64,000 nucleotides of DNA. Origin: Hydractinia symbiolongicarpus (lineage: Eukaryota; Cnidaria; Hydrozoa; Anthoathecata; Hydractiniidae). Of the stretch, positions 1-64,000 are shown in pieces (the stretch's first letter is position 1; every line of letters starts with the position of its first letter). A program made the translations under genes and the position numbers. The stretch is from NCBI RefSeq assembly GCF_029227915.1, contig NC_079880.1, forward strand, positions 3,164,001 to 3,228,000, given 5' to 3'. The notes under the pieces were generated by a model. The model was given only the letters and a program-made list of their open reading frames with translations, searched no databases and was not told the origin of the DNA.

Positions 1-2819
1 TTACTCCCTGGGTACTTTCTTTGTATACTTTTGACTATACGGTCCGAGTCCAGGATTTACGGGAAATCGCGGATTTTCGTTTGCCGGCGATTAAACTTCT
101 TTTATTCAGCGTCGCATCAAATATGAAAATATTTTTGAAAACTACAAGTCTCATGCGTTTAGTGGTAAAAAAATAATATAAAAAATCGTTCGGGAAATGA
201 GTTTACTCCCTGGGTACTTTCTTTGTATACTTTTGACTATACGGGCCAAGCTCGGGATTTACGGGAAATCGCGGGTTTTCGTTTGCCGGCGATTAAACTT
301 CTTTTATTCAGCGTCTCATCAAAAATGAAAACATTTTTAAAAACTACAAGTCTTATGCGTTTTAGTGGTGAAAAAATAATTTAAAAAATCGTTCTGGAAA
401 TGAGTTTACTCCCTGGGTACTTTCTTTGTATACTTTTGACTATACGGGCCGAGTCCGGGATTTAGGGAAATCGCAGGTTTTCGTTTGCCGGCGATTAAAC
501 TGCTTTTATTCAGCGTCTCATCAAAAATGAAAATATTTTTGAAAACTACAAGTCTCATGCGTTTAGTGGTAAAAAAATAATATAAAAAATCGTTCGGGAA
601 ATGAGTTTACTCCCTGGGTACTTTCTTTGTATACTTTTGACTATACGGGCCAAGCCCCGGATTTACGGGAAATCTCGGGTTTTCGTTTGCCTGCGATTAA
701 ACTTCTTTTATTCAGCGTCTCATCAAAAATGAAAACATTTTTGAAAACTACAAGTCTCATGCGATTTAGTGGTGAAAAAATAATTTAAAAAGTCGTTCGG
801 GAAATGAGTTTACTCCCTGGGTACTTTCTTTGTATACTTTTGACTATACGGGCCGAGTCCAGGATTTACGGGAAATCGCGGATTTTCGTTTGCCGGCGAT
901 TAAACTTCTTTTATTCAGCGTCCCATCAAATATGAAAATATTTTTGAAAACTAAAAGTCTCATGCGTTTAGTGGTAAAAAAATAATATAAAAAATCGTTC
1001 TGGAAATGAGTTTACTCCCTGGGTACTTTCTTTGTATACTTTTGACTATACGGGCCAAGCCGGGATTTACGGGAAATCGCGGGTTTTCGTTTGCCGGCGA
1101 TTAAACGTCTTTTATTCAGCGTCTCATCAAAAATAAAAACATTTTTAAAAACTACAAGTCTTATGCGTTTTAGTAGTGAAAAAATCATTTAAAAAATCGT
1201 TCTGGAAATGAGTTTACTCACGGGGTACTTTCTTTGTATACATTCGAATATACGGGCCAAGCCCGGGATTTACGGGAAATCGCAGGTTTTCGTTTTCCAG
1301 CGATTAAACCTCTTTCATTAAGCGTCTCATCAAGAATGAAAACATTTTTAAAAACTACAAGTCTCATGCGTTTTAGTGGTGAAAAAAAAATTTAAAAAAT
1401 CGTTCGGGAAATGAGTTTACTCCCTGGGTAATTTCTTTGTATACTTTTGACTATACGGGCCAAGCTCGGGATTTACGGGAAATCGCGGATTTTTGTTTGC
1501 CGGCGATTAAACTTCTTTTATTCAGCGTCTCATCAAAAATGAAAACATTTTTGAAAACTACAAGTCTCATGCGTTTAGTGGTAAAAAAATAATATAAAAA
1601 ATCGTTCGGGAAATGAGTTTACTTCCTGGGTACTTTCTTTGTATACTTTTGACTATACGGGCCAAGCCGGGATTTACGGGAAATCGCGGGTTTTCGTTTG
1701 CCGGCGATTAAACTTCTTTTATTCAGCGTCTCATCAAAAATGAAAACATTTTTGAAAACTACAAGTCTCATGCGTTTTAGTGGTGAAAAAATAATTAAAA
1801 AAATCGTTCGGGAAATGAGTTTACTCCCTGGGTACTTTCTTTGTATACTTTTGACTATACGGGCCAAGCCGGGATTTACGGGAAATCGCGGGTTTTCGTT
1901 TGCCGGCGATTAAACTTCTTTTATTCAGCGTCTCATCAAAAATGAAAACATTTTTAAAAACTACAAGTCTCATGCGTTTTTGTGGTGAAATAATAATTTA
2001 AAAAATCGTTTGGGAAATGAGTTTACTCCCTGGGTACTTTCTTTGTATACTTTTGACTATACGGGCCGAGTCCAGGATTTACGGAAAATCGCAGGTTTTC
2101 GTTTGCCGGCGATTAAACTTCTTTTATTCAGCGTCTCATCAAAAATGAAAACATTTTTAAAAACTACAAGTCTCATGCGTTTTAGTGGTGAAAACATAAT
2201 TTAAAAAATCGTTCGGGAAATGAGTTTACTCTCTGGGTACTTTCTTTGTATACTTTTGACTATACGGGCCGTGTCCGGGATTTACGGGAAATCGCGGATT
2301 TTCATTTGCCGGCGATTAAACTTCTTTTATTCAGCGTCCCATCAAATATGAAAATATTTTTGAAAACTACAAGTCTCATGCGTTTAGTGGTAAAAAAATA
2401 ATATAAAAAATCGTTCGGGAAATGAGTTTATTCCCTGGGTACTTTCTTTGTATACTTTTGACGATACGGGCCAAGGCCGGGATTTACGGGAAATCGCGGG
2501 TTTTCGTTTGCCGGCGATTAAACTTCTTTTATTCAGCGTCTCATCAAAAATGAAAACATTTTTAAAAACTACAACTCTTATGCGTTTTAGTGGTGAAAAA
2601 ATAATTTAAAAAATCGTTCTGGAAATGAGTTTACTCCCTGGGTACTTTCTTTGTATACTTTTGACTATACGGGCCGAGTCCGGGATTTAGGGAAATCGCA
2701 GGTTTTCGTTTGCCGGCGATTAAACTGCCTTTATTCAGCGTTTCATCAAAAATGAAAACATTTTTGAAAACTACAAGTCTCATGCGTTTTAGTGGTGAAA
2801 AAATAATTTAAAAAATCGT

Positions 2820-4033
2820 TTGGGAAATGAGTTTACTCCCTGGGTACTTTCTTTGTATACTTTTGACTATACGGGCCAAGCCGGGATTTACGGGAAATCG
2901 CGGGTTTTCGTTTGCCGGCGATTAAACTTCTTTTATTCAGCGTCTCATCAAAAAAGAAAACATTTTAAAAAACTACAAGTCTTATGCGTTTTAGTGGTGA
3001 AAAAATAATTTAGAAAATCGTTCTGGAAATGAGTTTACTCACAGGGTACTATCTTTGTATACTTTTGACTATACGTGCCAAGCCCGGGATTTACGGGAAA
3101 TCGCGTGTTTTCGTTTGCCGGCGATTAAACTGCTTTTATTCAGCGTCTCATCAAAAAAGAAAACATTCTTGAAAACTACAAGTCTCATGCATTTTAGTGG
3201 TGAAAAAATAATTTAAAAAATCGTTCGGGAAATGAGTTTACTCCCTGGGTACTTTCTTTGTATACTTTTGACTATACGGGCCGAGTCCGGGATTTAGGGA
3301 AATCGCAGGTTTTCGTTTGCCGGCGATTAAACTGCCTTTATTCAGCGTTTCATCAAAAATGAAAACATTTTTGAAAACTACAAGTCTCATGCGTTTTAGT
3401 GGTGAAAAAATAATTTAAAAAATCGTTTGGGAAATGAGTTTACTCCCTGGGTACTTTCTTTGTATACTTTTGACTATACGGGCCAAGCCGGGATTTACGG
3501 GAAATCGCGGGTTTTCGTTTGCCGGCGATTAAACTTCTTTTATTCAGCGTCTCATCAAAAAAGAAAACATTTTAAAAAACTACAAGTCTTATGCGTTTTA
3601 GTGGTGAAAAAATAATTTAGGAAATCGTTCTGGAAATGAGTTTACTCACAGGGTACTATCTTTGTATACTTTTGACTATACGTGCCAAGCCCGGGATTTA
3701 CGGGAAATCGCGTGTTTTCGTTTGCCGGCGATTAAACTGCTTTTATTCAGCGTCTCATCAAAAAAGAAAACATTCTTGAAAACTACAAGTCTCATGCATT
3801 TTAGTGGTGAAAAAATAATTTAAAAAATCGTTCGGGAAATGAGTTTACTCCCTGGGTACTTTCTTTGTATACTTTTGACTATACGGGCCGAGTCCGGGAT
3901 TTACGGGAAATCGCGGATTTTCGTTTGCCGGCGATTAAACTTCTTTTATTCAGCGTCCCATCAAATATGAAAATATTTTTAAAAACTACAAGTCTCATGC
4001 GTTTAGTGGTAAAAAAATAATATAAAAAATCGT
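2820..4033 (+). repeat. 3-monomer (607 bp) tandem duplication
   Basis: The segment starting at 2820 recurs 607 bp later at 3427 with almost no differences; both copies share the rare aaaaaagaaaacatttt and gtactatctttg variants. The corresponding stretch after the piggyBac (about 13425-14030) has a single copy, so this triplication step is local and recent. Confidence 0.85.
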
Positions 4034-4500
4034 TCGGGAAATGAGTTTACTCCCTGGGTACTTTCTTTGTATACTTTTGACTATATGGGCCGAGTCCGTG
4101 ATTTACGGGAAATCGCGGGTTTTCGTTTGCCGGCGATTAAACTTCTTTTATTCAGCGTCTCATCAAAAATGAAAACATTTTTGAAAACTACAAGTCTCAT
4201 GCGCTTTAGTGGTGAAAAAATATTTTAAAAAATCGTTCGGGAAATGAGTTTACTCCCTGGGTACTTTCTTTGTATACTTTTGACTATACGGGCCGAGCCC
4301 AGGATTTACGGGAAATCGCAGGTTTTTGTTTGCCGGCGATTAAACTTCTTTTATTCAGCGTCTCATCAAAAATGAAAACATTTTTAAAAACTACAAGTCT
4401 CATGCGTTTTAGTGGTGAAAAAGTAATTTAAAAAAACGTTCGGGAAATGAGTTTACTCCCTGGGTACTTTCTTTGTATACTTTTGAATATACGGGCCAAG

Positions 4501-4525
4501 CCCGGGATTTACGGGAAATCGCGGG
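4501..4525 (+). repeat. Representative monomer dyad (CCCG-g-GATTT-acggg-AAATC-g-CGGG)
   Basis: An imperfect inverted repeat present in most monomers, given here for one copy. The outer stem is CCCG/CGGG, followed by one mismatch, an inner stem GATTT/AAATC and a 5-nt loop. It matters because the inversion junction at 61328-61384 is centred on this dyad, and one monomer near 15105 has lost it by a clean deletion. Confidence 0.85.
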
Positions 4526-5292
4526 TTTTCGTTTGCCGGCGATTAAACTTCTTTTATTCAGCGTCTCATCAAAAATGAAAACATTTTTGAAAACTACAAG
4601 TCTCATGCGTTTTAGTGGTGAAAAAATAATTTAAAAAATCGTTCGGGAAATGAGTTTACTCCCTGGGTACTTTCTTTGTATACTTTTGACTATACGGGCC
4701 AAGCCGGGATTTACGGGAAATCACGGGTTTTCGTTTGCCGGCGATTAAACTTCTTTTATTCAGCGTCTCATCAAAAATGAAAACATTTTTAAAAACTACA
4801 AGTCTTATGCGTTTTAGTGGTGAAAAAATAATTTAAAAAATCGTTCTGGAAATGAGTTTACCCACAGGGTACTTTCTTTGTATACATTTGACTATACGGG
4901 CCAAGCGCGGGATTTACGGGAAATCGCGGGTTTTCGTTTTCCGACGATTAAACCTCTTTCATTAAGCGTCTCATCAAAAATGAAAACATTTTTGAAAACT
5001 ACAAGTCTCATGTGTTTTAGTGGTGAAAAAGTAATTTAAAAAATCGTACGGGAAATGAGTTTACTCGCTGGGTACTTTCCTTGTATTCTTTTGACTATAC
5101 GGGCCAAGCCCGGGATTTACGGGAAATCGCGGGTTTTCGTTTGCCGTCGATTAAACTTCTTTTTTTCAGCGTCTCATCAAAAATGAAAACATTTTTGAAA
5201 ACTACAAGTCTCATGCGTTTTAGTGGTGAAAAAAAAAATTAAAAAATCGTTCGGGAAGTGAGATTACTCCCTGGGTACTTTCTTTGTATACA

Positions 5293-5306
5293 TTCGACTA
5301 TACGGG
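5293..5306 (+). promoter_or_regulatory. CENP-B-box-like motif with short spacer (representative)
   Basis: Monomers of the cattcgactatacgggcc subtype contain TTCG-N3-A-N2-CGGG. The functional core of the mammalian CENP-B box is TTCG-N4-A-N2-CGGG, so this is one base short. Another example is at 1243-1256. The cttttgac monomers have TTTG in place of TTCG. The resemblance is visible in the sequence; binding by any CENP-B/pogo-type protein is speculation. Confidence 0.3.
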
Positions 5307-8300
5307 CCAAGCCCCGGATTTACGGGAAAACGCGGGATTTCGTTTGCCGGCGATTAAACCTCTTTCATTAAGCGTCTCATCAAAAATGAAAACATTTTTG
5401 ACAACTACAAGTCTCATGCGTTTTAGTGGTGAAAAAATAATTTAAAAAATCGTTCGGGAAATGAGTTTACTCCCTGGGTACTTTCTTTGTATACTTTTGA
5501 CTATACGGGCCGAGTCCGGGATTTACGGGAAATCGCGGATTTTCGTTTGCCGGCGATTAAACTTCATTTATTCAGCGTCCCATCAAATATGAAAATATTT
5601 TTGAAAACTACAAGTCTCATGCGTTTAGTGGTAAAAAAATAATATAAAAAATCGTTCGGGAAATGAGTTTACTCCCTGGGTACTTTCTTTGTATACTTTT
5701 GACTATACGGGCCAAGCCCGGGATTTACGGGAAATCGCGGGTTTTCGTTTGCCGGCGATTAAACTTCTGTTATTCAGCGTCTCATCAAAAATGAAAACAT
5801 TTTTAAAAACAACAAGTGTTATGCGTTTTAGTGGTGAAAAAAAAAATTAAAAAATCGTTCTGGAAATGAGTTTACTCCCTGGGTACTTTCTTTGTATACT
5901 TTTGACTATACGGGCCGAGTCCGGCATTTAGGGAAATCGCAGATTTTCGTTTGCCGGCGATTAAACTGCTTTTATTCAGCGTCTCATCAAAAATGAAAAC
6001 ATTTTTGAAAACTACAAGTCTCATGCGTTTTAGTGGTGAAAAAGTAATTTAAAAAATCGTTCGGGAAATGAGTTTACTCCCTGGGTACTTTCTTTGTATA
6101 CATTCGACTATACGGGCCGAGTCCAGGATTTACGGGAAATCGCAGGTTTTCGTTTGCCGGCAATTAAACGTCTTTTATTCAGCGTCTCATCAAAAATGAA
6201 AACATTTTTAAAAACTACAAGTCTCATGCGTTTTAGTGGTAAAAAAATAATATAAAAAATCGTTCTGGAAATGAGTTTACTCCCTGGGTACTTTCTTTGT
6301 ATACTTTTGACTATACGGGCCAAGCTCGGGATTTACGGGAAATCGCGGGTTTTCGTTTGCCGGCGATTAAACTTCTTTTATTCAGCGTCTCATCAAAAAT
6401 GAAAACATTTTTAAAAACTACAAGTCTCATGCGTTTTAGTGGTGAAAAAGTAATTTAAAAAAACGTTCGGGAAATGAGTTTACTCCCTGGGTACTTTCTT
6501 TGTATACTTTTGAATATACGGGCCAAGCCCGGGATTTACGGGAAATCGCGGGTTTTCGTTTGCCGGCGATTAAACTTCTTTTATTCAGCGTCTCATCAAA
6601 AATGAAAACATTTTTGAAAACTACAAGTCTCATGCGTTTTAGTGGTGAAAAAATAATTTAAAAAATCGTTCGGGAAATGAGTTTACTCCCTGGGTACTTT
6701 CTTTGTATACTTTTGACTATACGGGCCAAGCCGGGATTTACGGGAAATCACGGGTTTTCGTTTGCCGGCGATTAAACTTCTTTTATTCAGCGTCTCATCA
6801 AAAATGAAAACATTTTTAAAAACTACAAGTCTTATGCGTTTTAGTGGTGAAAAAATAATTTAAAAAATCGTTCTGGAAATGAGTTTACCCACAGGGTACT
6901 TTCTTTGTATACATTTGACTATACGGGCCAAGCGCGGGATTTACGGGAAATCGCGGGTTTTCGTTTTCCGACGATTAAACCTCTTTCATTAAGCGTCTCA
7001 TCAAAAATGAAAACATTTTTGAAAACTACAAGTCTCATGCGTTTTAGTGGTGAAAAAGTAATTTAAAAAATCGTTCGGGAAATGAGTTTACTCGCTGGGT
7101 ACTTTCCTTGTATTCTTTTGACTATACGGGCCAAGCCCGGGATTTACGGGAAATCGCGGGTTTTCGTTTGCCGTCGATTAAACTTCTTTTTTTCAGCGTC
7201 TCATCAAAAATGAAAACATTTTTGAAAACTACAAGTCTCATGCGTTTTAGTGGTGAAAAAAAAAATTAAAAAATCGTTCGGGAAGTGAGATTACTCCCTG
7301 GGTACTTTCTTTGTATACATTCGACTATACGGGCCAAGCCCCGGATTTACGGGAAAACGCGGGATTTCGTTTGCCGGCGATTAAACCTCTTTCATTAAGC
7401 GTCTCATCAAAAATGAAAACATTTTTGACAACTACAAGTCTCATGCGTTTTAGTGGTGAAAAAATAATTTAAAAAATCGTTCGGGAAATGAGTTTACTCC
7501 CTGGGTACTTTCTTTGTATACTTTTGACTATACGGGCCGAGTCCGGGATTTACGGGAAATCGCGGATTTTCGTTTGCCGGCGATTAAACTTCATTTATTC
7601 AGCGTCCCATCAAATATGAAAATATTTTTGAAAACTACAAGTCTCATGCGTTTAGTGGTAAAAAAATAATATAAAAAATCGTTCGGGAAATGAGTTTACT
7701 CCCTGGGTACTTTCTTTGTATACTTTTGACTATACGGGCCAAGCCCGGGATTTACGGGAAATCGCGGGTTTTCGTTTGCCGGCGATTAAACTTCTGTTAT
7801 TCAGCGTCTCATCAAAAATGAAAACATTTTTAAAAACAACAAGTGTTATGCGTTTTAGTGGTGAAAAAAAAAATTAAAAAATCGTTCTGGAAATGAGTTT
7901 ACTCCCTGGGTACTTTCTTTGTATACTTTTGACTATACGGGCCGAGTCCGGCATTTAGGGAAATCGCAGATTTTCGTTTGCCGGCGATTAAACTGCTTTT
8001 ATTCAGCGTCTCATCAAAAATGAAAACATTTTTGAAAACTACAAGTCTCATGCGTTTTAGTGGTGAAAAAGTAATTTAAAAAATCGTTCGGGAAATGAGT
8101 TTACTCCCTGGGTACTTTCTTTGTATACATTCGACTATACGGGCCGAGTCCAGGATTTACGGGAAATCGCAGGTTTTCGTTTGCCGGCAATTAAACGTCT
8201 TTTATTCAGCGTCTCATCAAAAATGAAAACATTTTTAAAAACTACAAGTCTCATGCGTTTTAGTGGTAAAAAAATAATATAAAAAATCGTTCTGGAAATG

Positions 8301-8797
8301 AGTTTACTCCCTGGGTACTTTCTTTGTATACTTTTGACTATACGGGCCAAGCTCGGGATTTACGGGAAATCGCGGGTTTTCGTTTGCCGGCGATTAAACT
8401 TCTTTTATTCAGCGTCTCATCAAAAATGAAAACATTTTTAAAAACTACAAGTCTTATACGTTATAGTGGTGAAAAAATAATTTAAAAAATCGTTCTGGAA
8501 ATGAGTTTACTCCCTGGGTACTTTCTTTGTATACTTTTGACTATACGGGCCGAGTCCGGGATTTAGGGAAATCGCAGGTTTTCGTTTGCCGTCGATTAAA
8601 CTTCTTTTATTCAGCGTCTCATTAAAAATGAAAACATTTTTGAAAACTACAAGTCTCATGCGTTTTAGTGGTGAAAAAATAATTTAAAAAATCGTTTGGG
8701 AAATGAGTTTACTCCCTGGGTACTTTCTTTGTATACTTTTGACTATACGGGCCAAGCCGGGATTTACGGGAAATCGCGGGTTTTCGTTTGCCGGCGA

Positions 8798-8801
8798 TTA
8801 A
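8798..8801. repeat. TTAA target-site duplication, left copy (piggyBac)
   Basis: TTAA is the fixed piggyBac target. It belongs to the gccggcgattaaac segment of a satellite monomer and is repeated at 11706-11709. Confidence 0.95.
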
Positions 8802-8817
8802 CCCTATTCGTACCGGG
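8802..8817 (+). repeat. piggyBac left terminal inverted repeat
   Basis: Reads CCCTATTCGTACCGGG. It matches the inverse of 11690-11705 at 15 of 16 positions. Starting with CCCT/CCY directly after TTAA is typical of piggyBac elements. Confidence 0.95.
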
Positions 8818-8845
8818 GCTTTTTTGACGTTCAAATCCCAGGGGC

Positions 8846-8860
8846 GCGCTGATTGAGCGC
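8846..8860. repeat. Subterminal hairpin, left (GCGCT-gattg-AGCGC)
   Basis: A 5-bp stem with 5-nt loop, 44 bp inside the left end. An equivalent hairpin with loop cattc sits at 11672-11686 near the right end. Probably a transposase-binding or end-structure element; function is inferred from symmetry only. Confidence 0.6.
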
Positions 8861-8865
8861 ACCCC

Positions 8866-9183
8866 CAAGAAAATCTTTCGCATAAAAGCGGTGAACCTGA
8901 TTTTTTTACAGTAACATTATGTATCTATATTGTACCAAAAAACACCTACTTTGGATGTTTTCAAGCTAAATTACATTCTCACTGCCCCAATCAACATGAG
9001 CGGCTGAAAAAAAAGGGCGAAAAATAAGGATTTTTCAAAAAAATGTCCCTAAAGAAGGTTTTTTGACATGAATTAGTTTTTTTACACCAAAACCCTGCTA
9101 TTAGTATAAAACATGACAAAAATAAACAAAAAGAAGTAAAATAATGTCAGTAAGGTTCATATCATCAGCTGAAACCAGAACGT
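8866..9183 (-). other. piggyBac 3' non-coding region
   Basis: AT-rich sequence between the left-end hairpin and the transposase stop codon. I see no ORF of note and no canonical AATAAA on the minus strand, so the polyadenylation site is not identified. Confidence 0.6.
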
Positions 9184-11332
9184 TCATTTCTTTGAACACG
9201 ACATACATTTTTGTATCATATGGGCCTGACACGTTGTATTGCCACATGATTGACAAAGTGATTTGACACACGGAATAGATTTTTTCTTTTGGGAATAATT
9301 TTCTCCTGCATTCTCAGCCTGACAAACAGTACACCGTTTCCTTGTTTCTGCAAATGCAGGACCAATAGCTGCACGCGGTTCCGGATTACATTGCGCATTA
9401 CCCAAGACAAGATTTATTTTTTGTTTTGTGATGGACAACATACCATTTTGACTTCTTTTTTGTATGGTTGGTTTCACCAATTCCATGACTAATTGAAAGG
9501 CGTATTCAAAAGACTTTTGTTGTAGCGGATCAATACCTTTATTCAGTGAATATATCGTCGAAGAATTTACTCGAGCGGTATCCAACATGTAAGAAAACAT
9601 AACAAACGTCCACTTTCTTGACTTTGTCTTCGTCGTGTGAAACCCCATCCTCTGATCCACAATATCAGTACCCCCCTTTGTAAAGTCATATAGTTTATAT
9701 AACCCCAATTTGTGGCAATTATCATCCTTGGTTGTACCTAGGATTGGTTCTAGTGTTGACAACATGAGTACATTTTTCTTTCCGTTTGAAGTTTTCACTA
9801 CATATGAAGATAAGGACAGCGGCCCATCTTTTTGCCAATACACTTCACTGGACAGTAGCTCTCTTTGTTTGAAATCTTTCATTTCAATTGGAATTCCTTT
9901 CCTGTTGATCTGCATTGTACCAACACAAGTGATATCCCTTTCATACAACCAAAGCGCAAGCGGGATTGATGTATATAATCTGTCGAAAGATATATTACGT
10001 CCGGCCAGCGAGACAACATTTGATAGTTGTTTTATCATGTATTTTACTATTTCCTCAGTGCCTGGTACATAATAAATTCCTGGATCTCCCTGTGGTTTGC
10101 CGCTATATGGAGCTGCAAGGAATGTATACGGATATCGTGCTGCATTTATGGCTTTCAGTAATAAACCGTATTTGGCGGGTTTGTTGGGATTGTACTGTTT
10201 GAAACTTATCTGTGTCCTCATTGGATACAGGGTTTCATCAAGTGATAGATAGTCGCCCGGTACAAGGCATGACATGCATTCATAATTGAAAGATTCAAAA
10301 ACTTCACGCATTGCCGCAAAACGGTCATGTTTCCATCTTTCATCTCTTGTTGTCTCGTCGTCAAAACAAAGGTTTGTACGTATAAAAAAAAACCTATTTC
10401 TCGACATAGTGGCGCTGAATATTGGCGGACCATATTGGTTTGAGAATAATCTATGAGCAGATATACAGTTTAGTTTGTATAGTCCTCGATATAGGTACAA
10501 TCCAATAAATGCATAAATTTCTTCAACAGAGGTTTCTTTCATGTACGAATACCTACTATTTTGCGTCAAGAAATTATCGGGTAGTTTGGACAGAGTGCGT
10601 CTAATCTTTCTGTTGGTGCACAACAAAATGTTATTCACAATTTCAGGAGTGAAGTAGAGCTCAAAAGCAGAACGGGGTGATGCAGTTTCACAAGCTTTTG
10701 GTTGTGGGCCTTGTCGTCCAGTAATAACATTTGCACGATTATTTCGACCAACATTTCCAGCTTGTGGCTGATTCTGGAAAGTACGAATTATGTCATTTTT
10801 CTTCTTATTATCTATTTTGAAAATGCTTTGGATAGACTTTGATTCTGGTGGTATTGGAAAAACGTTATAATTTTCTAAATTTGTAGCGGCAGCAATACTG
10901 TTTACTAAGCGATATTTCGTAAGTCGACGTCTCCTCAAATGGTTTGCTCCGGCTTCCTCTTCACTTTCGGACGCATCATTGTCAGCATCACCTACACGGT
11001 CATCGTTATCATGTTGATGATCCTCTTCTTCAACTATTTCTTTATCTATGAGACAAACAAAAATACTAAAAATAAATTATCACACATTTTGAAACATATT
11101 TTGCTTCTCGCAACCAATGCGCCATATATATACGCGAAGTTAGACAGAGAGATTATATATATGTATATATAATATAGCTATATATATTACCAATTTCACC
11201 GCACAATTCTTCCAAATCATCTTCATCATCAAGTTCTTCATCCATAGCTTCGTCTACGTTATCTTCTTCAATAAATCTCAATATATTTTGAATGGCTTCC
11301 TCAGATGAAATTCTAGCCTTTTTCGGTCCCAT
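9184..11332 (-). CDS. piggyBac transposase, two exons (11191-11332 and 9184-11045), 667 aa
   Basis: A cut-and-paste transposase that moves the element at TTAA sites. The long exon (9184-11045) is open at its 5' end with no ATG before the conserved region. A splice solves this: exon 1 starts at an ATG at 11332, encodes 47 acidic residues beginning MGPKKARISSEEA, and ends G|GTAATA. The 145-bp AT-rich intron ends CATAG, and the split GAT codon keeps frame. The N-terminus is strongly acidic over about 85 residues. The DDE_Tnp_1_7-type core shows D317 (LSLDETLYP, followed by YNPNKPAKYG), D402 (NISFDRLYTSIP) and D508 (KGGTDIVDQR), matching the D268/D346/D447 triad of the moth enzyme. The C-terminus has a cysteine-rich zinc domain (CTVC, then CQSC, CQAH and CMSC motifs). 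No disabling mutation is seen. A domesticated PGBD gene is unlikely because the TIRs and TTAA duplications are intact. Confidence 0.93.
11046..11190 (-). other. piggyBac transposase intron
   Basis: 145 bp, phase 1, donor GTAATA and acceptor CATAG on the minus strand. It contains a TA-rich run near 11151-11188. Supported by exact frame continuity between two acidic coding segments. Confidence 0.8.
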
Positions 11333-11410
11333 TTTGTAATTTTTTTATTAGACTAATAATATATAAAGGGGTAATTTATGTCACAAACGCAATAATTATA
11401 TTTTTTATTA

Positions 11411-11417
11411 TATATAA
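11411..11417 (-). promoter_or_regulatory. Candidate TATA box for piggyBac transposase
   Basis: The minus strand reads GGGCTTATATATAATAA, about 80 nt upstream of the transposase ATG. Position and flanking G+C fit a TATA promoter, but the whole area is AT-rich, so this is weak evidence. Confidence 0.3.
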
Positions 11418-11671
11418 GCCCTCTTTGCTATACCATCTATCCTATTTATCTAATTAACATCAATAAGACTGAAAATATAACACAATTCGAAATATTTCAT
11501 TTTTCGCTTTTGCGCCTTTTTTGACATTGGCCCCATAATGGCCGCAAAACATAAATTTTTCAGAAAAAAAATTTGCCGGTCTTAACCGCCCTAAAAAAAT
11601 ATTAAAAGTCTGCGAAGCTCATGCGGGTCGCTTAATTTTTCATGAAAAGCCGCATAAAAATGTGAAAGGGT

Positions 11672-11686
11672 GCGCTCATTCAGCGC
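11672..11686. repeat. Subterminal hairpin, right (GCGCT-cattc-AGCGC)
   Basis: Mirror of the hairpin at 8846-8860; it sits 19 bp inside the right end of the element. Confidence 0.6.
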
Positions 11687-11689
11687 ACT

Positions 11690-11705
11690 CCCGGTACAAA
11701 TAGGG
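11690..11705 (-). repeat. piggyBac right terminal inverted repeat
   Basis: The minus strand reads CCCTATTTGTACCGGG, with one difference from the left end. Confidence 0.95.
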
Positions 11706-11709
11706 TTAA
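11706..11709. repeat. TTAA target-site duplication, right copy
   Basis: Second copy of the TTAA at 8798-8801; the interrupted satellite monomer resumes here as ttaaacgtcttttattcag. Confidence 0.95.
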
Positions 11710-14700
11710 ACGTCTTTTATTCAGCGTCTCATCAAAAATGAAAACATTTTTAAAAACTACAAGTCTTATGCGTTTTAGTAGTGAAAAAATCATTTAAAAA
11801 ATCGTTCTGGAAATGAGTTTACTCACGGGGTACTTTCTTTGTATACATTCGAATATACGGGCCAAGCCCAGGATTTACGGGAAATCGCAGGTTTTCGTTT
11901 TCCAGCGATTAAACCTCTTTCATTAAGCGTCTCATCAAGAATGAAAACATTTTTAAAAACTACAAGTCTCATGCGTTTTAGTGGTGAAAAAAAAATTTAA
12001 AAAATCGTTCGGGAAATGAGTTTACTCCCTGGGTACTTTCTTTGTATACTTTTGACTATACGGGCCAAGCTCGGGATTTACGGGAAATCGCGGATTTTCG
12101 TTTGCCGGCGATTAAACTTCTTTTATTCAGCGTCTCATCAAAAATGAAAACATTTTTGAAAACTACAAGTCTCATGCGTTTAGTGGTAAAAAAATAATAT
12201 AAAAAATCGTTCGGGAAATGAGTTTACTTCCTGGGTACTTTCTTTGTATACTTTTGACTATACGGGCCAAGCCGGGATTTACGGGAAATCGCGGGTTTTC
12301 GTTTGCCGGCGATTAAACTTCTTTTATTCAGCGTCTCATCAAAAATGAAAACATTTTTGAAAACTACAAGTCTCATGCGTTTTAGTGGTGAAAAAATAAT
12401 TAAAAAAATCGTTCGGGAAATGAGTTTACTCCCTGGGTACTTTCTTTGTATACTTTTGACTATACGGGCCAAGCCGGGATTTACGGGAAATCGCGGGTTT
12501 TCGTTTGCCGGCGATTAAACTTCTTTTATTCAGCGTCTCATCAAAAATGAAAACATTTTTAAAAACTACAAGTCTCATGCGTTTTTGTGGTGAAATAATA
12601 ATTTAAAAAATCGTTTGGGAAATGAGTTTACTCCCTGGGTACTTTCTTTGTATACTTTTGACTATACGGGCCGAGTCCAGGATTTACGGAAAATCGCAGG
12701 TTTTCGTTTGCCGGCGATTAAACTTCTTTTATTCAGCGTCTCATCAAAAATGAAAACATTTTTAAAAACTACAAGTCTCATGCGTTTTAGTGGTGAAAAC
12801 ATAATTTAAAAAATCGTTCGGGAAATGAGTTTACTCCCTGGGTACTTTCTTTGTATACTTTTGACTATACGGGCCGTGTCCGGGATTTACGGGAAATCGC
12901 GGATTTTCATTTGCCGGCGATTAAACTTCTTTTATTCAGCGTCCCATCAAATATGAAAATATTTTTGAAAACTACAAGTCTCATGCGTTTAGTGGTAAAA
13001 AAATAATATAAAAAATCGTTCGGGAAATGAGTTTATTCCCTGGGTACTTTCTTTGTATACTTTTGACTATACGGGCCAAGCCCGGGATTTACGGGAAATC
13101 GCGGGTTTTCGTTTGCCGGCGATTAAACTTCTTTTATTCAGCGTCTCATCAAAAATGAAAACATTTTTAAAAACTACAACTCTTATGCGTTTTAGTGGTG
13201 AAAAAATAATTTAAAAAATCGTTCTGGAAATGAGTTTACTCCCTGGGTACTTTCTTTGTATACTTTTGACTATACGGGCCGAGTCCGGGATTTAGGGAAA
13301 TCGCAGGTTTTCGTTTGCCGGCGATTAAACTGCCTTTATTCAGCGTTTCATCAAAAATGAAAACATTTTTGAAAACTACAAGTCTCATGCGTTTTAGTGG
13401 TGAAAAAATAATTTAAAAAATCGTTCGGGAAATGAGTTTACTCCCTGGGTACTTTCTTTGTATACTTTTGACTATACGGGCCAAGCCGGGATTTACGGGA
13501 AATCGCGGGTTTTCGTTTGCCGGCGATTAAACTTCTTTTATTCAGCGTCTCATCAAAAAAGAAAACATTTTAAAAAACTACAAGTCTTATGCGTTTTAGT
13601 GGTGAAAAATTAATTTAGAAAATCGTTCTGGAAATGAGTTTACTCACAGGGTACTTTCTTTGTATACTTTTGACTATACGTGCCAAGCCCGGGATTTACG
13701 GGAAATCGCGTGTTTTCGTTTGCCGGCGATTAAACTGCTTTTATTCAGCGTCTCATCAAAAAAGAAAACATTCTTGAAAACTACAAGTCTCATGCATTTT
13801 AGTGGTGAAAAAATAATTTAAAAAATCGTTCGGGAAATGAGTTTACTCCCTGGGTACTTTCTTTGTATACTTTTGACTATACGGGCCGAGTCCGGGATTT
13901 ACGGGAAATCGCGGATTTTCGTTTGCCGGCGATTAAACTTCTTTTATTCAGCGTCCCATCAAATATGAAAATATTTTTGAAAACTACAAGTCTCATGCGT
14001 TTAGTGGTAAAAAAATAATATAAAAAATCGTTCGGGAAATGAGTTTACTCCCTGGGTACTTTCTTTGTATACTTTTGACTATACGGGCCAAGCCGGGATT
14101 TACGGGAAATCACGGGTTTTCGTTTGCCGGCGATTAAACTTCTTTTATTCAGCGTCTCATCAAAAATGAAAACATTTTTAAAAACTACAAGTCTTATGCG
14201 TTTTAGTGGTGAAAAAATAATTTAAAAAATCGTTCTGGAAATGAGTTTACACACAGGGTACTTTCTTTGTATACATTCGACTATACGGGCCAAGCCCGGG
14301 ATTTACGGGAAATCGCGGGTTTTCGTTTTCCGACGATTAAACCTCTTTCATTAAGCGTCTCATCAAAAATGAAAACATTTTTGAAAACTACAAGTCTCAT
14401 GCGTTTTAGTGGTGAAAAAGTAATTTAAAAAATCGTTCGGGAAATGAGTTTACTCGCTGGGTACTTTCCTTGTATTCTTTTGACTATACGGGCCAAGCCC
14501 GGGATTTACGGGAAATCGCGGGTTTTCGTTTGCCGTCGATTAAACTTCTTTTTTTCAGCGTCTCATCAAAAATGAAAACATTTTTGAAAACTACAAGTCT
14601 CATGCGTTTTAGTGGTGAAAAAAAAAATTAAAAAATCGTTCGGGAAGTGAGATTACTCCCTGGGTACTTTCTTTGTATACATTCGACTATACGGGCCAAG

Positions 14701-17700
14701 CCCCGGATTTACGGGAAAACGCGGGATTTCGTTTGCCGGCGATTAAACCTCTTTCATTAAGCGTCTCATCAAAAATGAAAACATTTTTGACAACTACAAG
14801 TCTCATGCGTTTTAGTGGTGAAAAAATAATTTAAAAAATCGTTCGGGAAATGAGTTTACTCCCTGGGTACTTTCTTTGTATACTTTTGACTATACGGGCC
14901 GAGTCCGGGATTTACGGGAAATCGCGGATTTTCGTTTGCCGGCGATTAAACTTCATTTATTCAGCGTCCCATCAAATATGAAAATATTTTTGAAAACTAC
15001 AAGTCTCATGCGTTTAGTGGTAAAAAAATAATATAAAAAATCGTTCGGGAAATGAGTTTACTCCCTGGGTACTTTCTTTGTATACTTTTGACTATACGGG
15101 CCAAGCGGGTTTTCGTTTGCCGGCGATTAAACTTCTGTTATTCAGCGTCTCATCAAAAATGAAAACATTTTTAAAAACAACAAGTGTTATGCGTTTTAGT
15201 GGTGAAAAAAAAAATTAAAAAATCGTTCTGGAAATGAGTTTACTCCCTGGGTACTTTCTTTGTATACTTTTGACTATACGGGCCGAGTCCGGCATTTAGG
15301 GAAATCGCAGATTTTCGTTTGCCGGCGATTAAACTGCTTTTATTCAGCGTCTCATCAAAAATGAAAACATTTTTAAAAACTACAAGTCTCATGCGTTTTA
15401 GTGGTGAAAAAGTAATTTAAAAAATCGTTCGGGAAATGAGTTTACTCCCTGGGTACTTTCTTTGTATACATTCGACTATACGGGCCGAGTCCAGGATTTA
15501 CGGGAAATCGCAGGTTTTCGTTTGCCGGCAATTAAACTTCTTTTATTCAGCGTCTCATCAAAAATGAAAACATTTTTGAAAACTACAAGTCTCATGCGTT
15601 TTAGTGGTGAAAAAAAAAATTAAAAAATCGTTCGGGAAGTGAGATAACTCCCTGGGTACTTTCTTTGTATACATTCGACTATACGGGCCAAGCCCGGGAT
15701 TTACGGGAAATCGCGGGTTTTCGTTTGCCGGCGATTAAACTTCTGTTATTCAGCGTCTCCTTAAAAATGAAAACATTTTTAAAAACTACAAGTCTTATGC
15801 GTTTTAGTGGTGAAAAAATAATTTAAAAAATCGTTCTGGAAATGTGTTTACTCCCTGGGTACTTTCTTCGTATACTTTTGACTATACGGGCCGAGTCCGG
15901 GATTTAGGGAAATCGCAGGTTTTCCTTTGCCGGCGATTAAACTGCTTTTATTCAGCGTCTCATCAAAAATGAAAACATTTTTGAAAACTACAAGTCTTAT
16001 GCGTTTTAGTGGTGAAAAAATAATTTAAAAAATTGTTCTGAAAATGAGTTTACTCACAGGGTACTTTCTTTGTATACATTCGACTATACGGGCCAAGCCC
16101 CGGATTTACGGAAAATCGCGGGTTTTCGTTTTCCGGCGATTAAACCTATTTCATTAAGCGTCTTATCAAAAATGAAAACATTTTTGAAAACTACAAGTCT
16201 CATGCGTTTTAGTGGTGAAAAAAAATTTAAAAAATCGTTCGGGAAATGAGTTTACTCCCTGGGTACTTTCTTTGTGTACTTTTGACTATACGGGCCGAGT
16301 CCGGGATTCACGGGAAATCGCGGATTTTCGTTTGCCGGCGATTAAACTTCTTTTCTTCAGCGTCCCATCAAATATGAAAATATTTTTGAAAACTACAAGT
16401 CTTATGCGTTTTAGTGGTGAAAAAATAATTTAAAAAATCGTTCTGGAAATGTGTTTACTCCCTGGGTACTTTCTTCGTATACTTTTGACTATACGGGCCG
16501 AGTCCGGGATTTAGGGAAATCGCAGGTTTTCCTTTGCCGGCGATTAAACTGCTTTTATTCAGCGTCTCATCAAAAATGAAAACATTTTTGAAAACTACAA
16601 GTCTCATGCGTTTTAGTGGTGAAATAATAATTTAAAAAATCGTTTGGGAAATGAGTTTACTCCCTGGGTACTTTCTTTGTATACTTTTGACTATACGGGC
16701 CGAGTCCAGGATTTACGGGAAATCGCGGGTTTTCCTTTGCCGGCGATTAAACTTCTTTTATTCAGCGTCTCATCAAAAATGAAAACATTTTTAAAAACTA
16801 CAAGTCTTATGCGTTTTAGTGGTGAAAAAATAATTTAAAAAATCGTTCTGAAAATGAGTTTACTCACAGGGTACTTTCTTTGTATACATTCGACTATACG
16901 GGCCAAGCCCCGGATTTACGGAAAATCGCGGGTTTTCGTTTTCCGGCGATTAAACCTATTTCATTAAGCGTCTTATCAAAAATGAAAACATTTTTGAAAA
17001 CTACAAATCTCATGCGTTTTAGTGGTGAAAAAAAATTTAAAAAATCGTTCGGGAAATGAGTTTACTCCCTGGGTACTTTCTTTGTATACATTCGACTATA
17101 CGGGCCAAGCCCCGGATTTACAGGAAAACGCGGGATTTCGTTTGCCTGCGATTAAACTGCTTTTATTCAGCGTCTCATCAAAAATGAAAACATTTTTGAA
17201 AACTACAAGTCTCATGCGTTTTAGTGGTGAAAAAGTAATTTAAAAAATCGTTCGGGAAATGAGTTTACTCCCTGGGTACTTTCTTTGTATACATTCGACT
17301 ATACGGGCCGAGTCCAGGATTTACGGGAAATCGCAGGTTTTCGTTTGCCGGCAATTAAACTTCTTTTATTCAGCGTCTCATCAAAAATGAAAACATTTTT
17401 AAAAACTACAAGTCTCATGCGTTTTAGTGGTGAAAAAGTAATTTAAAAAATCGTTCGGGGAATGAGTTTACTCCCTGGGTACTTTCTTTGTATACTTTTG
17501 ACTATACGGGCCAAGCCCGGGATTTACGGGAAATCGCGGGTTTTCGTTTGCCGGCGATTAAACTTCTTTTATTCAGCGTCTCATCAAAAATGAAAACATT
17601 TTTGAAAACTACAAGTCTCATGCGTTTTAGTGGTGAAAAAGTAATTTAAAAAATCGTTCGGGAAATGAGTTTACTCGCTGGGTACTTTCTTTGTATACTT

Positions 17701-20700
17701 TTGACTATACGGGCCAAGCCCGGGATTTACGGGAAATCGCAGGTTTTCGTTCGCCGGCGATTAAACTTCTTTTTTTCAGCGTCTCATCAAAAATGAAAAC
17801 ATTTTTGAAAACTACAAGTCTCATGCGTTTTAGTGGTGAAAAAAAAAATTAAAAAATCGTTCGGGAAGTGAGATAACTCCCTGGGTACTTTCTTTGTATA
17901 CATTCGACTATACGGGCCAAGCCCCGGATTTACGGGAAAACGCGGGATTTCGTTTGCCGGCGATTAAACCTCTTTCATTAAGCGTCTCATCAAAAATGAA
18001 AACATTTTTGACAACTACAAGTCTCATGCGTTTTAGTGGTGAAAAAATAATTTAAAAAATCGTTCGGGAAATGAGTTTACTCCCTGGGTACTTTCTTTGT
18101 ATACTTTTGACTATACGGGCCGAGTCCGGGATTTACGGGAAATCGCGGATTTTCGTTTGCCGGCGATTAAACTTCATTTATTCAGCGTCCCATCAAATAT
18201 GAAAATATTTTTGAAAACTACAAGTCTCATGCGTTTAGTGGTAAAAAAATAATATAAAAAATCGTTCGGGAAATGAGTTTACTCCCTGGGTACTTTCTTT
18301 GTATACTTTTGACTATACGGGCCAAGCCCGGGATTTACGGGAAATCGCGGGTTTTCGTTTGCCGGCGATTAAACTTCTGTTATTCAGCGTCTCCTTAAAA
18401 ATGAAAACATTTTTAAAAACTACAAGTCTTATGCGTTTTAGTGGTGAAAAAAAAATATTAAAAAAAACGTACTGGAAATGAGTTTACTCCCTGGGTACTT
18501 TCTTTGTATACTTTTGACTATACGGGCCGAGTCCGGCATTTAGGGAAATCGCAGGTTTTCGTTTGCCGGCGATTAAACTTCTTTTATTCAGCGTCTCATC
18601 AAAAATGAAAACATTTTTGAAAACTACAAGTCTCATGCGTTTTAGTGGTGAAAAAGTAATTTAAAAAATCGTTCGGGGAATGAGTTTACTCCCTGGGTAC
18701 TTTCTTTGTATACTTTTGACTATACGGGCCAAGCCCGGGATTTACGGGAAATCGCGTGTTTTCGTTTGCCGGCGATTAAACTTCTTTTATTCAGCGTCTC
18801 ATCAAAAATGAAAACATTTTTGAAAACTACAAGTCTCATGCGTTTTTGTGGTGAAAAAATAATTTAAAAAATCGTTCGGGAAATGAGTTTACTCCCTGGG
18901 TACTTTCTTTGTGTACTTTTGACTATACGGGCCGAGTCCGGGATTCACGGGAAATCGCGGATTTTCGTTTGCCGGCGATTAAACTTCTTTTCTTCAGCGT
19001 CCCATCAAATATGAAAATATTTTTGAAAACTACAAGTCTCATGCGTTTAGTGGTAAAAAAATAATATAAAAAATCGTTCGGGAAATGAGTTTACTCCCTG
19101 GGTACTTTCTTTGTATACTTTTGACTATACGGGCCAAGCAAGGGATTTACGGGAAATCGCGGGTTTTCGTTTGCCGGCGATTAAACTTCTTTTATTCAGC
19201 GTCTCATCAAAAATGAAAACATTTTTAAAAACTACAAGTCTTATGCGTTTTAGTGGTGAAAAATTAATTTAGAAAATCGTTCTGGAAATGAGTTTACTCA
19301 CAGGGTACTTTCTTTGTATACTTTTGACTATACGTGCCAAGCCCGGGATTTACGGGAAATCGCGTGTTTTCGTTTGCCGGCGATTAAACTGCTTTTATTC
19401 AGCGTCTCATCAAAAAAGAAAACATTCTTGAAAACTACAAGTCTCATGCATTTTAGTGGTGAAAAAATAATTTAAAAAATCGTTCGGGAAATGAGTTTAC
19501 TCCCTGGGTACTTTCTTTGTATACTTTTGACTATACGGGCCGAGTCCGGGATTTACGGGAAATCGCGGATTTTCGTTTGCCGGCGATTAAACTTCTTTTA
19601 TTCAGCGTCCCATCAAATATGAAAATATTTTTGAAAACTACAAGTCTCATGCGTTTAGTGGTAAAAAAATAATATAAAAAATCGTTCGGGAAATGAGTTT
19701 ACTCCCTGGGTACTTTCTTTGTATACTTTTGACTATACGGGCCGAGTCCGGGATTTACGGGAAATCGCGGGTTTTCGTTTGCCGGCGATTAAACTTCTTT
19801 TATTCAGCGTCTCATCAAAAATGAAAACATTTTTAAAAACTACAAGTCTTATGCGTTTTAGTGGTGAAAAAATAATTTAAAAAATCGTTTTGGAAATGAG
19901 TTTACTCCCTGGGTACTTTCTTTGTATACTTTTGACTATACGGGCCGAGTCCGGGATTTAGGGAAATCGCAGGTTTTCGTTTGCCGGCGATTAAACTGCT
20001 TTTATTCAGCGTCTCATCAAAAATGAAAACATTTTTGAAAACTACAAGTCTCATGCGCTTTAGTGGTGAAAAAATATTTGAAAAAATCGTTCGGGAAATG
20101 AGTTTACTCCCTGGGTACTTTCTTTGTATACTTTTGACTATACGGGCCGAGCCCAGGATTTACGGGAAATCGCAGGTTTTTGTTTGCCGGCGATTAAACT
20201 TCTTTTATTCAGCGTCTCATCAAAAATGAAAACATTTTTAAAAACTACAAGTCTCATGCGTTTTAGTGGTGAAAAAGTAATTTAAAAAAACTTTCGGGAA
20301 ATGAGTTTACTCCCTGGGTACTTTCTTTGTATACTTTTGAATATACGGGCCAAGCCCGGGATTTACGGGAAATCGCGGGTTTTCGTTTGCCGGCGATTAA
20401 ACTTCTTTTATTCAGCGTCTCATCAAAAATGAAAACATTTTTGAAAACTACAAGTCTCATGCGTTTTAGTGGTGAAAAAATAATTTAAAAAATCGTTCGG
20501 GAAATGAGTTTACTCCCTGGGTACTTTCTTTGTATACTTTTGACTATACGGGCCAAGCCGGGATTTACGGGAAATCACGGGTTTTCGTTTGCCGGCGATT
20601 AAACTTCTTTTATTCAGCGTCTCATCAAAAATGAAAACATTTTTAAAAACTACAAGTCTTATGCGTTTTAGTGGTGAAAAAATAATTTAAAAAATCGTTC

Positions 20701-23700
20701 TGGAAATGAGTTTACACACAGGGTACTTTCTTTGTATACATTCGACTATACGGGCCAAGCCCGGGATTTACGGGAAATCGCGGGTTTTCGTTTTCCGACG
20801 ATTAAACCTCTTTCATTAAGCGTCTCATCAAAAATGAAAACATTTTTGAAAACTACAAGTCTCATGCGTTTTAGTGGTGAAAAAGTAATTTAAAAAATCG
20901 TTCGGGAAATGAGTTTACTCGCTGGGTACTTTCCTTGTATTCTTTTGACTATACGGGCCAAGCCCGGGATTTACGGGAAATCGCGGGTTTTCGTTTGCCG
21001 TCGATTAAACTTCTTTTTTTCAGCGTCTCATCAAAAATGAAAACATTTTTGAAAACTACAAGTCTCATGCGTTTTAGTGGTGAAAAAAAAAATTAAAAAA
21101 TCGTTCGGGAAGTGAGATTACTCCCTGGGTACTTTCTTTGTATACATTCGACTATACGGGCCAAGCCCCGGATTTACGGGAAAACGCGGGATTTCGTTTG
21201 CCGGCGATTAAACCTCTTTCATTAAGCGTCTCATCAAAAATGAAAACATTTTTGACAACTACAAGTCTCATGCGTTTTAGTGGTGAAAAAATAATTTAAA
21301 AAATCGTTCGGGAAATGAGTTTACTCCCTGGGTACTTTCTTTGTATACTTTTGACTATACGGGCCGAGTCCGGGATTTACGGGAAATCGCGGATTTTCGT
21401 TTGTCGGCGATTAAACTTCATTTATTCAGCGTCCCATCAAATATGAAAATATTTTTGAAAACTACAAGTCTCATGCGTTTTAGTGGTGAAAAAGTAATTT
21501 AAAAAATCGTTCGGGGAATGAGTTTACTCCCTGGGTACTTTCTTTGTATACTTTTGACTATACGGGCCAAGCCCGGGATTTACGGGAAATCGCGTGTTTT
21601 CGTTTGCCGGCGATTAAACTTCTTTTATTCAGCGTCTCATCAAAAATGAAAACATTTTTGAAAACTACAAGTCTCATGCGTTTTTGTGGTGAAAAAATAA
21701 ATTAAAAAATCGTTCGGGAAATGAGTTTACTCCCTGGGTACTTTCTTTGTGTACTTTTGACTATACGGGCCGAGTCCGGGATTCACGGGAAATCGCGGAT
21801 TTTCGTTTGCCGGCGATTAAACTTCTTTTCTTCAGCGTCCCATCAAATATGAAAATATTTTTGAAAACTACAAGTCTCATGCGTTTAGTGGTAAAAAAAT
21901 AATATAAAAAATCGTTCAGGAAATGAGTTTACTCCCTGGGTACTTTCTTTGTATACTTTTGACTATACGGGCCAAGCAAGGGATTTACGGGAAATCGCGG
22001 GTTTTCGTTTGCCGGCGATTAAACTTCTTTTATTCAGCGTCTCATCAAAAATGAAAACATTTTTAAAAACTACAAGTCTTATGCGTTTTAGTGGTGAAAA
22101 AATAATTTAAAAAATCGTTGTGGAAATGTGTTTACTCCCTGGGTACTTTCTTCGTATACTTTTGACTATACGGGCCGAGTCCGGGATTTAGGGAAATCGC
22201 AGGTTTTCCTTTGCCGGCGATTAAACTGCTTTTATTCAGCGTCTCATCAAAAATGAAAACATTTTTGAAAACTACAAGTCTCATGCGTTTTAGTGGTGAA
22301 ATAATAATTTAAAAAATCGTTTGGGAAATGAGTTTACTCCCTGGGTACTTTCTTTGTATACTTTTGACTATACGGGCCGAGTCCAGGATTTACGGGAAAT
22401 CGCGGGTTTTCCTTTGCCGGCGATTAAACTTCTTTTATTCAGCGTCTCATCAAAAATGAAAACATTTTTAAAAACTACAAGTCTTATGCGTTTTAGTGGT
22501 GAAAAAATAATTTAAAAAATCGTTCTGAAAATGAGTTTACTCACAGGGTACTTTCTTTGTATACATTCGACTATACGGGCCAAGCCCCGGATTTACGGAA
22601 AATCGCGGGTTTTCGTTTTCCGGCGATTAAACCTATTTCATTAAGCGTCTTATCAAAAATGAAAACATTTTTGAAAACTACAAGTCTCATGCGTTTTAGT
22701 GGTGAAAAAAAATCTAAAAAATCGTTCGGGAAATGAGTTTACTCCCTGGGTACTTTCTTTGTGTAATTTTGACTATACGGGCCGAGTCCGGGATTCACGG
22801 GAAATCGCGGATTTTCGTTTGCCGGCGATTAAACTTCTTTTCTTCAGCGTCCCATCAAATATGAAAATATTTTTGAAAACTACAAGTCTCATGCGTTTAG
22901 TGGTAAAAAAATAATATAAAAAATCGTTCAGGAAATGAGTTTACTCCCTGGGTACTTTCTTTGTATACTTTTGACTATACGGGCCAAGCAAGGGATTTAC
23001 GGGAAATCGCGGGTTTTCGTTTGCCGGCGATTAAACTTCTTTTATTCAGCGTCTCATCAAAAATGAAAACATTTTTAAAAACTACAAGTCTTATGCGTTT
23101 TAGTGGTGAAAAAATAATTTAAAAAATCGTTCTGGAAATGTGTTTACTCCCTGGGTACTTTCTTCGTATACTTTTGACTATACGGGCCGAGTCCGGGATT
23201 TAGGGAAATCGCAGGTTTTCCTTTGCCGGCGATTAAACTGCTTTTATTCAGCGTCTCATCAAAAATGAAAACATTTTTGAAAACTACAAGTCTCATGCGT
23301 TTTAGTGGTGAAATAATAATTTAAAAAATCGTTTGGGAAATGAGTTTACTCCCTGGGTGCTTTCTTTGTATACTTTTGACTATACGGGCCGAGTCCAGGA
23401 TTTACGGGAAATCGCGGGTTTTCCTTTGCCGGCGATTAAACTTCTTTTATTCAGCGTCTCATCAAAAATGAAAACATTTTTAAAAACTACAAGTCTTATG
23501 CGTTTTAGTGGTGAAAAAATAATTTAAAAAATCGTTCTGAAAATGAGTTTACTCACAGGGTACTTTCTTTGTATACATTCGACTATACGGGCCAAGCCCC
23601 GGATTTACGGAAAATCGCGGGTTTTCGTTTTCCGGCGATTAAACCTATTTCATTAAGCGTCTTATCAAAAATGAAAACATTTTTGAAAACTACAAGTCTC

Positions 23701-26700
23701 ATGCGTTTTAGTGGTGAAAAAAAATTTAAAAAATCGTTCGGGAAATGAGTTTACTCCCTGGGTACTTTCTTTGTATACATTCGACTATACGGGCAAGCCC
23801 CGGATTTACAGGAAAACGCGGGATTTCGTTTGCCTGCGATTAAACTGCTTTTATTCAGCGTCTCATCAAAAATGAAAACATTTTTGAAAACTACAAGTCT
23901 CATGCGTTTTAGTGGTGAAAAAGTAATTTAAAAAATCGTTCGGGAAATGAGTTTACTCCCTGGGTACTTTCTTTGTATACATTCGACTATACGGGCCGAG
24001 TCCAGGATTTACGGGAAATCGCAGGTTTTCGTTTGCCGGCAATTAAACTTCTTTTATTCAGCGTCTCATCAAAAATGAAAACATTTTTAAAAACTACAAG
24101 TCTCATGCGTTTTAGTGGTGAAAAAGTAATTTAAAAAATCGTTCGGGGAATGAGTTTACTCCCTGGGTACTTTCTTTGTATACTTTTGACTATACGGCCA
24201 AGCCCGGGATTTACGGGAAATCGCGGGTTTTCGTTTGCCGGCGATTAAACTTCTTTTATTCAGCGTCTCATCAAAAATGAAAACATTTTTGAAAACTACA
24301 AGTCTCATGCGTTTTAGTGGTGAAAAAGTAATTTAAAAAATCGTTCGGGAAATGAGTTTACTCGCTGGGTACTTTCTTTGTATACTTTTGACTATACGGG
24401 CCAAGCCCGGGATTTACGGGAAATCGCGGGTTTTCGTTCGCCGGCGATTAAACTTCTTTTTTTCAGCGTCTCATCAAAAATGAAAACATTTTTGAAAACT
24501 ACAAGTCTCATGCGTTTTAGTGGTGAAAAAAAAAATTAAAAAATCGTTCGGGAAGTGAGATAACTCCCTGGGTACTTTCTTTGTATACATTCGACTATAC
24601 GGGCCAAGCCCCGGATTTACGGGAAAACGCGGGATTTCGTTTGCCGGCGATTAAACCTCTTTCATTAGGCGTCTCATCAAAAATGAAAACATTTTTGACA
24701 ACTACAAGTCTCATGCGTTTTAGTGGTGAAAAAATAATTTAAAAAATCGTTCGGGAAATGAGTTTACTCCCTGGGTACTTTCTTTGTATACTTTTGACTA
24801 TACGGGCCGAGTCCGGGATTTACGGGAAATCGCGGATTTTCGTTTGCCGGCGATTAAACTTCATTTATTCAGCGTCCCATCAAATATGAAAATATTTTTG
24901 AAAACTACAAGTCTCATGCGTTTAGTGGTAAAAAAATAATATAAAAAATCGTTCGGGAAATGAGTTTACTCCCTGGGTACTTTCTTTGTATACTTTTGAC
25001 TATACGGGCCAAGCCCGGGATTTACGGGAAATCGCGGGTTTTCGTTTGCCAGCGATTAAACTTCTGTTATTCAGCGTCTCCTTAAAAATGAAAACATTTT
25101 TAAAAACTACAAGTCTTATGCGTTTTAGTGGTGAAAAAAAAATATTAAAAAATCGTTCTGGAAATGAGTTTACTCCCTGGGTACTTTCTTTGTATACTTT
25201 TGACTATACGGGCCGAGTCCGGCATTTAGGGAAATCGCAGGTTTTCGTTTGCCGGCGATTAAACTTCTTTTATTCAGCGTCTCATCAAAAATGAAAACAT
25301 TTTTGAAAACTACAAGTCTCATGCGTTTTAGTGGTGAAAAAGTAATTTAAAAAATCGTTCGGGGAATGAGTTTACTCCCTGGGTACTTTCTTTGTATACT
25401 TTTGACTATACGGGCCAAGCCCGGGATTTACGGGAAATCGCGTGTTTTCGTTTGCCGGCGATTAAACTTCTTTTATTCAGCGTCTCATCAAAAATGAAAA
25501 CATTTTTGAAAACTACAAGTCTCATGCGTTTTTGTGGTGAAAAAATAATTTAAAAAATCGTTCGGGAAATGAGTTTACTCCCTGGGTACTTTCTTTGTGT
25601 ACTTTTGACTATACGGGCCGAGTCCGGGATTCACGGGAAATCGCGGATTTTCGTTTGCCGGCGATTAAACTTCTTTTCTTCAGCGTCCCATCAAATATGA
25701 AAATATTTTTGAAAACTACAAGTCTCATGCGTTTAGTGGTAAAAAAATAATATAAAAAATCGTTCGGGAAATGAGTTTACTCCCTGGGTACTTTCTTTGT
25801 ATACTTTTGACTATACGGGCCAAGCAAGGGATTTACGGGAAATCGCGGGTTTTCGTTTGCCGGCGATTAAACTTCTTTTATTCAGCGTCTCATCAAAAAT
25901 GAAAACATTTTTAAAAACTACAAGTCTTATGCGTTTTAGTGGTGAAAAAATAATTTAAAAAATCGTTCTGGAAATGTGTTTACTCCCTGGGTACTTTCTT
26001 CGTATACTTTTGACTATACGAGCCGAGTCCGGGATTTAGGGAAATCGCAGGTTTTCCTTTGCCGGCGATTAAACTGCTTTTATTCAGCGTCTCATCAAAA
26101 ATGAAAACATTTTTGAAAACTACAAGTCTCATGCGTTTTAGTGGTGAAATAATAATTTAAAAAATCGTTTGGGAAATGAGTTTACTTCCTGGGTACTTTC
26201 TTTGTATACTTTTGACTATACGGGCCGAGTCCAGGATTTACGGGAAATAGCGGGTTTTCCTTTGCCAGCGATTAAACTTCTTTTATTCAGCGTCTCATCA
26301 AAAATGAAAACATTTTTAAAAACTACAAGTCTTATGCGTTTTAGTGGTGAAAAAATAATTTAAAAAATCGTTCTGAAAATGAGTTTACTCACAGGGTACT
26401 TTCTTTGTATACATTCGACTATACGGGCCAAGCCCCGGATTTACGGAAAATCGCGGGTTTTCGTTTTCCAGCGATTAAACCTATTTCATTAAGCGTCTTA
26501 TCAAAAATGAAAACATTTTTGAAAACTACAAGTCTCATGCGTTTTAGTGGTGAAAAAAAATTTAAAAAATCGTTCGGGAAATGAGTTTACTCCCTGGGTA
26601 CTTTCTTTGTATACATTCGACTATACGGGCCAAGCCCCGGATTTACAGGAAAACGCGGGATTTCGTTTGCCTGCGATTAAACTGCTTTTATTCAGCGTCT

Positions 26701-29057
26701 CATCAAAAATGAAAACATTTTTGAAAACTGCAAGTCTCATGCGTTTTAGTGGTGAAAATGTAATTTAAAAAATCGTTCGGGAAATGAGTTTACTCCCTGG
26801 GTACTTTCTTTGTATACTTTTGACTATACGGGCCAAGCCCGGGATTTACGGAAAATCGCGGGTTTTCGTTTGCCGGCGATTAAACTTCTTTTATTCAGCG
26901 TCTCATCAAAAATGAAAACATTTTTGAAAACTACAAGTCTCATGCGTTTTAGTGATGAAAAAAAATAATTAAAAAATCGTTCGGGAAATGAGTTTACTCC
27001 CTGGGTACTTTCTTTGTGTACTTTTGACTATACGGGCCAAGCCCGGGATTTACGGGAAATCGCGGGTTTTCGTTTGCCGGCGATTAAACTTCTTTTCTTC
27101 AGCGTCCCATCAAATATGAAAATATTTTTGAAAACTACAAGTCTCATGCGTTTAGTGGTAAAAAAATAATATAAAAAATCGTTCGGGAAATGAGTTTACT
27201 CCCTGGGTACTTTCTTTGTATACTTTTGACTATACGGGCCAAGCAAGGGATTTACGGGAAATCGCGGGTTTTCGTTTGCCGGCGATTAAACTTCTTTTAT
27301 TCAGCGTCTCATCAAAAATGAAAACATTTTTAAAAACTACAAGTCTCATGCGTTTTAGTGGTGAAATAATAATTTAAAAAATCGTTTGGGAAATGAGTTT
27401 ACTCCCTGGGTACTTTCTTTGTATACTTTTGACTATACGGGCCGAGTCCAGGATTTACGGGAAATCGCGGGTTTTCCTTTGCCGGCGATTAAACTTCTTT
27501 TATTCAGCGTCTCATCAAAAATGAAAACATTTTTAAAAACTACAAGTCTTATGCGTTTTAGTGGTGAAAAAATAATTTAAAAAATCGTTCTGAAAATGAG
27601 TTTACTCACAGGGTACTTTCTTTGTATACATTCGACTATACGGGCCAAGCCCCGGATTTACGGGAAATCGCGGGTTTTCGTTTTCCGGCGATTAAACCTA
27701 TTTCATTAAGCGTCTTATCAAAAATGAAAACATTTTTGAAAACTACAAGTCTCATGCGTTTTAGTGGTGAAAAAAAATTTAAAAAATCGTTCGGGAAATG
27801 AGTTTACTCCCTGGGTACTTTCTTTGTATACATTCGACTATACGGGCCAAGCCCCGGATTTACGGGAAAACGCGGGATTTCGTTTGCCTGCGATTAAACT
27901 GCTTTTATTCAGCGTCTCATCAAAAATGAAAACATTTTTGAAAACTGCAAGTCTCATGCGTTTTAGTGGTGAAAATGTAATTTAAAAAATCGTTCGGGAA
28001 ATGAGTTTACTCCCTGGGTACTTTCTTTGTATACTTTTGACTATACGGGCCAAGCCCGGGATTTACGGAAAATCGCGGGTTTTCGTTTGCCGGCGATTAA
28101 ACTTCTTTTATTCAGCGTCTCATCAAAAATGAAAACATTTTTGAAAACTACAAGTCTCATGCGTTTTAGTGATGAAAAAAAAAAATTAAAAAATCGTTCG
28201 GGAAATGAGTTTACTCCCTGGGTACTTTCTTTGTATACTTTTGACTATACGGGCCAAGCCCGGGATTTACGGGAAATCGCGGGTTTTCGTTTGCCGGCGA
28301 TTAAACTTCTTTTATTCAGCGTCTCATCAAAAATGAAAACATTTTTGAAAACTACAAGTCTTATGCGTTTTAGTGGTGAAAAAATAATTTCAAAAATCGT
28401 TCTGAAAATGAGTTTACTCACAGGGTACTTTCTTTGTATACATTCGACTATACGGGCCAAGCCCCGGATTTACGGGAAATCGCGGGTTTTCGTTTTCCGG
28501 CGATTAAACCTATTTCATTAAGCGTCTCATCAAAAATGAAAACATTTTTGAAAACTACAAGTCTCATGCGTTTTAGTGGTGAAAAAAATTTTAAAAAATC
28601 GTTCGGGAAATGAGTTTACTCCCTGGGTACTTTCTTTGTATACATTCGACTATACGGGCCAAGCCCCGGATTTACGGGAAAACGCGGGATTTCGTTTGCC
28701 GGCGATTAAACTGCTTTTATTCAGCGTCTCATCAAAAATGAAAACATTTTTGAAAACTACAAGTCTCATGCGTTTTAGTGGTGAAAATGTAATTTAAAAA
28801 ATCGTTCGGGAAATGAGTTTACTCCCTGGGTACTTTCTTTGTACACTTTTGACTATACGGGCCAAGCCCGGGATTTACGGGAAATCGCGGGTTTTCGTTT
28901 GCCGGCGATTAAACTTCTTTTATTCAGCGTCTCATCAAAAATGAAAACATTTTTGAAAACTACAAGTCTCATGCGTTTTAGTGATGAAAAAAAAAAATTA
29001 AAAAATCGTTCGGGAAATGAGATTACTCCCTGGGTACTTTCTTTGTATACATTCGAC
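11710..29057 (+). repeat. Satellite block 2, ~86 monomers, + orientation
   Basis: Uninterrupted continuation of the same satellite. From 11706 to about 13.6 kb it is a near copy of 1101-3000, with a constant offset of 10605 bp; removing the piggyBac and its TSD leaves about 7697 bp, or 38 monomers. Further on, the 16644-type monomer (tttgggaaatgag...gggttttcctttgcc) returns at 22321, 23333, 26169 and 27386, and the 18299-type at 24986. Spacings are near multiples of 202.6 bp. A 21-bp dyad deletion is at 15105. No gene is present; the longest ORFs (28027-28521, 28839-29096) are repeat read-through. Confidence 0.97.
29018..29057. other. Inversion junction 1 (fold-back with 40-bp spacer)
   Basis: The + orientation array stops after cattcgac at 29057. 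The next base begins tttccagaacgatttttt, the reverse complement of the aaaaaatcgttcgggaaa that ends at 29017. The result is an inverted repeat whose arms are separated by 40 bp of satellite (29018-29057). The arms differ (cgggaaa against ctggaaa, a gtgatg or gtggtg variant, and an 11-bp deletion near 29120), so it is not a perfect read-through palindrome. Confidence 0.9.
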
Positions 29058-30452
29058 TTTCCAGAACGATTTTTTAAATTACTTTTTCACCACTAAAACG
29101 CATGAGACTTGTAGTTTTCATTTTTGATGAGACGCTGAATAAAAGCAGTTTAATCGCCGGCAAACGAAATCCCGCGTTTGCCCGTAAATCCGGGGCTTGG
29201 CCCGTATAGTCGAATGTATACAAAGAACGTACCCAGGGAGTAAACTCATTTCCCGAACGATTTTTTAATTTTTTTTTTCATCACTAAAACGCATGAGACT
29301 TGTAGTTTTCAAAAATGTTTTCATTTTTGATGAGACGCTGAATAAAAGAAGTTTAATCGCCGGCAAACGAAACCCGCGATTTCCGGTAAATCCCGGGCTT
29401 GGCCCGTGTAGTCAAAAGTATACAAAGAAAGTACCCAGGGAATAAACTCATTTCCCGAACGATTTTTTAAATTACTTTTTCGCCACTAAAACGCATGAGA
29501 CTTGCAGTTTTTAAAAATGTTTTCATTTTTGATAAGACGCTGAATAAAAGCAGTTTAATCACCGGCAAACGAAATCCCGCGATTTCCCGTAAATCCGGGG
29601 CTTGGTCCGTATAGCCGAATGTATACAAAGAAAGTACCCAGGGAGGAAATTCATTTCCCGAACGATTTTTTAAATTTTTTTTTCACCACTAAAACGCATG
29701 AGACTTGTAGTTTTCAAAAATGTTTTCATTCTTGATGAGACGCTTAATGAAAGAGGTTTAATCGCTGGAAAACGAAAACCTGCGATTTCCCGTAAATCCC
29801 GGGCTTGGCCCGTATAGTCGAATGTATACAAAGAAAGTACCCTGTGAGTAAACTCATTTCCAGAACGATTTTTTAAATGATTTTTTCACCACTAAAACGC
29901 ATGAGACTTGCAGTTTTTAAAAATGTTTTCATTTTTGATAAGACGCTGAATAAAAGCAGTTTAATCACCGGCAAACGAAATCCCGCGATTTCCCGTAAAT
30001 CCGGGGCTTGGTCCGTATAGCCGAATGTATACAAAGAAAGTACCCAGGGAGTAAATTCATTTCCCGAACGATTTTTTAAATTTTTTTTTCACCACTAAAA
30101 CGCATGAGACTTGTAGTTTTTAAAAATGTTTTTATTTTTGATGAGACGCTGAATAAAAGACGTTTAATCGCCGGCAAACGAAAACCCGCGATTTCCCGTA
30201 AATCCCGGCTTGGCCCGTATAGTCAAAAGTATACAAAGAAAGTACCCAGGGAGTAAACTCATTTCCCGAACGATTTTTTAAATTATTTTTTCACCACTAA
30301 AACGCATGAGACTTGTAGTTTTCAAAAATGTTTTCATTTTTGATGAGACGCTTAATGAAAGAGGTTTAATCGCCGGAAAACGAAAACCCGCGATTTCCCG
30401 TAAATCCCGGGCTTGGCCCGTATAGTCGAATGTATACAAAGAAAGTACCCTG
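29058..30452 (-). repeat. Satellite block 3, - orientation (left flank of RAG1-like element)
   Basis: About seven monomers in reverse orientation. The run 29881-30452 is nearly identical to about 37190-37757, an 8-monomer HOR offset once the inserted transposon is removed. No gene. Confidence 0.95.
30449..30452. repeat. CCTG target-site duplication, left copy
   Basis: The satellite string gaaagtaccctgtgag is interrupted after cctg. The same four bases follow the right end of the transposon at 36133-36136. The unoccupied form is present at 37754-37757. Confidence 0.9.
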
Positions 30453-30492
30453 CACGGTAGTTCACGGGCGGACATTCAGTCTGCGCATGCGC
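30453..30492 (+). repeat. RAG1-like transposon left terminal inverted repeat
   Basis: Starts CACGGTAGTTCA. It then carries GCGGACATTCAG (30468-30479), a short variable step, and a CGCATGCGC palindromic block. The same three parts occur in the same order, inverted, at the right end. Confidence 0.85.
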
Positions 30493-31213
30493 TAATTTTG
30501 TTTACATTTTTAAAAAAAATCAAAATGGCGACCAGTCGCGTGTTTGTTATGTTTTTTCACGCCTTATTGAATTTGATCAATAAGCAAATTAAATTCACGT
30601 GAAGAATTGCTGACTCAGGTTTTTGAGCACGCCGTGGAACATTCTTTTGAAGAAACGTGAGCGAGAAGGTCGAATGTCTTGAGAAAGATAGATTCTCAGG
30701 TCGAAAAATGTGCAATCAAATTTCGCGAAATTTTCAATTCCTGGATTAAATAGCTTAAAATCAAACCTCGGCCGGTTATGTCGGCATTCAACTGGGTTTT
30801 GCTGGGCAGTTAAAAGGCTAAGGGAACCAATGTAAGTTACCTTGATTGATGGCCACTTTTTTTGTTAAGTCTATGAATAGTCAAAGTTGAGCATTTATAA
30901 AGACGTCATTTTGTACCTGTGTTCAGGTATTTACACTGCACTATACTGGGTTCTTACTGGTGGTATATGTTTTTATCTAAATAACAACTATAGCTAGCTA
31001 AAGGTTGAAAAGCTGGATAAAGGCTTTAGGATGTTCTTATATAGCTATCTGCACTGCACTGTTACTACATCTCGTCAAATTTGTAGCCGAGTAGCTATCC
31101 TATTACATTTTTACATCTGCACTCTGGCAATTTTTACTCTATGAAAACTTTAATAATTATAAACTAGTAGCTAGGTATCTGCTATCTAATACGTCTGATA
31201 TCCAACAAATAAT
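30493..31213. other. Transposon left non-coding region (3' of the RAG1-like gene)
   Basis: About 720 bp without a convincing ORF. Contents: an AAAATGGCG motif at 30522-30530, and the blocks GGCCGGTTA at 30770-30778 and GATGGCCACTTTTTTTG at 30848-30864, both repeated in inverse order near the other end. On the minus strand an AATAAA overlaps the transposase stop codon. Probably 3' UTR plus end sequences recognised during transposition. Confidence 0.6.
30848..30864 (+). repeat. Subterminal inverted repeat, left (GATGGCCACTTTTTTTG)
   Basis: A 17-bp perfect match to the minus strand of 35748-35764. It lies 395 bp from the left end; the partner is 368 bp from the right end. A second pair, GGCCGGTTA, lies 317 bp (30770) and 292 bp (35840) from the ends. 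Confidence 0.7.
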
Positions 31214-34200
31214 TTATTCCTGGACAATTTTCCTTCTTTTAATCACGGGCCTTATTCCCTGTACTTCAGGATGGATGCGCAAGTGATGTTCCTTCATCAT
31301 TGAAAGTAACCTTTTGCTGTCTGGCTTCATCATGCAATAGGTACGTCGAAGATTGTTGAACTCAGCATGAATACTTTCGCCACCCTGCTCGCTATATAGG
31401 CCAAGCCCAACACCCCACTTCTCAATAAACCCAACAACATGTTTTTCCAGCAAGTGAAGTTTTGGAGTCACAGGTGCTTTTGGAAATTTTGTCCGGAAGT
31501 ACAACATCAAATCCTTTATAGCTTTATCTAATTAGTATGAAACACAAAAATAGTCAATTAAATTTCAGAAAATTAGGAAATTTTTAGCAGACAGCATACT
31601 TCAAAATACAGGATTTATCAACGCTAATTAATTAATTTAGTTATTAATTACCTAAGGACGATAACTTTTCTTTGTTGAATTCTTGACAGGAATTCATTGC
31701 GTTGTGGCACATACTATATTTATAGAATAACAACTTGTATTTGGCTGATAATTCCACAGCTCCTTTGTGAATGTTTGTGCCTGCAAGGCCAGGTACATTG
31801 TATACCATGAGGGGTATTGCATTACACAATTCTATTATGTTACCAACCTAATAAAAATAATATATTTTTTTTGGCAAAATATTTTTGAAAAGTTGCTTTT
31901 TGTGCAGAAATATTGTAAGTTACCTTGAGCATTTTGTGTACATGGTTACCAATAAACGACTGACCATGGTATGCTTGCCTCTCCACATTTAACCTTTTCA
32001 AGGTTTCGTCAAGCTTTTTTACCAGCATTCCATCCCCCTTTTCAAGTTTAAAGGAGCCATTTTCCAGAGCATCAATCTCCTTTAACTATCAAGAAAAGTA
32101 ACTGTTGTTGATTATATAACATATAAAAAATTTAAAGAAAATAACAATATTTTTATGTACTATGTAAAATCCAAATTGTGCTATCCCTACAAACTTTAGT
32201 GTTGCTCACCCTTTCTGCAATTCTGTTATTAAGATACTTTAACCTTGGTTCATATATCATTCTAATCTCAGTCTCGTTGTCTGGGTCTTTGATAATTGCA
32301 GTTTCAATTGCATCATGTACCAGGCCAATTTTCTCCTCACAATCCTCACAAACATATTTTAAATTTTCTATCTTTTGTCTAGTCTCAACCAGTCTGTCTA
32401 TATCACCTGTATCTTTTATTTGTTCAGATGCAGCTATTCTAATGTCCAACAAATGACATTCATCTTCCAACATTCTGAAAAATTTTAGGTATGTCCCCAG
32501 GGAAATATGAAGCACTGGAATGGCAACCTAAGGTATACATGCAATTTTTTGTTTGTATGGTTTGGTATCTACAAACATAATCTGTTTCAAGTACTTATCA
32601 GTAAATACTTACTTGGTCAATAGGAATGTTGAACATAACATCATCTATCACATTGTTAAAGTTTTTTGCATTTTTTATGTTTCCCCCACTGTCTCTAAAC
32701 CTTTTAAGGTCATATGCCAAGGATTCTAGTGTCCTTTGTTCAAATTGCCCTAAAACATAAAGTCATTCTCAGTTTTATGAATTACTAATAATCCATCAGG
32801 TTAGAAAATATTATGCATTCTTCACAGCTATACTAATGACACTACATAGTCATCATTTTTACCTTGATCCTTAACAGGCTTTTGTATATCTTCCTTTGTA
32901 ATTGTACAAAATAAACAGCAATGTCGTCCTGTTGATTAAAATTATATTATTATTTTAAAAATATCAAGTGGCCTGTGGATAAATACATGGGTTCGTATTT
33001 TGCCAGGTTTTACAGTTTTTAAAAAAAAACAATGTATGGGAAAATTTTTTTAATTTTTGCAAGACCTTGTCAATATGAAATTTGGGACATTTTCTCTTAC
33101 ATTGCTTTCTCCTATAAATGTACCTGATGCTCCTGTAATTCCATATGCTGTACAGAGAAAAGCGTAATCTCCAAAAAAAAATACACGTATATTTCTTCCC
33201 CTAAAAGGAAATTAATCTTGTGAAAACAAAACATACACTTACCTACACCTTTTATAATAATGTATAAATTGTAGATGAGGCTAATTTCAGCCTCAAATGT
33301 TCTTATTCAGTGTTCTATGTTTAGGATTGGAACAAATTATATGAAAACGTAATCTCATTGAAAAAAAGCATATATACACATGATCTTAGCATTGGACCAA
33401 ATCTCAACCTAACTATTTGATTTGTTAACCTCTATTTATTTTTAACTACATTTTTTGCCTATTTGTCACTGCCACTTTTACTATAAAATACATAAAATAA
33501 ATGTATATGACATACTGCCATGTTGCTTTTTGAAGAATATCAACTTGTGCCTTGAATTTTAATAATGCAACTTTCAGGTTTGTTGAAGAATCTTTAGCCT
33601 CAAAAGCACTGAAAACAACAGTATTGTCTTTACTGTTTGGTTTTGTGACATTACATGGTTGATAAGACATTTTAAAAGAGCCACCACCATGGTCACCTCC
33701 TATCTTTAGATGGATTTCATCTTTAAAAGCTTGTCTCTCTAGCAGCATGGAATTTCTAAATTGTAACAATTAATAACTTCGTATTATACAACCAGGTAAT
33801 TGTTGTTGCTGTTGTTGTTTATGTGCACAGTCAGAATGCATTTAATGTTTTTTGTAAGAAAAACTCACTCAGCCAGTTTGTCCATATGTTCATAAAAGTG
33901 TGTTGGCAAATCATCAACATAACACCAAGGAGCGGGTTGGATTACATATACCCCTTTCTGGTCCTTAGACTCGAAGCGGAATGGGGCAACTTCAACTTTT
34001 AAGTTTTCACCGTACCAATTTTTTGCAACTTGCCTTTGCCTGGCTTGTGAAGCTGGTTGTATGTTGAAAGTCTTCAACCACCTGAAATAATAATTTATTT
34101 TCTCAACTATTTTTGAAAAAATTTTAGGAACAGATGAAGCATGGAGTTTGTATTACCTGGCCATTGTTTTCATCTTCTCCCAGGGCACACCCATATCTGC

Positions 34201-35658
34201 TTTTAAAGCAACCATTGCTTCAGAAGTTATTGTTGCAGAAGATAATTGTGCTTCCTTCAAAATTGTCTCCCGTTCTGCCTGAGGAAAGCGCTTTACCAAG
34301 GCAGAAGTCTGCCCTAACAAGGAAAATTTTGTCGATCCAGCTGCCGTGAAGATTTGGTCGTGAAGGAATTTTGTTCTTCTTCTCAAGTGACGGCGACTAA
34401 CATTTTCTTTAATTCCTTTTGGAGTAGATGTCAAGACTAATGGCTGAAAATAATTATTCTCATAGATAAATATTGGTATACATAACATAGCTTTTTATAA
34501 ATGTTTTATTAGAATAATAAGAATATTAGAGTGAGATTTACGTTAAAAACGTTTTTATTTAGATCAATTTTATTCCCACCTCTATGAAATACTCTTTTTG
34601 TGTAAATCAGTCTAATATTCTTACGAAGCATATTTATGTGTTGTTGTTTATGGAGGTGATTAAATCCGATTCAAAAACCTAATTTTATTAAAAAAATAAG
34701 TAGTAATCAGACTTAGTCACATCCGTATGTAAGCCTTTCCATAAATACATACCCTGGATCCACCTGTCTTGAATTCAATGCTTTTAATTGGATTTCTGGA
34801 ATTGGCAATTTTATGCTGAATAACTTGCACAGCCACATCTTCAATCTCCCTTGGTATTGAATTGTCCAAATTAAAAGTCTTTTCAAAAAGGGGTGTTAGG
34901 GTTGTTTTCGGAAAACAAGATCTTTGATGTTCTAACAATGCCGCTTTTGATTTAAGTGGAAACAGTTTACCACAATGCTTATCACATGCGACTCGGAGGC
35001 ATTTAAGCATTTCCACGTGATGTTTCGAAAAACGAATTGTTCCCACCAATGATTCACTGCCGCAAGTGGGGCATTTTGCTTCCTCTTCAGTTTTCCCTTC
35101 AAAATGTTTGACAAGGCATGAAAGGCAGTATGCATGCTGACAGGATAGTAAAACAGGCCGAGAAAGTAGGTTGTGACACATGGGGCACAAACACAAGTTT
35201 AAGTGTGCATTGTGTTCCGGCTTAACTGCACCGAGGTCGTAAGCAGGTTCGTTTTCAGGGGTCATGCTTAAAAATTCTTCAAAGTCTTTTCTCCTCCACA
35301 GTTTTTTACCAGCTTTTGGTCTGCCTGATTTTGCTTTGGGTATGGGTTTACCCCCCTTTCTAGAGCTCCCCTCCTTGCACACTCGACAGTTATCGGAATG
35401 GGGTATCCAGGATATATGCTCGTGCTTTGTTGTTGTAGAGCGATCTCGAATGTTTTTTATACGTGCATAACATTTTGAGCAAATTTTTGTTGGGTGAACT
35501 TCGGCGGAATCTTTCTCCACATTAAGGAATAGGAATCGGTTAAGGTCGTTGATCCTATCGCTCACGTTATAATTGCATTTCCTTTTGCCAAGGTATTCAC
35601 CACAAACTCTACAAAGCTTTGCTAAGTGCTGAACGTGCTGTTGCATATTGGCAGCCAT
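31214..35658 (-). CDS. RAG1-like transposase with RING finger, 11 exons, 971 aa
   Basis: Exons: 35658-34753, 34443-34157, 34081-33869, 33755-33516, 33200-33124, 32928-32863, 32749-32613, 32527-32210, 32085-31924, 31847-31652, 31527-31214. All ten introns are GT-AG, 75-315 bp, and the frame stays open for 2916 nt. The start is the ATG in aagATGgct; the frame opens further upstream only with a TTG. Residues 1-250 resemble the RAG1 N-terminus: KLCRVCG at C16/C19, VHPTKICSKC at C60/C63, WIPHSDNCRVC at H87/C91/C94, a C3HC4 RING (C158, C161, C173, H175, C178, C181, C196, C199) and a finger C220/C225/C229/H244/C248. The core lines up with RAG1: D490 (IGGDHGGGS), D560 (FFFGDY), ASG then C579-LF-C582, H892-x4-H897 and E918 (SEQGGES), matching mouse D600, D708, C727/C730, H937/H942 and E962. 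Length is close to RAG1 (1040 aa). Alignment is by eye; whether it is RAG, Transib or Chapaev type is open. Confidence 0.85.
34753..35658 (-). other. Exon 1 of RAG1-like gene: N-terminal zinc/RING module
   Basis: This exon alone encodes residues 1-302: all visible zinc motifs, plus a basic linker (residues 100-123, rich in K and R) between the first zinc cluster and the RING. In RAG1 the RING is an E3 ubiquitin ligase and part of a zinc dimerization domain; the same role is inferred here. A module carried on one exon could be exchanged as a unit. Confidence 0.8.
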
Positions 35659-36081
35659 CTTTGTAAACAAAAGTGTTGTTAATGCGAGCTAGGCCTAAGG
35701 AATTCGCTGGATAAGTAGTAGGTGTAGGAAATCGTATGTAACTTTCTCAAAAAAAGTGGCCATCAGTTAAGATTTTCAGGTCTCGTAGATTATTTCCTAA
35801 TCTACTTCAGGCATAAATTTCAACACCGTGCTAACCGGCCAGCAGAAGATATAGGCCTTGAACAGTTGTTATTTTTCCAGTCAAAGTGGAGAAGAAAATG
35901 TACGTGTTTTTTGATAAATTTTTTAATGTTTTTGTTTTAAAGAGGATCAGAATTTGTCATGTATTCCAAAATGCAAAATAGAAAGTGACAAATTTCTGCA
36001 AATTTGAATATTTAAATCAAGTTTTGTTGCTACCTTTATTTTAGCTAGGTAAAAAACTGAAATTTTTGTTCTTGGAAGTTT
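35659..36081. other. Transposon right non-coding region (promoter side of RAG1-like gene)
   Basis: About 420 bp without a gene, between the transposase start and the right TIR. It holds the inverted partners of the left subterminal blocks (35748-35764 and 35832-35840). The promoter of the minus-strand gene must lie here or in the TIR, but I cannot pick a TATA box with confidence. Confidence 0.6.
35748..35764 (-). repeat. Subterminal inverted repeat, right
   Basis: Minus-strand copy of GATGGCCACTTTTTTTG, partner of 30848-30864. Confidence 0.7.
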
Positions 36082-36132
36082 GCGCATGCGTACTCTGAAT
36101 GTCCGCTCTTTTAGTCGGGCTGAATGAACGTG
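36082..36132 (-). repeat. RAG1-like transposon right terminal inverted repeat
   Basis: Read on the minus strand it starts CACGTTCATTCA, then has about 11 extra bases relative to the left end, then GCGGACATTCAG (36095-36106), a 4-base step and CGCATGCGC. The 12-bp block is perfectly conserved between ends, while the outer 12 bp match at about 9 positions. Confidence 0.85.
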
Positions 36133-36136
36133 CCTG
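36133..36136. repeat. CCTG target-site duplication, right copy
   Basis: Partner of 30449-30452; the satellite then continues as tgagaaaactcatttcc. Confidence 0.9.
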
Positions 36137-38589
36137 TGAGAAAACTCATTTCCAGAACGATTTTTTTAATTATTTTTTCACCACTAAAACGCATAAGACT
36201 TGTAATTTTTAAAAATGTTTTCATTTTTGATGAGACGCTGAATAAAAGCAGTTTAATCGCCGACAAACGAAATTCCGCAATTTACCGTAAATCCCGGACT
36301 CGGCCCGTATAGTCAAAAGTATACAAAGAAAGTACCCAGGGAGTAAACTCATTTCCCGAACGATTTTTTAAATTATTTTTTCACCACTAAAACGCATGAG
36401 ACTTGTAGTTGTCAAAAATGTTTTCATTTTTGTTGAGACGCTTAATGAAAGAGGTTTAATCACCGGCAAACGAAATCCGGCGTTTTCCCGTAAATCCGGG
36501 GCTTGGCCCGTATAGTCGAATGTATACAAAGAAAGTACCCAGGGAGTAAACTCATTTCCCGAACGATTTTTTAAATTTTTTTTTCACCACTAAAACGCAT
36601 GAGACTTGTAGTTTTTAAAAATGTTTTCATTTTTGATGAGACGCTTAATGAAAGAGGTTTAATCGCCGGAAAACGAAAACCCGCGATTTCCCGTAAATCC
36701 CGGGCTTGGCCCGTATAGTCGAATGTATACAAAGAAAGTACCCTGTGAGTAAACTCATTTCCAGAACGATTTTTTAAATTATTTTTTCACCACTAAAACG
36801 CATAAGACTTGTAGGTTTTAAAAATGTTTTCATTTTTGATGAGACGCTGAATAAAAGAAGTTTAATCGCCGGAAAACGAAAACCCGCGATTTCCCGTAAA
36901 TCCCGGCTTGGCCCGTATAGTCAAAAGTATACAAAGAAAGTACCCAGGGAGTAAACTCATTTCCCGAACGATTTTTTAATTTATTTTTTCACCACTAAAA
37001 CGCATGAGACTTTTAGTTTTCAAAAATGTTTTCATTTTTGATGAAACGCTGAATAAAAGAAGTTTAATCGCAGGCAAACGAAAACCCGCGATTTCCCGTA
37101 AATCCCGGCTTGGCCCGTATAGTCAAAAGTATACAAAGAAAGTACCCAGGGAGTAAACTCATTTCCCGAACGATTTTTTAAATTATTTTTTCACCACTAA
37201 AACGCATGAGACTTGCAGTTTTTAAAAATATTTTCATTTTTGATAAGACGCTGAATAAAAGCAGTTTAATCACCGGCAAACGAAATCCCGCGATTTCCCG
37301 TAAATCCGGGGCTTGGTCCGTATAGCCGAATGTATACAAAGAAAGTACCCAGGGAGTAAATTCATTTCCCGAACGATTTTTTAAATTTTTTTTTCACCAC
37401 TAAAACGCATGAGACTTGTAGTTTTTAAAAATGTTTTTATTTTTGATGAGACGCTGAATAAAAGACGTTTAATCGCCGGCAAACGAAAACCCGCGATTTC
37501 CCGTAAATCCCGGCTTGGCCCGTATAGTCAAAAGTATACAAAGAAAGTACCCAGGGAGTAAACTCATTTCCCGAACGATTTTTTAAATTATTTTTTCACC
37601 ACTAAAACGCATGAGACTTGTAGTTTTCAAAAATGTTTTCATTTTTGATGAGACGCTTAATGAAAGAGGTTTAATCGCCGGAAAACGAAAACCCGCGATT
37701 TCCCGTAAATCCCGGGCTTGGCCCGTATAGTCGAATGTATACAAAGAAAGTACCCTGTGAGAAAACTCATTTCCAGAACGATTTTTTTAATTATTTTTAC
37801 ACCACTAAAAGGCATAAGACTTGTAATTTTTAAAAATGTTTTCATTTTTGATGAGACGCTGAATAAAAGCAGTTTAATCGCCGGCAAACGAAATTCCGCA
37901 ATTTACCGTAAATCCCGGACTCGGCCCGTATAGTCAAAAGTATACAAAGAAAGTACCCAGGGAGTAAACTCATTTCCCGAACGATTTTTTAAATTTTTTT
38001 TTCACCACTAAAACGCATGAGACTTGTAGTTTTCAAAAATGTTTTCATTTTTGATGAGACGCTTAATGAAAGAGGTTTAATCGCCGGAAAACGAAAACCC
38101 GCGATTTCCCGTAAATCCCGGGCTTGGCCCGTATAGTCGAATGTATACAAAGAAAGTACCCTGTGAGTAAACTCATTTCCAGAACGATTTTTTAAATTAT
38201 TTTTTCACCACTAAAACGCATAAGACTTGTAGGTTTTAAAAATGTTTTCATTTTTGATGAGACGCTGAATAAAAGAAGTTTAATCGCCGGAAAACGAAAA
38301 CCCGCGATTTCCCGTAAATCCCGGCTTGGCCCGTATAGTCAAAAGTATACAAAGAAAGTACCCAGGGAGTAAACTCATTTCCCGAACGATTTTTTAATTT
38401 ATTTTTTCACCACTAAAACGCATGAGACTTTTAGTTTTCAAAAATGTTTTCATTTTTGATGAGACGCTGAATAAAAGAAGTTTAATCGCAGGCAAACGAA
38501 AACCCGCGATTTCCCGTAAATCCCGGCTTGGCCCGTATAGTCAAAAGTATACAAAGAAAGTACCCAGGGAGTAAACTCATTTCCCGAAC

Positions 38590-41500
38590 GATTTTTTAAA
38601 TTATCTTTTCACCACTAAAACGCATGAGACTTGTAGTTTTCAAAAATGTTTTCATTTTTGATGAGGCGCTGAATAAAAGCAGTTTAATCGCCGGCAAACG
38701 AAAACCTGCGATTTCCCTAAATCCGGACTCGGCCCGTATAGTCAAAAGTATACAAAGAAAGTACCCAGGGAGTAAACTCATTTCCAGAACGATTTTTTAA
38801 ATTATTTTTTCCCCACTAAAACGCATGAGACTTGTAGTTATCAAAAATGTTTTCATTTTTGATGAGACGCTTAATGAGAGAGGTTTAATCGCTGGCAAAC
38901 GAAATCTCGCGTTTTCCCGTAAATCCGGGGCTTGGCCCGTATAGTCGAATGTATACAAAGAAAGTACCCAGGGAGTAAACTCATTTCCCGAACGATTTTT
39001 TAAATTTTTTTTTCACCACTAAAACGCATGAGACTTGTAGTTTTCAAAAATGTTTTCATTTTTGATGAGACGCTTAATGAAAGAGGTTTAATCGCCGGAA
39101 AACGAAAACCCGCGATTTCCCGTAAATCCCGGGCTTGGCCCGTATAGTCGAATGTATACAAAGAAAGTACCCTGTGAGTAAACTCATTTCCAGAACGATT
39201 TTTTAAATTATTTTTTCACCACTAAAACGCATAAGACTTGTAGTTTTTAAAAATGTTTTCATTTTTGATGAGACGCTGAATAAAAACAGTTTAATTGCCG
39301 GCAAACGAAAATCCGCGATTTCCCGTAAATCCCGGACTCGGCCGTATAGTCAAAAGTATACAAAGAAAGTACCCAGGGAGTAAACTCAATTCCCGAACGA
39401 TTTTTTAAATTATTTTTTCACCACTAAAACGCATGAAACTTGTAGTTTTCAAAAATGTTTTCATTTTTGATGAGACGCTTAATGAAAGAGGTTTAATCGC
39501 CGGAAAACGAAAACCCGCGATTTCCCGTAAATCCCGGGCTTGGCCCGTATAGTCAAAAGTATACAAAGAAAGTACCCAGGGAGTAAACTCATTTCCCGAA
39601 CGATTTTTTAATTTATTTTTTCACCACTAAAACGCATGAGACTTGTAGTTGTCAAAAATGTTTTCATTTTTGTTGAGACGCTTAATGAAAGAGGTTTAAT
39701 CACCGGCAAACGAAATCCGGCGTTTTCCCGTAAATCCGGGGCTTGGCCCGTATAGTCGAATGTATACAAAGAAAGTACCCAGGGAGTAAACTCATTTCCC
39801 GAACGATTTTTTAAATTTTTTTTTCACCACTAAAACGCATGAGACTTGTAGTTTTCAAAAATGTTTTCATTTTTGATGAGACGCTTAATGAAAGAGGTTT
39901 AATCGCCGGAAAACGAAAACCCGCGATTTCCCGTAAATCCCGGGCTTGGCCCGTATAGTCGAATGTATACAAAGAAAGTACCCTGTGAGTAAACTCATTT
40001 CCAGAACGATTTTTTAAATTATTTTTTCACCACTAAAACGCATAAGACTTGTAGGTTTTAAAAATGTTTTCATTTTTGATGAAACGCTGAATAAAAGAAG
40101 TTTAATCGCCGGAAAACGAAAACCCGCGATTTCCCGTAAATCCCGGCTTGGCCCGTATAGTCAAAAGTATACAAAGAAAGTACCCAGGGAGTAAACTCAT
40201 TTCCCGAACGATTTTTTAATTTATTTTTTCACCACTAAAACGCATGAGACTTTTAGTTTTCAAAAATGTTTTCATTTTTGATGAGACGCTGAATAAAAGA
40301 AGTTTAATCGCAGGCAAACGAAAACCCGCGATTTCCCGTAAATCCCGGCTTGGCCCGTATAGTCAAAAGTATACAAAGAAAGTACCCAGGGAGTAAACTC
40401 ATTTCCCGAACGATTTTTTAAATTATTTTTTCACCACTAAAACGCATGAGACTTGTAGTTTTCAAAAATGTTTTCATTTTTGATGAGGCGCTGAATAAAA
40501 GCAGTTTAATCGCCGGCAAACGAAAACCTGCGATTTCCCTAAATCCGGACTCGGCCCGTATAGTCAAAAGTATACAAAGAAAGTACCCAGGGAGTAAACT
40601 CATTTCCAGAACGATTTTTTAAATTATTTTTTCACCACTAAAACGCATGAGACTTGTAGTTATCAAAAATGTTTTCATTTTTGATGAGACGCTTAATGAG
40701 AGAGGTTTAATCGCTGGCAAACTAAATCTCGCGTTTTCCCGTAAATCCGGGGCTTGGCCCGTATAGTCGAATGTATACAAAGAAAGTACCCAGGGAGTAA
40801 ACTCATTTCCCGAACGATTTTTTAAATTTTTTTTTCACCACTAAAACGCATGAGACTTGTAGTTTTCAAAAATGTTTTCATTTTTGATGAGACGCTTAAT
40901 GAAAGAGGTTTAATCGCCGGAAAACGAAAACCCGCGATTTCCCGTAAATCCCGGGCTTGGCCCGTAAAGTCGAATGTATACAAAGAAAGTACCCTGTGAG
41001 TAAACTCATTTCCAGAACGATTTTTTAAATTATTTTTTCACCACTAAAACGCATAAGACTTGTAGTTTTTAAAAATGTTTTCATTTTTGATGAGACGCTG
41101 AATAAAAACAGTTTAATTGCCGGCAAACGAAAATCCGCGATTTCCCGTAAATCCCGGACTCGGCCGTATAGTCAAAAGTATACAAAGAAAGTACCCAGGG
41201 AGTAAACTCAATTCCCGAACGATTTTTTAAATTATTTTTTCACCACTAAAACGCATGAGACTTGTAGTTTTCAAAAATGTTTTCATTTTTGATGAGACGC
41301 TTAATGAAAGAGGTTTAATCGCCGGAAAACGAAAACCCGCGATTTCCCGTAAATCCCGGGCTTGGCCCGTATAGTCAAAAGTATACAAAGAAAGTACCCA
41401 GGGAGTAAACTCATTTCCCGAACGATTTTTTAATTTATTTTTTCACCACTAAAACGCATGAGACTTTTAGTTTTCAAAAATGTTTTCATTTTTGATGAGA

Positions 41501-44500
41501 CGCTGAATAAAAGAAGTTTAATCGCAGGCAAACGAAAACCCGCGATTTCCCGTAAATCCCGGCTTGGCCCGTATAGTCAAAAGTATACAAAGAAAGTACC
41601 CAGGGAGTAAACTCATTTCCCGAACGATTTTTTAAATTATTTTTTCACCACTAAAACGCATGAGAATTGTAGTTTTCGAAAATGTTTTCATTTTTGATGA
41701 GGCGCTGAATAAAAGCAGTTTAATCGCCGGCAAACGAAAACCTGCGATTTCCCTAAATCCGGACTCGGCCCGTATAGTCAAAAGTATACAAAGAAAGTAC
41801 CCAGGGAGTAAACTCATTTCCAGAACGATTTTTTAAATTATTTTTTCACCACTAAAACGCATGAGACTTGTAGTTATCAAAAATGTTTTCATTTTTGATG
41901 AGACGCTTAATGAGAGAGGTTTAATCGCTGGCAAACTAAATCTCGCGTTTTCCCGTAAATCCGGGGCTTGGCCCGTATAGTCGAATGTATACAAAGAAAG
42001 TACCCAGGGAGTAAACTCATTTCCCGAACGATTTTTTAAAATTTTTTTTCACCACTAAAACGCATGAGACTTGTAGTTTTCAAAAATGTTTTCATTTTTG
42101 ATGAGACGCTTAATGAAAGAGGTTTAATCGCCGGAAAACGAAAACCCGCGATTTCCCGTAAATCCCGGGCTTGGCCCGTAAAGTCGAATGTATACAAAGA
42201 AAGTACCCTGTGAGTAAACTCATTTCCAGAACGATTTTTTAAATTATTTTTTCACCACTAAAACGCATAAGACTTGTAGTTTTTAAAAATGTTTTCATTT
42301 TTGATGAGACGCTGAATAAAAACAGTTTAATTGCCGGCAAACGAAAATCCGCGATTTCCCGTAAATCCCGGACTCGGCCGTATAGTCAAAAGTATACAAA
42401 GAAAGTACCCAGGGAGTAAACTCAATTCCCGAACGATTTTTTAAATTATTTTTTCACCACTAAAACGCATGAGACTTGTAGTTTTCAAAAATGTTTTCAT
42501 TTTTGATGAGACGCTTAATGAAAGAGGTTTAATCGCCGGAAAACGAAAACCCGCGATTTCCCGTAAATCCCGGGCTTGGCCCGTATAGTCAAAAGTATAC
42601 AAAGAAAGTACCCAGGGAGTAAACTCATTTCCCGAACGATTTTTTAATTTATTTTTTCACCACTAAAACGCATGAGACTTTTAGTTTTCAAAAATGTTTT
42701 CATTTTTGATGAGACGCTGAATAAAAGAAGTTTAATCGCCGGCAAACGAAAACCCGCGATTTCCCGTAAATCCCGGCTTGGCCCGTATAGTCAAAAGTAT
42801 ACAAAGAAAGTACCCAGGGAGTAAACTCATTTCCCGAACGATTTTTTAAATTATTTTTTCACCACTAAAACGCATGAGACTTGTAGTTTTCAAAAATGTT
42901 TTCATTTTTGATGAGGCGCTGAATAAAAGCAGTTTAATCGCCGGCAAACGAAAACCTGCGATTTCCCTAAATCCGGACTCGGCCCGTATAGTCAAAAGTA
43001 TACAAAGAAAGTACCCAGGGAGTAAACTCATTTCCAGAACGATTTTTTAAATTATTTTTTCACCACTAAAACGCATGAGACTTGTAGTTATCAAAAATGT
43101 TTTCATTTTTGATGAGACGCTTAATGAGAGAGGTTTAATCGCTGGCAAACGAAATCTCGCGTTTTCCCGTAAATCCGGGGCTTGGCCCGTATAGTCGAAT
43201 GTATACAAAGAAAGTACCCAGGGAGTAAACTCATTTCCCGAACGATTTTTTAAATTTTTTTTTCACCACTAAAACGCATGAGACTTGTAGTTTTCAAAAA
43301 TGTTTTCATTTTTGATGAGACGCTTAATGAAAGAGGTTTAATCGCCGGAAAACGAAAACCCGCGATTTCCCGTAAATCCCGGGCTTGGCCCGTATAGTCG
43401 AATGTATACAAAGAAAGTACCCTGTGAGTAAACTCATTTCCAGAACGATTTTTTAAATTATTTTTTCACCACTAAAACGCATAAGACTTGTAGGTTTTAA
43501 AAATGTTTTCATTTTTGATGAGACGCTGAATAAAAGAAGTTTAATCGCCGGAAAACGAAAACCCGCGATTTCCCGTAAATCCCGCCTTGGCCCGTATAGT
43601 CAAAAGTATACAAAGAAAGTACCCAGGGAGTAAACTCAATTCCCGAACGATTTTTTAAATTATTTTTTCACCACTAAAACGCATGAGACTTGTAGTTTTC
43701 AAAAATGTTTTCATTTTTGATGAGACGCTTAATGAAAGAGGTTTAATCGCCGGAAAACGAAAACCCGCGATTTCCCGTAAATCCCGGGCTTGGCCCGTAT
43801 AGTCAAAAGTATACAAAGAAAGTACCCAGGGAGTAAACTCATTTCCCGAACGATTTTTTAATTTATTTTTTCACCACTAAAACGCATGAGACTTTTAGTT
43901 TTCAAAAATGTTTTCATTTTTGATGAGACGCTGAATAAAAGAAGTTTAATCGCCGGCAAACGAAAACCCGCGATTTCCCGTAAATCCCGGCTTGGCCCGT
44001 ATAGTCAAAAGTATACAAAGAAAGTACCCAGGGAGTAAACTCATTTCCCGAACGATTTTTTAAATTATTTTTTCACCACTAAAACGCATGAGACTTGTAG
44101 TTTTCAAAAATGTTTTCATTTTTGATGAGGCGCTGAATAAAAGCAGTTTAATCGCCGGCAAACGAAAACCTGCGATTTCCCTAAATCCGGACTCGGCCCG
44201 TATAGTCAAAAGTATACAAAGAAAGTACCCAGGGAGTAAACTCATTTCCAGAACGATTTTTTAAATTATTTTTTCACCACTAAAACGCATGAGACTTGTA
44301 GTTATCAAAAATGTTTTCATTTTTGATGAGACGCTTAATGAGAGAGGTTTAATCGCTGGCAAACGAAATCTCGCGTTTTCCCGTAAATCCGGGGCTTGGC
44401 CCGTATAGTCGAATGTATACAAAGAAAGTACCCAGGGAGTAAACTCATTTCCCGAACGATTTTTTAAATTTTTTTTTCACCACTAAAACGCATGAGACTT

Positions 44501-45280
44501 GTAGTTTTCAAAAATGTTTTCATTTTTGATGAGACGCTTAATGAAAGAGGTTTAATCGCCGGAAAACGAAAACCCGCGATTTCCCGTAAATCCCGGGCTT
44601 GGCCCGTATAGTCGAATGTATACAAAGAAAGTACCCTGTGAGTAAACTCATTTCCAGAACGATTTTTTAAATTATTTTTTCACCACTAAAACGCATAAGA
44701 CTTGTAGGTTTTAAAAATGTTTTCATTTTTGATGAGACGCTGAATAAAAGAAGTTTAATCGCCGGAAAACGAAAACCCGCGATTTCCCGTAAATCCCGGC
44801 TTGGCCCGTATAGTCAAAAGTATACAAAGAAAGTACCCAGGGAGTAAACTCATTTCCCGAACGATTTTTTAATTTATTTTTTCACCACTAAAACGCATGA
44901 GACTTTTAGTTTTTAAAAATGTTTTCATTTTTGATGAGACGCTGAATAAAAGAAGTTTAATCGCAGGCAAACGAAAACCCGCGATTTCCCGTAAATCCCG
45001 GCTTGGCCCGTATAGTCAAAAGTATACAAAGAAAGTACCCAGGGAGTAAACTCATTTCCCGAACGATTTTTTAAATTATTTTTTCACCACTAAAACGCAT
45101 GAGACTTGTAGTTTTCAAAAATGTTTTCATTTTTGATAAGGCGCTGAATAAAAGCAGTTTAATCGCCGGCAAACGAAAACCTGCGATTTCCCTAAATCCC
45201 GGACTCGGCCCGTATAGTCAAAAGTATACAAAGAAAGTACCCAGGGAGTAAACTCATTTCCAGAACGATTTTTTAAATTA
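38590..45280 (-). repeat. HOR region with 6-monomer (1214 bp) periodicity
   Basis: The marker gatgaggcgctgaataaaagcag recurs near 38665, 40487, 41701, 42915, 44129 and, as gataaggcgctg, near 45139. Spacings are 1822, 1214, 1214, 1214 and 1010 bp, that is 9, 6, 6, 6 and 5 monomers. Copies are nearly identical. Variants shared by subsets of copies, such as agtcgaatg preceded by cccgtaaag at about 40970 and 42180, show stepwise amplification. Confidence 0.85.
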
Positions 45281-48200
45281 TTTTTTCACCACTAAAACGC
45301 ATGAGACTTGTAGTTATCAAAAATGTTTTCATTTTTGATGAAACGCTTAATGAGAGAGGTTTAATCGCCGGCAAACGAAATCTCGCGTTTTCCCGTAAAT
45401 CCGGGGCTTGGCCCGTATAGTCGAATGTATACAAAGAAAGTACCCAGGGAGTAAACTCATTTCCCGAACGATTTTTTAAAATTTTTTTTCACCACTAAAA
45501 CGCATGAGACTTGTAGTTTTCAAAAATGTTTTCATTTTTGATGAGACGCTTAATGAAAGAGGTTTAATCGCCGGAAAACGAAAACCCGCGATTTCCCGTA
45601 AATCCCGGGCTTGGCCCGTATAGTCGAATGTATACAAAGAAAGTACCCAGGGAGTAAACTCATTTCCAGAACGATTTTTTAAATTATTTTTTCACCACTA
45701 AAACGCATGAGACTTGTAGTTTTCAAAAATGTTTTCATTTTTGATGAGACGCTTAATGAAAGAGGTTTAATCGCCGGAAAACGAAAACCCGCGATTTCCC
45801 GTAAATCCCGGGCTTGGCCCGTATAGTCGAATGTATACAAAGAAAGTACCCTGTGAGTAAACTCATTTCCAGAACGATTTTTTAAATTATTTTTTCACCA
45901 CTAAAACGCATAAGACTTGTAGTTTTTAAAAATGTTTTAATTTTTGATGAGACGCTGAATAAAAACAGTTTAATCGCCGGCAAACGAAAATCCGCGATTT
46001 CCCGTAAATCCCGGACTCGGCCGTATAGTCAAAAGTATACAAAGAAAGTACCCAGGGAGTAAACTCAATTCCCGAACGATTTTTTAAATTATTTTTTCAC
46101 CACTAAAACGCATGAGACTTGTAGTTGTCAAAAATGTTTTCATTTTTGATGAGACTCTTAATGAAAGAGGTTTAATCGCCGGCAAACGAAATCCCGCGTA
46201 TTCCCGTAAATCCGGGGCTTGGCCCGTATAGTCGAATGTATACAAAGAAAGTACCCAGGGAGTAAACTAATTTCCCGAACGATTTTTTAAATTACTTTTT
46301 CACCACTAAAACGCATGAGACTTGTAGTTTTCAAAAATGTTTTCAATTTTGATGAGACGCTGAATAAAAGAAGTTTAATCGCCGGCAAACGAAAACCCGC
46401 GATTTCCCGTAAATCCCGGCTTGGCCGGTATAGTCAAAAGTATACAAAGAAAGTACCCAGGGAGTAAACTCATTTCCCGAAGGATTTTTTAAATTATTTT
46501 TTCACCACTAAAACGCATGAGACTTGTAGTTTTCAAAAATGTTTTCATTTTTGATGAGACGCTGAATAAAAGCAGTTTAATCGCCGGCAAACGAAAATCC
46601 GCGATTTCCCGTAAATCCCGGACTCGGCCCGTATAGACAAAAGTATACAAAGAAAGTACCCAGGGAGTAAACTCATTTCCCGAACGATTTTTTAAATTAT
46701 TTTTTCACCACTAAAACGCATTAGACTTGTAGTTGTCAAAAATGTTTTCATTTTTGATGAGACGCTTAATGAAAGAGGTTTAATCGCCGGCAAACGAAAT
46801 CCAGCGTTTTCCCGTAAATCCGGGGCTAGGCCCGCATAGTCGAATGTATACAAAGAAAGTACCCAGGGAGTAAACTCATTTCCCGAACAATTTTTTAAAT
46901 TTTTTTTCACCACTAAAACGCATGAGACTTGTAGTTTTCAAAAATGTTTTCATTTTTGATGAGACGCTGAATAAAAGAAGTTTAATCGCCGGCAAACGAA
47001 AACCCGCGATTTCCCGTAAATCCCGGCTTGGCTGGTATAGTCAAAAGTATACAAAGAAAGTACCCAGGGAGTAAACTCATTTCCCGAAGGAATTTTTAAA
47101 TTATTTTTTCACCACTAAAACGCATGAGACTTGTAGTTTTCAAAAATGTTTTCATTTTTGATGAGACGCTGAATAAAAGAAGTTTAATCGCCGGCAAACG
47201 AAAACCCGCGATTTCCCGTAAATCCCGGATTGGCCCGTATAGTCAAAAGTATACAAAGAAAGTACCCAGGGAGTAAACTCATTTCCCGAACGATTTTTTA
47301 AATTATTTTTTCACCACTAAAACGCTGAGACTTGTAGTTTTCAAAAATGTTTTCATTTTTGATGAGACGCTGAATAAAAGCAGTTTAATCGCCGGCAAAC
47401 GAAAATCCGCGATTTCCCGTAAATCCCGGACTCGGCCCGTATAGTCAAATGTATACAAAGAAAGTACCCAGGGAGTAAACTCATTTCCCGAACGATTTTT
47501 TAAATTATTTTTTCACAACTAAAACGCATGAGACTTGTAGTTGTCAAAAATGTTTTCATTTTTGATGAGACGCCTAATGAAAGAGGTTTAATCGCCGGCA
47601 AACAAAATCCGGCGTTTTCCCGTAAATCCGGGTTTCGGCCCGCATAGTCGAATGTATACAAAGAAAGTACCCAGGGAGTAAACTCATTTCCCGAACAATT
47701 TTTTAAATTTTTTTTTCACCACTAAAACGCATGAGACTTGTAGTTTTCAAAAATGTTTTCATTTTTGATGAGACGCTTAATCAAAGAGGTTTAATCGCCG
47801 GAAAACGAAAACCCGCGATTTCCTGTAAATCCTGAGCTTGGTCCGTATAGTCGAATGTATACAAAGAAAGTACCCTGTGAGTAAACTCATTTCCAGAACG
47901 ATTTTTTAAATTATTTTTTCACCACTAAAACGCATAAGACTTGTAGGTTTTAAAAATGTTTTCATTTTTGATGAGACGCTGAATAAAAGAAGTTTAATCG
48001 CCGGCAAACGAAAACCCGCGATTTCCCGTAAATCCCGGCTTGGCCCGTATAGTCAAAAGTATACAAAGAAAGTACCCAGGGAGTAAACTCATTTCCCGAA
48101 TGATTTTTTAAATTATATTTTCACCACTAAAACGCATGAGACTTGTAGTTTTCAAAAATGTTTTCATTTTTGATGAGACGCTGAATAAAAGCAGTTTAAT

Positions 48201-49247
48201 CGCCGGCAAACGAAAATCCGCGATTTCCCGTAAATCCCGGACTCGGCCCGTATAGACAAAAGTATACAAAGAAAGTACCCAGGGAGTAAACTCATTTCCC
48301 GAACGATTTTTTAAATTATTTTTTCACCACTAAAACGCATTAGACTTGTAGTTGTCAAAAATGTTTTCATTTTTGATGAGACGCTTAATGAAAGAGGTTT
48401 AATCGCCGGCAAACGAAATCCAGCGTTTTCCCGTAAATCCGGGGCTTGGCCCGCATAGTCGAATGTATACAAAGAAAGTACCCAGGGAGTAAACTCATTT
48501 CCCGAACAATTTTTTAAATTTTTTTTTCACCACTAAAACGCATGAGACTTGTAGTTTTCAAAAATGTTTTCATTTTTGATGAAGCTCTTAATGAAAGAGG
48601 TTTAATCGCCGGCAAACGAAATCCCGCGTTTTCCCGTAAATCCGGGGCTTGGCCCGTATAGTCGAATGTATACAAAGAAAGTACCCAGGGAGTAAACTCA
48701 TTTCCCGAACGATTTTTTAAATTTTTTTTCACCACTAAAACGCATGAGACTTGTAGTTTTCAAAAATGTTTTCATTTTTGATGAGACGCTGAATAAAAGA
48801 AGTTTAATCGCCGGCAAACGAAAACCCGCGATTTCCCGTAAATCCCGGCTTGGCTGGTATAGTCAAAAGTATACAAAGAAAGTACCCAGGGAGTAAACTC
48901 ATTTCCCGAAGGAATTTTTAAATTATTTTTTCACCACTAAAACGCATGAGACTTGTAGTTTTCAAAAATGTTTTCATTTTTGATGAGACGCTGAATAAAA
49001 GAAGTTTAATCGCCGGCAAACGAAAACCCGCGATTTCCCGTAAATCCCGGATTGGCCCGTATAGTCAAAAGTATACAAAGTAAGTACCCAGGGAGTAAAC
49101 TCATTTCCCGAACGATTTTTTAAATTATTTTTTCACCACTAAAACGCTGAGACTTGTAGTTTTCAAAAATGTTTTCATTTTTGATGAGACGCTGAATAAA
49201 AGCAGTTTAATCGCCGGCAAACGAAAATCCGCGATTTCCCGTAAATC

Positions 49248-49415
49248 TATTTATTTATTTATTTATTTCCGAATTTATATACAGGATGAGTATGTCAGTA
49301 AAAAATACTGTTATAAATATACGTCCTGTTTATGCATACGTTAAAATCTAGTTAGTAATATATATTAAAAATGCAAAGAAAAGTATCAAACTGAAAAAAA
49401 TATAATCTCAAAAAT
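49248..49415. other. 168-bp AT-rich insertion of unknown origin
   Basis: Between cccgtaaatc and ctcggcccg the satellite is interrupted by a TTTA run (49248-49267) followed by unique AT-rich sequence. The equivalent intact site in the neighbouring 9-mer HOR copy (47421-47435) reads aaatc-ccgga-ctcgg, so the insertion replaced 5 bp (ccgga) and made no clear target duplication. On the minus strand it would end in a TAAA-type simple tail, like the 3' end of a truncated non-LTR retroelement or SINE; repair filler DNA is equally possible. No ORF. Confidence 0.75.
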
Positions 49416-52400
49416 CTCGGCCCGTATAGTCAAATGTATACAAAGAAAGTACCCAGGGAGTAAACTCATTTCCCGAACGATTTTTTAAATTATTTTTTCA
49501 CCACTAAAACGCATGAGACTTGTAGTTGTCAAAAATGTTTTCATTTTTGATGAGACGCCTAATGAAAGAGGTTTAATCGCCGGCAAACGAAATCCGGCGT
49601 TTTCCCGTAAATCCGGGTTTCGGCCCGCATAGTCGAATGTATACAAAGAAAGTACCCAGGGAGTAAACTCATTTCCCGAACAATTTTTTAAATTTTTTTT
49701 TCACCACTAAAACGCATGAGACTTGTAGTTTTCAAAAATGTTTTCATTTTTGATGAGACGCTTAATCAAAGAGGTTTAATCGCCGGAAAACGAAAACCCG
49801 CGATTTCCTGTAAATCCCGAGCTTGGTCCGTATAGTCGAATGTATACAAAGAAAGTACCCTGTGAGTAAACTCATTTCCAGAACGATTTTTTAAATTATT
49901 TTTTCACCACTAAAACGCATAATACTTGTAGGTTTTAAAAATGTTTTCATTTTTGATGAGACGCTGAATAAAAGAAGTTTAATCGCCGGCAAACGAAAAC
50001 CCGCGATTTCCCGTAAATCCCGGCTTGGCCCGTATAGTCAAAAGTATACAAAGAAAGTACCCAGGGAGTAAACTCATTTCCCGAATGATTTTTTAAATTA
50101 TATTTTCACCACTAAAACGCATGAGACTTGTAGTTATCAAAAATGTTTTCATTTTTGATGAGACGCTGAATAAAAGAAGTTTAATCGCCGGCAAACGAAA
50201 ACCCGCGATTTCCCGTAAATCCCGGGCTTGGCACGTATAGTCAAATGTATACAAAGAAAGTACCCTGTGAGTAAACCCATTTCCAGAACGATTTTTCAAA
50301 TTATTTTTTCACCACTAAAGCCCATGAGACTTGTAGTTTTTAAAAATGTTTTCATTTTTGATGAGACGCTGAATAAAAGAAGTTTAATCGCCGGCAAACG
50401 AAAACCCGCGATTTCCCGTAAATCCCGGCTTGGCCCGTATAGTCAAAAGTATACAAAGAAAGTACCCAGGGAGTAAACTCATTTCCAGATCGATTTTTTA
50501 AATTATTTTTTCACCACTAAAACGCATGAGACTTGTAGTTTTCAAAAATGTTTTCATTTTTGATGAGACGCTCAATAAAAGAAGTTTAATCGCCGGCAAA
50601 CGAAAACCCGCGATTTCCCGTAAATCCCGGCTTGGCCCGTATAGTCAAAAGTATACAAAGAAAGTACCCATGGAGTAAACTCATTTCCCAAACGATTTTT
50701 TAAATTGTTTTTTCACCACTAAAACGCATGAGACTTGTAGTTTTCAAAAATGTTTTCATTTTTGATGAGACGCTGAATAAAAGCAGTTTAATCGCCGGCA
50801 AACGAAAATCCGCGATTTCCCGTAAATCCCGGACTCGGCCCGCATAGTCAAAAGTATACAAAGAAAGTACCCAGGGAGTAAACTCATTTTCCGAACGATT
50901 TTTTAAATTATTTTTTCACCACTAAAACGCATGAGACTTGTAGTTGTCAAAAATGTTTTCATTTTTGATGAGACTCTTAATGGAAGAGGTTTAATCGCCG
51001 GCAAACGAAATCCCGCGTTTTCCCGTAAATCCGGGGCTTGGCCCGTATAGTCGAATGTATACAAAGAAAGTACCCAGGGAGTAAACTCATTTCCCGAACG
51101 ATTTTTTAAATTACTTTTTCACCACTAAAACGCATGAGACTTGTAGTTTTCAAAAATGTTTTCAATTTTGATGAGACGCTGAATAAAAGAAGTTTAATCG
51201 CCGGCAAACGAAAACCCGCGATTTCCCGTAAATCCCGGCTTGGCCGGTATAGTCAAAAGTATACAAAGAAAGTACCCAGGGAGTAAACTCATTTCCCGAA
51301 GGATTTTTTAAATTATTTTGTCACCGCTAAAACGCATGAGACTTGTAGTTTTCAAAAATGTTTTCATTTTTGATGAGACGCTGAATAAAAGCAGTTTAAT
51401 CGCCGGCAAACGAAAATCCGCGATTTCCCGTAAATCCCGGACTCGGCCCGTATAGTCAAAAGTATACAAAGAAAGTACCCAGGGAGTAAACTCATTTCCC
51501 GAACGATTTTTTAAATTATTTTTTCACCACTAAAACGCATGAGACTTGTAGTTGTCAAAAATGTTTTCATTTTTGATGAGACGCTTAATGAAAGAGGTTT
51601 AATCGCCGGCAAACGAAATCCGGCGTTTTCCCGTAAATCCGGGGCTTGGCCCGCATAGTCGAATGTATACAAAGAAAGTACCCAGGGAGTAAACTCATTT
51701 CCCGAACAATTTTTTAAATTTTTTTTTCACCACTAAAACGCATGAGACTTGTAGTTTTCAAAAATGTTTTCATTTTTGATGAGACTCTTAATGAAAGAGG
51801 TTTAATCGCCGGCAAACGAAATCCCGCGTTTTCCCGTAAATCCGGGGCTTGGCCCGTATAGTCGAATGTATAAAAAGAAAGTACTAAGGGAGTAAACTCA
51901 TTTCCCGAACGATTTTTTAAATTACTTTTTCACCACTAAAACGCATGAGACTTGTAGTTTTCAAAAATGTTTTCAATTTTGATGAGACGCTGAATAAAAG
52001 AAGTTTAATCGCCGGCAAACGAAAACCCGCGATTTCCCGTAAATCCCGGCTTGGCCGGTATAGTCAAAAGTATACAAAGAAAGTACCCAGGGAGTAAACT
52101 CATTTCCCGAAGGATTTTTTAAATTATTTTTTCACCACTAAAACGCATGAGACTTGTAGTTTTCAAAAATGTTTTCATTTTTGATGAGACGCTGAATAAA
52201 AGCAGTTTAATCGCCGGCAAACGAAAATCCGCGATTTCCCGTAAATCCCGGACTCGGCCCGTATAGTCAAAAGTATACAAAGAAAGTACCCAGGGAGTAA
52301 ACTCATTTCCCGAACGATTTTTTAAATTATTTTTTCACCACTAAAACGCATGAGACTTGTAGTTGTCAAAAATGTTTTCATTTTTGATGAGACTCTTAAT

Positions 52401-55400
52401 GAAAGAGGTTTAATCGCCGGCAAACGAAATCCGGCGTTTTCCCGTAAATCCGGGGCTTGGCCCGCATAGTCGAATGTATAAAAAGAAAGTACCCAGTGAG
52501 TAAACTCATTTCCCGAACAATTTTTTAAATTTTTTTTTCACCACTAAAACGCATGAGACTTGTAGTTTTCAAAAATGTTTTCATTTTTGATGAGACGCTG
52601 AATAAAAGAAGTTTAATCGCCGGCAAACGAAAACCCGCGATTTCCCGTAAGTCCCGGCTTGGCTGGTATAGTCAAAAGTATACAAAGAAAGTACCCAGGG
52701 AGTAAACTCATTTCCCGAAGGATTTTTTAAATTATTTTTTCACCACTAAAACGCATGAGACTTGTAGTTTTCAAAAACGTTTTCATTTTTGATGAGACGC
52801 TAAATAAAAGAAGTTTAATCGCCGGCAAACGAAATCCCGCGATTTCCCGTAAATCCCGGATTGGCCCGTATAGTCAAAAGTATTCAAAGAAAGTACCCAG
52901 GGAGTAAAATCATTTCCCGAACGATTTTTTAAATTATTTTTTCACCACTAAAACGCTGAGACTTGTAGTTTTCAAAAATGTTTTCATTTTTGATGAGACG
53001 CTGAATAAAAGCAGTTTAATCGCCGGCAAACGAAAATCCGCAATTTCCCGTAAATCCCGGACTCGGCCCGTATAGTCAAATGTATACAAAGAAAGTACCC
53101 AGGGAGTAAACTCATTTCCCGAACGATTTTTTAAATTATTTTTTTACCATTAAAACGCATGAGACTTGTAGTTGTCAAAAATGTTTTCATTTTTGATGAG
53201 ACGCCTAATGAAAGAGGTTTAATCTCCGGCAAACGAAATCCGGCGTTTTCCCGTAAATCCGGGGCTTGGCCCGCATAGTCGAATGTATACAAAGAAAGTA
53301 CCCAGGGAGTAAACTCATTTCCCGAAAAATTTTTTAAATTTTTTTTTCACCACTAAAACGCATGAGACTTGTAGTTTTCAAAAATGTTTTCATTTTTGAT
53401 GAGACGCTTAATCAAAGAGGTTTAATCGCCGGAAAACGAAAACCCGCGATTTCCTGTAAATCCCGGGCTTGGTCCGTATAGTCGAATGTATACAAAGAAA
53501 GTACCCTGTGAGTAAACTCATTTCCAGAACAATTTTTTAAATTATTTTTTCACCACTAAAACGCATAAGACTTGTAGGTTTTAAAAATGTTTTCATTTTT
53601 GATGAGACGCTGAATAAAAGAAGTTTAATCGCCGGCAAACGAAAACCCGCGATTTCCCGTAAATCCCGGCTTGGCCCGTATAGTCAAAAGTATACAAAGA
53701 AAGTACCCAGGGAGTAAACTCATTTCCCGAATGATTTTTTAAATTATATTTTCACCACTAAAACGCATGAGACTTGTAGTTATCAAAAATGTTTTCATTT
53801 TTGATGAGACGCTGAATAAAAGAAGTTTAATCGCCGGCAAACGAAAATCCGCGATTTCCCGTAAATCCCGGACTCGGCCGTATAGTCAAAAGTATACAAA
53901 GAAAGTACCCAGGGAGTAAACTCAATTCCCGAACGATTTTTTAAATTATTTTTTCACCACTAAAACGCATGAGACTTGTAGTTGTCAAAAATGTTTTCAT
54001 TTTTGATGAGACTCTTAATGAAAGAGGTTTAATCGCCGGCAAACGAAATCCCGCGTTTTCCCGTAAATCCGGGGCTTGGCCCGTATAGTCGAATGTATAC
54101 AAAGAAAGTACCCAGGGAGTAAACTCATTTCCCGAACGATTTTTTAAATTTTTTTTTTCACCACTAAAACGCATGAGACTTGTAGTTTTCAAAAATGTTT
54201 TCAATTTTGATGAGACGCTGAATAAAAGAAGTTTAATCGCCGGCAAACGAAAACCCGCGATTTCCCGTAAATCCCGGCTTGGCCGGTATAGTCAAAAGTA
54301 TACAAAGAAAGTACCCAGGGAGTAAACTCATTTCCCGAAGGATTTTTTAAATTATTTTTTCACCACTAAAACGCATGAGACTTGTAGTTTTCAAAAATGT
54401 TTTCATTTTTGATGAGACGCTGAATAAAAGAAGTTTAATCGCCGGCAAACGAAAACCCGCGATTTCCCGTAAATACCGGCTGGGCCCGTATAGTCAAAAG
54501 TATACAAAGAAAGTACCCAGGGAGTAAACTCATTTCCCGAACGATTTTTTAAATTATTTTTTCACCACTAAAACGCTGAGACTTGTAGTTTTCAAAAATG
54601 TTTTCATTTTTGATGAGACGCTGAATAAAAGCAGTTTAATCGCCGGCAAACAAAAATCCGCGATTTCCCGTAAATCCCGGACTCGGCCCGTATAGTCAAA
54701 AGTATACAAAGAAAGTACCCAGGGAGTAAACTCATTTCCCGAACGATTTTTTAAATTATTTTTTCACCACTAAAACGCATGAGACTTGTAGTTGTCAAAA
54801 ATGTTTTCATTTTTGATGAGACGCTTATTGAAAGAGGTTTAATCGCTGGCAAACGAAATCCGGCGTTTTCCCGTAAATCCGGGGCTTGGCCCGCATAGTC
54901 GAATGTATACAAAGAAAGTACCCAGGGAGTAAACTCATTTCCCGAACAATTTTTTAAATTTTTTTTTTCACCACTAAAACGCATGAGACTTGTAGTTTTC
55001 AAAAATGTTTTCATTTTTGATGAGACTCTTAATGAAAGAGGTTTAATCGCCGGCAAACGAAATCCCGCGTTTTCCCGTAAATCCGGGGCTTGGCCCGTAT
55101 AGTCGAATGTATACAAAGAAAGTACCCAGGGAGTAAACTCATTTCAGGAACGATTTTTTAAATTTTTTTTTCACCACTAAAACGCATGAGACTTGTAGTT
55201 TTCAAAAATGTTTTCATTTTTGATGAGACGCTGAATAAAAGAAGTTTAATCGCCGGCAAACGAAAACCCGCGATTTCCCGTAAATCCCAGCTTGGCTGGT
55301 ATAGTCAAAAGTATACAAAGAAAGTACCCAAGGAGTAAACTCATTTCCCGAAGGATTTTTTAAATTATTTTTTCACCACTAAAACGCATGAGACTTGTAG

Positions 55401-58400
55401 TTTTCAAAAATGTTTTCATTTTTGATGAGACGCTGAATAAAAGAAGTTTAATCGCCGGCAAACGAAAACCCGCGATTTCCCGTAAATCCCGGCTTGGCCC
55501 GTATAGTCAAAAGTATACAAAGAAAGTACCCAGGGAGTAAACTCATTTTCCGAACGATTTTTTAAATTATTTTTTCACCACTAAAACGCTGAGACTTGTA
55601 GTTTTCAAAAATGTTTTCATTTTTGATGAGACGCTGAATAAAAGCAGTTTAATCGCCGGCAAACAAAAATCCGCGATTTCCCGTAAATCCCGGACTCGGC
55701 CCGTATAGTCAAAAGTATACAAAGAAAGTACCCAGGGAGTAAACTCATTTCCCGAACGATTTTTTAAATTATTTTTTCACCACTAAATCGCATGAGACTT
55801 GTAGTTGTCAAAAATGCTTTCATTTTTAATGAGACGCTTAATGAAAGAGGTTTAATCGCCGGCAAACGAAATCCGGCGTTTTCCCGTAAATACAGGGCTT
55901 GGCCCGCATAGTCGAATGTATACAAAGAAAGTACCCAGGGAGTAAACTCATTTCCCGAACAATTTTTTAAATTTTTTTTTCACCACCAAAACGCATGAGA
56001 CTTGTAGTTTTTAAAAATGTTTTCATTTTTGATGAGACTCTTAATGAAAGAGGTTTAATCGCCGGCAAACGAAATCCCGCGTTTTCCCGTAAATCCGGGG
56101 CTTGGCCCGTATAGTCGAATGTATACAAAGAAAGTACCCAGGGAGTAAACTCATTTCCCGAACGATTTCTTAAATTATTTTTTCACCACTAAAACGCATG
56201 AGACTTGTAGTTTTCAAAAATGTTTTCATTTTTGATGAGACGCTGAATAAAAGAAGTTTAATCGCCGGCAAACGAAAACCCGCGATTTCCCGTAAATCCC
56301 GGCTTGGCTGATATAGTCAAAAGTATACAAAGAAAGTACCCAAGGAGTAAACTCATTTCCCGAAGGATTTTTTAAATTACTTTTTCACCACTAAAACGCA
56401 TGAGACTTGTAGTTTTCAAAAATGTTTTCATTTTTGATGAGACGCTGAATAAAAGAAGTTTAATCGCCGGCAAACGAAAACCCGCGATTTCCCGTAAATC
56501 CCGGCTTGGCCCGTATAGTCAAAAGTATACAAAGAAAGTACCCAGGGAGTAAACTCATTTCCCGAACGATTTTTTAAATTATTTTTTCACCACTAAAACG
56601 CTGAGACTTGTAGTTTTCAAAAATGTTTTCATTTTTGATGAGACGCTGAATAAAAGCAGTTTAATCGCCGGCAAACGAAAATCCGCGATTTCCCGTAAAT
56701 CCCGGACTCGGCCCGTATAGTCAAAAGTATACAAAGAAAGTACCCAGGGAGTAAACTCATTTCCCGAACGATTTTTTAAATTATTTTTTCACCACTAAAA
56801 CGCATGAGACTTGTAGTTGTGAAAAATGTTTTCATTTTTGATGACACGCTTAATGAAAGAGGTTTAATCGCCGGCAAACGAAATCCGGCGTTCTCCCGTA
56901 AATCCGGGGCTTGGCCCGCATAGTCGAATGTATCCAAAGAAAGAACCCAGGGAGTAAACTCATTTCCCGAACAATTTTTTAAATTTTTTTTTTCACCACT
57001 AAAACGCATGAGACTTGTAGTTTTCAAAAATGTTTTCTTTTTTGATGAGACGCTTAATCAAAGAGGTTTAATTGCCGGAAAACGAAAACCCGCGATTTCC
57101 TGTAAATCCCGGGCTTGGTCCGTATAGTCGAATGTATACAAAGAAAGTACCCTGTGAGTAAACTCATTTCCAGAACGATTTTTTAAATTATTTTTTCACC
57201 ACTAAAATGCATAAGACTTGTAGGTTTTAAAAATGTTTTCATTTTTGATGAGACGCTGAATAAAAGAAGTTTAATCGCCGGCAAACGAAAACCCGCGATT
57301 TCCCGTAAATCCCGGCTTGGCCCATATAGTCAAAAGTATACAAAGAAAGTACCCAGGGAGTAAACTCATTTCCCGAATGATTTTTTAAATTATATTTTCA
57401 CCACTAAAACGCATGAGACTTGTAGTTTTCAAAAATGTTTTCATTTTTGATGAGACGCTGAATAAAAGAAGTTTAATCGCCGGCAAACGAAAACCCGCGA
57501 TTTCCCGTAAATCCCAAGCTTGGCACGTATAGTCAAATGTATACAAAGAAAGTACCCTGTGAGTAAACCCATTTCCAGAACGATTTTTTAAATTATTTTT
57601 TCACCACTAAAGCCCATGAGACTTGTAGTTTTTAAAAATGTTTTCATTTTTGATGAGACGCTGAATAAAAGCAGTTTAATCGCCGGCAAACGAGAACCTG
57701 CGATTTTCCTAAATCCCGGACTCGGCCCGTATAGTCAAAAGTATACAAAGAAAGTACCCAGGGAGTAAACTCATTTCCAGATCGATTTTTTAAATTATTT
57801 TTTCACCACTAAAACGCATGAGACTTGTAGTTTTCAAAAATGTTTTCATTTTTGATGAGACGCTTAATAAAAGAAGTTTAATCGCCGGCAAACGAAAACC
57901 CGCGATTTCCCTAAAATCCTGACTTGGCCCGTATAGTCAAAAGTATACAAAGAAAGTACCCAGGGAGTAAACTCATTTCCCGAACGATTTTTTAAATTGT
58001 TTTTTCACCACTAAAACGCATGAGACTTGTAGTTTTCAAAAATGTTTTCATTTTTGATGAGACGCTGAATAAAAGCAGTTTAATCGCCGGCAAACGAAGA
58101 TCCGCGATTTCCCGTAAATCCCGGACTCGGCCCGCATAGTCAAAAGTATACAAAGAAAGTACCCAGGGAGTAAACTCATTTACCGAACGATTTTTTAAAT
58201 TATTTTTTCACCACTAAAACGCATGAGACTTGTAGTTGTCAAAAATGTTTTCATTTTTGATGAGACGCTTAATCAAAGAGGTTTAATCGCCGGAAAACGA
58301 AAACCCGCGATTTCCTGTAAATCCCGGGCTTGGTCCGTATAGTCGAATGTATGCAAAGAAAGTACCCTGTGAGTAAACTCATTTCCAGAACGATTTTTTA

Positions 58401-61347
58401 AATTATTTTTTCACCACTAAAACGCATAAGACTTGTAGGTTTTAAAAATGTTTTCATTTTTGATGAGACGCTGAATAAAAGATGTTTAATCGCTGGCAAA
58501 CGAAAACCCGCGATTTCCCGTAAATCCCGGCTTGGCCCGTATAGTCAAAAGTATACAAAGAAAGTACCCAGGGAGTAAACTCATTTCCCGAATGATTTTT
58601 TAAATTATATTTTCACCACTAAAACGCATGAGACTTGTAGTTTTCAAAAATGTTTTCATTTTTGATGAGACGCTGAATAAAAGAAGTTTAATCGCCGGTA
58701 AACGAAAACCCGCGATTTCCCGTAAATCCCGGGCTTGGCACGTATAGTCAAATGTATACCAAAGAAAGTACCCTGTGAGTAAACCCATTTCCAGAACGAT
58801 TTTTTAAATTATTTTTTCACCACTAAAGCCCATGAGACTTGTAGTTTTTAAAAATGTTTTCATTTTTGATGACACGCTTAATGAAAGAGGTTTAATCGCC
58901 GGCAAACGAAATCCGGCGTTCTCCCGTAAATCCGGGGCTTGGCCCGCATAGTCGAATGTATACAAAGAAAGAACCCAGGGAGTAAACTCATTTCCCGAAC
59001 AATTTTTTAAATTTTTTTTTTCACCACTAAAACGCATGAGACTTGTAGTTTTCAAAAATGTTTTCTTTTTTGATGAGACGCTTAATCAAAGAGGTTTAAT
59101 TGCCGGAAAACGAAAACCCGCGATTTCCTGTAAATCCCGGGCTTGGTCCGTATAGTCGAATGTATACAAAGAAAGTACCCTGTGAGTAAACTCATTTCCA
59201 GAACGATTTTTTAAATTATTTTTTCACCACTAAAATGCATAAGACTTGTAGGTTTTAAAAATGTTTTCATTTTTGATGAGACGCTGAATAAAAGAAGTTT
59301 AATCGCCGGCAAACGAAAACCCGCGATTTCCCGTAAATCCCGGCTTGGCCCGTATAGTCAAAAGTATACAAAGAAAGTACCCAGGGAGTAAACTCATTTC
59401 CCGAATGATTTTTTAAATTATATTTTCACCACTAAAACGCATGAGACTTGTAGTTTTCAAAAATGTTTTCATTTTTGATGAGACGCTGAATAAAAGAAGT
59501 TTAATCGCCGGCAAACGAAAACCCGCGATTTCCCGTAAATCCCAAGCTTGGCACGTATAGTCAAATGTATACAAAGAAAGTGCCCTGTGAGTAAAACCAT
59601 TTCCAGAACGATTTTTTAAATTATTTTTTCACCACTAAAGCCCATGAGACTTGTAGTTTTTAAAAATGTTTTCATTTTTGATGAGACGCTGAATAAAAGC
59701 AGTTTAATCGCCGGCAAACGAGAACCTGCGATTTTCCTAAATCCCGGACTCGGCCCGTATAGTCAAAAGTATACAAAGAAAGTACCCAGGGAGTAAACTC
59801 ATTTCCAGATCGATTTTTTAAATTATTTTTTCACCACTAAAACGCATGAGACTTGTAGTTTTCAAAAATGTTTTCATTTTTGATGAGACGCTTAATAAAA
59901 GAAGTTTAATCGCCGGCAAACGAAAACCCGCGATTTCCCGTAAATCCTGACTTGGCCCGTATAGTCAAAAGTATACAAAGAAAGTACCCAGGGAGTAAAC
60001 TCATTTCCCGAACGATTTTTTAAATTGTTTTTTCACCACTAAAACGCATGAGACTTGTAGTTTTCAAAAATGTTTTCATTTTTGATGAGACGCTGAATAA
60101 AAGCAGTTTAATCGCCGGCAAACGAAGATCCGTGATTTCCCGTAAATCCCGGACTCGGCCCGCATAGTCAAAAGTATACAAAGAAAGTACCCAGGGAGTA
60201 AACTCATTTCCCGAACGATTTTTTAAATTATTTTTTCACCACTAAAACGCATGAGACTTGTAGTTGTCAAAAATGTTTTCATTTTTGATGAGACGCTTAA
60301 TCAAAGAGGTTTAATCGCCGGAAAACGAAAACCCGCGATTTCCTGTAAATCCCGGGCTTGGTCCGTATAGTCGAATGTATGCAAAGAAAGTACCCTGTGA
60401 GTAAACTCATTTCCAGAACGATTTTTTAAATTATTTTTTCACCACTAAAACGCATAAGACTTGTAGGTTTTAAAAATGTTTTCATTTTTGATGAGACGCT
60501 GAATAAAAGAAGTTTAATCGCCGGCAAACGAAAACCCGCGATTTCCCGTAAATCCCGGCTTGGCCCGTATAGTCAAAAGTATACAAAGAAAGTACCCAGG
60601 GAGTAAACTCATTTCCCGAATGATTTTTTAAATTATATTTTCACCACTAAAACGCATGAGACTTGTAGTTTTCAAAAATGTTTTCATTTTTGATGAGACG
60701 CTGAATAAAAGAAGTTTAATCGCCGGTAAACGAAAACCCGCGATTTCCCGTAAATCCCGGGCTTGGCACGTATAGTCAAATGTATACAAAGAAAGTACCC
60801 TGTGAGTAAACCCATTTCCAGAACGATTTTTTAAATTATTTTTTCACCACTAAAGCCCATGAGACTTGTAGTTTTTAAAAATGTTTTCATTTTTGATGAG
60901 ACGCTGAATAAAAGCAGTTTAATCGCCGGCAAACGAAAACCTGCGATTTCCCTAAATCCCGGACTCGGCCCGTATAGTCAAAAGTATACAAAGAAAGTAC
61001 CCAGGGAGTAAACTCATTTCCAGATCGATTTTTTAAATTATTTTTTCACCAGTAAAACGCATGAGACTTGTAGTTTTCAAAAATGTTTTCATTTTTGATG
61101 AGACGCTTAATAAAAGAAGTTTAATCGCCGGCAAACGAAAACCCGCGATTTCCCGTAAATCCCGGCTTGGCCCGTATAGTCAAAAGTATACAAAGAAAGT
61201 ACCCAGGGAGTAAACTCATTTCCCGAATGAATTTTTAAATTGTTTTTTCACCACTAAAACGCATGAGACTTGTAGTTTTCAAAAATGTTTTCATTTTTGA
61301 TGAGACGCTGAATAAAAGCAGTTTAATCGCCGGCAAACGAAAACCCG
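49416..61347 (-). repeat. Satellite block 5, ~59 monomers, - orientation
   Basis: Reverse-orientation satellite, no gene. A marker monomer lacking two bases (aaaacgctgagac) recurs near 47322, 49144, 52953, 54573, 55587 and 56599, the last steps being 5 monomers apart. The block ends at inversion junction 2. Confidence 0.97.
56830..60885 (-). repeat. 10-monomer HOR, two copies (period ~2028 bp)
   Basis: The segments at about 56830-58857 and 58858-60885 share rare markers (gatgacacgcttaatg, agaacccagggag, ttttctttttt, gcccatgagac, cgaatgattttttaaattatatt). The copy boundary near 58850 falls inside a monomer: its first half is of the gcccatgag type and its second half of the gatgacacgc type, as expected for unequal crossing over. 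Confidence 0.8.
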
Positions 61348-61384
61348 GGATTTACAGGAAATCGCGGGTTTTCGTTTTCCGGCG
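61328..61384. other. Inversion junction 2, centred on the monomer dyad
   Basis: The minus-orientation arm cgccggcaaacgaaaacccg (61328-61347) is followed by a 17-bp centre (61348-61364) and then the inverse arm cgggttttcgttttccggcg (61365-61384). The centre is the monomer's own GATTT/AAATC dyad. Orientation changes from - to + here. The arms differ by one base (ggcaaa against tttcc), and outer monomers diverge more. Confidence 0.9.
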
Positions 61385-64000
61385 ATTAAACCTCTTTGAT
61401 TAAGCGTCTCATCAAAAATGAAAACATTTTTGACAACTACAAGTCTCATGCGTTTTAGTGGTGAAAAAATAATTTAAAAAATCGTTCGGGAAATGAGTTC
61501 ACTCCCTGGGTACTTTCTTTGTATACTTTTGACTATGCGGGCCGAGTCCGGGATTTACGGGAAATCGCGGATCTTCGTTTGCCGGCGATTAAACTGCTTT
61601 TATTCAGCGTCTCATCAAAAATGAAAACATTTTTGAAAACTACAAGTCTCATGCGTTTTAGTGGTGAAAAAACAATTTAAAAAATCGTTCGGGAAATGAG
61701 TTTACTCCCTGGGTACTTTCTTTGTATACATTCGACTTTATGTGCCAAGCCCGGGATTTACGGGAAATCGCGGGTTTTCGTTTGCCGGCGATTAAACTGC
61801 TTTTATTCAGCGTCTCATCAATAATGAAAACATTTTTGACAACTACAAGTCTCATGCGTTTTAGTGGTGAAAAAATAATTTAAAAAATCGTTCGGGAAAT
61901 GAGTTTACTCCCTGGGTACTTTCTTTGTATACTTTTGACTATGCGGGCCAAGTCCGGGATTTACGGGAAATCGCGGATCTTCGTTTGCCAGCGATTAAAC
62001 TGCTTTTATTCAGCGTCTCATCAAATATGAAAACATTTTTGAAAACTACAAGTCTCATGCGTTTTAGTGGTGAAAAAACAATTTAAAAAATCGTTCGGGA
62101 AATGAGTTTACTCCCTGGGTACTTTCTTTGTATACATATGACTTTATGTGCCAAGCCCGGGATTTACGGGAAATCGCGGGTTTTCGTTTGCCGGCGATTA
62201 AACTGCTTTTATTCAGCGTCTCATCAATAATGAAAACATTCTTGAAAACTACAAGTCTCATGCGTTTTAATGGTGAAAAAAAAAATTAAAAAATCGTTCG
62301 GGAAATGAGTTTACTCCCTGGGTACTTTCTTTGTATACATTCGACTATACCTGCCAAGCCCGGGATTTACGGGAAATCGCGGGTTTTCGCTTGCCGGCGA
62401 TTAAACTTCTTTTATTCAGCGTCTCATCAAAAATGAAAACATTTTTGACAACTACAAGTCTCATGCGTTTTAGTGGTGAAAAAATAATTTAAAAAATCGT
62501 TCGGGAAATGAGTTTACTCCCTGGGTACTTTCTTTGTATACTTTTGACTATGCGGGCCGAGTCCGGGATTTACGGGAAATCGCGGATCTTCCTTTGCCGG
62601 CGATTAAACTGCTTTTATTCAGCGTCTCATCAAAAATGAAAACATTTTTGAAAACTACAAGTCTCATGCGTTTTAGTGGTGAAAAAACAATTTAAAAATT
62701 CATTCGGGAAATGAGTTTACTCCCTGGGTACTTTCTTTGTATACTTTTGACTATACGGGCCAAGCCGGGATTTACGGAAAATCGCGGGTTTTCGTTTGCC
62801 GGCGATTAAACTTCTTTTATTAAGCGTCTCATCAAAAATGAAAACATTTTTGAAAACTACAAGTCTCATGCGTTTTACTGGTGATAAAATAATTTAAAAA
62901 ATCGATCTGGAAATGAGTTTACTCCCTGGGTACTTTCTTTGTATACTTTTGACTATACGGGCCGAGTCCGGGATTTAGGGAAATCGCAGGTTTTCGTTTG
63001 CCGGCGATTAAACTGCTTTTATTCAGCGTCTCATCAAAAATGAAAACATTTTTAAAAACTACAAGTCTCATGGGCTTTAGTGGTGAAAAAATAATTTAAA
63101 AAATCGTTCTGGAAATGGGTTTACTCACAGGGTACTTTCTTTGTATACATTTGACTATACGTGCCAAGCCCGGGATTTACGGGAAATCGCGGGTTTTCGT
63201 TTACCGGCGATTAAACTTCTTTTATTCAGCGTCTCATCAAAAATGAAAAAATTTTTGAAAACTACAAGTCTCATGCGTTTTAGTGGTGAAAATATAATTT
63301 AAAAAATCATTCGGGAAATGAGTTTACTCCCTGGGTACTTTCTTTGTATACTTTTGACTATACGGGCCAAGCCGGGATTTACGGGAAATCGCGGGTTTTC
63401 GTTTGCCGGCGATTAAACTTCTTTTATTCAGCGTCTCATCAAAAATGAAAACATTTTTAAAACCTACAAGTCTTATGCGTTTTAGTGGTGAAAAAATAAT
63501 TTAAAAAATCGTTCTGGAAATGAGTTTACTCACAGGGTACTTTCTTTGTATACATTCGACTATACGGACCAAGCCCGGGATTTACAGGAAATCGCGGGTT
63601 TTCGTTTTCCGGCGATTAAACCTCTTTGATTAAGCGTCTCATCAAAAATGAAAACATTTTTGACAACTACAAGTCTCATGCGTTTTAGTGGTGAAAAAAT
63701 AATTTAAAAAATCGTTCGGGAAATGAGTTTACTCCCTGGGTACTTTCTTTGTATACTTTTGACTATGCGGGCCGAGTCCGGGATTTACGGGAAATCGCGG
63801 ATCTTCGTTTGCCGGCGATTAAACTGCTTTTATTCAGCGTCTCATCAAAAATGAAAACATTTTTGAAAACTACAAGTCTCATGCGTTTTAGTGGTGAAAA
63901 AACAATTTAAAAAATCGTTCGGGAAATGAGTTTACTCCCTGGGTACTTTCTTTGTATACTTTTGACTATACGGGCCAAGTCGGGATTTACGGGAAATCGC
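61365..64000 (+). repeat. Satellite block 6, ~13 monomers, + orientation
   Basis: The same satellite back in + orientation, running off the right edge. It has its own subtype marks, such as ctatgcgggcc, cggatcttcg and actttatgtgcc. The monomers near 61350-61680 and 63577-63910 are almost identical (about 2227 bp, 11 monomers). No gene. Confidence 0.97.

Follow-up and report, generated by a model that had tools for sequence, protein, structure and literature searches.

The genome of Hydractinia symbiolongicarpus contains a transposon with a RAG1-like transposase whose two ends carry an inner block at unequal distances from the tips, 17 bp on one side and 28 bp on the other. The element spans 5680 bp (30453..36132, gene on the minus strand) of the window, the whole stretch of 64,000 nucleotides that was analysed (C6:3164001-3228000). 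We consider it an autonomous, recently mobile cut-and-paste transposon of the Chapaev type, whose transposase dimer would pair the unlike 17/28 ends, with a probability of roughly 0.87. The intact gene and element had been described in a first-pass annotation of this DNA, and that observation is confirmed; its interpretation, a complete RAG1-like transposon bearing on how RAG1 was assembled, is partly supported.

The limits of the element were set by the target duplication and an unoccupied satellite site. Outside the element, the window consists almost wholly of a 203-bp satellite. The array is broken at 49248-49419 by an unrelated A+T-rich sequence of about 170 bp, which begins with TATT-type repeats. 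When the two flanks are joined and compared with the satellite units, 147 gapless matches span the junction. The commonest form at the empty site is AAGTACCCAGGGAGTAAACT (81/147), and 27 matches read AAGTACCCTGTGAGTAAACT, the variant entered by the element. Because this empty variant has a single CCTG and the element is flanked by two (30449..30452 on the left, 36133..36136 on the right), the duplication is exactly 4 bp, which is the length known for Chapaev. The ends and the clean target duplication that had been proposed are thus borne out by the unoccupied sites.

The left terminal repeat, on the gene 3' side (30453..30492, plus strand), consists of the tip CACGGTAGTTCA, a 3-bp spacer and an inner block 16-40 from the tip. 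In the right repeat, on the gene 5' side (36082..36132, minus strand), the tip CACGTTCATTCA is followed by a 14-bp spacer and the inner block lies 27-51 from the tip. The block is identical at 22/25 positions between the two ends, and its GGACATTCAG motif starts 17 bp in from the left tip and 28 bp in from the right tip. This 11-bp asymmetry is absent from the first-pass annotation. A subterminal inverted repeat (30841..30864, plus strand; 35748..35771, minus strand; 22/24 identical) sits about 360-410 bp inside the ends and is possibly a further binding site.

We searched the genome (480.9 Mb, 76 contigs) for further copies. One full-length copy on another contig (L019) is 99.6% identical to the window element, and two more (L021 and L022) are 98.8% identical. 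Perfect 4-bp duplications flank 10 of the 14 copies with both flanks seen: the window element, L019, L021, L022, L025, L029, and two each of the families 2 and 3 described below. The internally deleted copy L023 (TAGA/TATA), L026, L030 and a copy on contig C5 (L020/L040) have no perfect duplication. L021 and L022 lie 33 kb apart on C4. Their flanks agree over 20 bases on either side, and a single base distinguishes the coding codons that were compared; the two are therefore probably one insertion that was duplicated along with the satellite. Their array is the window's satellite on another contig, with the insertion at a different position of the unit. Four related left ends on C5 (L031-L034, 19.12-19.28 Mb), 34-66 kb apart and with the same sequence shown, are probably a duplicated segment. 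The window element has apparently been active recently.

The end spacing is nearly constant among these copies. Nine copies of the window family (family 1) have readable tips at both ends, and eight of them show 17/28: the window element, L019, L021, L022, L023, L025, L029 and L030. The ninth, the 154-bp copy L026, is 17/27. L021, L022, L025 and L030 carry a change in the right tip, at its third or fourth base. Excluded from the count were L035, which lacks the right tip, and the C5 copy, in which both tips are mutated and the blocks stand at 17 and 28. In the two short copies, 257 and 154 bp long, the right spacing is 28 and 27. For a genome-wide view, the gap in the scanned patterns was allowed to vary from 5 to 35 bases, so that the spacing was not chosen beforehand; the counts are lower bounds that include near-identical copies, and the events are not independent. 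The CACG...GACATTCAGNNTNCGCATGCGC scan gave at least 13 matches, with two lengths among them that differ by 11 bp, the shorter in 10 matches and the longer in 3. At least 10 matches were found in the scan for right ends (CATTCA...GACATTCAGNNTNNGCATGCG), nine of one length and one a base shorter, with six different spacer sequences. Reversed-pattern controls of both scans gave no matches. In an offset test of family 1, 11 bp was by far the best register (score 21), and none of 2000 shuffles reached this score at any offset.

A protein search of the genome returned at least 86 exon matches (47 of the 664 first-look candidates were scored), including families at 33-43% identity. Copy number decided the choice of family 2, and the N-terminal match that of family 3. 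The two family 2 elements (L049 1374-5922, L050 1360-5908; 4549 bp) are 100% identical, on two contigs and with different 4-bp duplications, and the same protein score occurs at no fewer than 14 places in the genome. The N-terminal frame of family 2 contains the Chapa region, the zinc region of RAG1 N-terminal type; a RING was not seen in it. Its offset test was equivocal, with 10 and 4 tied at a score of 8 that was reached by 147/2000 shuffles somewhere and by 11/2000 at offsets 10-12. Family 3 (L051/L053 on C9, L052/L054 on C3) measures 5339 bp on C9, and its copies on the two contigs are identical in the stretches compared, of 579 and 1161 bp, close to the two ends. It is 37% identical in the N-terminal exon, a match that covers the RING, and its target duplications are CATG and TTTC. 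The ends of family 3, CACGCATATTTACGGGA|CGAATTTATTTGTGTGCATGCGC and CACGCTAGTTCTAGCGGTACGCAAATAG|CGAATTTAATTATGCGCATGCGC, again show spacings of 17 and 28, with block letters unlike those of family 1. Its right end has a single length in 6/6 genome matches (at least six; control 0), and 11 bp was the best offset (score 17, reached by 0/2000 shuffles at any offset). The 17/28 asymmetry is thus strongly supported in two families of this genome and ambiguous in a third. Several Chapaev lineages seem to have been very recently active here.

The transposase gene is read from a single 2916-nt frame joined across ten GT-AG introns (11 exons, minus strand, 35658 to 31214), which encodes 971 residues with no internal stop under the predicted splicing. 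Exon 1 (34753..35658) encodes the Chapa zinc region, a RING (residues 158-199), a further zinc region and a terminal GGSR. Exon 2 (34157..34443) encodes a helical stretch at the position that the nonamer-binding domain takes in RAG1. The remaining exons, among which the marked residues of the predicted DDE RNase-H core with its CxxC and HxxxxH pairs are spread, are 3 (33869..34081), 4 (33516..33755, carrying D490), 5 (33124..33200, D560), 6 (32863..32928, C579 and C582), 7 (32613..32749), 8 (32210..32527), 9 (31924..32085), 10 (31652..31847) and 11 (31214..31527, H892/H897 and E918, ending at the stop codon), all on the minus strand. The codons of D490, D560 and E918 were rechecked and stand where they had been placed before.

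The same splicing was reproduced, and the intact 11-exon gene holds up. The exons project onto L019, L021 and L022 without length change and with the splice sites retained; L019 and L022 have no internal stop and L021 has one. At nine of the ten exon junctions most homologue rows show no extra gaps (11/14 to 13/13 and 17/18). The sixth junction falls in a variable loop, where only 6/17 homologues are gap-free. Synonymous differences between the window copy and L019 (7/548 sites) and L022 (12/549) exceed non-synonymous ones (2/2158 and 10/2157) per site.

The N-terminus clearly resembles that of RAG1. It matches mouse RAG1 residues 154-380 with a profile E of 3e-23, and a profile-profile comparison with RAG1 gives E 1.4e-29; a domain search located the RING. 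The RAG1-type N-terminus and the RING claimed earlier are therefore supported. The profile searches that had been suggested as a check recovered these two parts but not the RAG1 core: its Pfam model was absent among the nine families at E <= 10, a list from which the HMMER filters drop most matches above about 0.1. The claim of a RAG1-like core stands on the predicted fold of a homologue, the sequence alone giving a weak match. The proposed structural overlay, run on this homologue, shows a RAG1-like core fold, whose scores against RAG1 and RAGL are a little above that against HzTransib, with about 14% identity to RAG1 in the structure alignment. A GGxRP motif followed by predicted helices occupies the place of the RAG1 nonamer-binding domain, where homology tests were not significant.

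The definition of a CMCT core (PMC12730594) asks for D, D and E, with a CxxC and an H(3-4)H motif placed after the second D and before E. All of these are present in the window protein (D490, D560, C579xxC582, H892xxxxH897, E918), and the CxxC is in register with that of RAG1. D490 is invariant in 19/19 aligned rows and D560 is nearly so in the same alignment. Pfam PF06918 (DUF1280) matches all 19 aligned transposases; in the window protein it covers residues 372-545, D490 included. This domain, of unknown function, seems to belong to the Chapaev core. We found 18 protein relatives, of which the 11 with a source name are all from Hydra vulgaris. These uncharacterized Hydra proteins (for example P0003, P0005 and P0006), compared as predicted proteins, are 39-45% identical over 83-99% of the query and have the same domain order where their ends are complete.

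The RAG1-type N-terminus (Chapa), RING, CMCT core, CAC...GTG ends and 4-bp duplication together identify a Chapaev transposon, an assignment made by published description in which the Chapa region was judged via its similarity to the RAG1 N-terminus. CMCT target duplications range from 2 to 5 bp (PMC12730594). In the accessible text of Kapitonov and Koonin 2015, Chapaev has the Chapa region, next to it a RING in two subgroups, and a Transib-superfamily core, as does our element in this comparison by description; the authors argue that Chapaev, Transib and RAG1 descend from an ancestor in which Chapa and RING were fused to the core (PMC4411706). Martin et al. 2020, as far as the available portion goes, describe N-terminal zinc fingers in RAGL transposons, to which those of molluscs add a RING-type dimerization domain (PMC7204232). 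The novelty that had been seen in both halves occurring in one element is therefore lost to these earlier reports. Since the domain combination was described in 2015, the element adds little as a "missing link" to RAG1, and as a RAG1 ancestor it is an ordinary, well-preserved member of a known group.

A Transib sensu stricto was set aside, the duplication being 4 bp here and 5 bp there. The element could also be of RAGL or TransibVDJ type, directly related to the RAG1-RAG2 ancestor, and have lost RAG2L. The RAG1 domain order, RING included, and the modelled fold would suit such an origin, which we nevertheless regard as very improbable. RAGL and Transib make 5-bp duplications in the part of PMC7204232 available, the homologue core is distant from RAG1 with the RAG1 Pfam model unmatched, and, among named proteins, those nearest to it come from Hydra and are of its own type. 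We saw no room for a RAG2-like gene, as stop-to-stop frames beside the gene, within the element, do not exceed 89 residues; together with the other duplication length this sets it apart from RAGL transposons. Still more remote is a domesticated host gene outside any transposon. The lower per-site rate of non-synonymous differences between copies would fit domestication, but the element has intact ends and an exact duplication within a satellite, and near-identical copies on other contigs have their own 4-bp duplications, with L023 internally deleted.

The element shares with the 12/23 RSS a CAC tip, a two-block signal and, in families 1 and 3, an 11-bp spacing difference. In the RSS, heptamer and spacer put the start of the nonamer 7+12=19 or 7+23=30 bases inside the tip, whereas the inner block here starts at 17 and 28 and is not an A-rich nonamer. 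The heptamer CACAGTG and the A-rich nonamer are absent from the element ends, which carry CACGGTA/CACGTTC and GGACATTCAG instead. With RAG1 of jawed vertebrates the transposase shares the N-terminal region and RING by sequence and the core by predicted fold; it differs in lacking RAG2 and in its 4-bp stagger. A transposon of Aplysia, N-RAG-TP, reportedly contains RAG1 N-terminal-like sequence (Panchin and Moroz 2008), as does our element in this comparison by description only. N-RAG-TP comprises the N-terminal-like part only (PMC8355894) and may itself be a Chapaev.

Asymmetric ends are known elsewhere. Some Transibs have 12/23 ends, and the accessible part of this 2021 review places asymmetry outside V(D)J recombination in some Transib families only, not in RAGL (PMC8355894). 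The available text of a 2022 paper describes asymmetric ends in an algal RAGL element, in all Subgroup I Transibs and in part of Subgroup II, and proposes those of the algal element and Subgroup I as ancestral (PMC9435367). Asymmetric Transibs share the CAC tip and two-block ends with our element, but their transposase lacks the N-terminal region and their duplications are 5 bp, on the portions seen of PMC8355894 and PMC7204232. AanRAGL (4/13 spacers, PMC9435367) and ProtoRAG (27/31, PMC8289069) also have asymmetric two-block ends in the passages available; they encode RAG1L and RAG2L, make 5-bp duplications and differ by 9 and 4 bp rather than 11. We found no report of a 17/28 asymmetry in Chapaev in the literature searched.

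We infer that the gene is expressed and that its product, by analogy with RAG, Transib and ProtoRAG, would hold two unlike ends in one complex as a dimer. The catalytic core would bind the CAC tip at each end and another part of the protein the inner block. As the blocks lie 17 bp and 28 bp inside the tips, one helical turn would tell the ends apart: the block would face the same side of the helix at both ends, yet the ends would be marked as unlike, and the difference would favour synapsis of unlike ends. The transposase would then cut at CAC and insert the ends into the target at positions 4 bp apart on its two strands.

It is possible, although we think it unlikely, that the asymmetry is real but functionless, an insertion in one ancestral end that was passed on by descent. 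All compared elements are from one genome and may share one ancestor, L026 is 17/27, and family 2 has no clear 11. Yet the spacing was kept while the spacer letters, and in family 3 the block letters, changed, and it was nearly kept in the 257- and 154-bp copies. ProtoRAG favours its asymmetric 27/31 ends and its activity depends on spacer length, at least in the available text: deleting 1-4 bp of the 3' spacer causes a modest loss, 5-8 bp a dramatic one (PMC8289069).

How the 12/23 rule arose is not settled. The domain combination was already known, and further attention is best given to the 17/28 asymmetry. A one-turn asymmetry at nearly RSS distances, in Chapaev elements that have both the RING and the RAG1 N-terminus, carries this question over to a branch that is further removed. 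Intact elements, in several copies and each with a single protein, are available in this genome, and with them the rule could be put to the test in the absence of RAG2. We tentatively suggest, while holding it doubtful, that the 11-bp asymmetry is ancestral to the RAG1/Transib/Chapaev lineage and that the 12/23 rule was inherited from synapsis of the 17-/28-type. If so, Chapaev would retain the old state of the ends together with the RAG1 N-terminus and RING.
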